Source: an uncultured Verrucomicrobia subdivision 3 bacterium (GTDB taxonomy: Bacteria; Verrucomicrobiota; Verrucomicrobiia; Limisphaerales; UBA11358). Taken from it: DNA of 64,000 nt. The notes beneath the pieces were generated by a model. That model saw only the letters and a list, made by a program, of their open reading frames with translations, was not told the DNA's origin and searched no databases. This document shows positions 1 to 64,000 of the stretch, in pieces. The stretch's first letter is position 1. Every line of letters begins with the position of its first letter. The DNA lies in NCBI GenBank assembly GCA_903895255.1, contig CAITTG010000001.1:1-64000 (forward strand), given 5' to 3'. A program made the position numbers and the translations under genes.

Positions 1-2
1 CC

Positions 3-1079
3 TTGCAGGCCACTTTCGTGGATGTGCAGAAGCCGGTGTTGACCATCACCAATCTGGCCTCGGGCCAGCGAGTAAGCAACGCGGTCTTCACCGTCCGGGG
101 GAGCGCGAGCGACAACTGGCAGGTGGCCAGTGTCTGGGTGCAGTTGAATGGCGGCGGTTTTGTCAAAGCCACCGGCACGAACAACTGGTCAGACAGTGTG
201 ACGCCGACCCCCGGGACCAATGTGGTACAGGCCTTTGCCGTGGATTATTCCGGCAATCATTCAACCACCAACAGCGTGGCCTTTCAGTATGTGGTGACCG
301 CGCCCTTGCAGGTGCGGTTGACGGGATTGGGCACCCTTTCACCAAATGACAGCAATGCCGTGCTAGTGATCGGCCAAACCTACAGCTTGACGGTCATCCC
401 GGCCACGGGCTTTATCTTTACGAACTGGCTGGCGACCAATGCCACCACTAGCATTGGCTGGAGCACGAACATGGCCACACTGCAGTTTATGATGGCCTCG
501 AACTTGGTGGTGACGGCGAATTTGGTGGAGGTGACGCGGCCCGTGGTGACGGTGACAAGTCCGAGGGCCGCACAGCGGGTGGGGGTATTGGGGTTGACGG
601 TGGCAGGTACGGCCTCAGATAATTGGCAGGTGACGAATGTGTGGTTTTCCGTGGGCTCGAACGGGTGGCAGCCCGTGATGTCCACGAATGGGTACAAGAC
701 GTGGGCGGCGGCGTTTGTGAGTCTGTCGCCGGGCACGAATGTGATCAAAGTTTATGGGGTCAACCTGGGCGGCATTGATTCGCTGACGAACAGCCTGGCA
801 GTGGTGGCGACGAACCTGGCGGTGCTGCCTACAGCGGTGGCTCAGGAAGTAAAGGCGGCTAATCCGGCGGTGGTCGTCACCGGGACGCGGCTGGAGCCGG
901 ATGGCTTGAAGTTTGAATTGCAAATAAGCGGGGAAGCCAGCGGGATTATCCAAGTCTCCACCAACCTCACGGCTTGGGCCACGGTGGCCCATTTTGCAGG
1001 CACCAATACCACGATCAGTTTTACGGACCCGGGGGCGACCAACTCCGCCAGTCGTTTTTACCGGGCGGTGGAACAATAA
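3..1079 (+). CDS. C-terminal part of a large secreted repeat protein (Ig-like and InlB B-type repeats), 5' end outside window
   Basis: The frame is open from the window edge and its first codon is not a convincing start, so this is the C-terminal part of a longer gene. Two similar Ig-like modules are visible at about residues 9-96 and 180-268. Each contains the pattern G-x-ASDNWQV-x-x-VW and a PGTN-V turn. Between them, at about 100-178, sits an InlB B-repeat-like module (GxGTLSPN ... G-x-x-Y-S-L-T-V-x-PATGFIFTNW). The last 80 residues resemble a C-terminal module often seen in verrucomicrobial secreted proteins (STNLTxW ... FTDPGATN ... RFYRAVEQ). I infer an extracellular or cell-surface adhesion or carbohydrate-associated protein. 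The catalytic or binding part, if any, would lie upstream of the window. Confidence 0.8.
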   Translation: MQATFVDVQKPVLTITNLASGQRVSNAVFTVRGSASDNWQVASVWVQLNGGGFVKATGTNNWSDSVTPTPGTNVVQAFAVDYSGNHSTTNSVAFQYVVTAPLQVRLTGLGTLSPNDSNAVLVIGQTYSLTVIPATGFIFTNWLATNATTSIGWSTNMATLQFMMASNLVVTANLVEVTRPVVTVTSPRAAQRVGVLGLTVAGTASDNWQVTNVWFSVGSNGWQPVMSTNGYKTWAAAFVSLSPGTNVIKVYGVNLGGIDSLTNSLAVVATNLAVLPTAVAQEVKAANPAVVVTGTRLEPDGLKFELQISGEASGIIQVSTNLTAWATVAHFAGTNTTISFTDPGATNSASRFYRAVEQ

Positions 1080-1565
1080 ATTAAATATGGTCAATCAGCA
1101 GGTGTGCGTAATCTCCTGCTTGCCAGCCTGCATAAAGTAGATACAAATTCATTTGTAAATCCAGCGCTGCGGGATTTCTTCTGGACAACTGTCACAACTG
1201 TAGGCCATGAAAGGCTCGGTCCTATAATTATGACCGTAAATTTAAAACAGGCATGATTAATCCGTGCCGGTGTCATGCCGGTGTCAGTCCCCACTATTTA
1301 CATAAGGTTGCATTGCCATGGGCGGCCTCAAACCACTCAATTCCCCGCTGGACGGCCACCTCACGCGCCGGGATGGGGCTGGCCGTTCCTCCGTCGTTAA
1401 GCCGCCCGGGTTGGAAAAGTGTCAATAGTGGCCGCCACTTGCCTAGGTGGACGGGCTGCTCTACCGGCAGCGAAAGGGAATATGCCACTATCACGTACTG
1501 CCCTCCCCGCCAACTTTAAAACCAGGGCTTGACTACTCCGCTTATCTCGCGAATTATCAATTAAA
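1080..1565. other. Non-coding stretch with short direct repeats
   Basis: I see no convincing gene here; open frames of up to 88 codons lack protein-like composition. It contains a perfect tandem copy of TGCCGGTGTCA at 1265-1275 and 1276-1286. That pair opens a longer degenerate repeat whose second copy lies beyond the next gene. No confident promoter or terminator was recognised. Confidence 0.5.
1272..1415 (+). repeat. Imperfect direct repeat, copy 1 (flanks gene 1566-2480)
   Basis: Shares blocks with 2691-2780 in the same order and orientation: CATGCCGGTGTCAGTCC, AAGGTTGC-A/T-TTGCCA, a GGCCAC..TCACG..CCGGG.TGGGG block, and C-G-x-CCGGGTT. Copy 1 carries an extra insertion of about 30-50 bp in the middle. 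The two copies bracket the secreted-protein gene between them. Confidence 0.6.
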
Positions 1566-2480
1566 ATGAACCGCCTGTTCTATATTTCGCTCTGGCTCAG
1601 GTTGAGTCTGATTGCGACTTCACTCCTGCTGCAACTGCGAGCCAGTGCGGCGAACGGACCAGTACTGACCATTACGCAACAGGGCACCAATGTCCTCGTC
1701 GCCTGGCCGGCCGGGAACTACGACTTCGGCGTGCAATGCACCACCAACCTGAACCTCACCGATTGGGCCACGCTTCCCAACGTCGCGCTTGTCGATACCA
1801 ACTACGTGATCACCAACCAGATCGGCAGCAATCCGACCTTCTACCAGTTGATCTCCCCCTGCGGCAACGTCGCCCCGCCCACCCTCGGCCCCGTCCCTTC
1901 CCAGAACCTCACCAGCACCCGTTACGTCACCGTCACCCATACCGTTAAATCGTCCAGCACTGTCGACATCCTTTCTGACCCAAACTTTGTTGTCACCGTT
2001 GTGGGGAATGGCACAAACGTGTTTGACGCCTCCGCCTACGTTGATCAATCGAGCTGCGTCCCGGCCCCGCTGATTTTTCAATGGCAGGTCACCTTTATCC
2101 AGGTTGATGGGTCGGAAATTACTCCTTTTACCGATGCCGGCATCACTGGCTACGTCACCCCCAGGCTCACGATCAACCCCAATTCGATACCGGCCGGAAA
2201 TGCGTATATCGATCTGAAGGTCACCTCCATGCAACACGTGGACCAATTCGCCCAGCAACGCATCTTCTTTACCATTGATTCCACCTCCAGAGTGTCAATC
2301 TCGTATTGGCTATCGTGCAAGGCCACTAAGACACTGTGTGTTCGTACGGACCCCGGCTGCCTCTGCTTTATCCCCTCCCTCCTGCCCACGAGCGAGGCTA
2401 CGGCAGTAAGGCCCGTCATTGCCACTCCTGCCACGAGCACGGCGACGGCAGTCCTAGGGCCGGTTCTGCATGGCCCTTAG
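1566..2480 (+). CDS. Secreted hypothetical protein with an atypical C-terminus
   Basis: Starts at an ATG and opens with a clear signal peptide (Arg near the N-terminus, a hydrophobic core at about residues 8-25, Ala-rich cleavage region ending ASA-AN near 30). Residues 30-95 resemble a module common in verrucomicrobial secreted proteins: GTNVLVAWPAG ... TTNLNLTDW ... NPTFYQLI. The middle part is Thr/Val rich and probably beta-structured. From about residue 240 the composition changes sharply to Cys-, Ser-, Thr- and Pro-rich sequence with no family resemblance, so a frameshift near 2290-2330 or a replaced 3' end is possible. Function unknown. The gene is bracketed by imperfect direct repeats (1272-1415 and 2691-2780). 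Confidence 0.6.
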   Translation: MNRLFYISLWLRLSLIATSLLLQLRASAANGPVLTITQQGTNVLVAWPAGNYDFGVQCTTNLNLTDWATLPNVALVDTNYVITNQIGSNPTFYQLISPCGNVAPPTLGPVPSQNLTSTRYVTVTHTVKSSSTVDILSDPNFVVTVVGNGTNVFDASAYVDQSSCVPAPLIFQWQVTFIQVDGSEITPFTDAGITGYVTPRLTINPNSIPAGNAYIDLKVTSMQHVDQFAQQRIFFTIDSTSRVSISYWLSCKATKTLCVRTDPGCLCFIPSLLPTSEATAVRPVIATPATSTATAVLGPVLHGP

Positions 2481-2494
2481 CCGGAGCCATTCAT

Positions 2495-2636
2495 TTCAAC
2501 CGCAGGTGAATGCAGATAAAAACGGGAGGCGTGGCATGGTGCCGGTCCGCTTTTGATCGGAAACCATTTGGTGTGCCAAATGGCCACGTTTTCCCCCTTT
2601 CCTGATCTGCGTTCATCTGCGTTTATCCGCGGTTAA
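2495..2636. repeat. Inverted-repeat element with nested hairpin (MITE-like)
   Basis: The left arm at 2495-2520 (TTCAACCGCAGGTGAATGCA...) matches the reverse complement of 2602-2636 at about 19 of 26 positions. The arms contain the CGCAGAT..ACGCAGAT wording that I recall from dispersed repeats in many environmental bacterial genomes. Between the arms lies a perfect 8-bp hairpin, CCATTTGG-TGTG-CCAAATGG, at 2564-2583. No reading frame is present, so this is a non-autonomous repeat or a decayed element. Confidence 0.6.
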
Positions 2637-2690
2637 AGTGTTTTTCAACTGCATAGTTTCGGCTTGGATAAGGCCTCAAACTTTCTTGGA

Positions 2691-2780
2691 CATGCCGGTG
2701 TCAGTCCTCACTTGGCGCAAGGTTGCTTTGCCACGGCCACTCTCACGCTCCGGGGTGGGGTCTGGTTAAAACGTCCGGGT
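2691..2780 (+). repeat. Imperfect direct repeat, copy 2
   Basis: Same-orientation partner of 1272-1415, sharing CATGCCGGTGTCAGTCC, AAGGTTGC-T-TTGCCA and the GGGGTGGGGTCTGG and CGTCCGGGTT blocks. It ends just upstream of the promoter-like element at 2813. Confidence 0.6.
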
Positions 2781-2811
2781 TTCTGCCTGCCCGCTTTTTT
2801 CAAAATTTCCC

Positions 2812-3070
2812 TTTGACAACTCATCAGGCGATGCTAACATAAATGAGTAGTTTGGGCGCTTCCACCCGAACTCCACCAGCCGCGGCCAGCCAGTGGCCAG
2901 TCCGCCTTGGCTCCTTGGGTTACGGCGGCGGCGGTTCTTTGACATCGGCCCCCTGGAAAAGGCCCGCTGGCGGTAGGCGTTGTGCAAATCACAGGCCCAC
3001 AGCGATTTAACAAATTAACCAAATAACCCTTTAACCCAATAACGAATAAATCTTCAAGTTTCGCGAAGTT
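2812..3070 (+). repeat. Block-conserved intergenic element, copy A (upstream of DUF1800/DUF1501)
   Basis: Four blocks match the region 31065-31277 in the same order: TTTGACAACTCATCA (2812-2826), CTTTGACATCGGCCCC (2937-2952), AACCAAATAAC (3017-3027) and TCTTCAAGTTTCGCGAAGTT (3051-3070). The spacing between the second and third blocks is 80 here and 78 in the other copy. The sequence between blocks has diverged. The fourth block ends about 200 bases before the downstream start codon; in copy B the distance is about 235. It could be a conserved 5' leader or a small RNA gene. Confidence 0.6.
2813..2840 (+). promoter_or_regulatory. Putative sigma70-type promoter of the conserved element, copy A
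   Basis: TTGACA at 2813-2818, a 16-base spacer, then TAACAT at 2835-2840. The same first block in the second copy carries the consensus TATAAT at the same spacing, which supports a promoter reading. Transcription would run toward the DUF1800 gene. Confidence 0.55.
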
Positions 3071-3271
3071 CCTTCCTTCGGTAAGCCCCAAAAACCCGCT
3101 TATTTTCTCCAATTTTTGGCAAAATGTGCCAAAGTTAGTAAAATCCCCACAGGGGCACCCAATCGTCCAAAAATCAACCGGTAAAAAAGTCCGCTCTCCC
3201 AAACCTCTGGCATTGTTTCCTTTGCTGGTTTGCTGAAACTTTTGCCCCGGCCGCCGCGTCTCAGTTTATGT

Positions 3272-4756
3272 ATGTTAAAGCCGCTGTCACCATCGCGCTG
3301 GGATTACACCACAGCCGCGCATCTGTTGAACCGGGCCGGCTTCGGGGGCACGCCGGCGGAAATCAACCACCTGGTCCAACTGGGCCCCGACCAGGCGGTC
3401 GCCTCGCTGGTGGATTACGAAACCATTCCCGATCCGGTGGTCAACCCCGCCTGGGCGCACCCCGATCCGGACCGCATCAAGCATTATCAGGCCCTGCGCG
3501 ACGCCGCCACGCCCGAGGCGCGCAGGTTGTTGATCCTGGAGCAAAACCAGTTTGTGCAGCGCAGCATGGTGGAATTGCGCGGCTGGTGGCTGCACCGCAT
3601 GGCCTATGGACCCCGTCCTTTCCAGGAAAAAATGGTGCTCTTTTGGCACGGCCATTTTGCGACCAGCGTCGAAAAAGTGCGCGATCCCTATTATATGTGG
3701 CAGCAGAATGACTTGTTCCGCCGTCACGCCACCGGCAACTGGGAATTGCTGCTGCTGGAGTCCGGCAAGGACCCGGCCATGCTGGTCTGGCTTGACCAGG
3801 CCCAGAGCCGCAAGAACCATCCCAATGAAAACTACGCCCGCGAAGTCATGGAACTCTTCAGCCTGGGCGAGGGGCATTACACCGAGAAGGACATCTCCGA
3901 AGGCGCCCGCGCCCTCACCGGCTGGTCCCTGGACCGAATCAATCAGGAGTACGTCTACCGGCCCTTCCTCCATGACAACGGCGAAAAGGTCTTTCTGGGC
4001 CGGCACGGCAACCTGGATGGCGACGACGTCATCGCCCAGATTGTCGCCCAACCCCAGGCGGCGCGCTTTATCACGGGTAAACTCTGGAATTATTTTGCCG
4101 GGCAGATGCCTTCGGAGGAACTGAACGAAGCCCTCGCCGGGGTGTTTCGCGAAAATAACAACAATTTCAAGCCCCTGCTGGAAGTCATGTTCCGCAGCGA
4201 GGAGTTTTACGACGCCGAGATCATCCGCAACCAGGTGAAAAGTCCGGTGCAATGGCTGGTGGGCAGCGTGCGTATGTTGGAATGCGAACTGCCGCCCCCG
4301 ATTCTGTGCATGGGCATGCTGCGGCAGTTGGGTCAGGATTTGTTCAACCCACCCAACGTCAAGGGCTGGGACGGCGGCATCACCTGGATCACCACCAACA
4401 CACTGCTTACCCGGTATAATGACGCCCAGTCACTGGTGCGCGGCACCCCGCCCAATCTGACGGCCGCTGACTTCGCCCCCAAGGCCGGCGGTCAGGGCGG
4501 TCAAAAAGTGGCGCACTTCGCCGCGCAACTGCGCATGGGCGGGGTGGCGCTGGACAAGATTTTCACCCCGGCCGAACTGGCCAACAAAAACGAGCTGGTG
4601 GCGTCGCTCGAACGCCGTCTCCTGCAAGCGCCCCTCTCCGGCCAGCAGGAGCAGACGCTGAATGATTTTCTGGCGGCCAAACCCCAATTAACACACGACG
4701 ATATTTTGACGGTCATTCGACTGGTCATGAGTACTCCCGAATACCAAGTGGCCTAA
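3272..4756 (+). CDS. DUF1800 domain-containing protein
   Basis: This protein of about 494 residues has hallmarks of the DUF1800 family. These are an N-terminal LLNRAGFGG with a following 'AVASLVDYE', a conserved WWLHRMAYGPRPFQEKMVLFWHGHFATS stretch (quoted in part as WWLHRM and FWHGHF), NENYAREVMELFSLG, ARALTGWS, and LGQDLFNPPNVKGWDGG near the C-terminus. The family is usually encoded next to a DUF1501 protein, as here, with 18 bases between the genes. I chose the ATG at 3272 because translation begins directly before the conserved region; an in-frame TTG at 3230 would add 14 residues without a signal peptide. The biochemical role of the family is unsettled. Confidence 0.9.
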   Translation: MLKPLSPSRWDYTTAAHLLNRAGFGGTPAEINHLVQLGPDQAVASLVDYETIPDPVVNPAWAHPDPDRIKHYQALRDAATPEARRLLILEQNQFVQRSMVELRGWWLHRMAYGPRPFQEKMVLFWHGHFATSVEKVRDPYYMWQQNDLFRRHATGNWELLLLESGKDPAMLVWLDQAQSRKNHPNENYAREVMELFSLGEGHYTEKDISEGARALTGWSLDRINQEYVYRPFLHDNGEKVFLGRHGNLDGDDVIAQIVAQPQAARFITGKLWNYFAGQMPSEELNEALAGVFRENNNNFKPLLEVMFRSEEFYDAEIIRNQVKSPVQWLVGSVRMLECELPPPILCMGMLRQLGQDLFNPPNVKGWDGGITWITTNTLLTRYNDAQSLVRGTPPNLTAADFAPKAGGQGGQKVAHFAAQLRMGGVALDKIFTPAELANKNELVASLERRLLQAPLSGQQEQTLNDFLAAKPQLTHDDILTVIRLVMSTPEYQVA

Positions 4757-4774
4757 CCCCCAATTGAGGCACCT

Positions 4775-6118
4775 ATGAAAAACGAAATCACCCTCCAAAC
4801 CCGCCGCCAGTTCCTGCGCACCACCATGCTGGGGAGCGCGCTTTCCTGGACCGTTCCGGCCTTTCTCGCCGACACCTTTTCCGCGCTGCACGCCGGTGCC
4901 GCTGATTCCGCCACCCAGATCGTCACCGGCAAGGACGCCACTATTCTGGTGGTTTTGCAGATGGCCGGCGGCAACGACGGCATCAACACCGTGGTGCCTT
5001 ACTCCAGCGATGATTATCACCGGGCCCGTCCGCGCCTGGGCCTGACCGGCGACCAGATCATCAAAATCAACGGCGACGTGGGCTTCAACGCCGCGCTGGC
5101 GGGCTTCAAGGATTTGTACGATGCCGGGCAATTGTCGGTGATCCAGGGCGTGGGGTATCCCAATCCCAACCGTTCCCATTTCCGTTCGACGGAAATTTGG
5201 CAAACGGCCAGTGACGCCGATCGCATTGAAAAGTACGGCTGGCTAGGCCGCTACTTTGACAATGCCTGCGCCGGGGCGGACCCGACGGTGGGTGTGACCA
5301 TTGGCAACCAGTTGCCGGAGGCGTTTTTCGCGAAGCAACCGAAGGGCATCGTGTTCAACAACCCTCAAAATTACCGGTTTGTTTCCGGGGAGCACGCGAA
5401 GATGGGCGGGGCAGACATGACGGAGGAGTCTTACAAGAAGCTGAATGAGCTGGAAATGTCCGGCAATGCGCCGGAGGACAACTCCGGCGGCAGCATCGCC
5501 TCGCTGCCGGCGGGCATGCCCATGCAGGGCGGCCGGGCGGTGGATTTTATCACGCGCACGGCGCTGGACGCCCAAGTCAGTTCCGACGAGGTGCGGGCCA
5601 TCGCCGCGCGGGTGAAAAATCAGGCGGAATACCCGGCCTCGCAACTGGGCAGTTCCCTGGGACTGGTGTCCAAATTAATCGGCGGCGGTCTGCCCACGCG
5701 GGTTTATTACGTTTCTCAGGGCGGCTATGACACCCATACCAACCAAATTGGCACGCAACAGCGCCTGCTGAAAGACCTCGGCGATTCTCTCAAGGCCTTC
5801 ACCGCGGACTTGAAGGCGCAGGGCAATATGCAACGGGTGGTGGTGATGACCTTCAGCGAATTCGGCCGGCGGGTGGCGGAAAACGCCAATGGCGGCACGG
5901 ATCATGGCGCGGCCGCACCGATGTTTGTCATTGGCAATCAGGTGAAGGCTGGTTTGCTGGGCCGCTATCCCAGCCTGGCACCGGCGGATTTGTACCAGGG
6001 CGATATTCGCTACAACGTGGATTTTCGCAGCATCTATGCGGGACTGCTGGAGGACTGGTTGAAGACGCCGAGCGCGCCGATTTTGGGCCGACAGTTTGAG
6101 AATCTGAAGGTGGTGTGA
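4775..6118 (+). CDS. DUF1501 domain-containing protein (Tat-exported)
   Basis: 447 residues. The N-terminus has a twin-arginine signal, TRRQFLRTT, followed by a hydrophobic segment ending near residue 40, so export by the Tat pathway is expected. The family core is visible: LVVLQMAGGNDGINTVVPY, YHRARPRLGL, GVGYPNPNRSHFRSTEIW, SQGGYDTHTNQ, and VVVMTFSEFGRRVAENANGGTDHGAA near the C-terminus (each quoted in part). DUF1501 proteins are related to the alkaline phosphatase/sulfatase fold. It is almost certainly cotranscribed with the preceding DUF1800 gene. Confidence 0.92.
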   Translation: MKNEITLQTRRQFLRTTMLGSALSWTVPAFLADTFSALHAGAADSATQIVTGKDATILVVLQMAGGNDGINTVVPYSSDDYHRARPRLGLTGDQIIKINGDVGFNAALAGFKDLYDAGQLSVIQGVGYPNPNRSHFRSTEIWQTASDADRIEKYGWLGRYFDNACAGADPTVGVTIGNQLPEAFFAKQPKGIVFNNPQNYRFVSGEHAKMGGADMTEESYKKLNELEMSGNAPEDNSGGSIASLPAGMPMQGGRAVDFITRTALDAQVSSDEVRAIAARVKNQAEYPASQLGSSLGLVSKLIGGGLPTRVYYVSQGGYDTHTNQIGTQQRLLKDLGDSLKAFTADLKAQGNMQRVVVMTFSEFGRRVAENANGGTDHGAAAPMFVIGNQVKAGLLGRYPSLAPADLYQGDIRYNVDFRSIYAGLLEDWLKTPSAPILGRQFENLKVV

Positions 6119-6437
6119 TCTATTAAGAGCCGATGGGAGTAGAAAGCTCCAAACTCAACATCCAAGCGCCAGAGAAAAATCAAAATCCAAGCGGGAAGGG
6201 GGTGTAAACTGGGATTTGTTCGGAAACTCGTTACCTCGTTTCCTACCAGATCATGTGCGAAGGTTTGGCGGGACTCGGACGGTTGCGGGGGGCGAATAAT
6301 GCGGAACTCCTGGACGCCGCTGCGGGAATTGGGGACGGCGGTCACAGACCGCCACTAAAGCTTCAACCTCGGATGGGTACGGATGCAAAAAGACCACGAT
6401 TTAATTGGGATTACAGGAAGTCAGGAGGCAGAGGGAT
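6119..6437. other. Intergenic stretch between convergent genes with a dispersed repeat
   Basis: No gene is supported. At 6137-6190 it contains one copy of a short A/C-rich repeat (CAAGCGCCAGAGAAA followed by ATCAAAATCCAAGCG) that recurs at several other intergenic sites in this window. The rest shows nothing recognisable. Confidence 0.5.
6137..6190 (+). repeat. Dispersed CCAAGCKCCAGAGAAA-type repeat
   Basis: Contains AAAGCTCCAAACTCAACATC, then CAAGCGCCAGAGAAA and ATCAAAATCCAAGC. Close relatives lie at 18285-18335, 38424-38475 and, inverted, 52722-52783. Confidence 0.55.
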
Positions 6438-7067
6438 TTACTGGCCAGGAGTCTGGGGATTGCGCACGCCGCCGAAGACGGTGCGGATGATGGCCCGGGC
6501 CTGGGTTTCATCCAGGGGGCCGTGGCCGACCAGCAAACGATACACCATCGGACCGAAGATCAGGTCCAGCACGAGGTCGCCATCCACACTGGGATGAATT
6601 TCCCCGCGGGCCACGCCGCGCTGCCAGATGATTTTTAAATTCTGGCGGCAGGGTTTGAGAAAGCGTTCGCGGAAAAGCTGGCGCAGTTCGGGATCGCTCT
6701 GGCCCTCGGCGATAAAATGACACAACAGCCGTCCACTGGAATTTTTGTAAAAATCGATGGCGGCCTCGAATTGGATGGTGAAATCATGCTCGGCCGAGCC
6801 GGTGTCGGGAATGGCCACCGCCTCCTGCATGCTGGCGAGGAAAGCATCCAGGGCCACGATGTTTTTGTTGGGCCACCACTTGTAGAGGGTTGCCTTGCTC
6901 ACCCCGGCTTTGCGGGCAATATCCGCAGCCGTGACGTCGCGCAGGGGCCGTTTGGCCAGCAGATTCATGGTGGCGTGCAGAATCGCCGATTCGGCCTCGA
7001 CACTGCGCTGGCGTCCCCGGCGTTTGGCCTTGGGAGCGGGCAGGATATCGGCTGCGCTGATTGACAT
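6438..7067 (-). CDS. TetR/AcrR family transcriptional regulator
   Basis: 209 residues. The N-terminal helix-turn-helix is clear at about residues 25-70: ILHATMNLLAKRPLRDVTAADIARKAGVSKATLYKWWPNK (key parts AADIARKAGVSKATLY). A C-terminal ligand-binding half follows, with a 'GPMVYRLLVGHGPL' segment typical of the TetR_C group. It is transcribed divergently from the Ser/Thr kinase at 7256 with 188 bases between them, so it may control itself and that gene. No clean palindromic operator could be picked out. Confidence 0.9.
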   Translation of the reverse strand: MSISAADILPAPKAKRRGRQRSVEAESAILHATMNLLAKRPLRDVTAADIARKAGVSKATLYKWWPNKNIVALDAFLASMQEAVAIPDTGSAEHDFTIQFEAAIDFYKNSSGRLLCHFIAEGQSDPELRQLFRERFLKPCRQNLKIIWQRGVARGEIHPSVDGDLVLDLIFGPMVYRLLVGHGPLDETQARAIIRTVFGGVRNPQTPGQ

Positions 7068-7255
7068 AATGAGTTGCCTTGTTACTGCAAATTCCCCTCA
7101 ACCAGAATATAGTGTCATAGTCAGCGGGATTTTTCACCAAGTTTTTTCGGTTTTGAACACCTCCCGGGGAGGGTGGTCTGAAAACGGCAAGGCGCGGTTG
7201 GCCGTTGACGAAACCTGGTGGTCCAGTGCAACGTCTTGCCCGGTAATGTCCAATC

Positions 7256-9451
7256 ATGCCCAACCGATTTAAACAACCGCTCTGGCTTGTGCCCCTGGCG
7301 ATCGCCGCCCTCGTGGGGGTATTTGGCTGGTGGGGCAATCTCCGCCTGCGCGACACCATCCAGGACCAGTTGCGCGCCCAACTCAACGCCACCCTCAATG
7401 CCAATGTCACCGCACTGGCGATCTGGACCACCAACCAGATCAAATTTGTCACCCTGCTGGCCGAGGATCCGGGCGTGCGCAATCTGGGACTGCGGATTTT
7501 GGAGAACCCGCCGGTCGCCGGGCCGGATTTTCGCCCGACCCCGGACGCGGAGAAATTTGGGAATTATCTACGGCCCCGGCTCAACCAGATGGGCTATGAG
7601 ATTGCCCAGTTGGTCAATACGAATTTCATCGTGGCCGCCGCCTCCGGGCGGGTTCGCTCGCCGGTCGGCACGCCGATTTTTGACGCGCATACGAACAAGT
7701 TTGCGGAGCTCTTTGAGGCCGACCAACCGGTCATGATCACCCCTTTCAAACCCGACAAACTGCTGGATGGACGCGGTCCGCGCCCAGGTATTGGTTTGGA
7801 GGGCACGAACTCCTGGCGCCGTCCCCGCCGCCTAGCCCCACCGGGTGGCCGCCTCCGGCGCGGGGATGTCACGTTGATGCAAGTTGCCGCCCCGGTGCAT
7901 GACACGGCTGGCATCGTGCGCGGTGCCCTGGCCCTGATTATTAATCCGGACAACGAGTTTTCGCGCATTCTCTCGGTGGCGCGCTCCGGGGATTCGGGCG
8001 AAACTTATGCCTTTGACCAAACCGGCCTGTTGATTTCGCACAGCCGGTTCGACGCCCAGTTGCATCAGCTCGGGCTGCTGAATGCGACGAATACTAGTTC
8101 CGCCCTTTTTTTGCGCCTGCATGATCCCGGTGGCGACCTGACGGCAGGGTATCAGCCCACCGATCCCGATCCGGCCACGCGTCCGCTCATTCTGTCGGCA
8201 GCCGCCGCTGTGGAGGGCTTGGATGGGGTGGAGGTGGAGCCGTTCCGTGATTATCGCGGCGTGCCGGTGGTCGGCGCTTGGCGCTGGCTGCCGCATCTGG
8301 GGTTTGGGGTGGCCACCCAGATCGACGCGGATGAGGCTTACCGGCCATTGCATATTGTGCGGTTGTTATTTTTGATGCTCCTGTTACTGCTGATTCTCTG
8401 CGCGATTGGCATGTTCCTCTTTTCGTATGCCAACGTGGCCTCCCGCCGGCGCTTGACCGAGGCCGAGCTCAAGTTGAAACAATTGGGCCAGTACACGCTG
8501 GAGGAGAAAATTGGGGAGGGCGGCATGGGGGTGGTTTACCGGGCTCGCCATGCCCTCATGCGGCGGGACACGGCGGTGAAACTACTGCTGCCGGATCGCG
8601 CCGATCCGGAAAGCATCCAGCGCTTTGAACGCGAGGTCTGCCTGACCTGCCAGTTGACCCATCCCAACACCATCCAGGTTTACGATTATGGCCACACACC
8701 GGACGGGATTTTTTATTACGTCATGGAATACCTGCGCGGCCTCAATCTCCATGAATTGGTCGCCCGGTTTGGGCCGCCGCCTGAGGGCCGGGTCATTCAT
8801 ATTCTTCTCCAGATTTGTGATTCGCTCGCCGAGGCGCATGCGCTGGGGCTGATCCACCGTGACATCAAGCCTGGCAACGTTTTTCTCTGCGACCGCGGCG
8901 GCATTCCGGACTGTGTCAAAGTCCTGGACTTTGGCTTGGTGCAGGAATACCGCGCGGAAAACCGCCAGCAAATGAATCTGGCCGGCCGGGACGTGCTGGA
9001 GGGCACCCCATGGTTCATGCCGCCCGAGGCCATCCGCGACTCCATCTCCAGCGATCCGCGCAGCGATCTTTATTCAGTGGGCGCATTGGCGTATTATTTG
9101 TTGACCGGCACGTACGCTTACACCGGTGACACCATCCGCGACATTCACGACAAACAGCTCGCCGGGCCGCCCCCCGCACCCAGCCAGCGGGCCAACCTCG
9201 CCATTAGTCCCGAATTAGACACCCTGGTCCTACGCTGCCTGGCCGCCGATCCGGCGGCGCGTCCCCAATCCGCCAAGGAATTGCATGCGTGCCTGCTCGC
9301 CACTCCTGGCGCGACGTCTTGGACCGTGGCGGATCAGATCGCCTGGTGGGAGCGGTTCCACCAGCAATCGGTCGTGACGCAACTGACGGTGGATGAGGCC
9401 ACGCCCATGGCGACGGTGAAAATTGATATTAACACGCGTTTGCAGGGTTGA
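7256..9451 (+). CDS. Membrane serine/threonine protein kinase with extracytoplasmic Cache-like sensor
   Basis: 731 residues. A first membrane helix spans about residues 8-26, an extracytoplasmic region of about 330 residues resembles a double-Cache ligand sensor, and a second helix lies at about 366-388. A cytoplasmic Hanks-type kinase domain begins at Tyr413. Visible kinase motifs are the glycine loop GEGGMGVVYRAR, VAIB-type lysine in AVKLLLPDR, HRDIKPGN with catalytic Asp536, DFG at 558-560 and MPPEA. The C-terminal 60 residues have no recognised domain. The arrangement suggests an extracellular signal passed to Ser/Thr phosphorylation. Start ATG follows a 188-base intergenic region shared with the divergent TetR gene. 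Confidence 0.93.
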   Translation: MPNRFKQPLWLVPLAIAALVGVFGWWGNLRLRDTIQDQLRAQLNATLNANVTALAIWTTNQIKFVTLLAEDPGVRNLGLRILENPPVAGPDFRPTPDAEKFGNYLRPRLNQMGYEIAQLVNTNFIVAAASGRVRSPVGTPIFDAHTNKFAELFEADQPVMITPFKPDKLLDGRGPRPGIGLEGTNSWRRPRRLAPPGGRLRRGDVTLMQVAAPVHDTAGIVRGALALIINPDNEFSRILSVARSGDSGETYAFDQTGLLISHSRFDAQLHQLGLLNATNTSSALFLRLHDPGGDLTAGYQPTDPDPATRPLILSAAAAVEGLDGVEVEPFRDYRGVPVVGAWRWLPHLGFGVATQIDADEAYRPLHIVRLLFLMLLLLLILCAIGMFLFSYANVASRRRLTEAELKLKQLGQYTLEEKIGEGGMGVVYRARHALMRRDTAVKLLLPDRADPESIQRFEREVCLTCQLTHPNTIQVYDYGHTPDGIFYYVMEYLRGLNLHELVARFGPPPEGRVIHILLQICDSLAEAHALGLIHRDIKPGNVFLCDRGGIPDCVKVLDFGLVQEYRAENRQQMNLAGRDVLEGTPWFMPPEAIRDSISSDPRSDLYSVGALAYYLLTGTYAYTGDTIRDIHDKQLAGPPPAPSQRANLAISPELDTLVLRCLAADPAARPQSAKELHACLLATPGATSWTVADQIAWWERFHQQSVVTQLTVDEATPMATVKIDINTRLQG

Positions 9452-9484
9452 AGCATTGATGGCAAGGCTGCGAGAGCCGCCCCT

Positions 9485-9862
9485 TCACAAACGGTAACGC
9501 AGGCGCAATTCGGAGAGCAGATAATGCTCCACCGAGGAGACGTGGGCATCGCCGGCAAAGATGGCCTGCATGGCGGCATAAACTTTTTTGTGCTCGGAGC
9601 GCTCAGTGAATGCCTGGGCGAGAATGACGAGTTGGTCCCGGGCGCGCTGCACGGGATGGGCGACGGGTTTCATGCGGGCCAGGGCGGCTTCATACTCGCG
9701 CTGGCGCTCCACGTCGGTGTTGTAGCCCAGGGCTTGGAAGAGGGAATCCAGCCGGGAATCATTGGCGGGGGGCAGTTGACCGTCGGCCTCCAGCGCCAGC
9801 ACATATAGATCCAGCAAGGCCCGCTGCTGAAAGGGGGTAAATTCAGAGACATCAATGTCCAT
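9485..9862 (-). CDS. TerB-like small helical protein
   Basis: About 125 residues from the ATG at 9862 (MDIDVSEFTPFQQRALLDL); an upstream in-frame TTG would add 16 residues. The pattern of acidic helices (LDLYVLALEADGQLPPANDSRLD) resembles TerB-type tellurite-resistance helical bundles, and residues such as D and E in ALEADG fit that family, but identity is low and this is a tentative call. It is convergent with the kinase gene and lies downstream of the RluA gene on the same strand. Confidence 0.55.
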   Translation of the reverse strand: MDIDVSEFTPFQQRALLDLYVLALEADGQLPPANDSRLDSLFQALGYNTDVERQREYEAALARMKPVAHPVQRARDQLVILAQAFTERSEHKKVYAAMQAIFAGDAHVSSVEHYLLSELRLRYRL

Positions 9863-9931
9863 GAAAGCAGCTTGCCAGATTTTTGGCAGGAGTTCAAGGA
9901 TTGCTCCCAACCAAATGCCCGGCCGGGAAAC

Positions 9932-10810
9932 TCAGGGTTTCGCGGTCGGAGAATTTTTGCCGGCGGCCGGGGGGGACATTTTCCCGGGCGCGGGTTGTTG
10001 ACGGGCGGCTGGTGGTTTGGGCTGTCCGGGCACCTGGGCGGGTTTGCCAGCGTTCGGAGGGGGGATGGTCAAGGGTTTTTTAACCGTTTGCGCCAGCGAC
10101 GGGGTGAACCCGTACTCGCTCATGAACCCTTCGATGGGCGCGCGGATTTCCACGCGCCGCCGGGTGAAGGGATCCACATAGCCGAGCTTGATGGCGCGCA
10201 AACCGAGTTGCATGCGGCTGTCCACTTTGCCGTAGAGTTCGTCGCTCACGATGGGGCAGCCGGATTGCGCGAGGTGCACTCGGATTTGATGGGTGCGGCC
10301 GGTCAGGGGATGCGCCTCCACGAGGGAAATCCGCTCCTTCTTTTGCAGCAACCGGAAACGGGTCTCGGACTCCTTGCCCTCCTGGGTGTCGATGATCATG
10401 CGCCCGATCTGGCGGGGATCCGGGGCGAGGGGCAGGCGGCAAGTCCATTCGGTTTCGCGGGGCACGCCCTCGACGATGGCCAGGTAATTTTTCTCCATCT
10501 GACGGCTTTCGAAGACGTCGCCAAAGGCTTCGACGGCGCCCATGCTTTTGGCAAAGAGCATTACGCCGCTGGTGTCCGTGTCCAGGCGGTGAACATAGCG
10601 GAGGAATTTCAGATTCCGGGAGCGCGCCCAGTAATCGCCGGCCGAGATGGAGGAGTTGATGGCGGCCTGCAAATTGCGGTTAGTGTTCTGCCAGTTGACC
10701 GGCACGAGGAGCCAGCCGCGCGGCTTGTCGATGGCCAGCACCGCGCGATCCTCGTAAAGAATCGGGATGGGCTCGCAAAACGGCAGTTCAATAAAATTGG
10801 GTTTGGCCAT
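9932..10810 (-). CDS. RluA family pseudouridine synthase
   Basis: 292 residues. The catalytic motif HRLDTDTSGVMLFAKS holds the conserved Asp of the RluA/RluC/RluD group. Other family signatures are IDKPRGWL near residue 30, the LTGRTHQIRVHL motif, and the ELYG segment. No S4 domain is evident. The C-terminal 45 residues are Pro/Ala/Lys rich (PNAGKPAQVPGQPKPP...), an extension not needed for catalysis and probably disordered. The protein should convert uridine to pseudouridine in an rRNA or tRNA; the exact target cannot be deduced. Confidence 0.9.
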   Translation of the reverse strand: MAKPNFIELPFCEPIPILYEDRAVLAIDKPRGWLLVPVNWQNTNRNLQAAINSSISAGDYWARSRNLKFLRYVHRLDTDTSGVMLFAKSMGAVEAFGDVFESRQMEKNYLAIVEGVPRETEWTCRLPLAPDPRQIGRMIIDTQEGKESETRFRLLQKKERISLVEAHPLTGRTHQIRVHLAQSGCPIVSDELYGKVDSRMQLGLRAIKLGYVDPFTRRRVEIRAPIEGFMSEYGFTPSLAQTVKKPLTIPPPNAGKPAQVPGQPKPPAARQQPAPGKMSPPAAGKNSPTAKP

Positions 10811-10970
10811 GAGCTAAAGGTGATTGAATGAAACGGCTGGCCGGTCAGATCGCGCTGGGCGAGGCCGACGGTTCAACATCTTCAATTCTCTCATCATACA
10901 GCGATTCGCGGTCTTTGCCAGAGCAAAAACAACGGCGCGCGGATGTTTCGACGGCTGGTCTGGCTGCATT

Positions 10971-11705
10971 TTAGAGATGGTGAATCGTTTTAACCGCGGC
11001 ATCCGGACTGGTCAAACGCTGAATTTTCCTGCGCCGGAGAAACCCGGCCACGCCCAAAATCACGAGCACGGTCGAGGCGATTTGGTAGCCGGAGAGCGGG
11101 CCGGCAATCGGCGGGGTGTCCCGCAGAAATTCATGGGCGAAGCGAAAGCTGCCGTAGGCAATCAGGTACAGGTGAAAATGCTGGCCGGGCAGGGCTTGCT
11201 GGCGGCGCAGCAGCAAAATCACCGAGAGCATCAACGCATTAAAGCCTAGTTCCACCGGCACCGCCGGCCAGCGGGCAGTGCCGTGCCGGTCGTTTAGCGT
11301 GTACCAAGCCGGTTCGCAGACGCGACCGAGGCAGCAGCCATGGAGCAAGCAACCGACGCGGCCGAGCATGATGCTGATGGGCGTGACCACCGCGAACCAG
11401 TCGCCGGTGCCCGGGGTGTAGCCCAGCAATTTCTTGGCAATTTCGACCCCGGCATAGCCACCGAGGAGGCCGCCGAGGATGGATTTACCGGTGGCGAGTT
11501 GCCGCCACCGATCTGGATCGTGCCAGTGCAGCCAGCCTTCGGCCCCGAGATAAACAAGTTTGGCCCCAAGCAGGGCGCCGGCCAGGGCGGCGACGTAGAT
11601 AAGCACCAGTCGCTCATCCCGCCGGGCGACGCGCGACCAGATGACCAGGCTCACCAGAATACCGGCGAGCATTAACCAGCCGTAGGCGGTGGAAACTATG
11701 ACCAT
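10971..11705 (-). CDS. Lgt-like membrane protein (prolipoprotein diacylglyceryl transferase family)
   Basis: About 244 residues from the ATG at 11705; an in-frame GTG at 11732 is an alternative and would extend the overlap with the upstream gene from 10 to 37 bases. There are six or seven hydrophobic segments and Lgt-like features: GGLLGGYAG and GRVGCLLHGCCLGR. In canonical Lgt the second motif reads GRxGNFxNxE. Here the Asn and Glu positions are replaced by a GCxxxGCC version, so transferase activity on prolipoproteins is not assured. Neighbours on the same strand are two small membrane proteins and a Tes-like radical SAM protein, which suggests a shared membrane role. Confidence 0.75.
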   Translation of the reverse strand: MVIVSTAYGWLMLAGILVSLVIWSRVARRDERLVLIYVAALAGALLGAKLVYLGAEGWLHWHDPDRWRQLATGKSILGGLLGGYAGVEIAKKLLGYTPGTGDWFAVVTPISIMLGRVGCLLHGCCLGRVCEPAWYTLNDRHGTARWPAVPVELGFNALMLSVILLLRRQQALPGQHFHLYLIAYGSFRFAHEFLRDTPPIAGPLSGYQIASTVLVILGVAGFLRRRKIQRLTSPDAAVKTIHHL

Positions 11706-12052
11706 GGGGAAGTGCGGTCCGTTTGGGAGCACCCGATGAGAATGAAAACCACCATGTTTGCGATAAAAAGGAAACCCATTAGAAATATCGACAGGATCAC
11801 TCGCAAGGCCCTGCTCCGCATGCCGCTCACCAGGCCAATTCCAGCAACAAGGCTGCAGATAAGTGTGAGAATCAATAGAGCCTTTCCGAGACTTTGATCG
11901 ATAGGGGTGATTTGCATCATGCCCAAAGCCAGCACGCTGGGTATAATCGCCTCAAAGAGCCAGACGATTTTGGGCAGCGTTTTTTGGGGCGCGGGTTTGC
12001 CGGGCGGAACGGACACGTTTGCTGGCGGGAGCGGCTCAGGTTGGTCGTTCAT
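11696..12052 (-). CDS. Small membrane protein, paralog of 12120-12467
   Basis: 118 residues. A Pro-rich N-terminus (MNDQPEPLPP...) precedes three predicted membrane helices. The last helix carries GFLFIAN and ends in ILIGCSQ. The neighbouring gene product shares the MND-x-PE start, the PK-x-x-WLF entry to the first helix, and the GFLFIAN ... IL-x-GC end, so the two arose by tandem duplication. No known family was recognised. Stop codon overlaps the start of the Lgt-like gene. Confidence 0.7.
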   Translation of the reverse strand: MNDQPEPLPPANVSVPPGKPAPQKTLPKIVWLFEAIIPSVLALGMMQITPIDQSLGKALLILTLICSLVAGIGLVSGMRSRALRVILSIFLMGFLFIANMVVFILIGCSQTDRTSPWS

Positions 12053-12119
12053 AAATCAAAGCTCATGTTAGCCGGATTCTGGCAGCTATGGGGATTATTA
12101 ATCAGGTGCATGGGATGGT

Positions 12120-12467
12120 TCAGAACTGGCTGCGGTTGCAGCCCAGTAGAATTACAATCGCGAAGTTGGCGATGAATAAGAACCCAATGAGGAAAAGGGT
12201 CAGGGCGGTCCGCGCACCAGTGGTTTCCACACTTTTCATGCCCCGCACCAGACAGATGCCAGCAAGCACGCTGAAAGGCGCGTTCAGTCCCAACAGGACC
12301 AGCATGGCTTCCATCGGATTAGTGAACGTTTGCAACATGATCAAGCCGGCGAGGCTGGGCGAGAATCCCACAAACAACCAGGTCATTTTGGGGGGCGGCG
12401 CGGAAGATTGTTTCTCGCCGGGTGTTGGTTCCGGTGCCAACGGCGGGAGTTCCGGATGGTCATTCAT
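12120..12467 (-). CDS. Small membrane protein, paralog of 11696-12052
   Basis: 115 residues with the same plan as its downstream neighbour: MNDHPELPP start, Pro-rich segment, PPKMTWLF entry, three helices, and a final GFLFIAN ... ILLGCNRSQF. It starts 11 bases after the radical SAM gene stops, so the two are probably cotranscribed. Function unknown. Confidence 0.7.
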   Translation of the reverse strand: MNDHPELPPLAPEPTPGEKQSSAPPPKMTWLFVGFSPSLAGLIMLQTFTNPMEAMLVLLGLNAPFSVLAGICLVRGMKSVETTGARTALTLFLIGFLFIANFAIVILLGCNRSQF

Positions 12468-12478
12468 AGCTCAAAAGT

Positions 12479-13891
12479 TTATTTGGCGGCGCAGTCGGAA
12501 AAACCGGAATAGTAGCGGCAGAAGGAATCCAGTTTGCCATCGGGGCGGATCACGTGGGTGCAACAGCGGTCGATGCGGTCCTCGTCCCACGTGTGGGCGT
12601 CCATGAAGGGTTTGATGAAGAGCCGGAAGGTGTGGGTTTCGTCCAGCTCAAATTTTTTGAGCAATTCACCCAGCGGCTCGGATTCGCAGCCGCAGCGCAT
12701 GAGGTCCTCCAGTTTGTAACGGAGTTTCGTGCTCAGAAAGCCCTGCACATTTTTGAAATCAATGAAGTCACTTACCGACCGCACCCGGCCATCAACCTTG
12801 AGGAGGTAGCCGATGGTGGCGCAATTCGGGTCGCCGCAGGGCAGGGGGGTGAAGTCCTCAAACCGCAGCCTGCCGCTGGACTGACCCACCGCCGCGAGAA
12901 TGATATCCGCGGTGTTCAGTCGGGGGGTGGTGGTTGCCGGGTTGCGGCCGCTGGTGAACAGTGGTTGAAAGGCCACGCCGCGCACATTCGGCCAGTTCAG
13001 GGCGAAATCAATCGTCTCCCAGAGGCTGGGCAGATTCTCTGGGGTGACTGTCATGGCAAGGGTCACAGGCAGGTTCATCTCCCGGCAGCGCGCCAAGCAG
13101 CGCTCGCGGAGGCCGCGCAGGTCCGTTCCGCGCAAGGCTTTTTGGCCCGCCGCCTGAACGCCGTCGAATTGCAGGTAGAGTTGGAACGCGCCATAACGGA
13201 AGGCCGCGCCGAGTTCGGTGGTAAAGGCATCGTCACTGACGATGCGCAGGCCGTTGGTGTTGAGCAGTACGTAATCAATTTGGGGATGATCCTGCAGCCA
13301 GCGCAGGAGTTCGAAGAATTGGGGATGCAGCGTTGGTTCGCCACCCGATAGTTGCAGGATTTCGATTCCGCCTTTGCGGTCGATGACACCTTGTATCCGA
13401 CATTTCAAATCAGCCAGGGGCACGGCGTCCACCAGTGGACCGGTGCCGGGCAGGGAATCAGCATAGCAGGTGGTACAGGTGAGATTGCAGGAATTTACGA
13501 TTTCAATGAGGCAGAGGCAGGTGGCCAGTTTTTCCATGACACCGAGCGCCTCGCCCGGACTGGCATTGCGGCCGAGGGTGCCCGTGACGAGGCCATCCAC
13601 CGCCCGGCAGGCGCCATTGGCCAGGGCAGGCTCATGGGCCGGGCGGTTGGCTGCTTTGCCCTGGGCCAACCAGTAAAAGCGCGCATCGGAGGCCAGGCAG
13701 GCGGATGCTTCGCCGTGGGTGGGACATAAGCGTTTGAGCCAGACTTGGGCGGTGAGGCCGCCGGTGCGCCACACCTCGGCAGGACAGGGAGCATGGCAGA
13801 CGGGGCAGCGGGAGGTGGTGCGTTTGAGCAATTTGTCCACCAATTGCAATTTTTCGGGACCGACCGGGGGATGGGAACTGGACGTATTCAT
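12479..13891 (-). CDS. Radical SAM protein of the Tes/MJ0619-like group
   Basis: About 470 residues from the ATG at 13891, which has a good GGAG site eight bases upstream. The N-terminal 65 residues form a Cys-rich module (C29, C32, C36, C56, H59: RCPVCHAPCPAEVW ... KRLCPTHGE). The radical SAM signature CxxxCxxC follows at C135-C139-C142 in NSCNLTCTTCYA, then LQLSGGEPTLHP for SAM binding. The C-terminus has further cysteines (CGCESE, CCTHVIRPDG, FCRYYSGFSDC) that may bind extra clusters. This architecture is like that of the archaeal tetraether lipid synthase Tes and MJ0619, as I recall those proteins. A lipid or other membrane substrate is inferred; the exact reaction is unknown. Confidence 0.8.
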   Translation of the reverse strand: MNTSSSHPPVGPEKLQLVDKLLKRTTSRCPVCHAPCPAEVWRTGGLTAQVWLKRLCPTHGEASACLASDARFYWLAQGKAANRPAHEPALANGACRAVDGLVTGTLGRNASPGEALGVMEKLATCLCLIEIVNSCNLTCTTCYADSLPGTGPLVDAVPLADLKCRIQGVIDRKGGIEILQLSGGEPTLHPQFFELLRWLQDHPQIDYVLLNTNGLRIVSDDAFTTELGAAFRYGAFQLYLQFDGVQAAGQKALRGTDLRGLRERCLARCREMNLPVTLAMTVTPENLPSLWETIDFALNWPNVRGVAFQPLFTSGRNPATTTPRLNTADIILAAVGQSSGRLRFEDFTPLPCGDPNCATIGYLLKVDGRVRSVSDFIDFKNVQGFLSTKLRYKLEDLMRCGCESEPLGELLKKFELDETHTFRLFIKPFMDAHTWDEDRIDRCCTHVIRPDGKLDSFCRYYSGFSDCAAK

Positions 13892-13913
13892 TAATAATTC
13901 TCCATAAAAGATT

Positions 13914-14333
13914 TCAGCGATGGCTATTGAATGCATTTGAACCAAATGAGCATCCCACAAAACAGAGAAAAAATGCCAAGGCCAGCATACCTGATTGCAC
14001 CAGTATTGCGAGCCAACTGCGTTCCCTGCCGGTTACTCCCAAGCGCGCCATGATCATGCGGGAGCAAACAATTCCGGACCAAAGGCTGCCCCCAAGCGTA
14101 AATAAAAGGGTAAGCAGGTCGGCGTCGCAAGCCAGAGCGATAAAGTTGCCGACGGGTGGAATGAATAAAATGATAAAGAACCTCCGCCAGTTCGTCTTGC
14201 CGGGGTTCAAAGTCAAAGGCGGCGTGGCGGGCACGGCAGCCAGTTCCTGGTGGCAGAAGGGGCAGGGGCCATGCAATCCGGTTCCAGGCAAAGGCCGGGC
14301 GCAATGGGGGCAAGTGGCGGCTCTTTGGCTCAT
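13914..14333 (-). CDS. Zinc-ribbon membrane protein
   Basis: 139 residues from the ATG at 14333. Two CxxC pairs at the N-terminus (CPHC and CPFC) form a zinc ribbon, followed by three or four hydrophobic segments. The last segment ends LCFVGCSFGSN, close to the C-terminal IL-x-GC-S/N endings of the two small membrane proteins downstream. It sits immediately upstream of the radical SAM gene (22 bases) and probably begins that operon. No characterised family recognised. Confidence 0.65.
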   Translation of the reverse strand: MSQRAATCPHCARPLPGTGLHGPCPFCHQELAAVPATPPLTLNPGKTNWRRFFIILFIPPVGNFIALACDADLLTLLFTLGGSLWSGIVCSRMIMARLGVTGRERSWLAILVQSGMLALAFFLCFVGCSFGSNAFNSHR

Positions 14334-14489
14334 GCGTTTTCTTTTCACAGTAAACACAATCAGCGGCACGGCAAGCGAATTGGTTCCGAGATCCTAGCGG
14401 GGGGATGGAGCCAGCGGGATGAGCCCATGGCGGGCGGGATTCAATATTGCAGTTTGAAGTTTCACCGACTTTCGCCAAACTCTCCCGGC

Positions 14490-14870
14490 ATGGACTGGCT
14501 TGATCATCTCACCCACTGGTGGCGGCATTTGGCGGCGGGCTTTAGTTTGCTCGCCGCGCTACTGGCCGCCGCGCACGCGCTTCTGCACAAACGGGATGTG
14601 CGGGCGGCCACGCTTTGGCTGGGCATCATCTGGTTGCTGCCGGCGCTGGGCCCCGCGCTGTATTTGGTGCTGGGCGTTAACCGCATCCGGCGGCGGGCCA
14701 TTCAACTGGGGGTGCATGCCACCGGCAAAGGAGTGGTCCCGGGCAATTTCGGGGAGCCGGAGGCTGAGGGTGCCCGCCATCTCCAAATGCTGGCCCGGGT
14801 CGTCGACCGGGTGGTGGGGCAGCCGCTCATCCCGGGCAATCAGATCGAACCGCTGGTCAATGGGGGATGA
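14490..14870 (+). CDS. N-terminal fragment of a frameshifted cardiolipin synthase
   Basis: Starts at ATG 14490 (MDWLDHLTHWW) and encodes two membrane helices, the usual N-terminus of cardiolipin synthases, then the linker ending QIEPLVNGG before a TGA at 14868-14870. The next frame continues with DEAFPAMLAAIDAAQ, exactly the expected sequence. Removing one G from the G5 run at 14862-14866 joins the two fragments. This is either a real disabling mutation, a slippery site, or a homopolymer error. Confidence 0.8.
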   Translation: MDWLDHLTHWWRHLAAGFSLLAALLAAAHALLHKRDVRAATLWLGIIWLLPALGPALYLVLGVNRIRRRAIQLGVHATGKGVVPGNFGEPEAEGARHLQMLARVVDRVVGQPLIPGNQIEPLVNGG

Positions 14871-15933
14871 GGCCTTTCCGGCCATGCTTGCCGCCATCGA
14901 TGCCGCCCAAACTTCCGTCTCGCTGGTCAGTTACATTTTCGACAACGATGCCAGTGGCCGCCGGTTCGTGGAGGCACTCCGTGCCGCCCAGGCGCGCGGT
15001 GTCGCCGTGCGGGTGCTCGTGGATTCCGCCGGCACCCGCTATTCCTTTCCTTCCATCATGCACCCGCTCAAACAGGCGGGCTTGCCGACGGCGAAATTTC
15101 TGCCGTCGTCCATCCTGGCGCCCTGGCGGGCGACGACCATCAACCTGCGGAACCATCGCAAAGTCATGGTGGTTGATGGTCGCGTGGCTTTCACGGGTGG
15201 CATGAATCTCCGGCAGGGCAATCTGCTTCGGGAGCAGCCCCGCAGTCCCGTGCAGGATTTGCATTTTCGCGTCACCGGCCCGATCGTCACCCGGCTGCAG
15301 GAGGCGTTTGTCAATGACTGGGCCTTTACCACCGATGAAATTCTCACGGGCGACCCATGGTTTCCCGAACTGGCCGGCACGGGTGAGGTTATTGCCCGCG
15401 TTATTCCCGACGGACCGGACGGCGATTTTGAGAAATTGCGCTGGACCCTCCTGGCCGCGCTCGCCGAGGCGCAAACCTCGGTGCAAATCATCACCCCGTA
15501 TTTTCTGCCGGACCTCACCCTCGTGGCCGCCTTGAATCTCGCGGTCATGCGCGGTGTGCGCGTGGACATCATCCTGCCCGGCAAAAGCAACCTGCCGCCG
15601 GTCCATTGGGCTTCGCGGGCGATGTGGTGGCAGGTGTTGGAACGCGGCTGCCACCTGTGGCTGACCCCGCCCCCGTTTGACCATTCCAAGCTCGTGGTGC
15701 TGGACGATCACTGGGTGCTGCTCGGCTCGGCCAACTGGGATCCCCGAAGCTTGCGGTTGAATTTTGAATTAAATGTGGAAGCCTATGGCCGGGATTTCGC
15801 CCTCAGCATGAAGAAAATCGTGGCGCAGAAACTCGCCGGGGCTCACGAGGTTACGCTCAAGGAAGTGGATGCCCGCACCACCCCGGGAAAATTGCGCGAC
15901 GCCATCGCCCGCCTGTTTTCGCCGTTTTTATAA
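14866..15933 (+). CDS. cls: Catalytic part of a frameshifted cardiolipin synthase (phospholipase D family)
   Basis: Both HKD motifs of the phospholipase D superfamily are intact: LRNHRKVMVVDGR ... GGMN in the first half and FDHSKLVVLDDHWVLLGSANWDPRSL (key residues H, K, D, GSANWD) in the second. The enzyme makes cardiolipin from phosphatidylglycerol or related lipids at the inner membrane. Without the N-terminal helices, which lie in the other frame (14490-14870), translation could restart at ATG 14884, giving a protein lacking its membrane anchor. It is transcribed divergently from the radical SAM/membrane-protein run, so membrane lipid genes face each other here. Confidence 0.85.
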   Translation, partial: DEAFPAMLAAIDAAQTSVSLVSYIFDNDASGRRFVEALRAAQARGVAVRVLVDSAGTRYSFPSIMHPLKQAGLPTAKFLPSSILAPWRATTINLRNHRKVMVVDGRVAFTGGMNLRQGNLLREQPRSPVQDLHFRVTGPIVTRLQEAFVNDWAFTTDEILTGDPWFPELAGTGEVIARVIPDGPDGDFEKLRWTLLAALAEAQTSVQIITPYFLPDLTLVAALNLAVMRGVRVDIILPGKSNLPPVHWASRAMWWQVLERGCHLWLTPPPFDHSKLVVLDDHWVLLGSANWDPRSLRLNFELNVEAYGRDFALSMKKIVAQKLAGAHEVTLKEVDARTTPGKLRDAIARLFSPFL

Positions 15934-15949
15934 GGGATGTGCCCACCCG

Positions 15950-16438
15950 TCACTCCGCCGCCTGCACCGGCAATTCCCCCGCCATCGCGGCTATAAAAAT
16001 GGTCTCGAACCCGCCGGCCACATCCATGGTTACCCAGTGCGGCAGATCTTCGTGCTTGGGGGCCACCTGCCGGGCCGCCTGCAAATCGGGCGACCCTAGC
16101 GCGAGCCAGCTCCCCACGCGGACGTCATTGAGCACTTGCAGCATCCACTCCAAGTCGGCGCGGGTGGCCGTCCAGCGGAAGCCGCCGCCCTGCATTGGAA
16201 AATTCCCCGGATTGGTCATGAGTTGCCGCACTTTTTGCCGGGTTTCCTCCCGGTGCGCTGCCAGCGATTCCGCCAGCCAGGCTTGATTCTCCGGATTCGA
16301 CCCGGTCTCGTGCCGGCTGAGTTGGTGATGTGCCACCGGCACCAGCGGATATTTGCCCAGCACCTCAAACAACATCTGCTTTTCCCGCAGGTTGAATTCA
16401 AAGCTGTAAGCATCCGCGTTGCCGTGAAAAAATTTCAT
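15950..16438 (-). CDS. DUF2017-like protein, partner of clpS
   Basis: 162 residues, mixed alpha/beta composition with no membrane segment or signal. The C-terminal part has the pattern LNDVRVGSWLALG, which resembles the DUF2017 family that in Actinobacteria sits immediately beside clpS. Here too it lies 39 bases downstream of clpS on the same strand. The resemblance is from memory of that family and of its context; the sequence match is weak, so this is tentative. A role linked to ClpS or the N-degron pathway is inferred only. Confidence 0.55.
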   Translation of the reverse strand: MKFFHGNADAYSFEFNLREKQMLFEVLGKYPLVPVAHHQLSRHETGSNPENQAWLAESLAAHREETRQKVRQLMTNPGNFPMQGGGFRWTATRADLEWMLQVLNDVRVGSWLALGSPDLQAARQVAPKHEDLPHWVTMDVAGGFETIFIAAMAGELPVQAAE

Positions 16439-16477
16439 GCCGCTCCTCCGTTTAAGTGCCGGTTCATGGGCTGGCCA

Positions 16478-16804
16478 TTATTTGCCATCGCGTTCCATCG
16501 TGGCGTGGAGTTGGTACTTTTGCAATTCATGGACGTAAAACTCCGCCTTCTCCAGGCTCTCCCGGGTCAGCACGCTTTTGCCGTTATTGTGGACTTCGAG
16601 CATGTGCGTTTCCGCCTTGGGCTTGCGCCAGCCAAACACCACTTGAAACACATGCGTCACGTACGGCATCAGGTTTACCGGATCATTCCAACAAATGACC
16701 AGATACCCCGGCTCCAGGTCCTCGACCGGACGGTCTTTGACGCCCGGGCCGGGACGCACCTCCGGCAGGGCGGGCGCGGTCTTGGTTGCATTGGTTAATA
16801 TCAT
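16478..16804 (-). CDS. clpS: ATP-dependent Clp protease adaptor ClpS
   Basis: 108 residues from ATG 16804; longer in-frame starts upstream lie in the intergenic region. The ClpS core is clear: YLVICWNDPVNLMPYVTHVF corresponds to the usual LWNDD-hN-T-xExV segment, and ETHMLEVHNNGKSVLTRESLEKAE matches the H-x-x-G-x-a-V region. ClpS delivers N-degron proteins to ClpAP. The usual second acidic residue after WND is Pro here, seen in some divergent ClpS proteins. The N-terminal 35 residues are Pro-rich and flexible as expected. Confidence 0.85.
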   Translation of the reverse strand: MILTNATKTAPALPEVRPGPGVKDRPVEDLEPGYLVICWNDPVNLMPYVTHVFQVVFGWRKPKAETHMLEVHNNGKSVLTRESLEKAEFYVHELQKYQLHATMERDGK

Positions 16805-16931
16805 GTCCCTGCCCCCAAAGACTACCAAGGAGCCATGGCGTTGACAATTGTGGTTTGGCGGGGCGTTCCGGGGCAGTCGTTGAAAATATTCAAGACAAAC
16901 CCCGGCTAAATTTGTATGGTCATTTTTATCC

Positions 16932-18272
16932 ATGAATGTTTTCTCCCGACCCGGCTTCATCCCGCGCGTCATGCGCTATTGCCTGGTGGCCTGCGGCCTG
17001 GTCCTCACGCAGAGATTGGTCCCGGCGGCAGAGGTTCCGGGCCTGACCAATTCACCTGCCGCCGTGGAGCGGGATGCGGCGGTCACGGCGGTGCCAGGGG
17101 CCCGCCTGGATTATGCCCCGGGCCAGGCGCCGAAGTTTTGGTCGGTCGCCGCCGCCGACACGATCATGGCGCGCTGGCCGGATTTCTCGCAGGCCTATTT
17201 CAATGCCTGGACCTATGTGAATGGTTATGAGCTGTATGGTTTCGAGTTACTGTCCAAGGCCACGGGAGATCCGAAGTATTTCGACTACGCGAAGCGTTAT
17301 ATCGATGAGTTTGTGGATGCGGCCGGGAATTTTCGCGGGGTGCGCAATGCCAAAGGGCAGACGAACACGCCAAGCTTTGGCAATCTGGACAACCTGATGA
17401 CGGGCAACACCCTGGTGTGGATGTATGAGGTCACGAAGGACCAGCGCTACCATGTGGCGGCGGATAAAATCCGGCGGGCGCTGGACCACTATCCGCGCAA
17501 TCGCAACGGGGGGTTCTGGCACAACCAGCGGATGAACGGGCAGATGTGGATTGACGGGGTGTTCATGGGCGAGATGTTTGTGATTCGCTACGGTAAATCC
17601 ATCGGCGACCGCGCGTGGTGCTGGGATGAGGCGACGCGGCAGATCGGGCTGTATGCCCAACTGGCGCAGCGGGGGGATTCGGGTCTTTATCTGCATGGAT
17701 TTTTTGAGCCGGGTCACGGCGGCAAGCTGCCCGGCTGGGCGGATCCGCAAACCGGACTGTCGCCGGAGGTGTGGAGCGAGGGGCTGGGCTGGTACGCGCT
17801 GGTGCTCACGGAGACGCTGGCGGATTTGCCGAAGGACCATCCCCGGCGGGCGGAACTGGAGGGAATTTACCGCCGGCTGGCGGCGGGGTTGAAACGGACG
17901 CAGGACCCGGCGAGCGGTCGCTGGTACCAAGTGGTGGACAAGGGGGACCGGCCCGACAACTGGACGGACACCTCGGGCAGCGCGATGTTTACCTACACCC
18001 TGGCTAAGGGCATTGAGCTGGGGCTGCTCGACCCGGCTGTATACGGACCGGTGGTGGCGAAGGGTTATCGGGGAATTATCGCCAATGCGAAGATCAATGA
18101 CCGGGGATTGCTCGATATTTACAGCGCGTGCGACGGCGTGGGGGTGCAGGTGGATTACGCGCACTATGTTCATTTCAAAAAGTCGGTCAATGCCAAGGAG
18201 GCGGTGGCTGGATTCCTGTGGGCGACGGCGATGGTGGAGGGGCCGCGGCTGGCGGAGTTGCGGACGAAGTAA
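16932..18272 (+). CDS. Glycoside hydrolase family 105/88-type unsaturated glucuronyl/rhamnogalacturonyl hydrolase
   Basis: 446 residues with an N-terminal signal peptide (about residues 1-33). The (alpha/alpha)6-barrel family is shown by FGNLDNLMTGNTLVWMYEVT, GGFWHN, MWIDGVFMGEMFV (with the catalytic Asp of WIDG), SPEVWSEGLGWYALVL, and DTSGSAMFTYTLAKGI (parts quoted). GH105 enzymes remove unsaturated uronic acids left by polysaccharide lyases acting on pectin or similar polymers. It lies 127 bases from the divergent clpS and directly abuts the propeller gene downstream. Secretion to periplasm or outside is expected. Confidence 0.88.
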   Translation: MNVFSRPGFIPRVMRYCLVACGLVLTQRLVPAAEVPGLTNSPAAVERDAAVTAVPGARLDYAPGQAPKFWSVAAADTIMARWPDFSQAYFNAWTYVNGYELYGFELLSKATGDPKYFDYAKRYIDEFVDAAGNFRGVRNAKGQTNTPSFGNLDNLMTGNTLVWMYEVTKDQRYHVAADKIRRALDHYPRNRNGGFWHNQRMNGQMWIDGVFMGEMFVIRYGKSIGDRAWCWDEATRQIGLYAQLAQRGDSGLYLHGFFEPGHGGKLPGWADPQTGLSPEVWSEGLGWYALVLTETLADLPKDHPRRAELEGIYRRLAAGLKRTQDPASGRWYQVVDKGDRPDNWTDTSGSAMFTYTLAKGIELGLLDPAVYGPVVAKGYRGIIANAKINDRGLLDIYSACDGVGVQVDYAHYVHFKKSVNAKEAVAGFLWATAMVEGPRLAELRTK

Positions 18273-19274
18273 ATGGGAAAAACTTCAAAATCCAAACTTC
18301 AAACTTCATTGAAAATTCAAAGACCAAGCTGCAAATGGGCGCCGCTAATTGGGTGTTTCATCCCGGTCTGGCTGGCGGTGGGTGTGGCGATGGGGCAGGG
18401 GACGAATGGCGGGGCGCCAGCCGCAGGACCAGTCCAACATGCCTTTGTTTGCACCGATTACGCGCAGGGCAAGGTGTTCATCGTTTCGCCGACGGGCAGG
18501 ATTGAGTGGGAATATGACGGGGCCACGAATTGTAATGATCTGTGGGTGCTGCCGGGGGGGAATCTGCTGTTCAACACGGGCCACGGGGTGAGGGAGGTCA
18601 CGCGCGATAAAAAGGTGGTTTTTGCTTACGAATCAACGAGCGAAATTTATGCCTGCCAGCGGCTGGCGAATGGGAATACTTTTATCGGCGAATGCAGCGC
18701 GGGGCGGTTGCTGGAGGTGGACCCGCCCGGACGCATCGTCAAGGCACTCAACCTGCTCCCGCCGGGCGTCACGGGCGGCCACGCTTACATGCGCAATGCG
18801 CGGGAGCTGGCGAACGGGAATTATCTGGTGGCGCATTACGGTTTGAACCTCGTGCGGGAGTATGATTCCTCGGGGCGGGTGGTCCGGGAAATTCCGGCGG
18901 CGGGCGGACCGCACAGCGCCGTGCGCCTGCCCGGCGGCAACACCCTGATTTCCTGCGCGGATGGGAAGGGCGGCTCGCGGGTTTTTGAGGTGAATCCCGC
19001 GGGGAAAACCGTCTGGCAAGTGCAGGGCCGCGAACTTCCCGGGGTGACGCTCAAGTTCATGGCCGGCCTCGAGCGACTGTCCAATGGCGACACGCTGATG
19101 GCGAACTGGCTCGGGCATAATCAGTTTGGGACAACGGCGGACTTGCTCGAGGTCACCCCGGACAAGCGGTTGGTGTGGCAGTTTCACGGCGCGCCGAATA
19201 TCCGGACCATTTCCAGTGCGCTGCTGCTGGACCCGCCGTTGGCGGATGCCCCGCTAGGCCAGGTTTGGCATTGA
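18273..19274 (+). CDS. Secreted beta-propeller protein (PQQ-like repeats)
   Basis: 333 residues. The start ATG follows the upstream stop codon with no gap. The first 24 residues (MGKTSKSKLQTSLK...) are encoded by a copy of the dispersed intergenic repeat described elsewhere, and only then comes a hydrophobic signal segment. Six or seven blade-like repeats follow, each with the pattern R-x-LPNGNTL or ELANGNYLVA and a following 'V-x-E-x-D/N-P-x-G-x-x-V-W' (LEVDPPGRIV, FEVNPAGKTVW, LEVTPDKRLVW). This is like PQQ/arylsulfotransferase-type propellers. Function unknown; probably works outside the cytoplasm with the adjacent GH105 enzyme. Confidence 0.75.
   Translation: MGKTSKSKLQTSLKIQRPSCKWAPLIGCFIPVWLAVGVAMGQGTNGGAPAAGPVQHAFVCTDYAQGKVFIVSPTGRIEWEYDGATNCNDLWVLPGGNLLFNTGHGVREVTRDKKVVFAYESTSEIYACQRLANGNTFIGECSAGRLLEVDPPGRIVKALNLLPPGVTGGHAYMRNARELANGNYLVAHYGLNLVREYDSSGRVVREIPAAGGPHSAVRLPGGNTLISCADGKGGSRVFEVNPAGKTVWQVQGRELPGVTLKFMAGLERLSNGDTLMANWLGHNQFGTTADLLEVTPDKRLVWQFHGAPNIRTISSALLLDPPLADAPLGQVWH
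18285..18335 (+). repeat. Dispersed repeat copy overlapping a gene start
   Basis: Contains CTTCAAAATCCAAACTTC, AAACTTCATTGAAAATTCAA and AGACCAAGCTGCAAATG, a variant of the repeat at 6137-6190 and 38424-38475. It forms the start of the propeller gene's reading frame. Confidence 0.5.
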
Positions 19275-19637
19275 GGGATCCGGGACCTGGCGGTCACTGA
19301 CTGGCAGGCGGTGGGCGCCAGCTTTTTCCGCTCAAAGGCCCGCCTCTAATATCGGGCAAGTTTTGGCGGCATAACCGGGGATAAAACCCAGCCGTTTTAC
19401 CTATATTTAGTTATAATACCGGGAAATTGGGCCTTTTGTAAGACGTTTGTTTACGTTATAAGCCACGTATTATCAGGGATTTATTAAAATTTAGTGTTTG
19501 CATAAAACCTGGGTTGGGAGGAGACTATGGACGTCCAATGTTACGAGGCCGGGCAACCCGACGGGGGTTGTATTGTTGTGAGGCAATGGCCGGAGAATCT
19601 AAAACCAAGCAGTGGCAACCAAAAGGTAAAAATAAAA
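19275..19637. other. AT-rich upstream region of the PEP-CTERM gene
   Basis: 363 bases without a supported gene. It is distinctly AT-rich at 19375-19510 (TATATTTAGTTATAAT at about 19400) compared with flanking genes, which fits a promoter region. An in-frame upstream ATG at 19527 would extend the PEP-CTERM protein by 37 residues of non-signal sequence and was not chosen. No riboswitch or terminator recognised. Confidence 0.4.
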
Positions 19638-20366
19638 ATGAGATCATATAATTATAATTTAGTAAAATATTCCATCGGGCTGGCGGCGGCGGGTTCCGTT
19701 CTGCTGGGCGGGCGTGTCATGGCCGACGTGGTAAGTTACAGCGCTGATTATGGTTCGGCCGGCTCGCCTTTGAGTGTGCCGGGCTCAGCCACTTTGAGCC
19801 TGGACAAGTTCAACACGGCGCTGGGCGTCTTGAATGAAGTGTTCATCACCCTGACCTCGCATGATGTGGTTTCGGTGAATATTGAAAACAACAATTTGAC
19901 CAGCCAAAACTATTCGGCGGCCACGGCAGCGCTGCCGGTGACCGTCACCGCCCTGGCTGGTTTGACCACCACGGCCACCGGCACCGCCGCGTTTGGCGGT
20001 GGCACAGTGGTGGCCGCGAGCCAGTTTAACTTTGGCCCTCCTTTTGGAATCGTTACCTTTCCCAGCAACACGACTTTGCCGGGGCAGTCCGTTGACGCTT
20101 CCAATTCGGCCAGCCTCAGCTCAGGCTTTGCCGCTTATGAGGGTTCCTCCGGACAGACCTTTAATGTCACCGTCGCTCCTGCGTCCGGTAATTATACCGG
20201 GTCGGCTGGCCCGGGAGTTGATTTCGGCGGCGCTGGAACCTCGTATGGTACGATCAAAGTTGAATATGATTACACCCCGGTGGCTGCTCCCGAACCCTCG
20301 GCTTTGCTGGGCGGTTTTGGCGCCATGGGAACCCTGGCCATGCTGGCTTGGCGTCAGCGCAAGTAA
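19638..20366 (+). CDS. PEP-CTERM sorting-domain protein with choice-of-anchor-E-like region
   Basis: 242 residues from ATG 19638, chosen because a signal peptide begins there (YSIGLAAAGSVLLGGRVMADV). The mature region has alternating Ser/Thr/Gly-rich beta segments; the part FNTALGVLNEVFITLTSHDVVSVNIENN (key pattern F-N-T-x-L-G-x-L-x-x-V-x-I-T-L-T) fits the choice-of-anchor E group. The C-terminus is a PEP-CTERM tail: PEPSALLGGFGAMG, hydrophobic helix, then WRQRK. Such proteins are processed by exosortase and are usually surface or exopolysaccharide associated. No exosortase gene lies in this window. A strong terminator follows. Confidence 0.85.
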   Translation: MRSYNYNLVKYSIGLAAAGSVLLGGRVMADVVSYSADYGSAGSPLSVPGSATLSLDKFNTALGVLNEVFITLTSHDVVSVNIENNNLTSQNYSAATAALPVTVTALAGLTTTATGTAAFGGGTVVAASQFNFGPPFGIVTFPSNTTLPGQSVDASNSASLSSGFAAYEGSSGQTFNVTVAPASGNYTGSAGPGVDFGGAGTSYGTIKVEYDYTPVAAPEPSALLGGFGAMGTLAMLAWRQRK

Positions 20367-20388
20367 TCTTACTCAGTAAACTATTCAA

Positions 20389-20412
20389 GCCGCTCGCCAG
20401 AGCGGCTTTTTT
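20389..20412 (+). terminator. Rho-independent terminator
   Basis: A perfect 7-bp stem GCCGCTC / GAGCGGC with a GCCA loop, followed by TTTTTT, lies 22 bases after the stop of the PEP-CTERM gene. Confidence 0.85.
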
Positions 20413-20551
20413 GTTTCCGGGCCGGGTGTTCCTATGACAAGTGAGCCAGGGCTTGGCCGAAGCGATGCCATTGCAAAATTCTGTAACCGCCGCAACCGCA
20501 AACCAGATGTGGAGAATGGGGGAAAGTGGAAACGGCGCAGTGCCTGATTTA

Positions 20552-20668
20552 TACCACTGAGGCACAGAGGCACCGAGAACCAGAGAGGTTTAAATGAAAA
20601 GGTGCGATAAAGCCTGAAAGCGGGGGGTGAAAGCGCGAAACACGCCCAATACGCGAAAGACAAAGTCG
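20552..20668 (+). repeat. Composite dispersed intergenic repeats
   Basis: ACCACTGAGGCACAGAGGCA at about 20553, then a CGCGAAACACGC...CAATACGCGAAAG stretch at about 20635-20660. Both wordings are typical of short dispersed repeats in environmental genomes, as I recall them. Not coding. Confidence 0.45.
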
Positions 20669-20674
20669 TGATTT

Positions 20675-20914
20675 TTATTCCGTCTCGTCCCAGAACAACC
20701 AATCGGCCAGGCAGCGGCTTTTCACGATCAGATAAACCCCCAGACCGGCCAGCACCAGGGAGGACACCGGATAAAACCACGCCATCGTCGACGGGCCATA
20801 ACCATTGCGATGCAGGATATTAGCCAATCCGGTGACAACGGCCGGGATGTCGTGAACGACCACGGACAGCCCGAGGAGGCGAATCAGCACATTGGCCAGT
20901 TGTTTGGGTTTCAT
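20675..20914 (-). CDS. Small two-helix membrane protein
   Basis: 79 residues from ATG 20914 (MKPKQLANVLIRLLG). Two hydrophobic segments are visible, at about residues 9-32 and 46-64, with a charged C-terminus (ADWLFWDETE). Its start lies five bases after the stop of the XylR-like regulator on the same strand, so they are probably cotranscribed. A larger in-frame reading that runs back into the regulator gene is a shadow. Function unknown. Confidence 0.6.
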   Translation of the reverse strand: MKPKQLANVLIRLLGLSVVVHDIPAVVTGLANILHRNGYGPSTMAWFYPVSSLVLAGLGVYLIVKSRCLADWLFWDETE

Positions 20915-20919
20915 AATCG

Positions 20920-22065
20920 TCAGCGTTGCAGGCTTTCGCGGTAATTTTTGGCCGACATGCCGGTGGTGCGTTTGAAGGCCACGCAAAAGCTGTTGATACT
21001 CTGATAGCCGCACAAGCGCGCGAGCGGCTCGATCTTGTGATTGGTATCGGCCAGCAATTTTTTGGCGCGCTCGATGCGGATGCGTTGCAATTCCTGCCCG
21101 GGCGTGCGCTTGAGGTGTTCCAGAAAGGCCTTGTGCATCCCTCGCCGGGACATGCCCGAAATCCCCACCAAATCCTTGATGCAGATGGGCTCGTGGCCAT
21201 GCTCCCAGATGAAGCGCAGGCTTTTGGCCACCCCTTGGTGTTTGATCGTGAGAATGTCGCTGCTCCGGCGGGCAATAACCCCGACGGCAGGGATTCGAAT
21301 GGGCTGGGCGGGTGCCGGCTGGCCATCCATCATGCGGTCGAGCAATTCCGCGCCGCGATAGCCCAGCACCTCGAGATTCGTATCCACGCTGGAGATGGGG
21401 GTCTCCATGGCATCGGGTGCCAGCAGGTAATTTTCGGTGCCCACAATGGCCACTTCCTCGGGCACCGCGACGCCGATACTCTCGCAGGATTCCAGCACAT
21501 CGAGGGCCTGCTGGTCGTTGGCGGCAAAGACAGCAAGCGGCTTGGGCGCTTTTTTCATCTGGGTGGCCAGCCATTTGCGTTTGCGTTTCCATTCGCCCCG
21601 CCCGGTGGCAAAGGAGGTGGACTGAAGCCAGCGCAGCCAGGTGCAGGCGTGGCCGGTTTTTTCCAAGGCCTTTAAAAATCCCTGGCCGCGCTCTTCGTAA
21701 GACCAGTTGTCAGCGTCGCTGTAAAACATGAAGTTCGCGAAGCCGCGGGTGAGGAAATGATCCGCCACCAGCCGGGCCGCGTGTTCGTGGTCCTCCAGCA
21801 CGCGGGCGTATTTAAGCTGGGCCCGGCGCAGGCTGAAATCCACCGTGGGCTTGTGGCAGGCTTTTACGAAGTCGGCCAGGTCATCGCCGGCCCCGAGCCA
21901 GGCCAGAATGCCATCACCTTCCCAGCCCCAGGGAATCACTTTTTCGCGGGCGAAATCGGCATACAAGTGCCAGCCATGCTCCTGCGCGTACTTTTCAATG
22001 CCCTGATGCAGCCGGTAATCGTACCAGCCCAGGGCCAGCAGCACGCGTTTTTGTTTTTTAGGCAT
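20920..22065 (-). CDS. XylR-like AraC family transcriptional regulator
   Basis: 381 residues. The N-terminal two thirds is a LacI/PBP-I-like sugar-binding domain (VLLALGWYDYRLHQGIEKYA, DHFLTRGFANFMFYSD, PLAVFAANDQQALDVLESC, VAIVGTEN, SSVDTNLEVLGYRGAELLDRMM). The C-terminal 100 residues form an AraC-type double helix-turn-helix, with CIKDLVGISGMSRRGMHKAFLEHLKRTPGQELQRIRIERAKKLL and CGYQSINSFCVAFKRTTGMS (quoted in parts). Such proteins sense a sugar directly and activate its catabolic genes. No target is proven; the sugar symporter and galactokinase lie nearby. Confidence 0.88.
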   Translation of the reverse strand: MPKKQKRVLLALGWYDYRLHQGIEKYAQEHGWHLYADFAREKVIPWGWEGDGILAWLGAGDDLADFVKACHKPTVDFSLRRAQLKYARVLEDHEHAARLVADHFLTRGFANFMFYSDADNWSYEERGQGFLKALEKTGHACTWLRWLQSTSFATGRGEWKRKRKWLATQMKKAPKPLAVFAANDQQALDVLESCESIGVAVPEEVAIVGTENYLLAPDAMETPISSVDTNLEVLGYRGAELLDRMMDGQPAPAQPIRIPAVGVIARRSSDILTIKHQGVAKSLRFIWEHGHEPICIKDLVGISGMSRRGMHKAFLEHLKRTPGQELQRIRIERAKKLLADTNHKIEPLARLCGYQSINSFCVAFKRTTGMSAKNYRESLQR

Positions 22066-22160
22066 GGTGGCGATGGCTTTCAGCTATTAATAACCTTGAT
22101 GGCCCGTATTTCAAGAAATTTCGAGGTCGAGTGCGTTTTTTTCAAAAAACATGACCGGGC

Positions 22161-22195
22161 AAAAAAATCCCCGGCGGTGCGTGAACACCCCGGGG
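22161..22195 (-). terminator. Rho-independent terminator for the YlbF-like gene
   Basis: On the minus strand a stem CCCCGG plus CACC-type inner pairs (10 bp with one bulge: 22169-22174 and 22176-22179 with 22186-22195) is followed by seven Ts (A run at 22161-22167). It lies 26-60 bases past the stop of the gene at 22221. Confidence 0.8.
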
Positions 22196-22220
22196 TGGTA
22201 AAAAATATGGGCGGAACGAC

Positions 22221-22634
22221 TTAGTGATGGCAGCCGCAGCCGTGGCCGCAGGAGCCTTCTTCGAGGTCTTCCCCGGCCGGCAGGCGGCCGAGTTCGAGGG
22301 TTTTGCTGACCTGCTTGGTGATGGCCTGCTGGGTTTCATGCAGGTGCTCCTGGGCTTCGAGAAAATTCTTGGCCACGGGATTGGCGAGCAGGGCGTCGCG
22401 TTCCGATTCGAAATCCGCGATTTCCTGGCCGCTGAGGGGCTGGGAATTGCGCTGCTTGTCCTGCAGCGCCTGGCCTTTGGCCATCAATTGTTCATATTGG
22501 GACTGCGCCTTGTTGTCGGCCAGAAAGGCGTCAATGCTCTGGCGGGCGGCGCGCAACGCGGGCTCGTCGAGCAGGGCCTGGCACAGTTCACGGGTTTTTT
22601 GAGTGACAATGGTTTCAGCGATTTCAGTGGACAT
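22221..22634 (-). CDS. YlbF/YmcA family protein with Cys/His-rich tail
   Basis: 137 residues, mostly helical. The helical core (ALLDEPALRAARQSIDAFLADNKAQSQYEQL ... GQEIADFESERDALLANPVAKNFLEAQEHL, key pattern L-x-x-NPVAKNFLEAQ) fits the YlbF/YmcA family. In Bacillus those proteins form a complex acting on RNase Y and carrying FeS clusters. The C-terminus GSCGHGCGCHH is Cys- and His-rich and could bind a metal or cluster. The gene stands alone with its own terminator. The family call is fairly sure; its job outside Bacillus is not established. Confidence 0.75.
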   Translation of the reverse strand: MSTEIAETIVTQKTRELCQALLDEPALRAARQSIDAFLADNKAQSQYEQLMAKGQALQDKQRNSQPLSGQEIADFESERDALLANPVAKNFLEAQEHLHETQQAITKQVSKTLELGRLPAGEDLEEGSCGHGCGCHH

Positions 22635-22759
22635 AAATTTTCCGCCAGCGCCCGGGCTTCATGCCCCGGCGTTGCACAGCCATAATAAGCCACAAGTGCA
22701 ATTCAAAAGCAAACAGTTTGACATCGCATTTGTGAACCGATAATTGTATCGAAACACTT

Positions 22760-24712
22760 ATGCAAGTCCTCCTCGCACCGATTGATTACGCCATCATGAT
22801 TGCTTATGTCGCCTTTGTGGTGGGCATTGGCTTGATGCTGGGCCGGTACATGAAAAGTTCCTCGGACTTTTTGACCTCCGCCCGTTCCATTCCCACCTGG
22901 GTCACGGGTTTGGCGTTTATTTCGGCGAATCTGGGCGCTTTGGAGCTGGTGGGCATGGCCGCCAGCGGTGCCAAATATGGCATTGGCACGGCTCATTTCT
23001 ACTGGGTGGGCGCGATTCCGGCGATGATCTTCCTGGCGGTGTTCATGATGCCGTTCTACTACGGTTCCAAGGCGCGCTCGGTGCCGGAATATCTGAACAT
23101 GCGCTTCGACCAGCGCGTGCGCGGGCTGAACTCGGTGGCCTTTGCGGTGATGACGATTTTCGCCTCCGGCATTTCAATGAATGCGCTGGCCAAGTTGCTG
23201 AACCAGTTGCTCGGCTGGGATTATAATGTGGCCCTCTGGGTATGTTCCGGGGTGGTGCTCGTTTATGTGCTCAAGGGCGGTCTGACCTCCGCCATCTACA
23301 CCGAGGTGCTGCAATTTTTTATGATCGTGCTGGGCTTTGCCCCGGTGGTTTATCTGGGCTTGAAAGATGTGGGCGGCTGGCATGCGATGAACTCTTCCCT
23401 CCAGCAGGTGGCGGTGAACCCGGCCGCGCTGGCCCTGAATGACAAGCCTTTCGCGGCCAATGCCTGGACCAGTGCCTGGCAGCCGCTGATCGGTGGTCCG
23501 TCCAGCAATCCGATGGGCGTGGACATGTTCGCCATGGTGTTTGGTTTGGGTTTCGTGCTGTCCTTCGGCTACTGGTGCACCAACTTCCTCGTGGTGCAGC
23601 GCGCCATGGCGGCCAAGAACATGGCGGCCGCGCGCAACACTCCGCTGGTGGCTTCGGTGCCGAAGATGTTCTTTCCCTTCCTGGTGATCGTCCCCGGCAT
23701 GATCGCCGTGGCCTTGACTTCGATTCCGAGCAAAAACTACCGCATTCCGCCGCCGATTCTTTCCGACGCGGTTTATGCCAGGGCCATTGACGCCGTGAAA
23801 AATGCCAGTCCCACGGACTCGGCTGCCGCGGTGAAATCCGTCGGCGACGCCCTCGGCAAGAAAGTTTACGCGGACAAGGTCACGGCGCTGGTCGCCGATA
23901 ACGCCACGAGCAAGCTTTCGGACGAGGAAATCCATCGTCGTTTGTACTACAGCATCGCGGAGAATGATTACGACGGGGTGATCCTCTCGCTGGTGAAGAA
24001 ATACTGCCCGCCGGGTTTGCTCGGTCTGGCGCTGACTGCTTTGCTCGCTTCTTTCATGTCCGGAATGGCGGGTAATGTGACGGCCTTTAACACCGTTTGG
24101 ACCTACGATATCTATCAGGCCTACTTCGCACCCAACAAGAGCGACGCCCATTACATGTGGATGGGCAAGGTGATCACGGTGGTCGGGATTCTGCTCAGCA
24201 TTCTGGCGGCCTACTTTGCGTCCATGTACAACAACGCCATGGATATCATTCAACTGGTGTTCGGCTTCGTCAACGCGCCCTTGTTCGCGACCTTCCTCTT
24301 GGGCATGTTTTGGAAGCGCACCACGGCCACGGGTGCATTCCTCGGCCTGTTTGGCGGCATTGGCGCCTCGGCCTTGTTTCACGCCATCACGACCGTGCAC
24401 ACCAATGTGGACGCGGCCGGCCATGTCATTAATGGCATGAAGGGCGGATATTTGACGGTGGTGTCCCAATTCCCGAGCGAAATGGCCCAGAACTTCTGGC
24501 TGGCGGCCTTTGCTTTCACGGCCTGTTTTGTGCTGACCCTGATCATCTCCCTGGCCACGAAGCGAACCAAGTCGGACGCCGACCTCAAAGGGCTGGTATA
24601 TTCGCTCACCCCCAAGATCAAGAGCGACAATCTGGTCTGGTACCAGCAGCCGGGCGTGGTCGGCACCATCCTGCTGATTTGCTGTATCATTTTGAACGTC
24701 ATTTTCTGGTAA
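22760..24712 (+). CDS. Sodium:solute (sugar) symporter, SSS family
   Basis: 650 residues with about 14 hydrophobic segments. SSS features include IGLMLGRYMKSSSDFLTSAR near the N-terminus, ANLGALELVGMAASGAKYG, the R-x-x-PEYLNMRFDQR region, LKGGLTSAIYTEVLQF, and ASFMSGMAGNVTAFNTVWTYDIYQ (parts quoted). The insertion of about 100 residues around 330-420 is hydrophilic. The position upstream of a small membrane protein and galactokinase suggests it imports galactose or a related sugar with Na+. Regulation by the nearby XylR-like protein is possible but not shown. Confidence 0.9.
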   Translation: MQVLLAPIDYAIMIAYVAFVVGIGLMLGRYMKSSSDFLTSARSIPTWVTGLAFISANLGALELVGMAASGAKYGIGTAHFYWVGAIPAMIFLAVFMMPFYYGSKARSVPEYLNMRFDQRVRGLNSVAFAVMTIFASGISMNALAKLLNQLLGWDYNVALWVCSGVVLVYVLKGGLTSAIYTEVLQFFMIVLGFAPVVYLGLKDVGGWHAMNSSLQQVAVNPAALALNDKPFAANAWTSAWQPLIGGPSSNPMGVDMFAMVFGLGFVLSFGYWCTNFLVVQRAMAAKNMAAARNTPLVASVPKMFFPFLVIVPGMIAVALTSIPSKNYRIPPPILSDAVYARAIDAVKNASPTDSAAAVKSVGDALGKKVYADKVTALVADNATSKLSDEEIHRRLYYSIAENDYDGVILSLVKKYCPPGLLGLALTALLASFMSGMAGNVTAFNTVWTYDIYQAYFAPNKSDAHYMWMGKVITVVGILLSILAAYFASMYNNAMDIIQLVFGFVNAPLFATFLLGMFWKRTTATGAFLGLFGGIGASALFHAITTVHTNVDAAGHVINGMKGGYLTVVSQFPSEMAQNFWLAAFAFTACFVLTLIISLATKRTKSDADLKGLVYSLTPKIKSDNLVWYQQPGVVGTILLICCIILNVIFW

Positions 24713-24731
24713 ACCAACAAAGGAAATTATT

Positions 24732-24947
24732 ATGGGACTCGATATTCGCTGGCCGATTGGCCTCATGTTCACGCTCATCGGCGCTTTGCTGGCCGTGTAC
24801 GGCCTGATGACCGGTTCCAATGCCGCGCTTTACCAAAGCTCTCTTGGCATCAATATCAACCTGATTTGGGGCGCGGTGCTGCTGGTGTTCGGGGTGGGCA
24901 TGTTGTTTGGCGCCATCACGGGCGCGAAAAAGCCGCCGGGCAAATAA
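24732..24947 (+). CDS. Small membrane protein between symporter and galactokinase
   Basis: 71 residues with two hydrophobic helices (about 8-27 and 43-62) and a C-terminal GAKKPPGK. It has a good ribosome site (AAAGGAAATT) and starts 19 bases after the symporter stop, so it belongs to the same transcript. Similar small proteins accompany SSS symporters in related genomes as far as I recall; it may be an accessory subunit. Function not known. Confidence 0.65.
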   Translation: MGLDIRWPIGLMFTLIGALLAVYGLMTGSNAALYQSSLGININLIWGAVLLVFGVGMLFGAITGAKKPPGK

Positions 24948-24967
24948 CGTTTAACAATGGTCAACCC

Positions 24968-24993
24968 GGCGCCGCAATGACGATTGCGGCGCC
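24968..24993. promoter_or_regulatory. Perfect 11-bp hairpin between symporter operon and galK
   Basis: GGCGCCGCAAT, loop GACG, then ATTGCGGCGCC. There is no following U-tract (GCTTTGCAG), so it is more likely an mRNA-stabilising or partial-attenuation hairpin between the small membrane protein gene and galK than a simple terminator. Confidence 0.65.
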
Positions 24994-25023
24994 GCTTTGC
25001 AGTTTAAAAAGGACTTAATTACC

Positions 25024-26193
25024 ATGAATCTTCAGGACCTCGCCGCGCACGTTGCCGAACAATTTCAAAACCACTACGGCCGGCCCGCCCGTTGGATTGT
25101 GGCCGCGCCGGGACGGGTGAACTTTATTGGCGAGCACACGGATTATAACGATGGCTTTGTGCTGCCGATGGCGATTGAACGTTATGCGGTGATGGCGGCG
25201 GATACCGCGTCGGTACCGGGTGCCATTTCCGTGTACGACACGCAGTTCAAGGAATCGGCCAAAATTGACATTTCCCAGCCGGTGACCAAGGGCCAGCCGA
25301 AGTGGTCCAATTACCTGCGCGGGGTCATCGCCGGATTTCAGCAACGGGCTCTGGCTGTGCCCGCCCTGGATGTGGCCATGATTTCGACCGTGCCCCTGGG
25401 TGGCGGTTTGAGCAGCAGTGCCGCGCTGGAAGTGTGCACGGCCACGTTGTTGGAAGCGGCCACGGGCAAGGCGCTGGACCCGGTGGAGAAAGCCTTGCTG
25501 GCGCAAAAGGCGGAGCACGAATTTGCCGGGGTGCCGTGTGGCATCATGGACCAATTTATTTCCGCCCTGGGGCGCGAAGGGCACCTGCTGCTGCTGGATT
25601 GCCGCACGCGCAAAACCGAGCTGGTGCCAATGAGCGATCCGTCCGTCGCCCTGCTGATCGTGAACACGAATGTGAAGCATGAATTGGGCAGCGGTGAGTA
25701 TGCCAAGCGCCGGGCCGAATGCGAAAGCGCCGCGCGGGCCTTGGGCGTGGCCTCCTTGCGTGACGCGACTCCCGAACAATTGGCCGCCCACCAGGGGAAA
25801 ATGGATGGGGTGGCTTACCGCCGGGCACGGCATGTCATTGGGGAAATTGAGCGCACCGTGCACGCGGCGGAGGGGCTGCGCGCCTCGAACTGGATCGGCG
25901 CGGGGCAGTTGATGTATGCCAGTCATGCCTCTCTGCGCGATGACTACGAAGTCAGTTGCAAAGAACTCGACGCGGTCGTGGAAATTGCCGGGGACATTGG
26001 CCTGGCCGGCGGCGTCTATGGCTGCCGGATGACCGGCGGTGGATTTGGCGGTTGCGCCGTGGCGCTGGTGAAGGCTGACCAAGTGGTGGCCATTACCGAG
26101 CGAATCGCCTCGCTCTACCACGTCAAGACGGGCTTGGAAGCCACGATTTTCAGTTCCCGTCCGGCGACGGGGGCTAGCATCCTCCGGGGTTAA
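25024..26193 (+). CDS. galK: Galactokinase
   Basis: 389 residues, the usual length. GHMP kinase motifs are intact: the galactose signature [19 protein letters not shown] (key R-V-N-x-I-G-E-H-T-D-Y), the ATP-binding [14 protein letters not shown], the catalytic-base region [11 protein letters not shown], and the C-terminal [17 protein letters not shown]. It phosphorylates galactose to galactose 1-phosphate in the Leloir pathway. I chose ATG 25024 since an upstream in-frame ATA/ATG extension adds only nine residues before the conserved start. Its stop overlaps the convergent pfkA stop by four bases. Confidence 0.95.
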
Positions 26194-27320
26194 TCCCCCA
26201 TGCAGGTGCCCACGCGGCGGGCCGTCTGCACCCAGGAATGATCGGGCGGGACGATTTTGCGTTTGCCCGCCACTTTTTCCAGCGGCACCAACTCCGTGCC
26301 ATCGCCCTTGGCGGCGACCATCACCCCGAAAATTTCCTGCTCAATCGCATCGGCCGCGCCACAACCCAGGCGGGTCGCCAGCAGCCGGTCGGCGGCCGAA
26401 GGCGTGCCACCGCGCTGCACATAGCCAAGAATGGTCAGGCGCGATTCGAGGTGAGTCAGTTCCTCCAGTTGCTTCGCCAGCCGGGTGGTGTTGCCCACGT
26501 GCCGGGTTTCGAGGGATGCCAGTTCCACCTTGGCGGCGTATTTTTCCTTCTGATTTTTGGCGCGTTCTTTGCGCGCCTCGGCAATGGCGTAGGCCCGGGC
26601 CTCCTCTTTGGCCATGGCGCCCTCGGCGACGGCCACGATGCTGAAATTCGTGCCGTTCTTGCTCCGGCGGCGGATCGCCTCGGCAATCTTGGACACGTCG
26701 TACGGAATTTCCGGAATTAAAATCACGTCGGCGCCGCCGGCAATGCCCGCGCCCAGGGTCAGCCAGCCCGCGCGGTGGCCCATGACCTCCGCCACAATGA
26801 TGCGGTGATGGCTGTGGGCGGTGCTGTGCAGGCGGTCAATCATCTCTGTGGCAATGTCCATGGCGGTGGCAAAGCCAAAGGTGGCGTCCGTCATGGAAAC
26901 GTCGTTGTCAATCGTCTTGGGCAGGGTGATCACATTCAGGCCGGCCTGATGGAGGCGCAGGGCGTTTTTTTGTGTGCCGCCGCCGCCCAGGCACACCAGG
27001 GCATCCAAGCCGAATTTTTTGTAATTTTTGACAATCGTCTCGGTCATGTTGTGCATGCGTCCGTCGATCATCATGCGATGGGGCTTGTCGCGGCTGGTGC
27101 CCAGGATGGTGCCGCCTACCGTGAGGATGCCTGCGAGGGTGGACTTGTCGAGTTTCAGGCGGCGGTCTTCCACGAGCCCGCGAAAGCCATCGCGGAATCC
27201 GACGATTTCCATGTTATAAAAGCCAATGGCGGCCTTGCCCACGCCACGAATGGCGGCGTTCAAGCCCGGGCTGTCGCCGCCGGCAGTCAGGATTCCAATG
27301 CGTTTCGGTTTGGGTGGCAT
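26190..27320 (-). CDS. pfkA: 6-phosphofructokinase (GGGGT-type)
   Basis: About 376 residues from ATG 27320 ([26 protein letters not shown]). The active-site segment [20 protein letters not shown] holds the catalytic TIDND. The Mg/nucleotide loop reads [11 protein letters not shown] instead of the usual GGDGS of ATP enzymes or GGDDT of PPi enzymes, a variant I recall from a clade in several phyla. An inserted stretch around residues 250-285 is Ala/Lys/Glu rich. It phosphorylates fructose 6-phosphate; the phosphoryl donor is uncertain. Convergent with galK. Confidence 0.9.
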
Positions 27321-27529
27321 GCTGATTAAATTAGGGTTTATTTGGAACAAACAAAGAACTATTCCGCGCTGGCGGAGATCCGGAGGAGCCGGCTGCCTCG
27401 CCGGACCCGAAACTAGGGCGGGCGTTTTTCTTTGTCCAGCAGAAGTTATGCGGAATTTTCTTAAAGCCGGGGAGGCCTTTTTTTAGGATATCCGATGGCG
27501 CCGGTGCTCGCCATGGACTAGAGTCCGGC

Positions 27530-28591
27530 ATGTTCTTTATAGGAATTGGCACCGCCGCCCCACCGCAACGCTACACCCAGGCGGATAGCTGGGCGGCACT
27601 CAAGCACTCAGAGTCCCTGACCCGGCTGGACCAGCGGGCGCAGGCCATCTTGCGCAAAGTGCTGGGCGGGGATAATGGCATCACCGCCCGTCACCTGGCC
27701 CTGGATCCGCTGACGGAAGTTTTTGAGCAGACTCCCGACGCCTTGCAGGCCCGCTTTGCCCGCCATGCCCCCGCGCTGGCCACAGAAGCCGCGCAAAAAG
27801 CGCTGCTCGACGCTCGTTGTCGCGCCGGGGAAATCGACGCAGTGCTGATCAGCACCTGCACCGGCTATTTGTGCCCCGGCCTGACCAGTTATGTGAGTGA
27901 GCGGCTGGGCTTGCGGTCCACTGTGTTCGCTTTGGATTTGGTGGGGCAGGGGTGCGGGGCGGCCCTGCCGAATTTGCGCGCCGCCGAGGCCATCCTGGCG
28001 GCGGGCCGCGCGCGGAAGGTGCTGTCCATCTGTGTCGAAGTTTGCAGCGCCGCCTTTTATCTGGATAACGATCCGGGGGTGCTGATCAGCGCCTGCCTCT
28101 TTGGCGATGGCGCGGGTGCGGCGGTTTTGTCTTTGGAGCCACCAAGTGCGGGCCGGCGGGTGCAATGGCAATCCGCCATCTCCAGTCATGATCCCCAACA
28201 CCGCGAGGCTTTGCGCTTCGGCCACAAGCATGGCATGCTGCGCAATATCCTTTCCCCGGAGGTGCCGCCGATTGCCGGCGCGGCGGCGGCCCGGTTGCTA
28301 GGTCAATTTCTGGCCGACCGCCAGGTTCCAAGGGAAATCATTAATGGCTGGATCCTGCATACGGGCGGGCGCGACGTGCTGCTGGCCCTGCGCGAACAAC
28401 TGGGGCTCACCGCCGCCGATGTGCGTCATAGCTCATCGGTGTTGAGTGAATATGGCAACCTTAGCAGCCCGACAGTTTATTTCGTGCTGGAGCGGGCGCT
28501 GAAAGACCCCGTGCCGGACGGACACTGGTGGATGTGCGCTTTTGGCGCGGGATTTAGCTGTCACGGCGCCTTGCTGGAAGTGCGTTCATGA
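27530..28591 (+). CDS. Type III polyketide synthase (chalcone synthase-like)
   Basis: 353 residues. The thiolase-fold catalytic triad is visible: Cys142 in GQGCGAALPN, His277 in WILHTGGRDVL, and Asn310 in EYGNLSSPTV. The C-terminus has the GAGFSCHGALL loop. Bacterial members elongate acyl-CoA starters with malonyl-CoA to give alkylresorcinols, alkylpyrones or similar. The stop overlaps the methyltransferase start (ATGA), and a flavoprotein follows, the same gene types and order as Streptomyces srsA-srsB-srsC, which make phenolic lipids. Product here is inferred, not shown. Confidence 0.92.
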   Translation: MFFIGIGTAAPPQRYTQADSWAALKHSESLTRLDQRAQAILRKVLGGDNGITARHLALDPLTEVFEQTPDALQARFARHAPALATEAAQKALLDARCRAGEIDAVLISTCTGYLCPGLTSYVSERLGLRSTVFALDLVGQGCGAALPNLRAAEAILAAGRARKVLSICVEVCSAAFYLDNDPGVLISACLFGDGAGAAVLSLEPPSAGRRVQWQSAISSHDPQHREALRFGHKHGMLRNILSPEVPPIAGAAAARLLGQFLADRQVPREIINGWILHTGGRDVLLALREQLGLTAADVRHSSSVLSEYGNLSSPTVYFVLERALKDPVPDGHWWMCAFGAGFSCHGALLEVRS

Positions 28592-29277
28592 AACGTGTCG
28601 TCCAACCGGAATTATTGGACTCCCTTCCGCCGGAGGTTCCGCAGGCGCGGGGTTCGCGCCGGGATTTGCAGCGCATCAATTGGTGGATGGGGCACCACGG
28701 CCTGCTGGCGCGCACCCTGCGCCAGCGGCTGCCCGCGCAGCTGCCCGGGCGTTTGCTGGAAATCGGCGCGGGGGATGGGGAGTTTTTTCTCCGCCTGGCC
28801 CGGCAGTTTACACCCCCATGGTCGCCGCCTCGGGCCACCTTGCTGGATATGCAGGACATTGTCGCCCCGAGTACGCTCGCGGCCTGCGCCCGGCTGGGGT
28901 GGCAGGTGGATACCGAGGTCGCCGACGTGTTTGCCGCTGTCCCCCGTTCGGAACCCGTGGCGGCGGTCTTCGCCAACCTCTTCCTGCATCATTTTGCGGA
29001 CGCGGCGCTGGCGCGGTTGTTGCTGAAAATGTCGCAGCAGACGGATTTGTTCATCGCGGTGGAACCCCGGCGGGTGGCGCAGCCTTGGATTTGCGGGCAA
29101 TTGCTTCGCTTGATCGGTTGCAACGCGGTCACCCTGCACGATGGCGTCGTGAGTGTGCGCGCGGGGTTTGCCGGTCGCGAACTATCCGAATTATGGCCGG
29201 ATCCCGCCGGCTGGCACTTGACGGAACGGCGCGCCGGATTGTTCAGTCATTTGTTCGTCGCGCAACGCGCGCCCTGA
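28588..29277 (+). CDS. SAM-dependent methyltransferase of the polyketide cassette
   Basis: 229 residues, class I methyltransferase. Motif I LLEIGAGDGEFFLRLAR is at about residues 56-72, with an acidic LLDMQD at the end of strand 2 and NLFLHHFADAAL at motif post-II. The start codon overlaps the polyketide synthase stop (ATGA), so translation is probably coupled. By position it corresponds to SrsB, which O-methylates the alkylresorcinol made by SrsA; that assignment is inference from context. Two frame-shifted open readings that cross this gene are shadows. Confidence 0.85.
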   Translation: MKRVVQPELLDSLPPEVPQARGSRRDLQRINWWMGHHGLLARTLRQRLPAQLPGRLLEIGAGDGEFFLRLARQFTPPWSPPRATLLDMQDIVAPSTLAACARLGWQVDTEVADVFAAVPRSEPVAAVFANLFLHHFADAALARLLLKMSQQTDLFIAVEPRRVAQPWICGQLLRLIGCNAVTLHDGVVSVRAGFAGRELSELWPDPAGWHLTERRAGLFSHLFVAQRAP

Positions 29278-29283
29278 ATCGAC

Positions 29284-30321
29284 ATGAACAAACCCCTTAC
29301 CATTGTGGGCGGCGGACTGGCGGGGCTGGCCCTGGGCATCGGGCTGCGCCGGCAGGAGGTGCCAGTGACCATTTACGAGGCCGCACATTATCCACGCCAC
29401 CGGGTGTGCGGCGAGTTTGTGAGCGGACGTGGCCAGCAATTTCTGGAACGTCTGGGTGTGAGTTCTTTACTGGCGGCGGCCGGGGCGGTGCCCGCGCGGA
29501 CAGTGGCGTTTTATTCACCCCGCCGCTCCTCGCCGGTTGGTTCGCTGCCGTCGCCCGCGCTGTGTCTGTCCCGCTGGCAAATGGATGCGCAACTCGCGGC
29601 GAGGTTCCGCGAGTTGGGCGGCGATTTGCAGGAGGACCGGCGGGTGGATCCCGCCACGACCAGCGAGGGCTGGGTGCGGGCGAATGGCCGGCGTCCGGCT
29701 GGGGAAGGCCCGGGCCCGCGCTGGTTTGGTCTGAAAATTCACGCCCGCAATGTGCCCTTGGTGGCGGACCTGGAAATGCATGTGTCCCCGCGGGGATATG
29801 TGGGCCTCTGCCGGGTGGAGCAGGGGGAGGTGAACGTCTGCGGCTTGTTTCGCCGGGACTCATTGGATGCCTCGCCGACCACGGCCGGGCGGCAATTATT
29901 GATGGGACCACCGGATTCGATCCTGCGCCAGCGGCTGGCCGGTGCGGAATTCGATGAAAGCTCGTTTTGCGCCGTGGCTGGTCTCGCGCTCGCGCCGGTG
30001 CCGGCGGCAAGCCGGGCGGAGGTTTGTGTGGGTGATGCCATTACCATGATTCCGCCGGTCACTGGCAACGGGATGTCGATGGCCTTTGAATCCGCCGAAC
30101 AGGCGGTGGACCCGCTGGTGGCCTGGAGCCAGGGGCGGCAAACGTGGGCCGCAACCCGGCGCGAAATCGCACAGGGCTGCGACGGTCAGTTCGCCCGGCG
30201 ACTGTTTTGGGCCCGGCAATTGCAGCGGGTGATTCTTCATGCCCCGCTGCAAGATGCTCTGGTGGGAATGGTCGGCTGGCAATCCTGGCTCTGGCGGTTG
30301 GCATTTGCCGGCACGCGCTGA
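29284..30321 (+). CDS. FAD-dependent oxidoreductase (geranylgeranyl reductase/hydroxylase-like) of the polyketide cassette
   Basis: 345 residues. The N-terminal Rossmann dinucleotide motif GGGLAGLALGIGLRRQ is followed by E (YEAAHYP) and the RVCGEFVSG segment, with the second FAD motif VCVGDAITMIPPVTGNGMSMAFESA near residue 245. This fits group A flavoprotein hydroxylases and geranylgeranyl-reductase-type enzymes. It follows the methyltransferase by six bases and matches SrsC (hydroxylation of the phenolic ring) in the srs operon order. Likely cytoplasmic or membrane peripheral; substrate inferred. Confidence 0.85.
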   Translation: MNKPLTIVGGGLAGLALGIGLRRQEVPVTIYEAAHYPRHRVCGEFVSGRGQQFLERLGVSSLLAAAGAVPARTVAFYSPRRSSPVGSLPSPALCLSRWQMDAQLAARFRELGGDLQEDRRVDPATTSEGWVRANGRRPAGEGPGPRWFGLKIHARNVPLVADLEMHVSPRGYVGLCRVEQGEVNVCGLFRRDSLDASPTTAGRQLLMGPPDSILRQRLAGAEFDESSFCAVAGLALAPVPAASRAEVCVGDAITMIPPVTGNGMSMAFESAEQAVDPLVAWSQGRQTWAATRREIAQGCDGQFARRLFWARQLQRVILHAPLQDALVGMVGWQSWLWRLAFAGTR

Positions 30322-30330
30322 CTTGCTATA

Positions 30331-30984
30331 ATGTCCAGGATGAAATCTCTGGCCGATTGCCGCCTTTACACCTTCGTTGACACCGCCTATCTCGCGGGGC
30401 GCGACCCCGCGTTGCTCACCCGGCAATTGTGCGACGGCGGCTCCGATCTCATCCAGTTGCGCGCCAAAAATGCGCCGCTGGCCGAAGTTTGTCGGTTGGC
30501 CGAGGCCATCCTGCCGGTGACCCGGGCGGCGGGCGTGCGGTTGGTCATCAATGACCACTTGGAACTGGCCCGCGAACTGGGCGCGGAAATATGCCATCTG
30601 GGCCAGGAGGATTTCTTTGACGCCGGGCACCGCCATGTGAATGAATTGCGCCCGCCGGGTGGCACCCTGGAATTTGGCCTCTCCACTCACGCGCCCGATC
30701 AGGCGCAAAATGCCCTGGCCGCCGGGGCGGATTATATTGCCATCGGCCCGGTTTATGCCACCGGCACAAAGCCCGCGGCCCGCCCCGTGACCTTGGAATA
30801 TGTGCGATGGGCGGCGGCGAACGTGACCGTTCCCTGGTTTGCCATTGGGGGGATCAACCTCGCTAATCTGGACGAGGTGCTGGCGGCAGGCGCCCGGCGC
30901 ATCTGTGTGGTTTCGGCCATCTTAAACGCGCCGGATGTCGCCCAAGCCTGCCGGGAATTTGCGCGGCGGCTGGGTTCCGTTTAG
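30331..30984 (+). CDS. thiE: Thiamine phosphate synthase
   Basis: 217 residues with a TIM-barrel. Family motifs: LIQLRAKNAPL for pyrophosphate/HMP-P binding, RLVINDHLELAREL, CHLGQEDFF, ADYIAIGPVYATGTKPAA and WFAIGGINLANL. It joins the thiazole and pyrimidine halves of thiamine. It begins nine bases after the flavoprotein, so may share its transcript although it is not expected to take part in polyketide synthesis. ATG at 30331 is used; ATG 30340 is an alternative start. Confidence 0.92.
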   Translation: MSRMKSLADCRLYTFVDTAYLAGRDPALLTRQLCDGGSDLIQLRAKNAPLAEVCRLAEAILPVTRAAGVRLVINDHLELARELGAEICHLGQEDFFDAGHRHVNELRPPGGTLEFGLSTHAPDQAQNALAAGADYIAIGPVYATGTKPAARPVTLEYVRWAAANVTVPWFAIGGINLANLDEVLAAGARRICVVSAILNAPDVAQACREFARRLGSV

Positions 30985-31064
30985 CCTGTGCGAAAGGGGG
31001 GAACCCTTGTCATCACAACGGAAATGTTTCAAAACTACCCGTTTCACTATTTCCTTCCTAACCA

Positions 31065-31277
31065 TTTGACAACTCATCAATTGATGATATAATGAGTTTG
31101 TGGCTGGGATCATCCGCTTTTATGCCACCTGGACGTTGCTGATCAATCATCACTCCAGGGCAGGCGCTTTGACATTGGCCCCGCAACGCGGGCGGCCCGC
31201 ACACCGCCTCGGCTGTCCGCCGATGGCCGGTTGTCTAAACGGGAAACCAAATAACTATCTTGAAGATTCGCGAAGTT
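31065..31277 (+). repeat. Block-conserved intergenic element, copy B (upstream of argA)
   Basis: Blocks in order: TTTGACAACTCATCA (31065-31079), CTTTGACATTGGCCCC (31167-31182), AACCAAATAAC (31245-31255) and TCTTGAAGATTCGCGAAGTT (31258-31277). The last block matches copy A at 18 of 20 positions and contains the palindrome TTCGCGAA. Copy A lies at 2812-3070. Confidence 0.65.
31066..31093 (+). promoter_or_regulatory. Consensus sigma70 promoter
   Basis: TTGACA at 31066-31071 and TATAAT at 31088-31093 with a 16-base spacer, both perfect hexamers. The start point would be near 31100, giving a 5' leader of about 410 bases if transcription continues into argA. Confidence 0.75.
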
Positions 31278-31396
31278 TTCGCCCGTCATCCGGCCCGGCC
31301 CGTCATGGCCTGTTAAATATATGCAAATAGTTATAAATGAGTAACTTATACTGTAAAACTGTCAAATCTTGTCAAGCTGTGTCAACGGTGCCCCGC

Positions 31397-31446
31397 CCGG
31401 TCTTCCGCTCGCTCAGGTATGCTTGGGAGACCGGCCATCAGCCGGT
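31397..31446 (+). promoter_or_regulatory. Mutually exclusive hairpins upstream of argA
   Basis: CCGGTCTTCC (31397-31406) can pair with GGGAGACCGG (31425-31434). The last bases of that arm also belong to ACCGGC (31430-31435), which can pair with GCCGGT (31441-31446). Only one of the two stems can form at a time, which is attenuator-like. No U-tract follows the second stem, so any control would act on translation or anti-termination; this is a structural observation only. Confidence 0.4.
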
Positions 31447-31511
31447 GTCAATTTGCCCGCGCCCATAATTCCCATTGATTTCGCCCCTAACGTCTTTATG
31501 CTCGCCCGAAA

Positions 31512-32795
31512 GTGAAACCGACTGATCTGCGGGGCATCCTGCAATATATTCCGCGTTACCGTGAGAAAATCTTTATTCTCGCGATCGACGGCATTGTGGT
31601 GACCGATGAGAATTTCCCCAATCTGCTGCTGGACATCGCCGTCCTGCGCTCGCTGAACATCCGGGTGGTGCTGGTGCACGGGGCCTCCGCGCAAATTAAA
31701 TCCCTGGCGGAGGAGCAGCAGGTTAAAGCCACCGATTTTGACGGCACGGGCATCACGGACGCGGCCACGCTCAAACTGGCCCTGACCGCCGCCAACCGGC
31801 TGACGCATGAAATTTTGGAAGGGCTCAGTGCCAACGATCTGCGGGCGGCCTCCACCAATGCCATTATTGCTCATCCGGTGGGTATTTTGCAGGGAGTGGA
31901 CCATCAGTTCACCGGCAAAGTGGAACGGGTGGATGTGGAGTTCCTGCAAAAGCTGATGGATAATGGCGTCGTACCGGTCCTGCCACCACTCGGGTTTGAC
32001 GGGGATGGCCGGACGTACCGGGTGAATTCCGACGGCGTGGCCGTGGCCGTCGCTGATGCGCTCAAGGCCACCAAGTTGATGTTTATTACGTCGCAGGATG
32101 GCATCCAAGTGCGGGACGTGGTCATCCGGCAAATGCCCCTGGCGGATTTGGAATCAGTCCTGGCCATGCAAAAGGCGGATGTTCATCCCGCGCTGTTGTC
32201 CAAGGCCACGCACGCGGTGGCGGCCTGCAAGGCCGGGGTGCCGCGGGTGCATGTCATCAATGGTTGTGTGAATGAGGGGCTGCTGGCCGAGGTATTTACC
32301 AATGAGGGCATCGGCACGCTCATTTACGCCAATGAATTCCAGCAGATTCGGCGGGCGATGAAAAAGGACATTCGGAGCATTCTCAATCTGACCAAAACTG
32401 GCATGGACAGCGATGAACTGGTAAAACGTTCACATGTGGCGATCGAGAAGCAACTGGCGGATTATCATATATTTGAAATTGATAAAAATCCCGTGGCTTG
32501 CGTGGCTTTGCATGTGTACCCGGAGCAAAAAAAGGGGGAGCTGGCGTTTTTGTATGTGAGCGGGTCGCATGAAAACCAGGGAATTGGTCGAAAATTGATA
32601 CAATTTGTGGAAAACAAGGCCCGGGAAATGGGGCTGGTGGAGCTGATTACGCTGTCCACGCAGGCGTTTACGTATTTTCAGTCCAAGGGCGGGTTTAGCG
32701 AGGGCACACCGGATGACCTGCCGCCGGCGCGGCGGGAGAAGTACGAGCAGAGCGGGCGAAAATCCAAGGTGTTGGTCAAGAAGTTAATCAAATGA
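31512..32795 (+). CDS. argA: N-acetylglutamate synthase (ArgA-type: amino-acid kinase plus GNAT)
   Basis: 427 residues starting at GTG 31512. Residues 1-280 form an amino-acid-kinase-like domain (FILAIDGIVV, VVLVHGASAQIKSL, VEFLQKLMDNGVVPVLPPLGFD, YRVNSDGVAVAVADALKA). The C-terminal 140 residues form a GNAT acetyltransferase domain (VACVALHVYPEQKKGELAFLYVSGSHENQGIGRKLIQFVE, with the Q/R-x-x-G-x-G/A loop as NQGIGR). It makes N-acetylglutamate, the first step of arginine synthesis. A long leader with a consensus promoter precedes it. The next gene starts nine bases downstream. Confidence 0.9.
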   Translation: MKPTDLRGILQYIPRYREKIFILAIDGIVVTDENFPNLLLDIAVLRSLNIRVVLVHGASAQIKSLAEEQQVKATDFDGTGITDAATLKLALTAANRLTHEILEGLSANDLRAASTNAIIAHPVGILQGVDHQFTGKVERVDVEFLQKLMDNGVVPVLPPLGFDGDGRTYRVNSDGVAVAVADALKATKLMFITSQDGIQVRDVVIRQMPLADLESVLAMQKADVHPALLSKATHAVAACKAGVPRVHVINGCVNEGLLAEVFTNEGIGTLIYANEFQQIRRAMKKDIRSILNLTKTGMDSDELVKRSHVAIEKQLADYHIFEIDKNPVACVALHVYPEQKKGELAFLYVSGSHENQGIGRKLIQFVENKAREMGLVELITLSTQAFTYFQSKGGFSEGTPDDLPPARREKYEQSGRKSKVLVKKLIK

Positions 32796-32804
32796 TTTGA
32801 CCGG

Positions 32805-33434
32805 ATGCGGGAAAGATTCATAGTAATGGCGGTGTGCCTGCTGATTGGCGCAGCACCGGGTTGTGTCAGCCATCGCTCTCTGAATCAGATGAAATCAACG
32901 ATTAAATTTCCGGAAAAACCGCCTGAGAATTTTCTGCGGGCCTGTGAACGGCTGAAGCTCACCCCGACGCATTACGTGCTCGTCGTCCAAATTTCGACGC
33001 AAACGGCCGCGCTGTATGCGGAGGGGAAGTATGACAGCCAGTACCGCTGCTCGACCTCGCGTTATGGCATTGGGCAGACGGAGGGTTCCAATTGCACGCC
33101 GCTGGGCTTGCACCAGGTCCTGGAAAAAATTGGCGCGGGTGAGCCGGCGGGCACGGTCTTTCAATCGCGCGAGGTGGTGGGCCATACTTCCGATCCCCGG
33201 TTTGCCGACGCCAAAATCACCACTCGCATCCTGTGGCTGGACGGTCTGGATCCGGGATTCAACCGGGGTGGCACGGTGGACAGCCACTCGCGCTATATTT
33301 ACATCCATGGCACGGGCGATCAAAAGAGCATCGGCCAGCCGGCCAGTTGTGGTTGCACCCATTTGGCGGATCCGGATTTGATCAAGCTGTTTGATTTGCT
33401 GCCTTCGGGCACGATGGTGTGGATTGAGCGTTGA
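32805..33434 (+). CDS. L,D-transpeptidase (YkuD domain) with variant SCGC motif
   Basis: 209 residues with an N-terminal lipoprotein-like signal ending APGC (Cys20). The YkuD fold is shown by YVLVVQISTQTAALY, TPLGLHQVLEKIG, DSHSRYIYIHGTGDQKSIG and the catalytic block. The usual SHGC-hR motif reads S181-C182-G183-C184-T185-H186: the catalytic Cys184 remains, but the conserved His before Gly is Cys and the Arg after is His. His168 of IHGT is intact. The family crosslinks peptidoglycan or attaches proteins to it in the envelope. Whether this variant is active is unclear. Confidence 0.85.
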   Translation: MRERFIVMAVCLLIGAAPGCVSHRSLNQMKSTIKFPEKPPENFLRACERLKLTPTHYVLVVQISTQTAALYAEGKYDSQYRCSTSRYGIGQTEGSNCTPLGLHQVLEKIGAGEPAGTVFQSREVVGHTSDPRFADAKITTRILWLDGLDPGFNRGGTVDSHSRYIYIHGTGDQKSIGQPASCGCTHLADPDLIKLFDLLPSGTMVWIER

Positions 33435-33487
33435 ACGCGCGCGATGGCGCTTGAAGTTATGCCGTTCCGGATTATGATTGGTTGGTG

Positions 33488-33865
33488 ATGCAACGGATTG
33501 GCAACCTGCTCCTGATCGTGGCGCTGCTGGCGGCCACGGGCGGGCATTTTGCGTTGCTACAGTCCATCGCGTGGACCTCGATGCTGGCGGAGCACCTGCA
33601 GGCCGAGTCATTTTCCCAGGCCGTGACGCGGACGTTTGATGGCCGGCATCCCTGCAAATTGTGCTGCGCGATTGCCGCCGCCAAAAAATCCGAAAAGAAG
33701 ACGGAGTTCCCCCTTGCCACCCAGAAAATTGAGTTTCCGCCGCTGGCGCCCGGGTTGGTGCTCTATGCCCCGGCGGCTTACCAATTATTAGCTTCCCGCA
33801 GTGCCTTTGCTGACTCTGTCTGCGTGACCCCGCCCACCCCGCCGCCACGTTCCCCGGCGGCCTGA
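33488..33865 (+). CDS. Small secreted/membrane protein with HPCKLCC motif
   Basis: 125 residues from ATG 33488 (TTG 33482 is a less likely start). A hydrophobic N-terminal segment at about residues 5-22 acts as signal or anchor. The motif DGRHPCKLCCAI followed by AAAKKSEKKTEF suggests metal binding, and resembles DUF2946-like proteins next to copper or other metal transport genes. The C-terminus is Pro-rich (TPPTPPPRSP). The downstream outer-membrane barrel with CACGCG suggests a metal-related pair. Tentative. Confidence 0.55.
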   Translation: MQRIGNLLLIVALLAATGGHFALLQSIAWTSMLAEHLQAESFSQAVTRTFDGRHPCKLCCAIAAAKKSEKKTEFPLATQKIEFPPLAPGLVLYAPAAYQLLASRSAFADSVCVTPPTPPPRSPAA

Positions 33866-33975
33866 ACTTCCATTGTTGTTGGTTTAAAAAACCGCGCTTT
33901 TAGGCGTGGTAATTGTTGTTTCCTTTAACCCGGGTCGCGGTGTGTGCTGTCGGCCCGCAATTTTACCTTTTAATT

Positions 33976-34923
33976 ATGAAGTTTTTGAACAGAAACTATG
34001 TGGCGGTCATGTCAGTGGTGGGTGGGGCGATGCTGCCCAGCGTGAGCTGGGCCTGCGCGTGCGGGTGCGGTGTGTTTGATGTGGGCGGCAGTTCGATGTT
34101 TCCCTCGGGGGCCGGCGGGATGGCCTTTGTGCAATACGATTATCAGGATCAGGACCGCAACTGGAATGGCACCTCGCAGGCACCATCCGAGAATAATCCG
34201 GACAAGCAAATCCAGACGGATTTCATCACCACCGGCGTGCAGTACATGTTTAACCGGAGCTGGGGGTTTAGCGCGGAACTGCCGTATGCCTACCGGTCCT
34301 TTAAAACGACCAGCTCGGCACCGGGCAATCCAATCACGACGATTAACTGGGCCGCGCCGGGGGATATGCGGGTGCATGCCCTCTACACCGGGTTTCGGCC
34401 GGACATGTCCATCGGCTTGGATTTCGGGTTGAAGCTGCCGACGGGTGATTTCGATCACCAAAACGAATGGCATGACGTGGACCGGGACAGTCAGATCGGC
34501 ACGGGGAGCACGGACTTGCTTTTGGGCGGGTTTTACCGGGGCAATCTAACGAGCGATGCCCGGTGGGATTGGTACGCGCAGACCGAACTGGACGCGCCCT
34601 TTTTGCAGCAGGACAACTACCTGCCGGGCGTCGAGGTGGATACGGCTGCCGGCATTGATTACAAGGGCTGGGTGCTGGGGCGGACGCATGTTTCGCCACT
34701 GGCCCAAGTCATCTTTTCCGAGCGGACGAGTGATTCCGGGGCGAATGCGGCCAGTCCGGTGGCCTCCGGATACCAGCGGCTCATGTTATCACCGGGTATT
34801 GAGTTTCATATTCATCCGGTGACCATTTATGCGGATGTGGAGGTGCCGGTCTGGCAGAACTTTACCGGCGACCAGTTGGCGGCGGACATCCTCTACAAGC
34901 TGAGTGTGAGTGTGCATTTCTAA
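33976..34923 (+). CDS. Outer-membrane beta-barrel protein with CACGCG motif
   Basis: 315 residues from ATG 33976. A signal peptide (about residues 1-24, ending VSWA) precedes CACGCGVFDVGG, a cysteine motif. The rest alternates aromatic/hydrophobic residues typical of a barrel, ends in Phe (SVSVHF), and includes GFRPDMSIGLDFGLKLPTGDF and SSTDLLLGGFYRG-type hairpins seen in transporter-like outer-membrane proteins (phenol/MetA-pathway group). I infer an outer-membrane channel, perhaps metal linked because of the upstream HPCKLCC protein. Substrate unknown. Confidence 0.7.
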   Translation: MKFLNRNYVAVMSVVGGAMLPSVSWACACGCGVFDVGGSSMFPSGAGGMAFVQYDYQDQDRNWNGTSQAPSENNPDKQIQTDFITTGVQYMFNRSWGFSAELPYAYRSFKTTSSAPGNPITTINWAAPGDMRVHALYTGFRPDMSIGLDFGLKLPTGDFDHQNEWHDVDRDSQIGTGSTDLLLGGFYRGNLTSDARWDWYAQTELDAPFLQQDNYLPGVEVDTAAGIDYKGWVLGRTHVSPLAQVIFSERTSDSGANAASPVASGYQRLMLSPGIEFHIHPVTIYADVEVPVWQNFTGDQLAADILYKLSVSVHF

Positions 34924-34982
34924 AAAGCGGGCGGAGAGCTGGACGGATCAACCCCAGGGGAAAATCCGGCGCCGGGCGGAGA

Positions 34983-35003
34983 GTGGGGACAAGCTGTCCC
35001 CAC
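34983..35003. repeat. Perfect palindrome of a dispersed type
   Basis: GTGGGGACA-AGC-TGTCCCCAC, a 9-bp stem with three-base loop, between the barrel gene and proA. There is no U-tract. It may still terminate or stabilise the upstream transcript. A similar hairpin sits at 41369-41387. Confidence 0.55.
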
Positions 35004-35129
35004 CCCGCTGCCCCGGATGGATGGGGTTTTGCTCAAGGTGACACGCTGCCGAGATGCCGCCACGAATCGAGCAACCGCGCGGTCATTTCCCGGCTTTCCT
35101 CCGGGCGATAATGGGGTATCTTGTGGGTC

Positions 35130-36416
35130 ATGACTTTATTGGAACAGATGACGGAACTGGGCCGGCAGGCCCGGGTGGCGTCGCGCGCGCTGGGTCAATT
35201 GACAACGGCGCAGAAGAACGCCTGTCTGATCAAGATGGCCGAGGCGTTGGAATCGCCGGCGGCGCTGGAGGCCATTCAGGCGGCCAACGGGCTGGACATG
35301 GCGGCCGGGGCGGCGGGTGGACTTTCCAGCGCGATGCTGGACCGGCTTAAGCTGGATCCCCAGCGGATTACCGGGATGGCGAAGGGGTTACGCGAAGTGG
35401 CCGCGCTGCCGGATCCGGTGGGCCGGGTGCTGGACGAGCGGGTGCGGCCAAACGGGTTGCGTTTGCGCAAGCTATCCACGCCCATCGGGGTGGTGGTGAT
35501 TATTTATGAGTCCCGGCCGAACGTCACGGCCGACGCCGCCAGCCTGTGTTTCAAGTCTGGCAACGCCACGATTTTACGGGGCGGCAAAGAGGCGCTAAAC
35601 TCCAACCGGGTGATTGGTGAGTTGCTGGTCAAAGTGGTGGAGGCGGAAACCGGGGTGAAGCATGCGATTCAGGTGGTGCCCACCACGGATCGGGAGGCCA
35701 TTCCCGTGCTGTTGTCGCTGACGCAGTATATTGACCTGTGCATGCCGCGCGGGGGCGAGAGCCTCATCCGGGCGGTGGCGGAGTGCAGCAAGGTGCCGGT
35801 GATCAAGCATTACAAGGGAGTGTGCCACGTGTATGTGGATGCGGCGGCGGATTTGGCCATGGCGGAGAATATTGCATTGAATGCGAAGATTCAGCGGCCC
35901 GGGGTGTGCAATGCGATGGAGACACTGCTCGTAAACCGGGCGGTGGCCGAAACGTTTCTGCCGGCTCTCGCGGGCAAACTGGCCGTCAAACAGGTGGAGT
36001 TGCGGGCGGATGACGCCAGTCTGGCCATCCTGAATTCACGGCTGGCACCGCAGACGCTGCCGCTGAAAGCCGTATCCGACCAGGACTATTTCACGGAGTA
36101 CAACGATTACATTTTGAACGTGCGGTTGGTGGACGATGTGAACGGGGCGATTGCGCACATCAACCATTACGGTTCGGCCCACTCGGACAGCATTGTGACG
36201 AACGATGAAGCCCGGGCGAGGCAGTTCCTGGCCCAAGTGGATTCCGCGACGGTTTATTGGAATGCCTCGACGCGGTTCACGGATGGCGGTGAATTTGGGA
36301 TGGGGGCGGAAATCGGCATCAGCACGGACAAGATCGGTGCGCGCGGCCCGATGGGGCTGGAGGAGCTGACCACTTATAAATGGCAGGGGTTTGGGAGCGG
36401 GCAGGTGCGGGGGTGA
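35130..36416 (+). CDS. proA: Glutamate-5-semialdehyde dehydrogenase
   Basis: 428 residues from ATG 35130. The catalytic Cys lies in QRPGVCNAMETLLVN. Other ProA features are PIGVVVIIYESRPNVTADAASLC, KSGNATILRGGKEA, PRGGESLIRAV, and the C-terminal DSATVYWNASTRFTDGGEFGMGAEIGIST (parts quoted). It reduces gamma-glutamyl phosphate to glutamate semialdehyde in proline synthesis. No proB is adjacent. It lies 206 bases after the barrel gene, so probably has its own promoter. Confidence 0.95.
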   Translation: MTLLEQMTELGRQARVASRALGQLTTAQKNACLIKMAEALESPAALEAIQAANGLDMAAGAAGGLSSAMLDRLKLDPQRITGMAKGLREVAALPDPVGRVLDERVRPNGLRLRKLSTPIGVVVIIYESRPNVTADAASLCFKSGNATILRGGKEALNSNRVIGELLVKVVEAETGVKHAIQVVPTTDREAIPVLLSLTQYIDLCMPRGGESLIRAVAECSKVPVIKHYKGVCHVYVDAAADLAMAENIALNAKIQRPGVCNAMETLLVNRAVAETFLPALAGKLAVKQVELRADDASLAILNSRLAPQTLPLKAVSDQDYFTEYNDYILNVRLVDDVNGAIAHINHYGSAHSDSIVTNDEARARQFLAQVDSATVYWNASTRFTDGGEFGMGAEIGISTDKIGARGPMGLEELTTYKWQGFGSGQVRG

Positions 36417-36482
36417 TGGGGTTGGCCCAGCCTGATTATCGCTTTCCATTCGGTGGTTTTGCGCTAACTTGTTTTCACGAAC

Positions 36483-37049
36483 ATGATTCTGGTTTTGGAC
36501 AATTACGATTCGTTCACCTACAACCTGGTGCAATATCTGGGGGAGCTGGGGGTGGAGATGCAGGTGCGGCGCAATGACGAGATTTCGCTGGCGGCGATTG
36601 CTGATTTGAAGCCGGAGCGCATTCTGGTCTCGCCGGGTCCCTGCTCGCCGCGCGAATCCGGTTTGTCCAATGAGGTCATCCGGCAGTTTGGCCAGCGCAT
36701 TCCGGTGTTTGGCGTGTGCCTGGGGCACCAATGCATTGGCCACACCTTCGGGGCCGAGGTGGTGGTGAACTACCGCATGATGCACGGCAAGACTTCGCCA
36801 ATCAAACACAACGGCAAGGACCTGTTCGAAGGCATGCCCAATCCTTTTCTCGCCACCCGCTACCATTCGCTGGTGATCAAACGCGATACCATCCCGGACT
36901 GTCTGGAAATCACGGCGGAAACGGAGGAAGGCGAGATCATGGGGGTGCGGCACAAGGAACTGCCCATCTGGGGGGTGCAATTTCATCCGGAAAGCATTCT
37001 GACCGAGCATGGCCGGCAGATTTTGAAAAATTTTCTGAAGTTGAAGTGA
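36483..37049 (+). CDS. trpG: Anthranilate/aminodeoxychorismate synthase glutamine amidotransferase subunit
   Basis: 188 residues, a class I glutamine amidotransferase. The nucleophile Cys79 lies in [11 protein letters not shown], and the His/Glu of the triad in [32 protein letters not shown] is the characteristic N-terminus of TrpG/PabA. It supplies ammonia to chorismate-using synthases in tryptophan or folate synthesis; no partner trpE or pabB is adjacent, so which pathway it serves cannot be decided (it may serve both). Confidence 0.92.
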
Positions 37050-37098
37050 CGGCGGAATCCCGCTTGCCGTCAAACCCCCAGGCTGCTTTCCTTTCGTC

Positions 37099-37581
37099 AT
37101 GAGCCGGCCCTATGAGGAATTGTTAAATGGCCAGAAAGTCTTGCGCGACGCGCCCGGTGTCCGCCATGAACTGGTTTGCGACCGTCTGCACCGGCTGCTG
37201 GTGGCGAGCGTCACGGATGTGGCGGGCATCCACCTGCCGGCGCCCCGCACCACCCTCCACTTGGCCCCCCACGTTCAGGTCTGTCCGGATCTGGCGTTGA
37301 TCCACCCGGCGACGGGGGCGATTTTTCTGGTGGTTGAGGTTGTCAGCCGGGACGATCACCGGCCGGATACCGTTACCAAAAAGGACATTTACGATTCGTT
37401 CAAGGTGCCGCGGCTGTGGATGGTGGACCCGCGTTATGACAATGTGGAGGTGTATCACCAATCGGATTTTGGGCTGCGCCTGCACGCCATCCTGGCGGGC
37501 CGGGAAGTGCTGGCGGAGAAATTAATTCCGGAATTTGCCGTGACGATCACGGAGTTGTTTGCGGGCACACTGCCAAAGTAA
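37099..37581 (+). CDS. Uma2-type (DUF820) restriction-endonuclease-fold protein
   Basis: 160 residues. The PD-(D/E)xK core is seen as CPDLALIHPATGAIFLVVEVVSRDD: Asp in CPD and Glu in VVEV, with a basic residue further on. The C-terminal part K-x-x-IYDSFKVPRLWMVDPRYDNVEVYH is typical of Uma2. These proteins are spread widely in genomes with many paralogs; their biological role is unsettled. It stands between two biosynthetic genes, with no toxin-antitoxin partner seen. Confidence 0.8.
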   Translation: MSRPYEELLNGQKVLRDAPGVRHELVCDRLHRLLVASVTDVAGIHLPAPRTTLHLAPHVQVCPDLALIHPATGAIFLVVEVVSRDDHRPDTVTKKDIYDSFKVPRLWMVDPRYDNVEVYHQSDFGLRLHAILAGREVLAEKLIPEFAVTITELFAGTLPK

Positions 37582-37594
37582 CGCCTCAAAAAAG

Positions 37595-38359
37595 TTAGCG
37601 GCTGGTCAGGTGGCGCCGGTTGAACCCCACCAGGTCTTCATATTTGACACCGGTGCCGCCGAAAATATCCAAGGCGGAGCCAATCGTCAGATCGATGCGG
37701 CCCTGACCGAGTCGAGTGACCTCCGTCAAGTCTTCCAAGGATTTGGCGCCGCCGGCATAAGTGGTGGGAATGGGGGTCCAGGCGCCCAGTTTCTCCACGA
37801 GTTCCCGGTCAATCCCCTGACACAGGCCCTCCACATCCACCGCGTGAATGAGGAACTCCGCGCAGTATTGGGAAAAGGTTTGCAGGGTCGCGGCGGTGAC
37901 GGTCAGGTCGGTGAATTTTTGCCAGCGGTCGGTGACCACAAAATAATCATCCCCGCGCCGGCGGCAGCTGAGGTCCAAAACGAGGCGGGCGGGGCCAACC
38001 AAGCGGCTCAGTTCGGCCAGCCGGTCCCAGTCCACCCGCCCCTCGCGAAAGACCCAACTGGTGACGATGACATGCGAGGCACCGGCGGCGAGCCAGTCCA
38101 GAGCGTTGACGGCATTGATGCCCCCGCCAATGTGCAGTCCGCCCGGGTAAGCTGCCAAGGCGGCGCGGGCGGCGGACTCATTGCCGGGTCCCAGCATGAT
38201 GACATGGCCACCGGCCAGTGCATCCCGACGGTAGAGATCGGCATACCATGCGGCGGGGCGTTCGGAAACGAAATTGGTGCGCAGGCCACTCTCGCCGAGC
38301 GTGCCGCCGACGATTTGTTTTACCTGGCCTTCATGCAGGTCGATACACGGACGGAACAT
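37595..38359 (-). CDS. hisA: Eukaryote-type HisA (ProFAR isomerase)
   Basis: 254 residues. The sequence follows the fungal/plant-type HisA (His6 group) closely: CIDLHEGQVKQIVGG, TNFVSERPAAWYADLY, GGHVIMLGPGNESAARAAL, LHIGGGINAVNALDWL, ASHVIVTSWVF, LVLDLSCRRRGDDYFV, EFLIHAVDVEGLCQGI and YAGGAKSLEDL (each short part). It differs from the usual bacterial HisA, in which these segments read differently. The reaction converts ProFAR to PRFAR in histidine synthesis. It stands alone, not in a his operon. Confidence 0.88.
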   Translation of the reverse strand: MFRPCIDLHEGQVKQIVGGTLGESGLRTNFVSERPAAWYADLYRRDALAGGHVIMLGPGNESAARAALAAYPGGLHIGGGINAVNALDWLAAGASHVIVTSWVFREGRVDWDRLAELSRLVGPARLVLDLSCRRRGDDYFVVTDRWQKFTDLTVTAATLQTFSQYCAEFLIHAVDVEGLCQGIDRELVEKLGAWTPIPTTYAGGAKSLEDLTEVTRLGQGRIDLTIGSALDIFGGTGVKYEDLVGFNRRHLTSR

Positions 38360-38423
38360 GCGGAGAGGCTAATCGCTGTGCGAAGTTGAGCAAAGGAGAA
38401 AACGGGGGCGCAGCAGCCAGAAA

Positions 38424-38475
38424 GCTGCAAGCACCAACCTACAAGCTCCAGAGAAACTTCAAGTTCCCAACTCTA
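38424..38475 (+). repeat. Dispersed repeat copy
   Basis: Contains CAAGCTCCAGAGAAACTTCA and TTCCCAACTCTAA, closely matching the 6137-6190 copy at CAAGC-T/G-CCAGAGAAA. Lies just past the end of the ankyrin gene (minus strand). Confidence 0.55.
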
Positions 38476-38484
38476 AACGAGGTT

Positions 38485-41283
38485 TCAGGGTTTTTCTGGT
38501 ATTTCAATGACATCGCCGTCGCGGAGCCAAAGGTCGGGGTCGTTGAAGTGATTTTGACTGATGCCGGTGCAATCCACCACCCAGACACGGGTTTTTCCAG
38601 ACTTGGGGTCTAGACGGGATACCTGGACGCGGGACAAGTCGGAGGAGGTGAGCACCAACTGGGATTGGAGCAATACGGGGCCGAGCCAGAAAGGCACTTC
38701 GGAACTAATCTTCGTATTGAACGCCGGCAAATAGCCAGGCATTGGGAGATTTTCACCTTTGAATCGGATTTTTAGAGCCAGGGTTACGATATTGGTCCGG
38801 CCTTTGACGATGATGGAGACTTGGCGGGTCAGACATTTCATCAGATTCCGCAGTTCCAAATCGGAGAAACCCGGCCAGGTTTCATTAAGCGAGTGGTCCG
38901 TTTCAGGGATTTCGACCACATCGCCCCAGGTCAAGGGGACATCATGCGAGCAATCGCCAGTTTGGAGGACGGTGGCCAGATCCACCGGGATTTCCCGGGT
39001 GTTTTTTTGGTCGGGCGAGGGACGGTGAATCCGCAACCGGGCCAGGTCGGGAAAAGGCAGGGTCTGATTTCGGGCCTGGAAGAAAGTGGATTTGTCGTCG
39101 TTGCCTCCGGTTGAGTCAGGAGTAAGGGCCAGGAAACGGCATTGAACGGCCAGTAATTCCAGCAGGGTAAACTGATTCCAGTCATTGGTCTCCCGGGTAA
39201 AATATACCCGGGAAAAGCCAGCATCCGGGCGAATGGCTCCAAGGTGGTTCCAATCGGGCAAGTGGTCGAGCGCCCCGTGCTGGTGAAGCAGGTTGGCGAT
39301 GCTGGCGAGTTCGGCCTGATTGGCCGGGGAGGCGTTGTGGCTGGCGACTTTTAAATAATCCAGAAGGGTTCGCCCATTGAGGTCACGCAAATTGGGATCG
39401 GCATGGTGGGCAAGCAATAATGCGACCACCTTGTGATTGGGCACGCGGTCCGCACCCCAGCCGACGGTCCACAATAGCGGGGTGCGGGCAAAGGCATCAT
39501 CGGGCACATTGGCATTCGCCCCATGCTCCAAAAGCAATTCCACCACGGCGGGCGGCAGATTATCGCGAATGGCCTGGAGGAGCGGCGTCCAATTGGGGTG
39601 GCGGGTAATGGTGTTAAAATTAAAGCCGGGGCTGGTGACATCCCGCTCATCCACCCGTGCGCCGGCGGCCAGCAAAGCGGGCAGAATTTCCGGCTTGGGC
39701 AGGGCGCTGAACAGGAGTGACCGGCCATCGGTTTGGGCATCGTTCGGGTCGGCGTGGTATTTCAACAGCAGTTGCACCATGGGCAGTTGGTCCATCCAGA
39801 TCGCGAAAAACAGCGGCGTGGCAGTCTGATGGAAATTGGCAAAATATTCGCCATTCCAAACTGGTTTCCGTAAAGCACCATCCACAGCCCCATTGGAATT
39901 GGGGTTGGCACCGGCTTTTAACAAACATTCCGCCGCCGCCAGATCCCCGTGGTTGATGGCGAACAGGAGTGGAGCATCGAGGGCGGCGCCATTGGGGTCA
40001 GCCTTGGCGGCCAGGAGGGCTTGCAGGGCGGGCAGGGATCCGTATTCGGCGGCGTAGCTCAAGGCGGTCCGGCCCTTGTCAGTGGTCGCATTCGGATCCG
40101 CCCCTGCGGCCAGCAGGGCCTTCAGTGTATCCGCAGTGACATTCGCCGGTGCCTGCATGAGGGGCGTGAGGCCGTCATGGTTTTTCACATTGGGATTGGC
40201 TCCCGCCGCCAGCAGCATTTGGGCGATTTTATCCTGACCATTGGCCACGGCTTCATGCAGGGGAGTGGTGCCCCCATTGTCCGGGGTATTCACGTTGGCG
40301 TGGCCGGCGAGCAGGGTTTCGACCACGGCTGGAAAGCCCCGGCTGACCGCCACGGCCAGCGCCCCTTGGACTTGTGGGTTGGGGGGATTGACCTCGGCGC
40401 CGCGGCTTAAGAGCAAGGCAACCATGGCGCGATTACCCGCCCCGGCGGCGGCTGACAAGGCGGTGGTGCCCGTGCTGGCCCCGGCATTCACATCCGCGCC
40501 ATGGTCCAGGAGGTAGGTGGCCACTTTTAACCAGCCGTTGACGGCTGCCCGGGCCAGCGGGGTGTGCCGATTGCCGGGAACCCCATTAGGGGTATTGATC
40601 AGGTCCGGGCTGTTCTGGATCATTTGCTGAATGCGGATGATTTCCTGGGATTCTTCATCGGTGGTGGGGTCGGAATTGGCGAGCGGCGGGATGGTCTGTC
40701 CAGCTTCCAGCGCGGCCAGTTGCCGTTTGAGTCCCAGCAATTTCTGTTGAAAGGGCAGCGCTCCATCGGTGGGCAACTTGCCGATTTGCACTTGGGCTTG
40801 CGCGGAGGCGAGTTGCTGCGCCACCACTTGGATTTCCTCGGTGAGCAGTTGCATTTGCGTTTGCCGGGCCGACTCAGCTTTTGCGTCGGCCGGTGCGCGG
40901 GCAATGATGGCTTGCAGGCGTTGCGCGAAATTAGGCCGGGAATCCGTGCCCAACCCGGTCAAATTCTGCTGGCTCAAGGTGACCAGATCCTTTTGGTCGG
41001 CAAACTCCCGGATCAGGCGCTGGTATTGGACGACGGCATCGTTGGTCTGGCCGAGTTTGCGGTAACATTCCCCCAGGCGGTAAATGGCGGTGGCGGCCAC
41101 CTGGCGGTCCTGGTCGAATTGGGCGGCGAGCCCTTGATAGTCGGCAATGGCAGCGTTGAGGTCACGATTGGCTTCTTCATCGAAGAGACCTTGCTGCAGG
41201 CGCGTGGTGAGGTCGTTGGTGGCGGCGGGCAGGCGGAGGGCGGTGGAGAGGAGGATTACCAATAGAAGCATCTTTATTTTCAT
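38485..41283 (-). CDS. Secreted ankyrin-repeat protein with N-terminal TPR-like and C-terminal SLBB-like region
   Basis: 932 residues. A signal peptide (MKIKMLLLVILLSTALRLPA) is followed by a TPR-like segment (ATAIYRLGECYRKLGQTNDAVVQYQRLI). About ten ankyrin repeats cover residues 225-640, e.g. GTTALSAAAGAGNRAMVALLL, GGTTPLHEAVANGQDKIAQML, DGLTPLMQA and RTALSYAAEYGSLPALQALL. The last part includes VPLTWGDVVEIPETDHSLNE and ends DLWLRDGDVIEIPEKP, like the beta-grasp/SLBB segments of polysaccharide export proteins. It lies downstream of the two-component system on the same strand, behind its own copy of the 20-bp element at 41330. Confidence 0.85.
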   Translation of the reverse strand: MKIKMLLLVILLSTALRLPAATNDLTTRLQQGLFDEEANRDLNAAIADYQGLAAQFDQDRQVAATAIYRLGECYRKLGQTNDAVVQYQRLIREFADQKDLVTLSQQNLTGLGTDSRPNFAQRLQAIIARAPADAKAESARQTQMQLLTEEIQVVAQQLASAQAQVQIGKLPTDGALPFQQKLLGLKRQLAALEAGQTIPPLANSDPTTDEESQEIIRIQQMIQNSPDLINTPNGVPGNRHTPLARAAVNGWLKVATYLLDHGADVNAGASTGTTALSAAAGAGNRAMVALLLSRGAEVNPPNPQVQGALAVAVSRGFPAVVETLLAGHANVNTPDNGGTTPLHEAVANGQDKIAQMLLAAGANPNVKNHDGLTPLMQAPANVTADTLKALLAAGADPNATTDKGRTALSYAAEYGSLPALQALLAAKADPNGAALDAPLLFAINHGDLAAAECLLKAGANPNSNGAVDGALRKPVWNGEYFANFHQTATPLFFAIWMDQLPMVQLLLKYHADPNDAQTDGRSLLFSALPKPEILPALLAAGARVDERDVTSPGFNFNTITRHPNWTPLLQAIRDNLPPAVVELLLEHGANANVPDDAFARTPLLWTVGWGADRVPNHKVVALLLAHHADPNLRDLNGRTLLDYLKVASHNASPANQAELASIANLLHQHGALDHLPDWNHLGAIRPDAGFSRVYFTRETNDWNQFTLLELLAVQCRFLALTPDSTGGNDDKSTFFQARNQTLPFPDLARLRIHRPSPDQKNTREIPVDLATVLQTGDCSHDVPLTWGDVVEIPETDHSLNETWPGFSDLELRNLMKCLTRQVSIIVKGRTNIVTLALKIRFKGENLPMPGYLPAFNTKISSEVPFWLGPVLLQSQLVLTSSDLSRVQVSRLDPKSGKTRVWVVDCTGISQNHFNDPDLWLRDGDVIEIPEKP

Positions 41284-41329
41284 AGGATCCTGAATGTGCG
41301 GCCATGATAAATTTTTTAAACCAGCGAAG

Positions 41330-41349
41330 TGTCATGGTTTTGCAAAATC
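41330..41349 (-). promoter_or_regulatory. PhoB-box-like element upstream of the ankyrin gene
   Basis: TGTCATGGTTTTGCAAAATC. The half-sites TGTCA and TGCAA are 11 bases apart, the spacing used by OmpR/PhoB-type regulators. The same element with one change lies 44 bases upstream of the histidine kinase gene; here it is 47 bases upstream of the ankyrin start codon. Confidence 0.5.
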
Positions 41350-41368
41350 GCGCGGCAGTGGTTGAGGA

Positions 41369-41423
41369 GACAGGCTGGAAGCCTGTCCCACGCAGGGAGT
41401 GCGGCAACCTGCAGCCGCACTCC
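41369..41423. repeat. Two adjacent hairpins between the response regulator and the ankyrin gene
   Basis: GACAGGCT-GGA-AGCCTGTC (41369-41387) and GGAGTGCGGC with GCCGCACTCC (41396-41405 and 41414-41423, loop of 8). They lie just past the stop of the response regulator gene and may end that transcript, though no T-run is present on the minus strand. Confidence 0.5.
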
Positions 41424-41449
41424 AAAAATGGCGATTGCCGGGGGATTTC

Positions 41450-42133
41450 TCATAATTCCAATTTATAACCCACACCATGGACGGTTTTGAGCCAGCGGGG
41501 GGCTTCGGGAGCGGGCTCGAGTTTGGCGCGGAGGCTGGCGATGTGGTTGTCCACGGTACGGGTGGTGGGAAAGGCGGTGAAGCCCCAGACGGCATCGAGA
41601 AATTTTTCACGGCTGACCGGTTCGCCCGCGGCCCCGGCGAGGAGGCGGAGCATGGCGAATTCCTTGGCGGTTAGGCGCACGGGTTTCCCGCTGCGCATGG
41701 CCGTTTGCCGAGCCAGGTCGATTTCCACATCGTCGAGGGTTAACTTGAGGTTTTGGCGGTGCTGGCGTTCCGTCCGGCGGAGGAGGGCGCGCACCCGGGC
41801 GAGAAGTTCCTCCGTGCTGAAGGGTTTTAACAGATAATCATCCGCCCCGGCGTCCAATCCCTGGACCCGGTCATCGACTTGGCCCTTGGCGGTGAGCATG
41901 AGCACCGGCACCGTGCTGTCCACGCGGCGCAGACCGGCGCAAACGCCAAAACCGTCGAGTTTGGGCATCATGACATCCAGCAGGACCAGGTCCGGCTTTT
42001 CCTCCCGGGCACGATTCAGGCCGGTGGCGCCATCCGCCGCAGTCAGCACGCGGTAACCCTCCGCTGTGAGCAGGTCGGCCAGGGCGGTGCGCATGGGGGC
42101 TTCGTCCTCGACAATTAGGATGCGTTCATTCAT
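41450..42133 (-). CDS. OmpR/PhoB-type response regulator
   Basis: 227 residues. Receiver domain at 1-115 with DE acidic pocket, phosphoacceptor in LVLLDVMMPKLDGF, Thr in MLTAKG and Lys in LLKPFS. C-terminal winged helix with LTAKEFAMLRLLAG, REKFLDAVWG and TVDNHIASLRAKLE ... VHGVGYKLEL. It overlaps the histidine kinase gene by eight bases, so the pair is translated together. The direct-repeat elements at 41330 and 44659 are plausible targets. Confidence 0.93.
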   Translation of the reverse strand: MNERILIVEDEAPMRTALADLLTAEGYRVLTAADGATGLNRAREEKPDLVLLDVMMPKLDGFGVCAGLRRVDSTVPVLMLTAKGQVDDRVQGLDAGADDYLLKPFSTEELLARVRALLRRTERQHRQNLKLTLDDVEIDLARQTAMRSGKPVRLTAKEFAMLRLLAGAAGEPVSREKFLDAVWGFTAFPTTRTVDNHIASLRAKLEPAPEAPRWLKTVHGVGYKLEL

Positions 42134-44615
42134 GGGATTGATGCGTGGGGATTTCCAGGGTGAAGCGGCTGCCCTGGCCGGGTTCGCTGTGCACGGTCAC
42201 GCGGCCGCCATGGGCTTCCAGGATGTGCTTGACCAGGCTCAGGCCGATGCCGACACCCTGGGTTTCGCGGCGCAATTCGGAACCGCGCCGGTAAAAGCGC
42301 TCGAAGATTTTTTCCTGCTCGGCAGGGGGAATGCCGGGCCCGTGGTCGGTGACCACGACCAGCACCGCCGCATGGCCGGCTGCCTCCCGGCGAGTGATGC
42401 CCACGGAAACGGTCTGGCCGGCGGCCGAATGTTTGATTGCATTATCAAGGAGATTCACCAAGGCTTGCTGGATGGCCCGGCCATCGACCCGGGCTTTGAG
42501 GCTGGCCAGGGTCGGCTGGTTGGTCCCTGCCAACCGCAGTGCAATTCCCTTCTCGGCGGCATACGGTTCCATAAGTTGCACGGTGGTGCGGACGAGGGCG
42601 GCGAGGTCGGTGGGTTCCAGCTCATACTGTTTGCGGCCCTGTTCGATGCGGGAGAAATCGAGCACGTTCTCGATGAGGGACGACAAGCGGCGGCATTCCT
42701 GCACGATAAATTTATAATATTCGTGTTGTTTTTCCGCCGCTGGAATTTTGCCGCTGGCGAGGTTTTCGGCCATCAACCGCACGGCGGCGATGGGGGCGCG
42801 GAGTTCGTGAGAGACGCTGGAGACGAAATTGGATTTCAGTTCATTGAGCTCCCATTGGCGGCGGAAGGCCCGGTAGGCGGCGAGAAAACCGACGAGCGCC
42901 GCCATCGCCGAGACGCCGATGAGGGTTCCGAAGATGTATTGTAACTGGCGTTGGCGGGCGTAGAGCAGGTTTCGATTGGTGAGGCGGATTTGCAGGTTGA
43001 ACTGCGGATGGCTGGGCATGGCCTCAAACGGAACTTCCAGCCGGGAGCCGCCCGGCGGATTGTCAATTCGCAGGATGGCGGGTTGGCGCAAGTTAAATTG
43101 TCCCCCGGCAAGCAGGTCACCCGCCGGCTGGCCCGGAGCGGTTTTATTCCAGGGCAGGGGCAGGGGCACGGCCTCCCCATCCAGGGTCAGCGCCACGCTG
43201 AAATAATTCGGCAGGGAGACATTCGCATCGGTCAGTGCGTCAGCGAAGCCCCGCGCCACGATGGGCAACGGATAACCCATGACGGCCGCGCAGAAGTTGG
43301 TGGTGCGCGAATTTGCGCCATACGTCACCGAGGTGGTTGGATTTATGAGGAAAAACCAGCGCTGGCCCTGGCCTGCCAGCCAAAAACTGGCGGGCGTCAA
43401 ACCGGCAAACCGACCACTGTCCTTCACGGCGCGGACGAAATCGGCCTGGGCGAGATTGTTGGCCAGCAGGATGCGCAAGGACTGGAGGGCGTTGGTGAGT
43501 TGGGGATGGCCCGCCACCACGCTGTCGGCTTCGGCCAGCAGGCGCGGGGTCAGGGCAGTGGGGGTGTCAACTTCGGTTTGCAGTGCTTCCCACAGTTGCT
43601 GGTTGGGGCCCGGACCCCGCGAGGTTTGCAAAGCATCGGCCAGTGCCAGAGATCGCAAGGGCACCCCGCTGTCCGAAACGTCACGGTAATAATTACGCCC
43701 AAATTTGAGTAATTGGCGCACGGCATTGGTGGCGGTCTCGCCGGCCAGCCGGGCGCGGAGAAGCCAGAACTCCGCGCAAGCCAGGGCGTCGTCGGGCGGT
43801 TTGGTCTCTCGGAAACTCTCGTTAAGCTTGGTGAGCTTGGGGAAGGGGGCACGGGCGTAAACTGCCGTCTGCAAGGCCGTCCACGCCGTATATTGGGCGG
43901 CGGACAGCGTGGCCAGCCAGGCGGGCGGGCGGGCGGGCACAGGCTGGCCATAGGGGAGGTCGCCATTGGTATCCAGTACAAAACTGGCTCGGGGAAGCGG
44001 GCCGGATTGCCATTGGGGGAAGGCGGAATGCAACCGGGCCAGGTTATTGTTCAGCATTTGCAATCCATTGGTGTCGGCCAGCCACTGTTTCCGGATTCGG
44101 TCCTCCGGCCACGCCGACCAGTCCCATCGCAGAACATTGAACCAGCCGTTGTTGGCGGAATCATATTGGGTCAGCCGGCTGGCGGCCAGCCGGTCAAAGT
44201 CGCGAGGGAGAGACTGAATGATCGCCTCCGCGCGTTGCCGGGCCTCCGCTTCCACGGCGTTGCGTTCCCGAAGGATGGCCCAAAAGCCGAACCCAGCCAT
44301 CAGTGCCAACGGGAGGAGGATCAGGATCGCCTGCCACAAGAAGGTGGGTTTGGGCGGTCCGGGTTGGCAGTACGCGGCCAGGCCCGCCAGTTTTTCCTGC
44401 CTAGCCGCGCGTCTGGCCCGCCACCAGATATACCCACACACACAAACCAACCAGAGGGAAACAAAAAACGATTTGGCCTTTTCCCAGAAAAAGGGCTGCT
44501 GGTCCTGGACGGCCGCCCAAATTTCATGCCCCGCCAACACTACCATCAGCGCCAATACCACGCACAGCACCCGGTATCGGAACAGTTGGTGACGGGATGG
44601 TTTGTACGGCTGCAT
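42126..44615 (-). CDS. Membrane sensor histidine kinase
   Basis: About 829 residues from ATG 44615 (MQPYKPSRHQLFRYR); ATG 44648 and TTG 44657 are alternatives. Position 44615 is favoured because the shared upstream element then lies at the same distance as in front of the ankyrin gene. Three N-terminal hydrophobic helices, a long extracytoplasmic region (about 420 residues), then a further helix near 585. The kinase core: SHELRAPIAAVRLMAENL (His phosphoacceptor), LLDNAIKHS (N box), DHGPGIPPAEQEKIFERFYR (G1/F) and GVGIGLSLVKHI (G2). Partner of the downstream PhoB-type regulator. Ligand unknown. Confidence 0.9.
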   Translation of the reverse strand: MQPYKPSRHQLFRYRVLCVVLALMVVLAGHEIWAAVQDQQPFFWEKAKSFFVSLWLVCVCGYIWWRARRAARQEKLAGLAAYCQPGPPKPTFLWQAILILLPLALMAGFGFWAILRERNAVEAEARQRAEAIIQSLPRDFDRLAASRLTQYDSANNGWFNVLRWDWSAWPEDRIRKQWLADTNGLQMLNNNLARLHSAFPQWQSGPLPRASFVLDTNGDLPYGQPVPARPPAWLATLSAAQYTAWTALQTAVYARAPFPKLTKLNESFRETKPPDDALACAEFWLLRARLAGETATNAVRQLLKFGRNYYRDVSDSGVPLRSLALADALQTSRGPGPNQQLWEALQTEVDTPTALTPRLLAEADSVVAGHPQLTNALQSLRILLANNLAQADFVRAVKDSGRFAGLTPASFWLAGQGQRWFFLINPTTSVTYGANSRTTNFCAAVMGYPLPIVARGFADALTDANVSLPNYFSVALTLDGEAVPLPLPWNKTAPGQPAGDLLAGGQFNLRQPAILRIDNPPGGSRLEVPFEAMPSHPQFNLQIRLTNRNLLYARQRQLQYIFGTLIGVSAMAALVGFLAAYRAFRRQWELNELKSNFVSSVSHELRAPIAAVRLMAENLASGKIPAAEKQHEYYKFIVQECRRLSSLIENVLDFSRIEQGRKQYELEPTDLAALVRTTVQLMEPYAAEKGIALRLAGTNQPTLASLKARVDGRAIQQALVNLLDNAIKHSAAGQTVSVGITRREAAGHAAVLVVVTDHGPGIPPAEQEKIFERFYRRGSELRRETQGVGIGLSLVKHILEAHGGRVTVHSEPGQGSRFTLEIPTHQSHE

Positions 44616-44658
44616 TCGCTTTATTACCCGCCAAGTTAACGGCATCGGCAAGCGCAAT

Positions 44659-44678
44659 TGTCATGGTTTTGTAAAATC
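44659..44678 (-). promoter_or_regulatory. PhoB-box-like element upstream of the two-component system
   Basis: TGTCATGGTTTTGTAAAATC, matching 41330-41349 at 19 of 20 positions, with TGTCA and TGTAA half-sites 11 bases apart. It lies 44 bases upstream of the histidine kinase ATG and between it and the divergent YiiX-like gene. Autoregulation by the response regulator is inferred. Confidence 0.5.
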
Positions 44679-44769
44679 AGTGCGGGGTAAGCAGACCCAT
44701 CGAATGAATCAATCGCCGCCATTTTTTTATCAATTACCCGGTTGGGACGCCCCGATGCATGATGGGACC

Positions 44770-45483
44770 ATGCAAACTCAATTATCAACCTGCCTGGCCG
44801 GCTGCCTGGCACTGGCATTATGGCTGGCGCGGCCAGCGGGGGCGGCCGCAGCGGGCGTATCACCGGAGTCTTTGGAACGGTTGGCGCCGCAATGGCAGGA
44901 CGGGGATCTCATATTCATTCGCATATCCAATCCCATCTTCCGCCGGGTGGCGGAGACCACCGACAGTTGGGAAACGCACGTGGGCCTCCTGTTTTCCGAG
45001 ACGAATGGCACCTGGCAGGTGGCCGAAAGCACCTTCCCCTTTTCAAAGTTTTCGTCCTTAAACCGCTTTATCGCCCGTTCGGAGCACCGCCGCTTCTGTG
45101 TCATGCGGTATCGGGGGGGCCTGACGCCGGAGGAGAAACTGGATTTGCGCCTGTCCGCCGGGCTGCGGATGGGCATACCTTATGATCTGGGGTTCAATTA
45201 TGATTCACCCGGGCTCTACTGCTCAAAATTTGTCCGCCAGGCTTATCGGGAAGCCACGGGATATGAGGTGGGCCGGCTGGAGACGTTTCGGGAATTGCTG
45301 GCGAAAAACCCCCGGGCGCCGCTGGGTTTTTGGCGGGTGTGGTTCTTGGGGCATATTCCTTGGGAACGCCGCTGCGTGACGACGACAAGCCAGCTCAAAT
45401 CCGGGGATTTAACCCTGGTGTTTGATTCAACCCAATCATCTGCCCCCATGGGGAGGCGTGATGCCAGCCGGCCGGGAAGATAA
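44770..45483 (+). CDS. YiiX/YebB-like N1pC/P60-type cysteine hydrolase
   Basis: 237 residues from ATG 44770, chosen because a signal peptide starts there (CLAGCLALALWLARPAGAAAA); in-frame ATGs at 44704 and 44755 are longer options without better signals. The catalytic residues are the His in WETHVGLLF and Cys in GLYCSKFVRQAY, the circularly permuted NlpC/P60 pattern of YiiX/YebB. It is exported and may cleave peptide or peptidoglycan bonds. Transcribed divergently from the histidine kinase, with the shared element between them. Confidence 0.8.
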   Translation: MQTQLSTCLAGCLALALWLARPAGAAAAGVSPESLERLAPQWQDGDLIFIRISNPIFRRVAETTDSWETHVGLLFSETNGTWQVAESTFPFSKFSSLNRFIARSEHRRFCVMRYRGGLTPEEKLDLRLSAGLRMGIPYDLGFNYDSPGLYCSKFVRQAYREATGYEVGRLETFRELLAKNPRAPLGFWRVWFLGHIPWERRCVTTTSQLKSGDLTLVFDSTQSSAPMGRRDASRPGR

Positions 45484-45484
45484 C

Positions 45485-45515
45485 TAAAAAAGCCTGCATC
45501 CCAAGGGGATGCAGG
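45485..45515 (-). terminator. Rho-independent terminator of the basic DNA-binding protein gene
   Basis: Perfect 10-bp stem CCTGCATCCC / GGGATGCAGG with a three-base loop at 45493-45515. The A-run at 45485-45491 gives a T-run on the minus strand, directly past the gene ending at 45547. It lies just after the end of the convergent YiiX-like gene too. Confidence 0.85.
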
Positions 45516-45546
45516 TGATAGAACCAGTGAAACGCCGCCAGGAGGC

Positions 45547-45849
45547 TTAACGTTTCGATTTGCCAGCCGGGCGCTTGGCCACGACTTTCTTCTTGGGGCC
45601 CTTGGGCAGGGGGGCTGCCTTCGCACCCTTGGCCAGGCCTTTACGGCGACGGCGGCCGTCCATGCTGTCGAAAATCTGGCTCCAGTTAGGAGGCATGGAG
45701 GACACCCCGTGCTTTTCAAAGAACTCAGCAAAGGTTTGTCCGGAGAATGCGATCAAGCGCGCCCGATTGGTCCCGAGCTGTTTGGCCACGGTGTCAATGC
45801 GGGGCAGCCACTCTTCGGGAATACGGACCGGTATAGGTTTTGTTGCCAT
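45547..45849 (-). CDS. Small basic protein with ribbon-helix-helix-like N-terminus
   Basis: 100 residues from ATG 45849 (MATKPIPVRIPEEWLPRID); ATG-like alternatives upstream add seven residues. The start PIPVRIPEEWLPRIDTVAKQLGTNRARLI fits a ribbon-helix-helix fold. The C-terminal 35 residues are rich in Lys, Arg, Ala and Pro (GLAKGAKAAPLPKGPKKK...), a basic nucleic-acid-binding tail as in histone-like proteins. Standing alone with its own terminator. Likely a DNA-binding or nucleoid-associated protein; exact role unknown. Confidence 0.65.
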   Translation of the reverse strand: MATKPIPVRIPEEWLPRIDTVAKQLGTNRARLIAFSGQTFAEFFEKHGVSSMPPNWSQIFDSMDGRRRRKGLAKGAKAAPLPKGPKKKVVAKRPAGKSKR

Positions 45850-46474
45850 AGTAATATCAATAACACACATTTCATATAACGCAAACGTTTTTCGAATTTG
45901 TCGTGCATAGTCTACACTGCCGCACTAAGCTGGCCGTTTCCCGGGGCTTAAAGCGTGACGAATTTATTTTAACACCCCAGTCTGCCACACCGGGGAACTG
46001 TGCGGCAGCGAGATTTTTAAAAGGCAAGGCGAGGATGCTGGCGCGGGGAGGGCGGGTAACGACTGAGCCTGACAATCGTTCGCAAGGGAGTAAGCCTAAA
46101 TTAATAAGCTGCAAGGTTTTAAAGTTTTCCTGAGATTGGGGTTGCCTGGCTGTCTGAACCTATCGGATGGCGTGGCTTCCCCGGGTGTTCCCATCGTGGC
46201 CCGGAGTGGGCCGGAAATTATAGTCATGCATTCAAGGTGGTGAACTAATAGATTATATGAGATGGTAAGATGCCCCCGGCAGTTAGTTGGCCGGTTATTG
46301 CCAAGTTACCCGCGATACCAGACTATGACGATAAGTCGCGGACTAATAACACCGGGATAAGAGTGGCCGCTAAGTTATCGGGCGCCTGGCGGCCCGGCGG
46401 GTGCGGCAACGCCCACGCGCATAAAGTTTGGCATCGGGCTTCTCTGTGGCCTGGTTTCCCGCTAAATTTGCGCC
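45850..46474. other. Intergenic stretch with no recognised feature
   Basis: 625 bases between the divergent small basic protein and the helicase. The open frames here (up to 80 codons) have no protein-like features. I see no RNA gene, clear promoter, repeat family member or riboswitch. Confidence 0.4.
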
Positions 46475-49027
46475 GTGGCCAACACGCTGTATGATTTGAT
46501 TCCCCGGGCGGAGTCGTTTACCAACGACGACCTGCTGGGCCGTTTTCTGGACTATGTCCAGAGCCGGCAGTTGACGCTGTATCCGGCCCAGGAGTCCGCG
46601 ATTCTGGAGTTGTTTGACGAAAAAAACGTCATCCTTAACACGCCCACGGGTTCCGGGAAATCGTTGGTGGCCACGGCGCTGCATTTCAAGGCGATCGCGC
46701 AGGGGCGGCGGTCGGTTTACACCTGTCCGATCAAGGCGCTGGTGAATGAGAAGTTCATGGCCCTGTGCCGGGATTTCGGGCCGGACAATGTGGGCCTGAG
46801 CACGGGCGACGCCACGGTGAATCACGACGCGCCGATCCTGTGCTGCACGGCGGAAATCCTGGCGAACATTGCCCTCCGCGAGGGCGCGGCGGCCGGGGTG
46901 CGCGAGGTGATCATGGATGAATTCCATTATTATGCGGATCGCGAGCGGGGGGTGGCCTGGCAGGTGCCTTTGCTGACCCTGCCGCAGGCGCGGTTTCTGC
47001 TGATGTCCGCCACGCTGGGCGAGACGGCGTTTTTCGAGGAGGAGATTACCAAGTTGACTGGCCGCCCGACCGTCACGGTTAGTTCCACCGACCGTCCCGT
47101 GCCGCTGGAATTTGCCTACTCGGAGCTGCCGCTGGCGAAGACGCTGGAATCGCTGATTGCGGATGGCAAGGTGCCGGTGTACGTGGTGCATTTCACGCAA
47201 CTGGAGGCGGCCCAGAGCGCGCAGGATTTCACCAGCATCAACCTGTGCACGCGCGAGGAAAAAGCCGCCCTGGCGGCCGCGCTGGAAGGTTTCAAATTTA
47301 CGAGTCCGTACGGACCCGACATCAAGAAATGGCTGCGCCATGGCATCGGCCTCCACCACGCCGGCCTGCTGCCCAAGTACCGGATCCTGGTGGAGCAGCT
47401 GGCGCAAAAGGGCTTGCTCAAGGTCATTTGCGGCACGGACACCCTGGGCGTGGGCATCAATGTGCCCATCCGCACCGTGCTGTTTACCCGGCTGTGTAAA
47501 TATGATGGCCAGAAAACGGGCATTCTTTCCGCACGGGATTTTCACCAGATTAGCGGGCGGGCCGGGCGCAAGGGGTTTGACGACCGCGGTTGGGTCGTGG
47601 CGCAAGCCCCCGAACATGTCATTGAGAACCTGAAGCTGGCTGAGAAATCCGCGCGCGACGGCAAAAAATCGGTCAAACGCCAGGCTCCGGAAAAGAACTT
47701 TGTGAACTGGGACAAAAACACGTTCACCCGCCTGATGGCGGCCCCGCCGGAGCGGCTGGTGTCTCGGTTTCAAATTTCGCATGGGATGCTCTTGAATGTG
47801 CTCAGCCGGCCGGGCGATGGTTGCCGGGCGATGCAGGATTTGATCCGGCGCTGTCATGACACGCCCCGCCAGAAGCAGGCCCACATCAAGCGTGCCTGGC
47901 AGTTGTTCCGCTCCCTGGTGGACCGCAAGATCATTGAGTTCATCCCCCGCACCGCCGAGGGGGCTTACTTGCGGGTCAATGTGGCTTTACAGGAAGATTT
48001 CTCCATGGATCAGGCCCTGTCGCTCTACCTGCTCGACACCATCCCCCTGATTGACCCGCAGCAGGCGGATTATGCGCTCATCCTGCTCACCCTCGTCGAA
48101 TCCATCGTGGAGGATCCGGACATTATCCTGCGCAAGCAACTGGATCGCGTGAAGGATCGCAAGATGGCGGAGATGAAGTTTGAGGGCATCGAATATGACC
48201 AGCGCATGGAGGAGTTGGAAAAGCTCGAATACCCCAAGCCCAACCGCGAGCTGGTGTATTCCACCTTTAATGCCTTCGCGGACAAGCATCCCTGGGTGGG
48301 GCAGGAGAACATCCGGCCCAAGAGTATTGCCCGCGAGATGTTTGAATCGTTTCGCTCCTTTTCGGATTACATTCGCGATTACGAACTTCAGCGCGCTGAG
48401 GGCGTGCTGCTGCGCTATGTATCACGGGTTCACAAGGTCATGACCCAGACCATCCCTGACGCCGCCAAAAACGACACCGTCCGGGAAATGGAACTCTATC
48501 TGGGCGCGATGATCCGGCAGATTGATTCCAGCCTGCTGGATGAATGGGAAAAGTTGCGCGACCCGAGTTATCAGCGCGACGAAACCAAGGAAGTCCGCCC
48601 ACCGGGCGCCGAGGAGGCGGACCGCGATGTCACCCGCGATACGAAGGCCTTCACGGCTGCCATCCGGCACCGGGTTTTCAGCTTCCTGCGCGGGATGGTG
48701 ATTGCCGATTACGAACAGGCCCTCACGCATCTGCAATCCCCGAATGACCCCGAGGGCCAGCCCTGGACCCCCGAGCGCCTGAAGCAATTAGGGGAGGCCT
48801 ACGAGGCCGAGCATGGATACATCAGTCTGGACCCTAATGCCCGGAACGTGCGCCACACTTACGTGACCCCTGCGGAGGACCAGCAATCCTGGCGCGTGCA
48901 GCAGATGCTCGTGGACAAGGACGAGCACAATGACTGGGTCGTGGAATTCACGGTGAACCTGGCCGAGTCGCGGAAGGCGGGCGAGCCGCACTTGAGCCTG
49001 GTGCGGATGGGGACGCTGGTGCGGTGA
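46475..49027 (+). CDS. Ski2-like DEAD/DEAH-box helicase with DUF3516 C-terminus
   Basis: 850 residues starting at GTG 46475. Helicase motifs: Walker [16 protein letters not shown], Ia [50 protein letters not shown] and [34 protein letters not shown]. The remainder (from about residue 400) matches the DUF3516-type extension found on such helicases in Actinobacteria and Verrucomicrobiota. Probably an RNA helicase; substrate unknown. Its stop is eight bases from the convergent kamA stop. Confidence 0.88.
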
Positions 49028-49035
49028 GTATTTTT

Positions 49036-50421
49036 TTACCGCCCCGCTCGCCGCGCCTCCGCCAGTGCCTGCTGGATCATCTCGTTCCTTGCCCCGGCAT
49101 GCTGCCAGCGCAACTGGTATGCTTCACTCAGCGCCTTGAGCGGGTCGAAGTACAGGAAAAATGTCCCCGGTTTTACCCCGGGACTGGTGTACACGGCGAT
49201 CCCGCTCTCCCGGTTGTAATACTCGTAGGAATGCGCGTCGCGCTTGCCGCCGCCGCCCATGGTGTCCACCACGAAGGACGGGGTGTTGAAGCCGGCGGTG
49301 TGGCCGCGCACGAATTTCTCGATCTTTAACCCGGCCGCCAGCGTCGTGCGGAGGTCTTCCACGCCGGGCACCATGTCGTGGAAATAGACGTAGTAGGGGT
49401 GAATGTTCACATAACTCAAGCGGCGCACCAGCAATTGCATGGTTGACGCGTTGTCATTCACGCCGGATTGCAGCACGGTTTGGGAGCGCACGGTGATGCC
49501 GCGCTCGGTCAGGCGGTTCAGCGCATCCTGCGTCACGCCGGTGACCTCGTTGGGATGGTTGAAGTGCGTGTGAATCACGACTTCCTTGTGCAGCGTTCGC
49601 CCGAGCTCCACCACGCGGGTGAGTGCGTCCACCCAAGGGTGGTCGGTCAGGATCTTTTGCGGCAGCACGGCCAGGCCTTTGGTGGCGTAACGGATGCGCC
49701 GGATGTTGGGCATGCGCAGCAACCGCTCGCCGATCTCCTGGATGTGCCCGGCGCTCAGGTTGTAGGTGTCGCCGCCGCTGATGACAATGTCCTCCAGCTC
49801 GGGCCGCGACTCAATATACGCAAACGCGTCCTCCCAGCGCTGGCTGCGGCCGGTGAATTTCAATTTCTCCACGGTTTCCGTGTCCCCGCCGATCGCATAG
49901 CTGCGCGTGCAGAAACGACAGTACACGGGACAGGAATCCAGGGGCAGGAACAGCGCCTTGTCGGGGTAACGATGCGTCAGGCCGGGCACGGGCGAATCTT
50001 TTTGCTCGTGCAGGGAATCCAGGCGCAGCTCCGGGTGATCCTTCACCTGCTGCGAGGCCACGGGCATGAACTGTGTGCGAATGGGGTCCTCGTAGGGATT
50101 CGCCCAGTCGATCAGGCTCAGCAGGTACGGCGAGATACGCAGTGCCATCGGCGCGCGCTTCAGCCCGGCCACGACATCGGCGTAGAATGATTCCGGGGCC
50201 AGGCCGCCGAGGGTTTCGGACAATTGCCGGACATTCGTGACCGTGTGCCGGGTCTGGAAGGTGTGGGTGTGGAACGTGTCCGCATCCACCGCCGCATAGC
50301 CGGGCAGGGCGCGCCAGTAGTCATCCCGCCGCAGTTCGCGGTGCGCCAGCGTGCGGGGCTCCGCCAAAATCTCAGGAGGTTCGGCTACTTCAGTTGTAGG
50401 AGCCAATAGTTCAATGCTCAT
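49036..50421 (-). CDS. kamA: Lysine 2,3-aminomutase
   Basis: About 461 residues from ATG 50421. The radical SAM cluster ligands C164, C168 and C171 lie in DSCPVYCRFCTRSYAIGG. SAM/PLP features: LEDIVISGGDTYNLSAGHI and the C-terminal region GFNTPSFVVDTMGGGGKRDAHSYEYY (parts quoted), with the PLP lysine in GGGGK. It converts L-lysine to beta-lysine, used in lysine fermentation, in N-acetyl-beta-lysine osmolyte synthesis, or, in EpmB, to modify EF-P. Its full length favours KamA over EpmB. No ablB acetyltransferase is adjacent. Confidence 0.88.
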   Translation of the reverse strand: MSIELLAPTTEVAEPPEILAEPRTLAHRELRRDDYWRALPGYAAVDADTFHTHTFQTRHTVTNVRQLSETLGGLAPESFYADVVAGLKRAPMALRISPYLLSLIDWANPYEDPIRTQFMPVASQQVKDHPELRLDSLHEQKDSPVPGLTHRYPDKALFLPLDSCPVYCRFCTRSYAIGGDTETVEKLKFTGRSQRWEDAFAYIESRPELEDIVISGGDTYNLSAGHIQEIGERLLRMPNIRRIRYATKGLAVLPQKILTDHPWVDALTRVVELGRTLHKEVVIHTHFNHPNEVTGVTQDALNRLTERGITVRSQTVLQSGVNDNASTMQLLVRRLSYVNIHPYYVYFHDMVPGVEDLRTTLAAGLKIEKFVRGHTAGFNTPSFVVDTMGGGGKRDAHSYEYYNRESGIAVYTSPGVKPGTFFLYFDPLKALSEAYQLRWQHAGARNEMIQQALAEARRAGR

Positions 50422-50655
50422 AGTGATTCGTGCCAAGTTACAAAGTTAAAATTTAAAGGTGCCGTGAGGTTTGGTCCATTTGGATTGCGCCGGTAGAGCG
50501 TAGCGGCGACGGCGCTTTCGAAGGCTTTTGATGTTCGCCTGCCCCACCCCCTTCCAAAGCGGTGTCGCGCTGCGCTTGCCACCGCACTCCAAGGTGTCGG
50601 CCGCCTTGGTGAAATGTTTTTGGACGTGGGGCCAGCTTCATAAAATGGGCATTGC

Positions 50656-51723
50656 TCAATTCCGGGCCAAATTTCCCAGCCATTCCGCCGGGGTGATCAC
50701 CCGGTCGAGTTTCTCGGTCTGGCGCAAGACCGTGACCAGGGATTTTACACCGATCTCCGCCGCCACCAGCTTCCGTTGCAGTTGGTCGATACTCGCCACG
50801 GGTTCACCTTTGAAGGCCACCAAGATGTCGCCTTCGCGCAAGCCGGCATTCGCCGCCGGACTGTGTGGTTCGATGCCCACGATCAGCACGCCTTCGGTCG
50901 CCGCCAGCCGGTGAAAGCGCACCACCCGGGTGTGAATGGGCACATTCTGTCCCGCCACACCGATCCAACTCCGCCGGATGCGGCCGTCCTTGATCAGCCA
51001 GGCCGCCACAAACTCGGCGGTATTGCTCGCAATCGCAAAGCAAATACCCTGCGCCGGCAGGATCACCGCCGTGTTGACGCCGATCACCTCGCCGCGCGAA
51101 TTCATGAGCGGGCCGCCGGAGTTGCCGGGATTCAGCGCCGCGTCCGTTTGAATGATATTGTCCACCAGCCGGCCGGACTGAGCGCGAATGGAGCGGCCCA
51201 ACGCACTCACCACGCCGGCAGTGACGGTTTGCTGGAAGCCGTACGGACTGCCGATGGCGATGGCAATCTGCCCCACGCGCACGGAGCGTGAATCCGCCAG
51301 CCGCACCGGCACCAGGCCGGGGGCGTCAATGCGGATTACCGCCAGATCGGACTCCGGATCATCGCCGATGAGCCAGGCCGGATATGAATGGCCATCCGCC
51401 AGCGCCACCGTCATGGTTTTGGCGTCGTGCACCACATGGCTATTGGTGACAATAAAGCCATCCGGCGTGATGGCGAAGCCGGATCCGCCGCCCTCGCCCG
51501 TGCCGTCCTTGCGCTGAACCTGCACGCGGATATTCACCACCGACGGACTTACGCGCTCGGCGACCGAGGCCACCGTGTGGGAATAGGCGTCCAGCAGGGC
51601 CCCGTCGGAAGGGGGCTCCGGGAGCGCCGCCGGCTGGTTCGTACCGGTCAGGGTGCCGGCGGCGGGCCGGACGCCCGTCAGCCGGTTAATCACAGTTGCC
51701 AATGAGGCCAAGGGGGCTTTCAT
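50656..51723 (-). CDS. HtrA/DegP-like trypsin-type serine protease with PDZ domain, no signal peptide
   Basis: 355 residues. Catalytic triad: His96 in IVTNSHVV, Asp126 in ESDLAVI and Ser202 in NPGNSGGPL. A PDZ domain follows (about 260-340: GVLIVGIEPHSPAANAGLREGDILVAF). The N-terminus lacks an evident signal peptide or anchor, so it may be cytoplasmic, as some HtrA relatives are. Its start codon lies 17 bases after a palindromic element (51740-51760) that recurs in front of the Rrf2 regulator gene upstream, pointing to Rrf2 control. Confidence 0.88.
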   Translation of the reverse strand: MKAPLASLATVINRLTGVRPAAGTLTGTNQPAALPEPPSDGALLDAYSHTVASVAERVSPSVVNIRVQVQRKDGTGEGGGSGFAITPDGFIVTNSHVVHDAKTMTVALADGHSYPAWLIGDDPESDLAVIRIDAPGLVPVRLADSRSVRVGQIAIAIGSPYGFQQTVTAGVVSALGRSIRAQSGRLVDNIIQTDAALNPGNSGGPLMNSRGEVIGVNTAVILPAQGICFAIASNTAEFVAAWLIKDGRIRRSWIGVAGQNVPIHTRVVRFHRLAATEGVLIVGIEPHSPAANAGLREGDILVAFKGEPVASIDQLQRKLVAAEIGVKSLVTVLRQTEKLDRVITPAEWLGNLARN

Positions 51724-51739
51724 AATTACCTTTCTTTAA

Positions 51740-51760
51740 ATGTAACCCGTATGGTTGCAT
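51740..51760 (-). promoter_or_regulatory. Putative Rrf2 operator upstream of the HtrA-like gene
   Basis: ATGTAACC-N5-GGTTGCAT: the half-sites are reverse complements at seven of eight positions. It lies 17 bases upstream of the protease start codon. The same sequence, slightly diverged, precedes the adjacent Rrf2 gene. Confidence 0.65.
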
Positions 51761-51776
51761 ATCGTTATAAATGAAA

Positions 51777-52223
51777 TCAATGGGGTGTTTTCCGGTTCTG
51801 GCCGCAGGATTTTTCCACCAGCCCCAGAATGTGGGCCAGGCTGGTTTTGGCCAGTTCCCGTTCCAGGGCGGTTTCCGTGGCGGCAAACACCTGGACCAGC
51901 GCGGCCTGGATGCAATGGCCCACGGCGCAGGGATTTTTGGGGTTGCGCTGCGGCAGCTTGAAGGGCTCGGACGTTTCCACCGCCCGGTAAATTTGGGCCA
52001 GGTCAATGCGCTGGGGCGGCAGCCGCAGGCGGGAACCCACACTGGCCCCCTTGCGCGTCTCCACGAAGCCGGCGGTCTGCAAGACGAGCAGCAACCGGCG
52101 AATGACCACCGGATTGGTGTTCACGCTCGCCGCCAGCAGGGAGGAGGTCACGGGTTCGCCCGCTTTGTAAGCGAGCACCGTGAGCACCTGCACCGCCATG
52201 GCAAACCGGCAGCTTGTACGCAT
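51777..52223 (-). CDS. Rrf2 family transcriptional regulator
   Basis: 148 residues with the Rrf2 winged helix at the N-terminus (RFAMAVQVLTVLAYKAGEPVTSSLLAASVNTNPVVIRRLLLVLQTAGFVETRKGASVG, key part VTSSLLAASVNTNP-VIRRLL). Cysteines at 5, 99, 104 and 140; the pair at 99/104 (NPCAVGHC) could sense redox state. It lacks the spacing of the IscR/NsrR cluster and looks more like the YwnA subgroup. The element at 52231 lies 8 bases upstream of its ATG, suggesting autoregulation together with the protease gene downstream. Confidence 0.88.
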   Translation of the reverse strand: MRTSCRFAMAVQVLTVLAYKAGEPVTSSLLAASVNTNPVVIRRLLLVLQTAGFVETRKGASVGSRLRLPPQRIDLAQIYRAVETSEPFKLPQRNPKNPCAVGHCIQAALVQVFAATETALERELAKTSLAHILGLVEKSCGQNRKTPH

Positions 52224-52230
52224 GGATTAT

Positions 52231-52251
52231 ATGTAACCGTAATGATTGCAT
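52231..52251 (-). promoter_or_regulatory. Putative Rrf2 operator upstream of the Rrf2 gene
   Basis: ATGTAACC-N5-GATTGCAT, an imperfect palindrome (six of eight arm positions). Sixteen of 21 positions match the site at 51740. It covers the region expected for the regulator's own promoter or leader. Confidence 0.65.
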
Positions 52252-52316
52252 TTGTCAAATTGGTTGGGGAAACATCCAGGGCAGCACCAAGCTCCAGTAC
52301 CCAAAAGCCATGAGAC

Positions 52317-52721
52317 TTACCAAGGTTTTGAGTTTTTGGCGGGAGCCTCCCTTTGGTAGCATGTCACAGTCAATGACGCTCCCAGTTGGGCAATCCGTTC
52401 CAGCGTGCCAGCGCGTAGTTTAAACTGAGAGCGTTTTTCATCAGCCCGCAATTCATAACCGACATCAAACACCTTGTCCGCCGAGTCCCAAATACGTTTA
52501 GCTTTAGGTGAAAGGCTTGCCACCACGGCACAAAGTTCGTGGATCACCGGATCTGGCGATTTGAACTGGCGATTGGCCTCAAGGGCAAGCAAGTGGCGCT
52601 TTGATTTTCCCAATTCACCTAAATATAACACGGCTACTCGCTCACCCATTTCAGCGGCAACCAAATCCAATTTGGCCACCGACTCGATTTCCAAATCAAC
52701 ATTGAGGAAACCAGATCGCAT
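52317..52721 (-). CDS. Conserved hypothetical cytoplasmic protein
   Basis: 134 residues from ATG 52721 (MRSGFLNVDLEIESVAKLDLV). A longer in-frame reading upstream runs through a repeat and the 3' end of the Er-VIT gene and is rejected. The protein is alpha/beta with no signal or membrane helix; SGFLNVDLEIES ... LEANRQFKSPDPVIHELCAVV recalls a small family I have seen in Verrucomicrobiota, with no named domain. A Cys at the C-terminus (TVTCYQRE) is not obviously functional. Function unknown. Confidence 0.55.
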   Translation of the reverse strand: MRSGFLNVDLEIESVAKLDLVAAEMGERVAVLYLGELGKSKRHLLALEANRQFKSPDPVIHELCAVVASLSPKAKRIWDSADKVFDVGYELRADEKRSQFKLRAGTLERIAQLGASLTVTCYQREAPAKNSKPW

Positions 52722-52783
52722 ATTGGAATTATATTTGTTGGTTATGCTCTGGATGTTGGAGCTTGGAATTTGGATGTTTTCCC
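52722..52783 (-). repeat. Dispersed repeat copy between two minus-strand genes
   Basis: On the minus strand it reads AACATCCAAATTCCAAGCTC then CAACATCCAGAGCATAACC, the same wording as the copy at 6137-6190. It fills the gap between the Er-VIT stop and the hypothetical gene's start. Confidence 0.5.
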
Positions 52784-53737
52784 TCACCCGGCCCCAATCA
52801 ACCACCCCGCCAGGAACACCAGCACCCCACCCACCACCACCTGAAAGATCGCCGACAGCAACGCCGTGTCCATGTAGCGTTTCCGAATCCACGCAATCAG
52901 CCCCAGTTCGACGGCCACTACGCCAAGCGCAATGCTCGTGGCCAGGTGGAAATCATGAATCAAATAAGGCATCGTATGCCCCAGCCCGCCCACGGTGGTC
53001 ATCAGCCCGCAGACCAGACCGCGCAGCCACGGCGTGCCGCGCCCGCTGAGTTTGCCGTCATCGGACATCGCCTCGGCAAAGCCCATGCTGATGCCCGCGC
53101 CGACGGACGCCGCGAGGCCGACCTTGAACGAATCCAGCGTGTTGCCCGTGGCAAAGGCGGCGGCAAACAACGGCGCCAGCGTGGACACCGACCCATCCAT
53201 CAAGCCCGCCAAGCCCGGTTGAACGAACCGCAGCACAAACAAGCGCTTGGCCACTTCGCTTTCCTCGGTCAATTTGCCGGCGGCTGACTGCGCCTCGGTA
53301 AAATTCTCCGCCGTGGCTTCGTGGTGCTGCTCCTCCTGGGCGAGGTCGCCGAGTAACTGCCGGACACTGGCGTCGGTGGCCTGTTTGGCAGCCGTCTCGT
53401 AGAAACGGCGCGCCTCGATTTCCATCAAGGCGGCCTCCTCCCGCGCGCGTTTGGGGCCGAGCGAACCGGCCAGCCAGGAAGGTTGGCGGACGTTGAAGCC
53501 ACTCACATCCTGCCGCCGGATGAGCGGGATATGCTCGCCAAAGCGCTGCTGGAAGAGGGCGATCAGTCGGTGCCGATGGCCATCCTCTTCCGCCGCCATC
53601 GTGGTGAAGAGTTCCGCCGTGGCGGGATAATCCTTGCGGAGCGATTCGGCAAAATCGCGGTAGATGCGGCTGTCCTGCTCCTCGGCCGTGATGGCCAGGG
53701 CGAGGATTTGCGATTCGTTCAAATCACGGAAATGCAT
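52784..53737 (-). CDS. mbfA: Ferritin-like/VIT1 fusion (MbfA-type iron exporter)
   Basis: 317 residues from ATG 53737 ([29 protein letters not shown]). Residues 1-150 form a rubrerythrin/ferritin-like four-helix bundle with iron-binding ExxH-type motifs [10 protein letters not shown] and AQEEQHHEA. Residues 160-317 form a VIT1/CCC1-type domain of five membrane helices ([21 protein letters not shown]). This is the Er-VIT or MbfA architecture, known in rhizobia as a membrane ferritin exporting iron or protecting from peroxide. The long in-frame extension upstream is not used because it lacks a start signal and the fold begins here. Confidence 0.85.
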
Positions 53738-54054
53738 GTTTTCAAGAGCAGTCTCCAGGCACCCGTCGGTGCGGTTAATCCGGAGGTGAATGAGCCATTG
53801 GAAGGGGGGGAAGTCAATGGGGAATTTCCTCGGGGCGGGAACTGTTACGACGAAAATGTGCTGGTTCATGGGCAGAAAATGACGAGCGGCGCCACGATGG
53901 CGTGGGCGCGCCGAAAAGCCAACCCGCTCGCCGGTGATTGATCGGGCGCGGGTCAGGCCCACCGGGGAGCCGGAGGACGCCCGCGCCAGGCGGTGGGCAG
54001 GCTAACACCAAGGTATGATAGCGGGCGCGACCCAACCGAAGGTAGGTTTTATGC
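53738..54054. other. Intergenic region between divergent genes
   Basis: 317 bases between the iron exporter (minus) and the receiver protein (plus). The only recognisable item is the element ACACCAAGGTATGATA at 54005-54020, which recurs at 56850. No gene is supported. Confidence 0.5.
54005..54020 (+). promoter_or_regulatory. Shared upstream element, copy 1
   Basis: ACACCAAGGTATGATA begins 50 bases before the ATG at 54055. The second copy (56850-56865, one base different) begins exactly 50 bases before the ATG at 56900, and the sequence next to each start codon (TAGGTT..A.GCATGA) is also alike. It contains a -10-like TATGAT. It may be a promoter or a FixJ-type site. Confidence 0.5.
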
Positions 54055-54468
54055 ATGAGTGAACAGGCAAATCTGCTGATGGCGTTGATTGCGATTGTGG
54101 ACGACGACGCGTCGGTGCGTGAAGCGATGACCAGCCTGCTGAAAGCCAGCGGGATGCGGGCGGAGGTTTTTGCCTCCGCCGAGGAGTTTTTGGCTTCGCG
54201 CCATCTGGACCAAACCAAGTGTCTCATTCTGGATGTGCAAATGCCGGGCATGAACGGTTTGGAACTGCAGCGGCTTTTGGCGTCCGAAAATCGGTGCATT
54301 CCCATCATCTTTATTTCCGCGCACGACCATCAGGATATTCGGAGGCTGGCCATCCAAGCAGGGGCCATTGATTTCCTGCCCAAGCCATTTGGCGAGGCGG
54401 CCCTGCTGGGAGCCATACGCGCCGCGCTTGGCAGGCCAGCCAAAAATCCAGACACACTCCAATTATGA
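54055..54468 (+). CDS. Stand-alone receiver domain protein (FixJ-like)
   Basis: 137 residues, receiver domain only: acidic pocket IAIVDDDASVREAM, phospho-Asp in CLILDVQMPGMNGL, Ser in FISAHD and Lys in FLPKPFG. No output domain follows before the stop. It is similar to the receiver of the FixJ-type regulator at 56031. Its position upstream of the kinase at 54574 suggests a phosphate sink or a regulator acting by protein contact. Confidence 0.85.
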   Translation: MSEQANLLMALIAIVDDDASVREAMTSLLKASGMRAEVFASAEEFLASRHLDQTKCLILDVQMPGMNGLELQRLLASENRCIPIIFISAHDHQDIRRLAIQAGAIDFLPKPFGEAALLGAIRAALGRPAKNPDTLQL

Positions 54469-54573
54469 AACACCCCGCGAGTGCCATCGGAACCGGCCAA
54501 ACCCTCATTGCACAGCGGGTTACGATTGCAAATGACCAGCCCAGATGTTACTGAATGAGGAGGGGCAAGGCAG

Positions 54574-56034
54574 ATGCTCATGACACTTAAACAAGACCAA
54601 TCCTTTTGGCGCACGGCTTTGGAATGTCTGGCCGGCATGCTCGCGCTCGGATTAATCACATTCTGCTGTTTCCACTTCCACCTGGCGGTTCCGACCCCCA
54701 CCTTCCTTTATTTGATCGTGATTGTGCTGCTCTCCCTCCGGGGCAGTTTCCTCGCTTCGGCGGTCGTTTCGTTCGCCGCCGTTGGCTGTCTGGATTATTT
54801 TTTTGTCCGCCCCATCTTTTCCCTGCGGGTGGGGGAGCCGTCGGATCTTGTGGCGGTCCTGGCTTTTTTGATGACCTCGGCCGTCATCACCCGCCTGGTG
54901 AGCCGGGTTCGCAAGCTGATGCAAGAGAAACTCCAGCGCAGCGAAACCTATCTGGCGGAAGCGCAGCAATTAAGCCACACCGGGAGTTTTGGCTGGAAGG
55001 TTGCCACCGGCGAAATCATCTGGTCGGCGGAAAGTTTTCGCATCTTTCAACTGGACCCAAAGCGCAAGCCCACCCTGGAATTGATCTTCGCACGGATTCA
55101 TCCGGACGACTTGGCTTTGGTTAAACAGGCCATTGAGGCCGCCGCGATGGAGGCGCGGGATTTTCATTTTGAACACCGCCTGCTGCTGCCGGACGGCGCG
55201 GTGAAACACCTGGAGGTGGTGGCCCATGCGGAAAAGGATGACGCGGGCACGTTCGAATATGTCGGGGCGGTGATGGACGTTACCGCCCGGAAGCGAGCCG
55301 AGGATTCGCTGCATAGCGCGCAGGCCAATCTGGCGCGGATTGCGCGCCTGACCACGATGGGAGAATTGACCGCCTCCATTGCGCATGAAGTCAACCAGCC
55401 CCTGGCCGCCGTCGTGACGAACGCCAACGCCGGCCTGCGCTGGCTGGACCGCGAAACGCCCGACCTGGGCGAGGTCCGCGAGGCCATCCGGCGGATTATT
55501 CGCGACGGGAACCGGGGGAGCGAGGTGATCGCCCGGATTCGCGCCCTGCTGAAAAAAAAGCCGACGCCGAGGGAACGGCTGGACATCAACGAGGTGGTTC
55601 AGGAAACCATTGCGCTGACCCGGGTTTATCTGCAAGGAGCCTCGTTGCAGACCGAACTGGCGCGCGCGCGGACCGCGGTCCTGGGGGATCGGGTGCAGTT
55701 GCAACAGGTGATGCTGAATCTGATGGTGAACGCGATGGATGCCATGAAAGAGGTGACGGATCGTCCCCGGAGGCTGTTCATCCAAACGGAAGTTCAGGAG
55801 GACAACTGCATGCTCGTGGCCATTCAAGACACCGGAACCGGGCTCGAGCCGGCGCAAATGGAACAACTCTTCGAGGCGTTTTACACCACCAAACCGCAAG
55901 GCATGGGCATGGGTTTGGCGATCAGCCGCTCAATCATCGAGGGGCATGGCGGGCGCTTATGGGCCGAGCCCAACCACGGACCCGGCACCACGTTCAAGTT
56001 CACGCTGCCCGCAGTTGAAGGAAGCACCGCATGA
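54574..56034 (+). CDS. PAS-domain sensor histidine kinase (DUF4118-type membrane N-terminus)
   Basis: 486 residues. Three or four N-terminal hydrophobic helices resemble DUF4118 ([41 protein letters not shown], in parts). A PAS domain (about 130-250) with PAC-type [17 protein letters not shown] follows. Then the kinase: His in [24 protein letters not shown] (a FixL-like HisKA type), [32 protein letters not shown] and [16 protein letters not shown]. Its stop overlaps the FixJ gene start (ATGA). A good ribosome site, GAGGAGGGG, lies before the start. Confidence 0.9.
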
Positions 56035-56690
56035 AGCCGACCGTAACAGCAGCCGGAAAGTCCGCCGACCCCATGGTGTTGGTGGTGGATGACGACGCCG
56101 CGGTCCGCGAAGCCCTCAGCAGCCTGATCCGTTCCGTTGGCTTGAAGGTGGAAACCTTTGCCTCGGCCGGGGATTTTCTGAAGCGGCAGCGCCCGGAGGC
56201 GCCGGCCTGCCTGGTGCTGGACGTGCGGTTGCCGGGTTTGAGCGGGCTGGACCTGCAGCGTGAGCTGGTGACGGTGCAAATTCAGATCCCGGTTATTTTC
56301 ATCACGGGCCATGGCGACATTCCGATGAGTGTGCGCGCCATGAAGGCGGGTGCCGTTGAGTTTCTTACCAAACCCTTCCGGGATCAAGAATTGCTGGATG
56401 CGATTCAGCAAGCCATCGAGCGGGACCGGGAAATGCTCAAGCAGCGCTCCGAGACGGCGAGGCTGAAAGCCCGGTATCAGGCGCTCACGCCGCGCGAGCG
56501 CGAGGTGATGGGGCTGGTTGTCCGGGGATTATTAAACAAGCAAATTGCGGGCGAGCTTGGCACCAGTGAGATCACTGTGAAAATACAGCGGGGCCAGGCA
56601 ATGAAGAAAATGCAGGCCCAATCACTGCCGGAGCTCGTGCGAATCTCGGAAAAGCTGGGCCTCGCCGCCCCAGGCGAACGCCGGGGCTGA
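56031..56690 (+). CDS. FixJ-type response regulator with LuxR-family HTH
   Basis: 219 residues. Receiver domain at about 15-130 with [28 protein letters not shown] and [10 protein letters not shown] LuxR/GerE HTH at about 145-205: [44 protein letters not shown]. It is translationally coupled to the kinase by a four-base overlap. It probably controls the stress genes that follow and may bind the element at 54005 and 56850; neither is shown. Confidence 0.92.
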
Positions 56691-56849
56691 CACTCGCGGC
56701 GCACCCGTTCTCCCCGGGCGCGCGGAGTTTCGCGGCTGAACTTCACCCGCTGTTAAATGCCCGCGTGAACGAACGCATGGCCGGGCAGCCGGGTTTGCCG
56801 CGCTCCTCACCCCATTCGCAGATGGCTTCAGCCTCGGTTTAACCGTCTC

Positions 56850-56865
56850 ACACCAAGGTATGCTA
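56850..56865 (+). promoter_or_regulatory. Shared upstream element, copy 2
   Basis: ACACCAAGGTATGCTA, 50 bases before the ATG at 56900, matching the element before the receiver gene at 15 of 16 positions. Confidence 0.5.
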
Positions 56866-56899
56866 CCAACCACCACCAGCAGGGTGCTAGGTTGGACGC

Positions 56900-57175
56900 A
56901 TGAATGAAAAGCAAAACATATTCGTTGAGATACCTGGCGGAGCGGAATTGAGTCCCTGGGCGGTCAAAATCACCCATGTCCGCCCGGCGCCCGTCATCAA
57001 GCCGAACAGCGATGCCTTTGCCGTTGACTGGCAGCTGGAGGGCGGGGCCGGAGCGGCCACTTCATCGGAAACCAATCTCGCTGGCTGGCGGCAACACATT
57101 GCCGGTGGCCAGACGAATGGTCGGAGGCGGTCCACATCTTCATTTGGTCCTCCCCGGCGCAAACTGAACAAATAG
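56900..57175 (+). CDS. Small hypothetical protein upstream of the epoxide hydrolase
   Basis: 91 residues from ATG 56900. No membrane segment or signal peptide. The sequence (PGGAELSPWAVKITHVRPAPVI, later RRRSTSSFGPPRRKLNK with a basic tail) matches no family known to me. It begins 50 bases after the shared element and ends 23 bases before the epoxide hydrolase gene, so it may be the first gene of that operon. It could also be the transcribed leader without being translated. Confidence 0.4.
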   Translation: MNEKQNIFVEIPGGAELSPWAVKITHVRPAPVIKPNSDAFAVDWQLEGGAGAATSSETNLAGWRQHIAGGQTNGRRRSTSSFGPPRRKLNK

Positions 57176-57198
57176 AAAGACCAACAAAAGAACACATT

Positions 57199-59745
57199 AT
57201 GAAAACTGCAACAATCACCCAACCGGCGTCCGGCATCCTTTGGCTGCGCGGCTGCGCCCGGCTAATGAACATGGCCTGGCTGCCCCTGGTGGCAGGCATC
57301 CTGCCACTGACAGCGGTGGCGGCCGCGACGCCCCCCGCCAGTGGCGATCCCGAGGCCATTCGTGCCTTCCATTACCACGCCCCGGAAGCCGCGCTGGCGG
57401 ATCTCCGTCAGCGCCTTGCGGCAACGCGGTGGCCGGATCAGGAAATGGTGGCCGATCAATCCCAGGGGGTGCCGCTGGCGAAGCTCCAGGCCCTCGTGCA
57501 TTACTGGGGGACCGACTATGACTGGCGGAAGGCGGAGGCAACGTTGAATGCCCTCCCGGAATTTGTGACGACCATCGACGGGCTGGACATTCAATTCATC
57601 CACGTCCGCTCCAAAAATCCGCAGGCCCTGCCGCTCATCATCACGCATGGCTGGCCGGGCTCGATCCTTGAAATGGTCAAGATTATCGGTCCGCTCACCG
57701 ACCCTGTGGCGTATGGTGGCCGCGCGGAGGACGCTTTTGACGTCGTCATCCCCTCCCTGCCGGGTTATGGCTTTTCGGGCAAACCAACCGGCACCGGCTG
57801 GGACCCGGATCACATTGCCCGCGCCTGGGATGTGCTGATGAAACGCCTGGGGTACAAAACTTACGTGGCGCAAGGCGGCGACTGGGGCTCAGTGGTGGCG
57901 GACGCCATGGGCCGCCAGCAACCGGCGGGACTTTTGGGCATCCATGTCAACATGCCGCCAACCGTGCCGGCGGAAGCGGCAAAAGCGCTCCAAGCCGGCG
58001 GCCCGGCACCGTTGGGATTGTCCGACCAAGAGCAGGCGGCGTTCAATGCCCTGGATCATTTCTATAAAAAGAACTGTGGTTACGCCGCCATGATGGTGAC
58101 CCGCCCGCAGACCCTCGGTTACGGCCTGGCGGATTCGCCGGCCGGTTTGGCCGCCTTCTTTTATGACAAGTTCGCGCAATGGACCGATAGCGGCGGGGAG
58201 CCGGAACGGTCGCTCACGACTGACGAGATGCTCGACGACATCACACTGACGTGGCTCACGGGCACCGCAACTTCCGGGGCGCGGCTCTACTGGGAGAACA
58301 ACAATAATAATTTTAACGCCGTGGACCAGAAGACTGCCGAGATAAAAATCCCCGTGGCCGTGACAGTTTTTCCCGGCGAGATTTACCAGGCTCCGCGGAG
58401 TTGGACCGAGCGCGCCTATCCCAGCCTTGGCTACTTCCATGAAGTGAACAAAGGCGGTCACTTCGCGGCCTGGGAAGAACCGCGGCTCTTTGCGGAAGAA
58501 CTTCGCGCGGCGTTTAAAGCCCAGCGCGGCGCCCGGAGTGCGGGATTAGACAGCGCGATTCGCCCCTTCCACATTCACGTTCCGGAAGCGGCACTCGTTG
58601 AGCTGCGCCAGCGAATTGCGGCCACGCGGTGGCCCGAAAAGGAGACCGTGACGGATCAATCCCAGGGCGTGCAACTGGCGACAATGAAGGAGCTGGCCCG
58701 CTATTGGAGCACCGATTATGACTGGCGCAAGTGCGAGGCGAGGCTGAACGCCCTGCCGGAATTCATCACCGAAATCGACGGGGTGGACATCCATTTCATT
58801 CAAGTGCGCTCGCAGCATAAAAACGCCCTGCCACTGATCATCACCCACGGATGGCCGGGCTCGATCATCGAGCAGTCAAAGATTATTGGTCCGCTCACCG
58901 ATCCAACGGCTTATGGCGGCCGCGCCGAAGATGCCTTTGACGTGGTGATTCCGTCCATGCCGGGCTACGGTTTTTCCGGCAAGCCGGCCACGACCGGCTG
59001 GGACCCCGCCCGCATCGCAAAGGCATGGATAGTGCTCATGAAGCGGCTGGGATACACCCAGTTTGTGGCCCAGGGCGGCGATTGGGGGGACGCCGTCTCG
59101 GAGCAGATGGCGCTGCAAGCGCCGCCGGAATTGCTCGGCATTCACGTCAACATGCCGGCGACGGTGCCGGCTGGCGTCGCCCGGGCGCTCCAGTATAACG
59201 AACCGCCGCCCGCCAATCTTTCCGCCGAGGAGCGGCACGCCTACGACCAGTTGGACTTTTTCTACCAGCACGGACTGGGCTACGCGATCGAGATGAAGAA
59301 CCGCCCGCAGACGCTCTATGGGATCATGGATTCACCCATCGGGCTGGCGGGCTGGATACTGGACCACGACGCCAGCAGTTACGCCCTCATCGCGCGCGTC
59401 TTCGCCGGGCAGCCGGGCGGGCTTACCCGGGATGACGTGCTCGACAACATCACGCTCTACTGGCTGACCGGCACGGCGATTTCCTCGGCGCGGCTTTATT
59501 GGGAAAACAACCTGGCCTTTTTTGAACCAAAACATGTCGAAATCCCCGTGGCTGTCAGCGTTTTTCCTGACGAAATATACGCCGCCCCCCGGACCTGGAC
59601 CCAGCAGGCGTATCCCAAACTTATCTATTATCATAAACTCGACCAGGGGGGGCATTTTGCGGCCTGGGAGGAGCCAGACCTGTTTGCCCGGGAAATTCGC
59701 GCAGCCTTTGCCCCCTTGCGCCCCGATCTCACCGCCAAAAACTAA
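57199..59745 (+). CDS. Tandem-fused epoxide hydrolase (two EHN/alpha-beta hydrolase units)
   Basis: 848 residues with an N-terminal signal peptide (to about residue 44). Two similar epoxide hydrolase units, each with an N-terminal EHN domain and an alpha/beta fold, repeat 400 residues apart. The nucleophile Asp is D228 in GGDWGSVV and D628 in GGDWGDAV. Each also keeps the oxyanion motif HGWPGSI, the lid region, an acidic residue in FP-x-EIY-x-APR, and the His in GGHFAAWEEP. Both units therefore look active. Such enzymes hydrate epoxides to diols. The gene lies in a block with Ohr and a chloroperoxidase-like hydrolase. Confidence 0.88.
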   Translation: MKTATITQPASGILWLRGCARLMNMAWLPLVAGILPLTAVAAATPPASGDPEAIRAFHYHAPEAALADLRQRLAATRWPDQEMVADQSQGVPLAKLQALVHYWGTDYDWRKAEATLNALPEFVTTIDGLDIQFIHVRSKNPQALPLIITHGWPGSILEMVKIIGPLTDPVAYGGRAEDAFDVVIPSLPGYGFSGKPTGTGWDPDHIARAWDVLMKRLGYKTYVAQGGDWGSVVADAMGRQQPAGLLGIHVNMPPTVPAEAAKALQAGGPAPLGLSDQEQAAFNALDHFYKKNCGYAAMMVTRPQTLGYGLADSPAGLAAFFYDKFAQWTDSGGEPERSLTTDEMLDDITLTWLTGTATSGARLYWENNNNNFNAVDQKTAEIKIPVAVTVFPGEIYQAPRSWTERAYPSLGYFHEVNKGGHFAAWEEPRLFAEELRAAFKAQRGARSAGLDSAIRPFHIHVPEAALVELRQRIAATRWPEKETVTDQSQGVQLATMKELARYWSTDYDWRKCEARLNALPEFITEIDGVDIHFIQVRSQHKNALPLIITHGWPGSIIEQSKIIGPLTDPTAYGGRAEDAFDVVIPSMPGYGFSGKPATTGWDPARIAKAWIVLMKRLGYTQFVAQGGDWGDAVSEQMALQAPPELLGIHVNMPATVPAGVARALQYNEPPPANLSAEERHAYDQLDFFYQHGLGYAIEMKNRPQTLYGIMDSPIGLAGWILDHDASSYALIARVFAGQPGGLTRDDVLDNITLYWLTGTAISSARLYWENNLAFFEPKHVEIPVAVSVFPDEIYAAPRTWTQQAYPKLIYYHKLDQGGHFAAWEEPDLFAREIRAAFAPLRPDLTAKN

Positions 59746-59752
59746 TCCAATT

Positions 59753-60232
59753 ATGAACACAGCCAATACCATCCAAGAAAGCAACGTTACTTCACCCGCG
59801 AAAATACTCTACACCGGCATCACGCGCACCACTGGTGGCCGGGATGGCGGTTCGGTGCGGAGCGCCGATGGCCGCCTGGAGCTGAAACTTTCACTTCCCG
59901 GCGCAAGCGGCGGGGGTGCCAATCCCGAGCAGTTGTTCGCGGCCGGTTGGTCGGCCTGCTTTATCGGGGCGATGAAAATTGCGGCGGGCAAGCTGAAGGT
60001 CAGGTTGCCGCCGGATACCGCCATTGAGGCCGAGGTGGATCTTTGTCTGGCGGCCGAGGGTTATTTCCTCCAAGCCCGCCTGAATGTCTCGCTGCCAGGC
60101 TTGGATCGTGATGTCGCCCGGACATTGGTGAATGCGGCCCATCAGACCTGCCCGTATTCAAAAGCCACGCGCGGCAACATCCCCGTCACCATCAATATTA
60201 TTGAGGCCGGACTGGCTGCCCCGCAAACCTGA
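59753..60232 (+). CDS. ohr: Organic hydroperoxide resistance protein (Ohr/OsmC family)
   Basis: 159 residues from ATG 59753, seven bases after the hydrolase stop. The two reactive cysteines of Ohr are present: Cys69 in AAGWSACFIGAMK and Cys133 in AAHQTCPYSKATRGN. Other Ohr parts: LELKLSLPG, GANPEQLFAAG. It reduces organic hydroperoxides using lipoylated or other dithiols. Its place in this cluster suggests response to organic oxidants. Usually regulated by OhrR; none is seen here. Confidence 0.9.
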   Translation: MNTANTIQESNVTSPAKILYTGITRTTGGRDGGSVRSADGRLELKLSLPGASGGGANPEQLFAAGWSACFIGAMKIAAGKLKVRLPPDTAIEAEVDLCLAAEGYFLQARLNVSLPGLDRDVARTLVNAAHQTCPYSKATRGNIPVTINIIEAGLAAPQT

Positions 60233-60370
60233 ACCAGAACCTGCCAGGCCTAAAACCGCCGGCGCCACCAGGACTTAAAACAAGGTGCGCCGGCCACAAA
60301 ATACGAATATAATAACCACGCTTGCAACGGGATCTGGATAATGAATTAACACGAAAAGGCGACAACATAT

Positions 60371-61192
60371 ATGAACACAATCACCACCAAAGACGGTACG
60401 CAAATCTACTTCAAGGACTGGGGCGCCGGCCAGCCAGTCGTTTTCAGCCATGGCTGGCCGCTGAGCGCGGATGCTTTTGAAGATCAAATGTTTTATCTGG
60501 CTGCCCGCGGTTACCGTTGTATCGCGCATGACCGCCGTGGTCATGGCCGTTCCAGCCAGCCTTGGAACGGTAATGATCTTGATACCTACGCGGACGACCT
60601 GGCCGAACTCGTCCAAACCTTGGATTTGCAGAATGCCGTCCATGTTGGACATTCCACGGGCGGTGGCGAAGTTGCCCGTTATATTGGGCGTCATGGCACG
60701 CAGCGCGTCGCCAAGGCGGTTTTAATCGGCGCCATTCCACCACTGATGCTGAAAACCGCGGCGAATCCGGGCGGGTTGCCCCGGGAAGTTTTCGACGGGA
60801 TTCGCGCCGGCGTGGTGGCCGACCGTTCGCAATTTTTCAAGGATCTCACCCTGCCGTTTTATGGCTATAACCGGCCCGGGGCAACGATTTCCGAGGGGGT
60901 GCGCGAGGCGTTCTGGCGACAAGGAATGCTGGCGGGCTTCCCGGCCAGTTACTTTTGCATCAAGGCATTTTCGGAAACGGATTTGACGGAAGACTTAAAG
61001 AAAATCACGGTGCCGACGCTGATCTTGCATGGCGACGATGACCAGATTGTCCCGATTGGAAATTCCGCTTTGTTGTCGGCTCAGCTCGTTAAGCACGCGA
61101 CTTTAAAGGTGTTCCAGGGGGCGTCGCATGGTCTGTGCACCACGCACAAAGACCAGGTGAATGAGGAGTTGCTGGCCTTTATCAAGGCTTGA
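60371..61192 (+). CDS. Alpha/beta hydrolase, cofactor-free chloroperoxidase-like
   Basis: 273 residues. Nucleophile Ser in [17 protein letters not shown], the catalytic acid in [13 protein letters not shown] and His in [11 protein letters not shown]. Start [15 protein letters not shown]-type ([18 protein letters not shown]) and [14 protein letters not shown] are typical of non-haem chloroperoxidase/esterases. In vivo it is probably an esterase or perhydrolase rather than a halogenase. It lies 138 bases after ohr and is convergent with the Sco genes. Confidence 0.88.
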
Positions 61193-61309
61193 ACCCAAAT
61201 TCTTCCTAGCCGCCGGCGCCCCAGCCAGCCGGAGCGCAGGAGTGGTATCGTCCGGGCAAGGAATCGGGAGTGGTTCTGGGTGACGCGGACTGGCGACGCG
61301 ACTTGGCGA

Positions 61310-62170
61310 CTACTGGCGTGCGGCCTCGATCAAGGCCTCCGCCAGTTGTTGCGGGGTCCAGTTGTTGCCATCGAAGAGTCGGTGAATGCGGCCCTGCGAG
61401 TCGAGGATGATGGTGCGCAGGTTGTGGGAGATGCTGCCGTTCTGGCGCATGATCATCAAGTCCAGGCGCGGGGCCAGGGGCATGAGCTGGTTCAAGGGGA
61501 CGGCCGCGAAGAGCCAGTGACTGGCATTCGCCCCGCGATAGGAGCTTGCGTAGTTGGCGAGGGTCGCCGGAGTGTCAATCTCCGGGTCGAAAGAGAGCGA
61601 GAGCAGTTGCCAGTTGGCGGGGGCGTTGGTCACGGCCAGGAGGATATCGCGGGTGGCGGCGAAGTTGCGATTCATGCGCGGGCAGAAGTCGGGCAGGGGA
61701 CAGCGCGTGAAAAAGAAGGTGAAGGCCACGGCCGAGCCGCGAAAATCGGAGAGGTGCCGGACGGTTCCGGTTTCGCTGGTGAAGGCCAGGTCCGGCATCA
61801 TGTCGCCGGGTTTTAGTTCGTCCAGCACCGGGGCGGGCGCGGCGGTGGAGGCCAGGGTGGTTTGCCCCAGGCGCTCGAAGTTTTGCGCCCAGTCATCGTT
61901 GGTGCCCACGACGAGTTGAAAATTGACGATATCGCCGGGGGCCAGGCCGGCCAGGGCATTGGTGTCGCGCACCGGAAAATCCATGGTCATGGCGGGCATG
62001 TAGCCGGGAATGGCGTCGTGCGCGATGGTCACCCAATGGCGGTCAGGCGGGATTTTTTGGATGATGCCGTGGACGGCGTGAGTTGGGAGGGCTGAATCGG
62101 AGGGGTTGGCCGGTTTGCAGCCAGTAGCCAACAGGAGCAGGGATAAGCACAACGCCATCAAGACCTTCAT
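61310..62170 (-). CDS. Lipoprotein fusion of CusF-like copper-binding domain and Sco/SenC domain
   Basis: 286 residues. A lipoprotein signal ends LLATGC. Residues 30-105 form a CusF-like domain (HAVHGIIQKI ... IPGYMPAMTMDFPVRD, with GLAPGDIVNFQLVV), whose methionines bind copper. Residues 115-286 form a Sco domain (MPDLAFTSETGTVRHLSDFRG). Its copper Cys pair is spaced C-x5-C (RCPLPDFCPRM) instead of the usual CxxxC, and the His is in SISHNLRT. Likely copper delivery to cytochrome oxidase or periplasmic copper handling. It starts inside the stop of the upstream Sco gene (ATGA). Confidence 0.85.
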   Translation of the reverse strand: MKVLMALCLSLLLLATGCKPANPSDSALPTHAVHGIIQKIPPDRHWVTIAHDAIPGYMPAMTMDFPVRDTNALAGLAPGDIVNFQLVVGTNDDWAQNFERLGQTTLASTAAPAPVLDELKPGDMMPDLAFTSETGTVRHLSDFRGSAVAFTFFFTRCPLPDFCPRMNRNFAATRDILLAVTNAPANWQLLSLSFDPEIDTPATLANYASSYRGANASHWLFAAVPLNQLMPLAPRLDLMIMRQNGSISHNLRTIILDSQGRIHRLFDGNNWTPQQLAEALIEAARQ

Positions 62171-62823
62171 AATGATTTTTTCCGCAGGTCCGCGATGGCG
62201 TTGACCACGTTGCTGGCGACGTCGTCGCTCAGGCCGTCGAAGTACACGCGCACGTGGCCTTGGGGGTCCACCAAGGCCATGCGGTCAGTGTGGGAAAAGT
62301 TGCCGGGCATGTAGCTGAAGGGATCGTTGAGGTCCTGGTTGAGAAAGCTGGTGGCAATCAAATGGTAGAGGTTGGTTTGGTCGCCGGTGAGCAGGAGCCA
62401 GCGCGCGGGGTCGGCGCCGTACTTTTTCCCATAATCGGCGAGCACCGCGACGGTGTCGTCGCGCGGGTCCACGGTGAGCGAGAGCAGCCGCACATCCGGC
62501 TGGTGGGCGGTGAGTTGTTGGATTTCGGCCACGTGGCGGTTGACCACGGGGCAGGTGAGCGAACAACTGGTCAGGAGGAAATCCACCACGACGTATTTGC
62601 CCGTCAGTTCGGTTTCGGTCACCGTGCGGCCAATTTGGTTGGTCAGCGCAAAGCTGACCAAAGTGCGCGGGTGGTCGGGGGCGAAGCCGGGCGCTTGGGG
62701 ATGGAGACCAGAATAGGCCACCACCAGCCAGCCGCCGATGGCGGCCAGCAAGGACAGCCCCACCACAAAGAGGATGAAGAGCCGGCCTTCGCCTTCGGAG
62801 CTGGGATGATTTTGATCCGTCAT
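62167..62823 (-). CDS. Sco/SenC family copper protein
   Basis: 218 residues with one N-terminal membrane helix (about 14-36). The Sco copper motif is complete: TSCSLTCPVVNRH (CxxxC) and His in GNFSHTDRMAL. The thioredoxin-like fold (VVVDFLLTSC) and LLSLTVDPRDDTVAVLADYGKKYG fit the family. It acts outside the cytoplasmic membrane in CuA assembly for cytochrome oxidase. Overlap of four bases couples it to the CusF-Sco fusion gene downstream. No oxidase subunit lies in this window. Confidence 0.9.
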   Translation of the reverse strand: MTDQNHPSSEGEGRLFILFVVGLSLLAAIGGWLVVAYSGLHPQAPGFAPDHPRTLVSFALTNQIGRTVTETELTGKYVVVDFLLTSCSLTCPVVNRHVAEIQQLTAHQPDVRLLSLTVDPRDDTVAVLADYGKKYGADPARWLLLTGDQTNLYHLIATSFLNQDLNDPFSYMPGNFSHTDRMALVDPQGHVRVYFDGLSDDVASNVVNAIADLRKKSL

Positions 62824-62982
62824 GGACGATTTATAATAATCCGGAATGGGTTGGCTGGCGAGTTTCTTGCACGAGGGGTTATTCCGTCTGAAAGGCCGAT
62901 TGTCAGTGCCCGCCTTCAGGGTGCTGTTAAAAAGAAGGTGTCAGCCGGGTCTGAATGACTATCATGAGCTCGTGGTTCGCCC

Positions 62983-64000
62983 ATGATAACCCGGCGTTTT
63001 TCATCCCGTCTCTTTGCCTTGTTTGAGCACTCGGTGCTCACGCTGGATGTTGCCCGGGCGCTGCGCAGTTCGCTGGCGTTCACCGTGGCGTGGATCGTCT
63101 GCCTCTGGACCGGGCACCCGGTCGCGGCGGTGTTTGCCGCCACGGCGGGCCAAAACCTGGCGCTGGTGGATGTGCGGGGCGATTACCGGGCGCGGCTGGT
63201 CATCCTGCTGACCATGACAGCGGTGATGGCGGGGAGCGTGATGGCCGGACGTTTGACGGGCAACAATGTCTGGAGCGCGACGTTGATGGTGGGCGCACTG
63301 GCCTTGCTAGGCAGCGCCGCGCGGCATTTGAGCGCGGATTACGGGCCCAATCTGGCTGTCGTTTCCGCGCTGCTGTTTCTCTTTGCCCTCGCCCAGCCGG
63401 GCGACTGGCAAGCCGGCTGGCAAACGGTGAAGTGGGTGTTAATTGGTTGCGGCGGCGGTCTCGGGCTGCAGTTGCTGGGCTGGTTCATCCGGCCGCAACA
63501 TCCCGTGCGCCATGCGGTCGCGGAAAGCTGGGTGGCCGCCTCGGACCTGATGACCGCGATGCGCACCGGGACGGGCGATCTTCAACTCGGCCCCAACCCG
63601 GTCGCCGTGAAGGAAAGCGCGCTGCGGACAACGGTGGATCAGACGCTGAAGGCCATTGACGCGGCGACCACGCCCGGGCGGAAGGATTTTTTTCAACATC
63701 TGGATGACGCCACCCAGATCGCCGCCCGGCTGGCCACCCGGGTTTCGGCCTTCAACACGGCGCTGGAACCACTCCGGTCCCGGGCGGACTTTGCCCAGGT
63801 GGCGCCCACCCTGGACATCCTGCTGCAAGCCGTCGCCAATCTCGGCCGCTCGGCGGCGCTCACGCTCATCACCCACCGGCCGGAACAATTCCTGGCCCTG
63901 GAAGTGCGGTTGCGGCGTTGCAGCCAGCTGGCGCGGATTCTGGACGCCCGCCTGGCGGCGTTGCCGAACTCGGGCACGGACGCGGCGCTGGCGCGGCAGA
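62983..64000 (+). CDS. FUSC/aromatic acid exporter-type membrane protein, 3' end outside window
   Basis: The frame from ATG 62983 (MITRRFSSRLFALFEHS) stays open to the window edge, at least 339 residues, so the gene is partial. About six hydrophobic segments occupy the first 170 residues (ALRSSLAFTVAWIVCLW, VILLTMTAVMAGSVMAG, TLMVGALALLGSAA, VVSALLFLFALAQPG, WVLIGCGGGLGLQLLGWFIRPQHP). A long cytoplasmic helical part follows (VAESWVAASDLMTAM...). This fits the FUSC/YccS family of putative exporters of aromatic acids and similar compounds. It is divergent from the Sco pair. An upstream stop codon at 62965 means ATG 62983 is the first start. Confidence 0.8.
   Translation, partial: MITRRFSSRLFALFEHSVLTLDVARALRSSLAFTVAWIVCLWTGHPVAAVFAATAGQNLALVDVRGDYRARLVILLTMTAVMAGSVMAGRLTGNNVWSATLMVGALALLGSAARHLSADYGPNLAVVSALLFLFALAQPGDWQAGWQTVKWVLIGCGGGLGLQLLGWFIRPQHPVRHAVAESWVAASDLMTAMRTGTGDLQLGPNPVAVKESALRTTVDQTLKAIDAATTPGRKDFFQHLDDATQIAARLATRVSAFNTALEPLRSRADFAQVAPTLDILLQAVANLGRSAALTLITHRPEQFLALEVRLRRCSQLARILDARLAALPNSGTDAALARQ

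Follow-up and report, generated by a model that had tools for sequence, protein, structure and literature searches.

Gene content of the locus

Within the 64,000-nucleotide stretch of DNA analysed here (the window), we found five closely spaced genes on the minus strand and a neighbour on the plus strand, and every gene named in a preliminary description of the region was recovered in place. The first of the five encodes a small membrane protein of 139 aa with an N-terminal zinc ribbon and three predicted transmembrane (TM) segments (13914-14333), which matched no Pfam family. The second encodes a radical SAM (rSAM) enzyme of the Tes/TrsS superfamily (470 aa, 12479-13891) that matched PF04055 (4e-14) and Zn_ribbon_HMPTM (PF23545, 5.5e-13), in agreement with the MJ0619-type Cys-rich N-terminal module proposed for it earlier. 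Two small membrane proteins follow, A (115 aa, 12120-12467) and B (118 aa, 11696-12052); these had been called paralogues and indeed clustered together, with a single homologue at another locus (L029) matching both (42% and 49% identity). The last gene encodes a membrane protein resembling the prolipoprotein diacylglyceryl transferase Lgt (Lgt-like), beginning at an ATG (10971-11705) or possibly at a GTG (10971-11732), whose assignment was borne out by matches to PF01790 (3e-27) and the Lgt structure 5AZB (3.8e-18). With the ATG at 11705 taken as its start, the five genes are separated by 22, 11, 67, and -10 bp, the final codons of protein B overlapping the start of the Lgt-like gene, a packing as tight as in an operon. 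On the plus strand lies a divergent cardiolipin-synthase-like gene (14500-15933), which matched TIGR04265 (1e-70) at 239 bits, the model cut-off being 290.

All three small membrane proteins of the window have a cysteine in the tail (GCNRSQF, GCSQTDRTSPWS and GCSFGSNAFNSHR). In the zinc-ribbon protein, it is residue 128 of a C-terminus ending FLCFVG-C-SFGSNAFNSHR, and the helix-end motif with its tail (FVGCSFGSNAFNSHR) occupies 13917-13961 on the minus strand. Protein A ends FAIVILLG-C-NRSQF (motif and tail LLGCNRSQF, 12123-12149, minus strand; Cys codon 12138-12140), and protein B ends MVVFILIG-C-SQTDRTSPWS (motif and tail LIGCSQTDRTSPWS, 11699-11740, minus strand; Cys codon 11729-11731). This shared C-terminal motif was absent from the preliminary description.

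The radical SAM enzyme and its relation to Tes

The rSAM has the fold of the superfamily of Tes, the archaeal tetraether lipid synthase that joins lipid chains: a Foldseek search returned the Tes structures 7TOM and 7TOL as top matches (TM 0.70), with SkfB as the second family among PDB matches. In common with Tes/GDGT-MAS (MJ0619, 7TOL/7TOM), it has the rubredoxin-like CxxC...CxxH module (C29/C32/C56/H59, invariant in our alignment and the counterpart of Tes C9/C12/C33/H36), the RS cluster CxxxCxxC (C135-x3-C139-x2-C142), and the cysteines of the C-terminal cluster (C357, C443, C444, and C458). Unlike Tes, it lacks the [Fe4S4]N CxxxCxxC set (Tes C73/C77/C80); throughout the clade of the window rSAM the counterpart of C77 is missing, and the cysteines aligned with C73 and C80 shift position. 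The counterpart of Tes C438 is also missing, Lys427 stands at the position of Met439 and a valine at that of Tyr459, whereas archaeal Tes invariably has the labile Met439 and Tyr459 (PMC9433317). The C-terminal segment between cluster ligands is also shorter, at 70 residues compared with 101 in MJ0619.

Profile scores and phylogeny likewise set the enzyme apart. Against the Tes model NF045702 it scored 147.7 bits, under the cut-off of 450, and its score against the TrsS model NF045646 was higher, at 204 bits, itself under a cut-off of 490. In our tree, the window rSAM joined other Lgt-associated rSAMs on a branch apart from Tes, with moderate support (91/84). Thus, of the earlier view of a Tes-like rSAM, the fold stands, and the missed Tes cut-off, the higher TrsS score, and the absence of the [Fe4S4]N ligands, Met439, and Tyr459 leave Tes-type coupling of lipid chains by this enzyme unsupported. 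We accordingly consider it very improbable that the locus encodes a bacterial Tes that joins lipid chains into membrane-spanning or tetraether-like lipids with the Lgt-like protein and the cardiolipin synthase as lipid partners. That reading draws on the nearest solved structure and the retained cluster cysteines, and on bacterial homologues that have been proposed, without confirmation, to make branched tetraethers (PMC8941075, PMC11868695), but it also leaves the membrane proteins with a tail cysteine unexplained.

All members scanned matched NF045646 better than any other family, and the match of this model to the window rSAM spans nearly the whole length, so that the enzyme could belong to the TrsS (seleno)protein family and share its function, with the Lgt-like partners marking a TrsS subgroup. 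We think this unlikely: all members fall far under the equivalog cut-off (195-338 of 490 bits), and relatives whose genes neighbour one for a class-I methyltransferase (L107, L109) lie in the opposite part of the tree. The window rSAM also differs from TrsS in having an Lgt-like gene as partner. We found no published description of TrsS function in the literature searched.

The Lgt-like partner and its conserved pairing

The preliminary description had proposed checking whether the gene run is conserved across genomes, and the rSAM/Lgt-like pair proved to be kept in four phyla: in Verrucomicrobiota, Armatimonadota, Bacteroidota, and Actinomycetota, the rSAM gene has an Lgt-like paralogue on its own strand no more than about 5 kb away. 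Among 121 Armatimonadota genomes, a strong Lgt-like match (E < 1e-30) was present in 20 of the 24 with the rSAM and in none of the 97 without it (Fisher 3e-19). The corresponding counts among 289 Verrucomicrobiota genomes were 9/9 and 1/280 (Fisher 3e-16), and in eight of these nine the two genes shared a strand and were no more than 5 kb apart. The two genes are also adjacent in Persicobacter (L108), in plasmids of Mycobacterium avium and M. branderi, and in Nonomuraea. Such conservation in distinct phyla excludes a neighbourhood that arose by chance, and because the Lgt-like gene may come before or after the rSAM gene, the association does not simply reflect one inherited block. Homologues of the zinc-ribbon protein were found upstream of the rSAM gene at six loci (L029, L030, L032, L035, L041, and L050). 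Besides the pair, the only recurrent neighbours were small membrane proteins, together with an ICMT-like protein and a Cys-rich DUF4395 protein in one subgroup. The rSAM, the Lgt-like protein, and the small membrane proteins very probably form one functional unit. The cardiolipin synthase, described earlier as facing the gene run, had no homologue near the pair at the other loci examined; we rejected it as a component of the system, and it is probably a bystander, which further weakens the reading as a bacterial Tes.

To describe the Lgt-like enzyme, we number residues from the GTG at 11732. Its match to PF01790 (95.8 bits) exceeds the gathering score of 24.9, and it falls under the NCBIfam Lgt equivalog cut-offs (TIGR00544, 43.5 of 118.9 bits; NF000778, 66 of 334 bits); a Foldseek search of its AlphaFold model against the PDB returned no Lgt structure and no match better than E 0.59. 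Residues Y26, R143, G154, Y235, R239, E243, and R246 of Lgt are kept as Y22, R125, G136, Y193, R197, E201, and R204, among which R125, R197, Y193, and G136 are invariant in the alignment of Lgt-like proteins (A2) and also aligned to 5AZB. The enzyme thus shares with Lgt (PF01790, 5AZB) the profile match and the catalytic core of Arg143, Arg239, Tyr235, Glu243, and Arg246. It differs in being a second copy in a genome that has a canonical lgt elsewhere, in its tie to an rSAM, in its Cys-rich signature (GRxGC-x3-GCC-x-G-x2-C), and in three substitutions (H103 to L86, N146 to C128, and E151 to C133), position 103 being Leu and neither His nor Tyr/Trp/Phe. E. coli Lgt requires R143 and R239, and its H103 helps to set the specificity for protein substrates (PMC4728403, PMC13251419). 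N146 is essential there as well, and low activity is presumed for a second Lgt of mycobacteria that bears N146C (PMC13251419), so that the paralogue is possibly not a diacylglyceryl transferase. We had considered the GCC motif as a hallmark of the group and dropped it, since actinobacterial members lack GCC, keeping only the N146C change, and one genome (G304) has a GCC-type Lgt with no rSAM nearby.

The replacement of Asn146 and Glu151 by cysteines would also fit a RiPP-like system, in which the rSAM crosslinks or otherwise changes the Cys-containing tail and the Lgt-like protein serves through its own cysteines as a thiol-redox or transport partner, not as a lipid transferase. rSAMs acting on Cys-containing peptides are common relatives of the window enzyme, as with SkfB, and the added ICMT-like and DUF4395 proteins of one subgroup agree with such a role. 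However, the donor-site residues R143, R239, Y235, E243, and R246 are all retained, suggesting continued phospholipid chemistry; the tails are free in sequence with a single Cys each; and the actinobacterial members have N146C alone. We therefore consider RiPP-like modification unlikely.

The tail-cysteine motif and a proposed modification system

We compiled 68 small neighbours of the pair (55-200 aa, at least two TM segments), which are highly divergent. The internal residue that they conserve best is a cysteine 4-14 residues from the C-terminus, at the predicted outward-facing end of the last helix; its column, the most conserved internal one, holds Cys in 92% of 51 alignment rows. Of the 68, 48 have such a Cys at -4 to -14 where the last helix ends, compared with 15.9 ± 3.1 expected under random Cys placement and a maximum of 26 in 1000 randomisations, counts that are not fully independent because many of these proteins may share remote ancestry. 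A few loci have no tail-Cys protein (e.g., L056 and L079). Of 11 small membrane ORFs remote from the pair, 3 had a tail Cys, two of these on contigs whose end cuts the rSAM gene. Randomising Cys positions is a better control than this 11-ORF background, and stretches of annotated E. coli each contained too few small membrane proteins to serve as one. A comparison based on 10 cluster representatives was uninformative, since single linkage had lumped 45 proteins together.

The cysteine closes a hydrophobic segment, as in lipobox geometry, and is directly preceded by G, A, or S in 31 of the 48 tails (p 7e-7). A strict lipobox ([LVI][ASTVI][GAS]C) was found in only 4/48 and a relaxed one in 31/48, in each case at the C-terminus and not the N-terminus. 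A net charge of about +2 per protein ahead of the last helix predicts that the cysteine lies outside. Such a motif is more indicative of proteins being modified than of lipids being made in bulk. The earlier idea of a lipid-modifying system thus holds insofar as the rSAM has a conserved link to a lipid enzyme, its Lgt-like partner; Tes-like chain coupling or membrane-spanning lipids are not supported, given the lost Tes residues and the score under the cut-off.

The gene set suggests an undescribed mode of protein tail modification; we found no prior description of an rSAM/Lgt-like system in the open-access literature searched, and nothing relevant on Lgt with radical SAM and isoprenylcysteine methyltransferase or on a C-terminal lipobox. 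We tentatively propose, with somewhat less than even confidence, that the locus is a post-translational modification system for its own small membrane proteins, in which the Lgt-like enzyme lipidates the tail cysteine. The last helix would run from the cytoplasm to the outside and end in (Gly/Ala)-Cys before a tail of 3-13 residues, a lipobox geometry shifted to the C-terminus. Retaining the phosphatidylglycerol-activating arginine pair beside an altered acceptor site, the Lgt-like enzyme would attach a diacylglyceryl group, or some other lipid, to this cysteine, and the rSAM, before or after that step, would modify the attached lipid or the Cys-tail peptide by radical chemistry. The specific chemistry is much less certain than the functional unit. 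Somewhat less likely than our proposal as a whole is the full scheme of bacterial C-terminal lipidation, with the Lgt paralogue anchoring a phospholipid-derived lipid on an extracytoplasmic tail cysteine and the Tes-related rSAM performing C-H chemistry on the anchor or the tail; possibly, the rSAM joins lipid chains while they are attached to protein.

Bacterial relatives of Tes are currently taken as evidence for membrane-spanning bacterial lipids; some, such as the window family, are more likely tied to protein modification, and counts of bacterial Tes homologues may therefore be misread as counts of lipid producers. If the proposed chemistry is true, it would add a C-terminal attachment site and a radical SAM step, the first in lipoprotein maturation, to lipoprotein biology, and would offer a testable role for N146C-type Lgt paralogues, which are widespread; the candidate substrates, enzymes, and modification site are all named. 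C-terminal lipidation would then parallel, as a remote functional equivalent, the lipidation of C-terminal cysteines in eukaryotes. Protein-sorting tags such as MYXO-CTERM and CGP-CTERM similarly combine a C-terminal helix and an invariant cysteine with a dedicated enzyme partner. Unlike those systems, the putative substrates here are tiny multi-helix proteins encoded beside their enzymes, the enzyme is Lgt-like and not of the sortase or rhomboid type, and an rSAM is present.

Organization and recurrence of the gene run

The gene run of the preliminary description is real, with every gene that it named present. On the minus strand, a zinc-ribbon small membrane protein (14333-13914) is followed in transcription order by the radical SAM protein (13891-12479), two paralogous small membrane proteins (12467-12120 and 12052-11696) and an Lgt-like protein (ATG 11705, stop 10971); a cardiolipin-synthase-like gene (14500-15933) is oppositely oriented. 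Given intergenic gaps of 22, 11, 67 and -10 bp, the five minus-strand genes probably form a single transcript. A large plus-strand protein (7256-9451) appears from its sequence to fuse a sensor domain to a Ser/Thr protein kinase. The host genome is verrucomicrobial (5.06 Mb, 135 contigs), with 'Verrucomicrobia subdivision 3' and Pedosphaera MAGs as close relatives.

Across 60 related genomes and a named genome collection, homologues of the radical SAM protein were nearly always adjoined by a same-strand Lgt-like gene. Of 289 evenly drawn Verrucomicrobiota genomes, nine encoded a full-length homologue; each of these also carried an Lgt-like gene, which in eight was same-strand and no more than 5 kb away. 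Among 121 Armatimonadota genomes, strong Lgt-like matches were found in 20/24 that had the radical SAM gene versus 0/97 that lacked it. The two are likewise paired in Persicobacter (Bacteroidota), on two Mycobacterium plasmids and in Nonomuraea. The actinobacterial plasmid records are M. avium pS2b, M. branderi and Nonomuraea (loci L110, L132 and L111); in both mycobacterial records, the space between the paired genes holds small membrane proteins with the ending CTGLNP...

Comparison of the radical SAM protein with Tes

Pfam matched the window protein to Radical_SAM and to an N-terminal zinc ribbon named after MJ0619. The top NCBIfam model was TrsS (204 bits, cut-off 490), followed by Tes (148 bits, cut-off 450), and Tes (7TOL/7TOM) is the nearest solved structure by sequence and predicted fold (pLDDT 77). 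We read a 58-protein alignment against the Tes structure paper (PMC9433317), the source of the Tes ligands, labile Met439 and Tyr459. The window protein and its clade retain the rubredoxin-like site, along with the RS cluster and the cysteines of the C-terminal one; the [Fe4S4]N set C73/C77/C80 is absent, Met439 is Lys and Tyr459 is Val. The C-terminal cluster ligands are spaced by 70 residues in the window protein versus 101 in MJ0619. Despite its Tes architecture, the protein therefore fails as a Tes member on sub-cut-off score, residues and shorter C-terminal segment.

In the tree, one branch separates the Lgt-associated proteins from Tes, from three paralogues of genome G021 and from the relatives with a methyltransferase neighbour (91/84), a split with only moderate support because several branches are long. 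The window protein, which had been described as Tes-like, falls on the Lgt-associated side. Relatives in Mycolicibacterium vanbaalenii and Haloarcula adjoin a class-I methyltransferase instead of an Lgt-like gene. At locus L035 (11610-11693), a second copy of the radical SAM C-terminal end (residues 440-467, 96% identical) downstream of the full gene is a partial duplication or an assembly artefact.

In the same alignment, the N cluster is kept and the C-terminal cluster lost in another subgroup (L081, L108, L082, L083 and several Armatimonadota). In several of these, the locus further encodes an ICMT-like methyltransferase and a Cys-rich DUF4395 protein. Given these differences, the subgroups may not share the same radical step. 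DUF4395-like proteins whose C-terminal tail is rich in Cys (CPxSxxxxC...GGxCC) recur beside the pair, adjoining or fused to the ICMT-like methyltransferase (L121, L122, L123, L124, L127, L128 and L048).

The Lgt-like protein and the tail cysteines

The Lgt-like protein is a clear PF01790 member that scores far under the Lgt equivalog cut-offs, and a separate canonical lgt lies elsewhere in the host genome. Aligned to E. coli Lgt, it retains Y26, R143, G154, Y235, R239, E243 and R246, and carries Leu for H103 and Cys for both N146 and E151. R143 and R239 are essential for Lgt transfer and adjoin the phosphatidylglycerol site (PMC4728403). Protein-substrate specificity is set jointly by H103, arm-2 and the head domain, and distant Lgt proteins with N146C are known (PMC13251419). 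This pattern suggests that donor chemistry is kept and the acceptor changed. Actinobacterial members lack the GCC portion of the motif, leaving N146C as the only general change in the group. One GCC-type Lgt (L084, G304:C231), with Tyr at the H103 position, has no radical SAM gene of this family nearby; Cys-substituted Lgt proteins thus also occur outside the system.

Pfam holds no family for the window's small membrane proteins, which diverge from locus to locus. Their one common feature is a Cys ending the last predicted helix, 4-14 residues from the C-terminus, present in all three window proteins and in 48 of the 68 small neighbours for which two or more helices were predicted (helices called by a simple hydropathy rule, gene starts guessed). 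A randomisation that drew Cys positions from the small and hydrophobic residues gave 15.9±3.1 (maximum 26 in 1000); many of these proteins may share distant ancestry and so do not count as independent events, and a background sample of small membrane ORFs far from the pair was too small for use. In an alignment of 51, no internal column is as well conserved as the tail Cys (92%; next best 76%, start Met aside). It is preceded by Gly, Ala or Ser in 31/48 (p 7e-7), and only 4/48 tails meet the strict lipobox consensus. Because a net charge of about +2 per protein precedes the last helix, the Cys is predicted on the outer face, as in a lipobox.

Proposed modification and relation to known systems

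The simplest model using all three parts combines a putative lipidation with a radical SAM step: the Lgt-like enzyme would put a lipid on the tail cysteine, and the radical SAM enzyme would act on the attached lipid or on the tail. The suspicion of lipid chemistry in the preliminary description survives; its suggestion of membrane-spanning lipid synthesis is without support at this locus. A better candidate for bacterial lipid coupling is a locus in a same-genus relative (L043, G021:C164:12500-32000, genes 3031-13971), where three tandem Tes-like radical SAM genes retain the [Fe4S4]N Cys set and neighbour a ketosynthase, two ketoreductase-like genes, an acyl-carrier protein and a nitroreductase.

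Full-text searches of an open-access library returned no description of the radical SAM, Lgt-like and tail-Cys combination. By the tests applied, the system falls outside Tes, TrsS and canonical Lgt alike. It has its radical SAM architecture in common with Tes, whose [Fe4S4]N set, Met439 and Tyr459 are not kept in the window clade; the Lgt-like protein of the window shares R143/R239 and other core residues with canonical Lgt, and has H103, N146 and E151 replaced. We infer that it works like lipoprotein-type modification, with a radical SAM step in addition.
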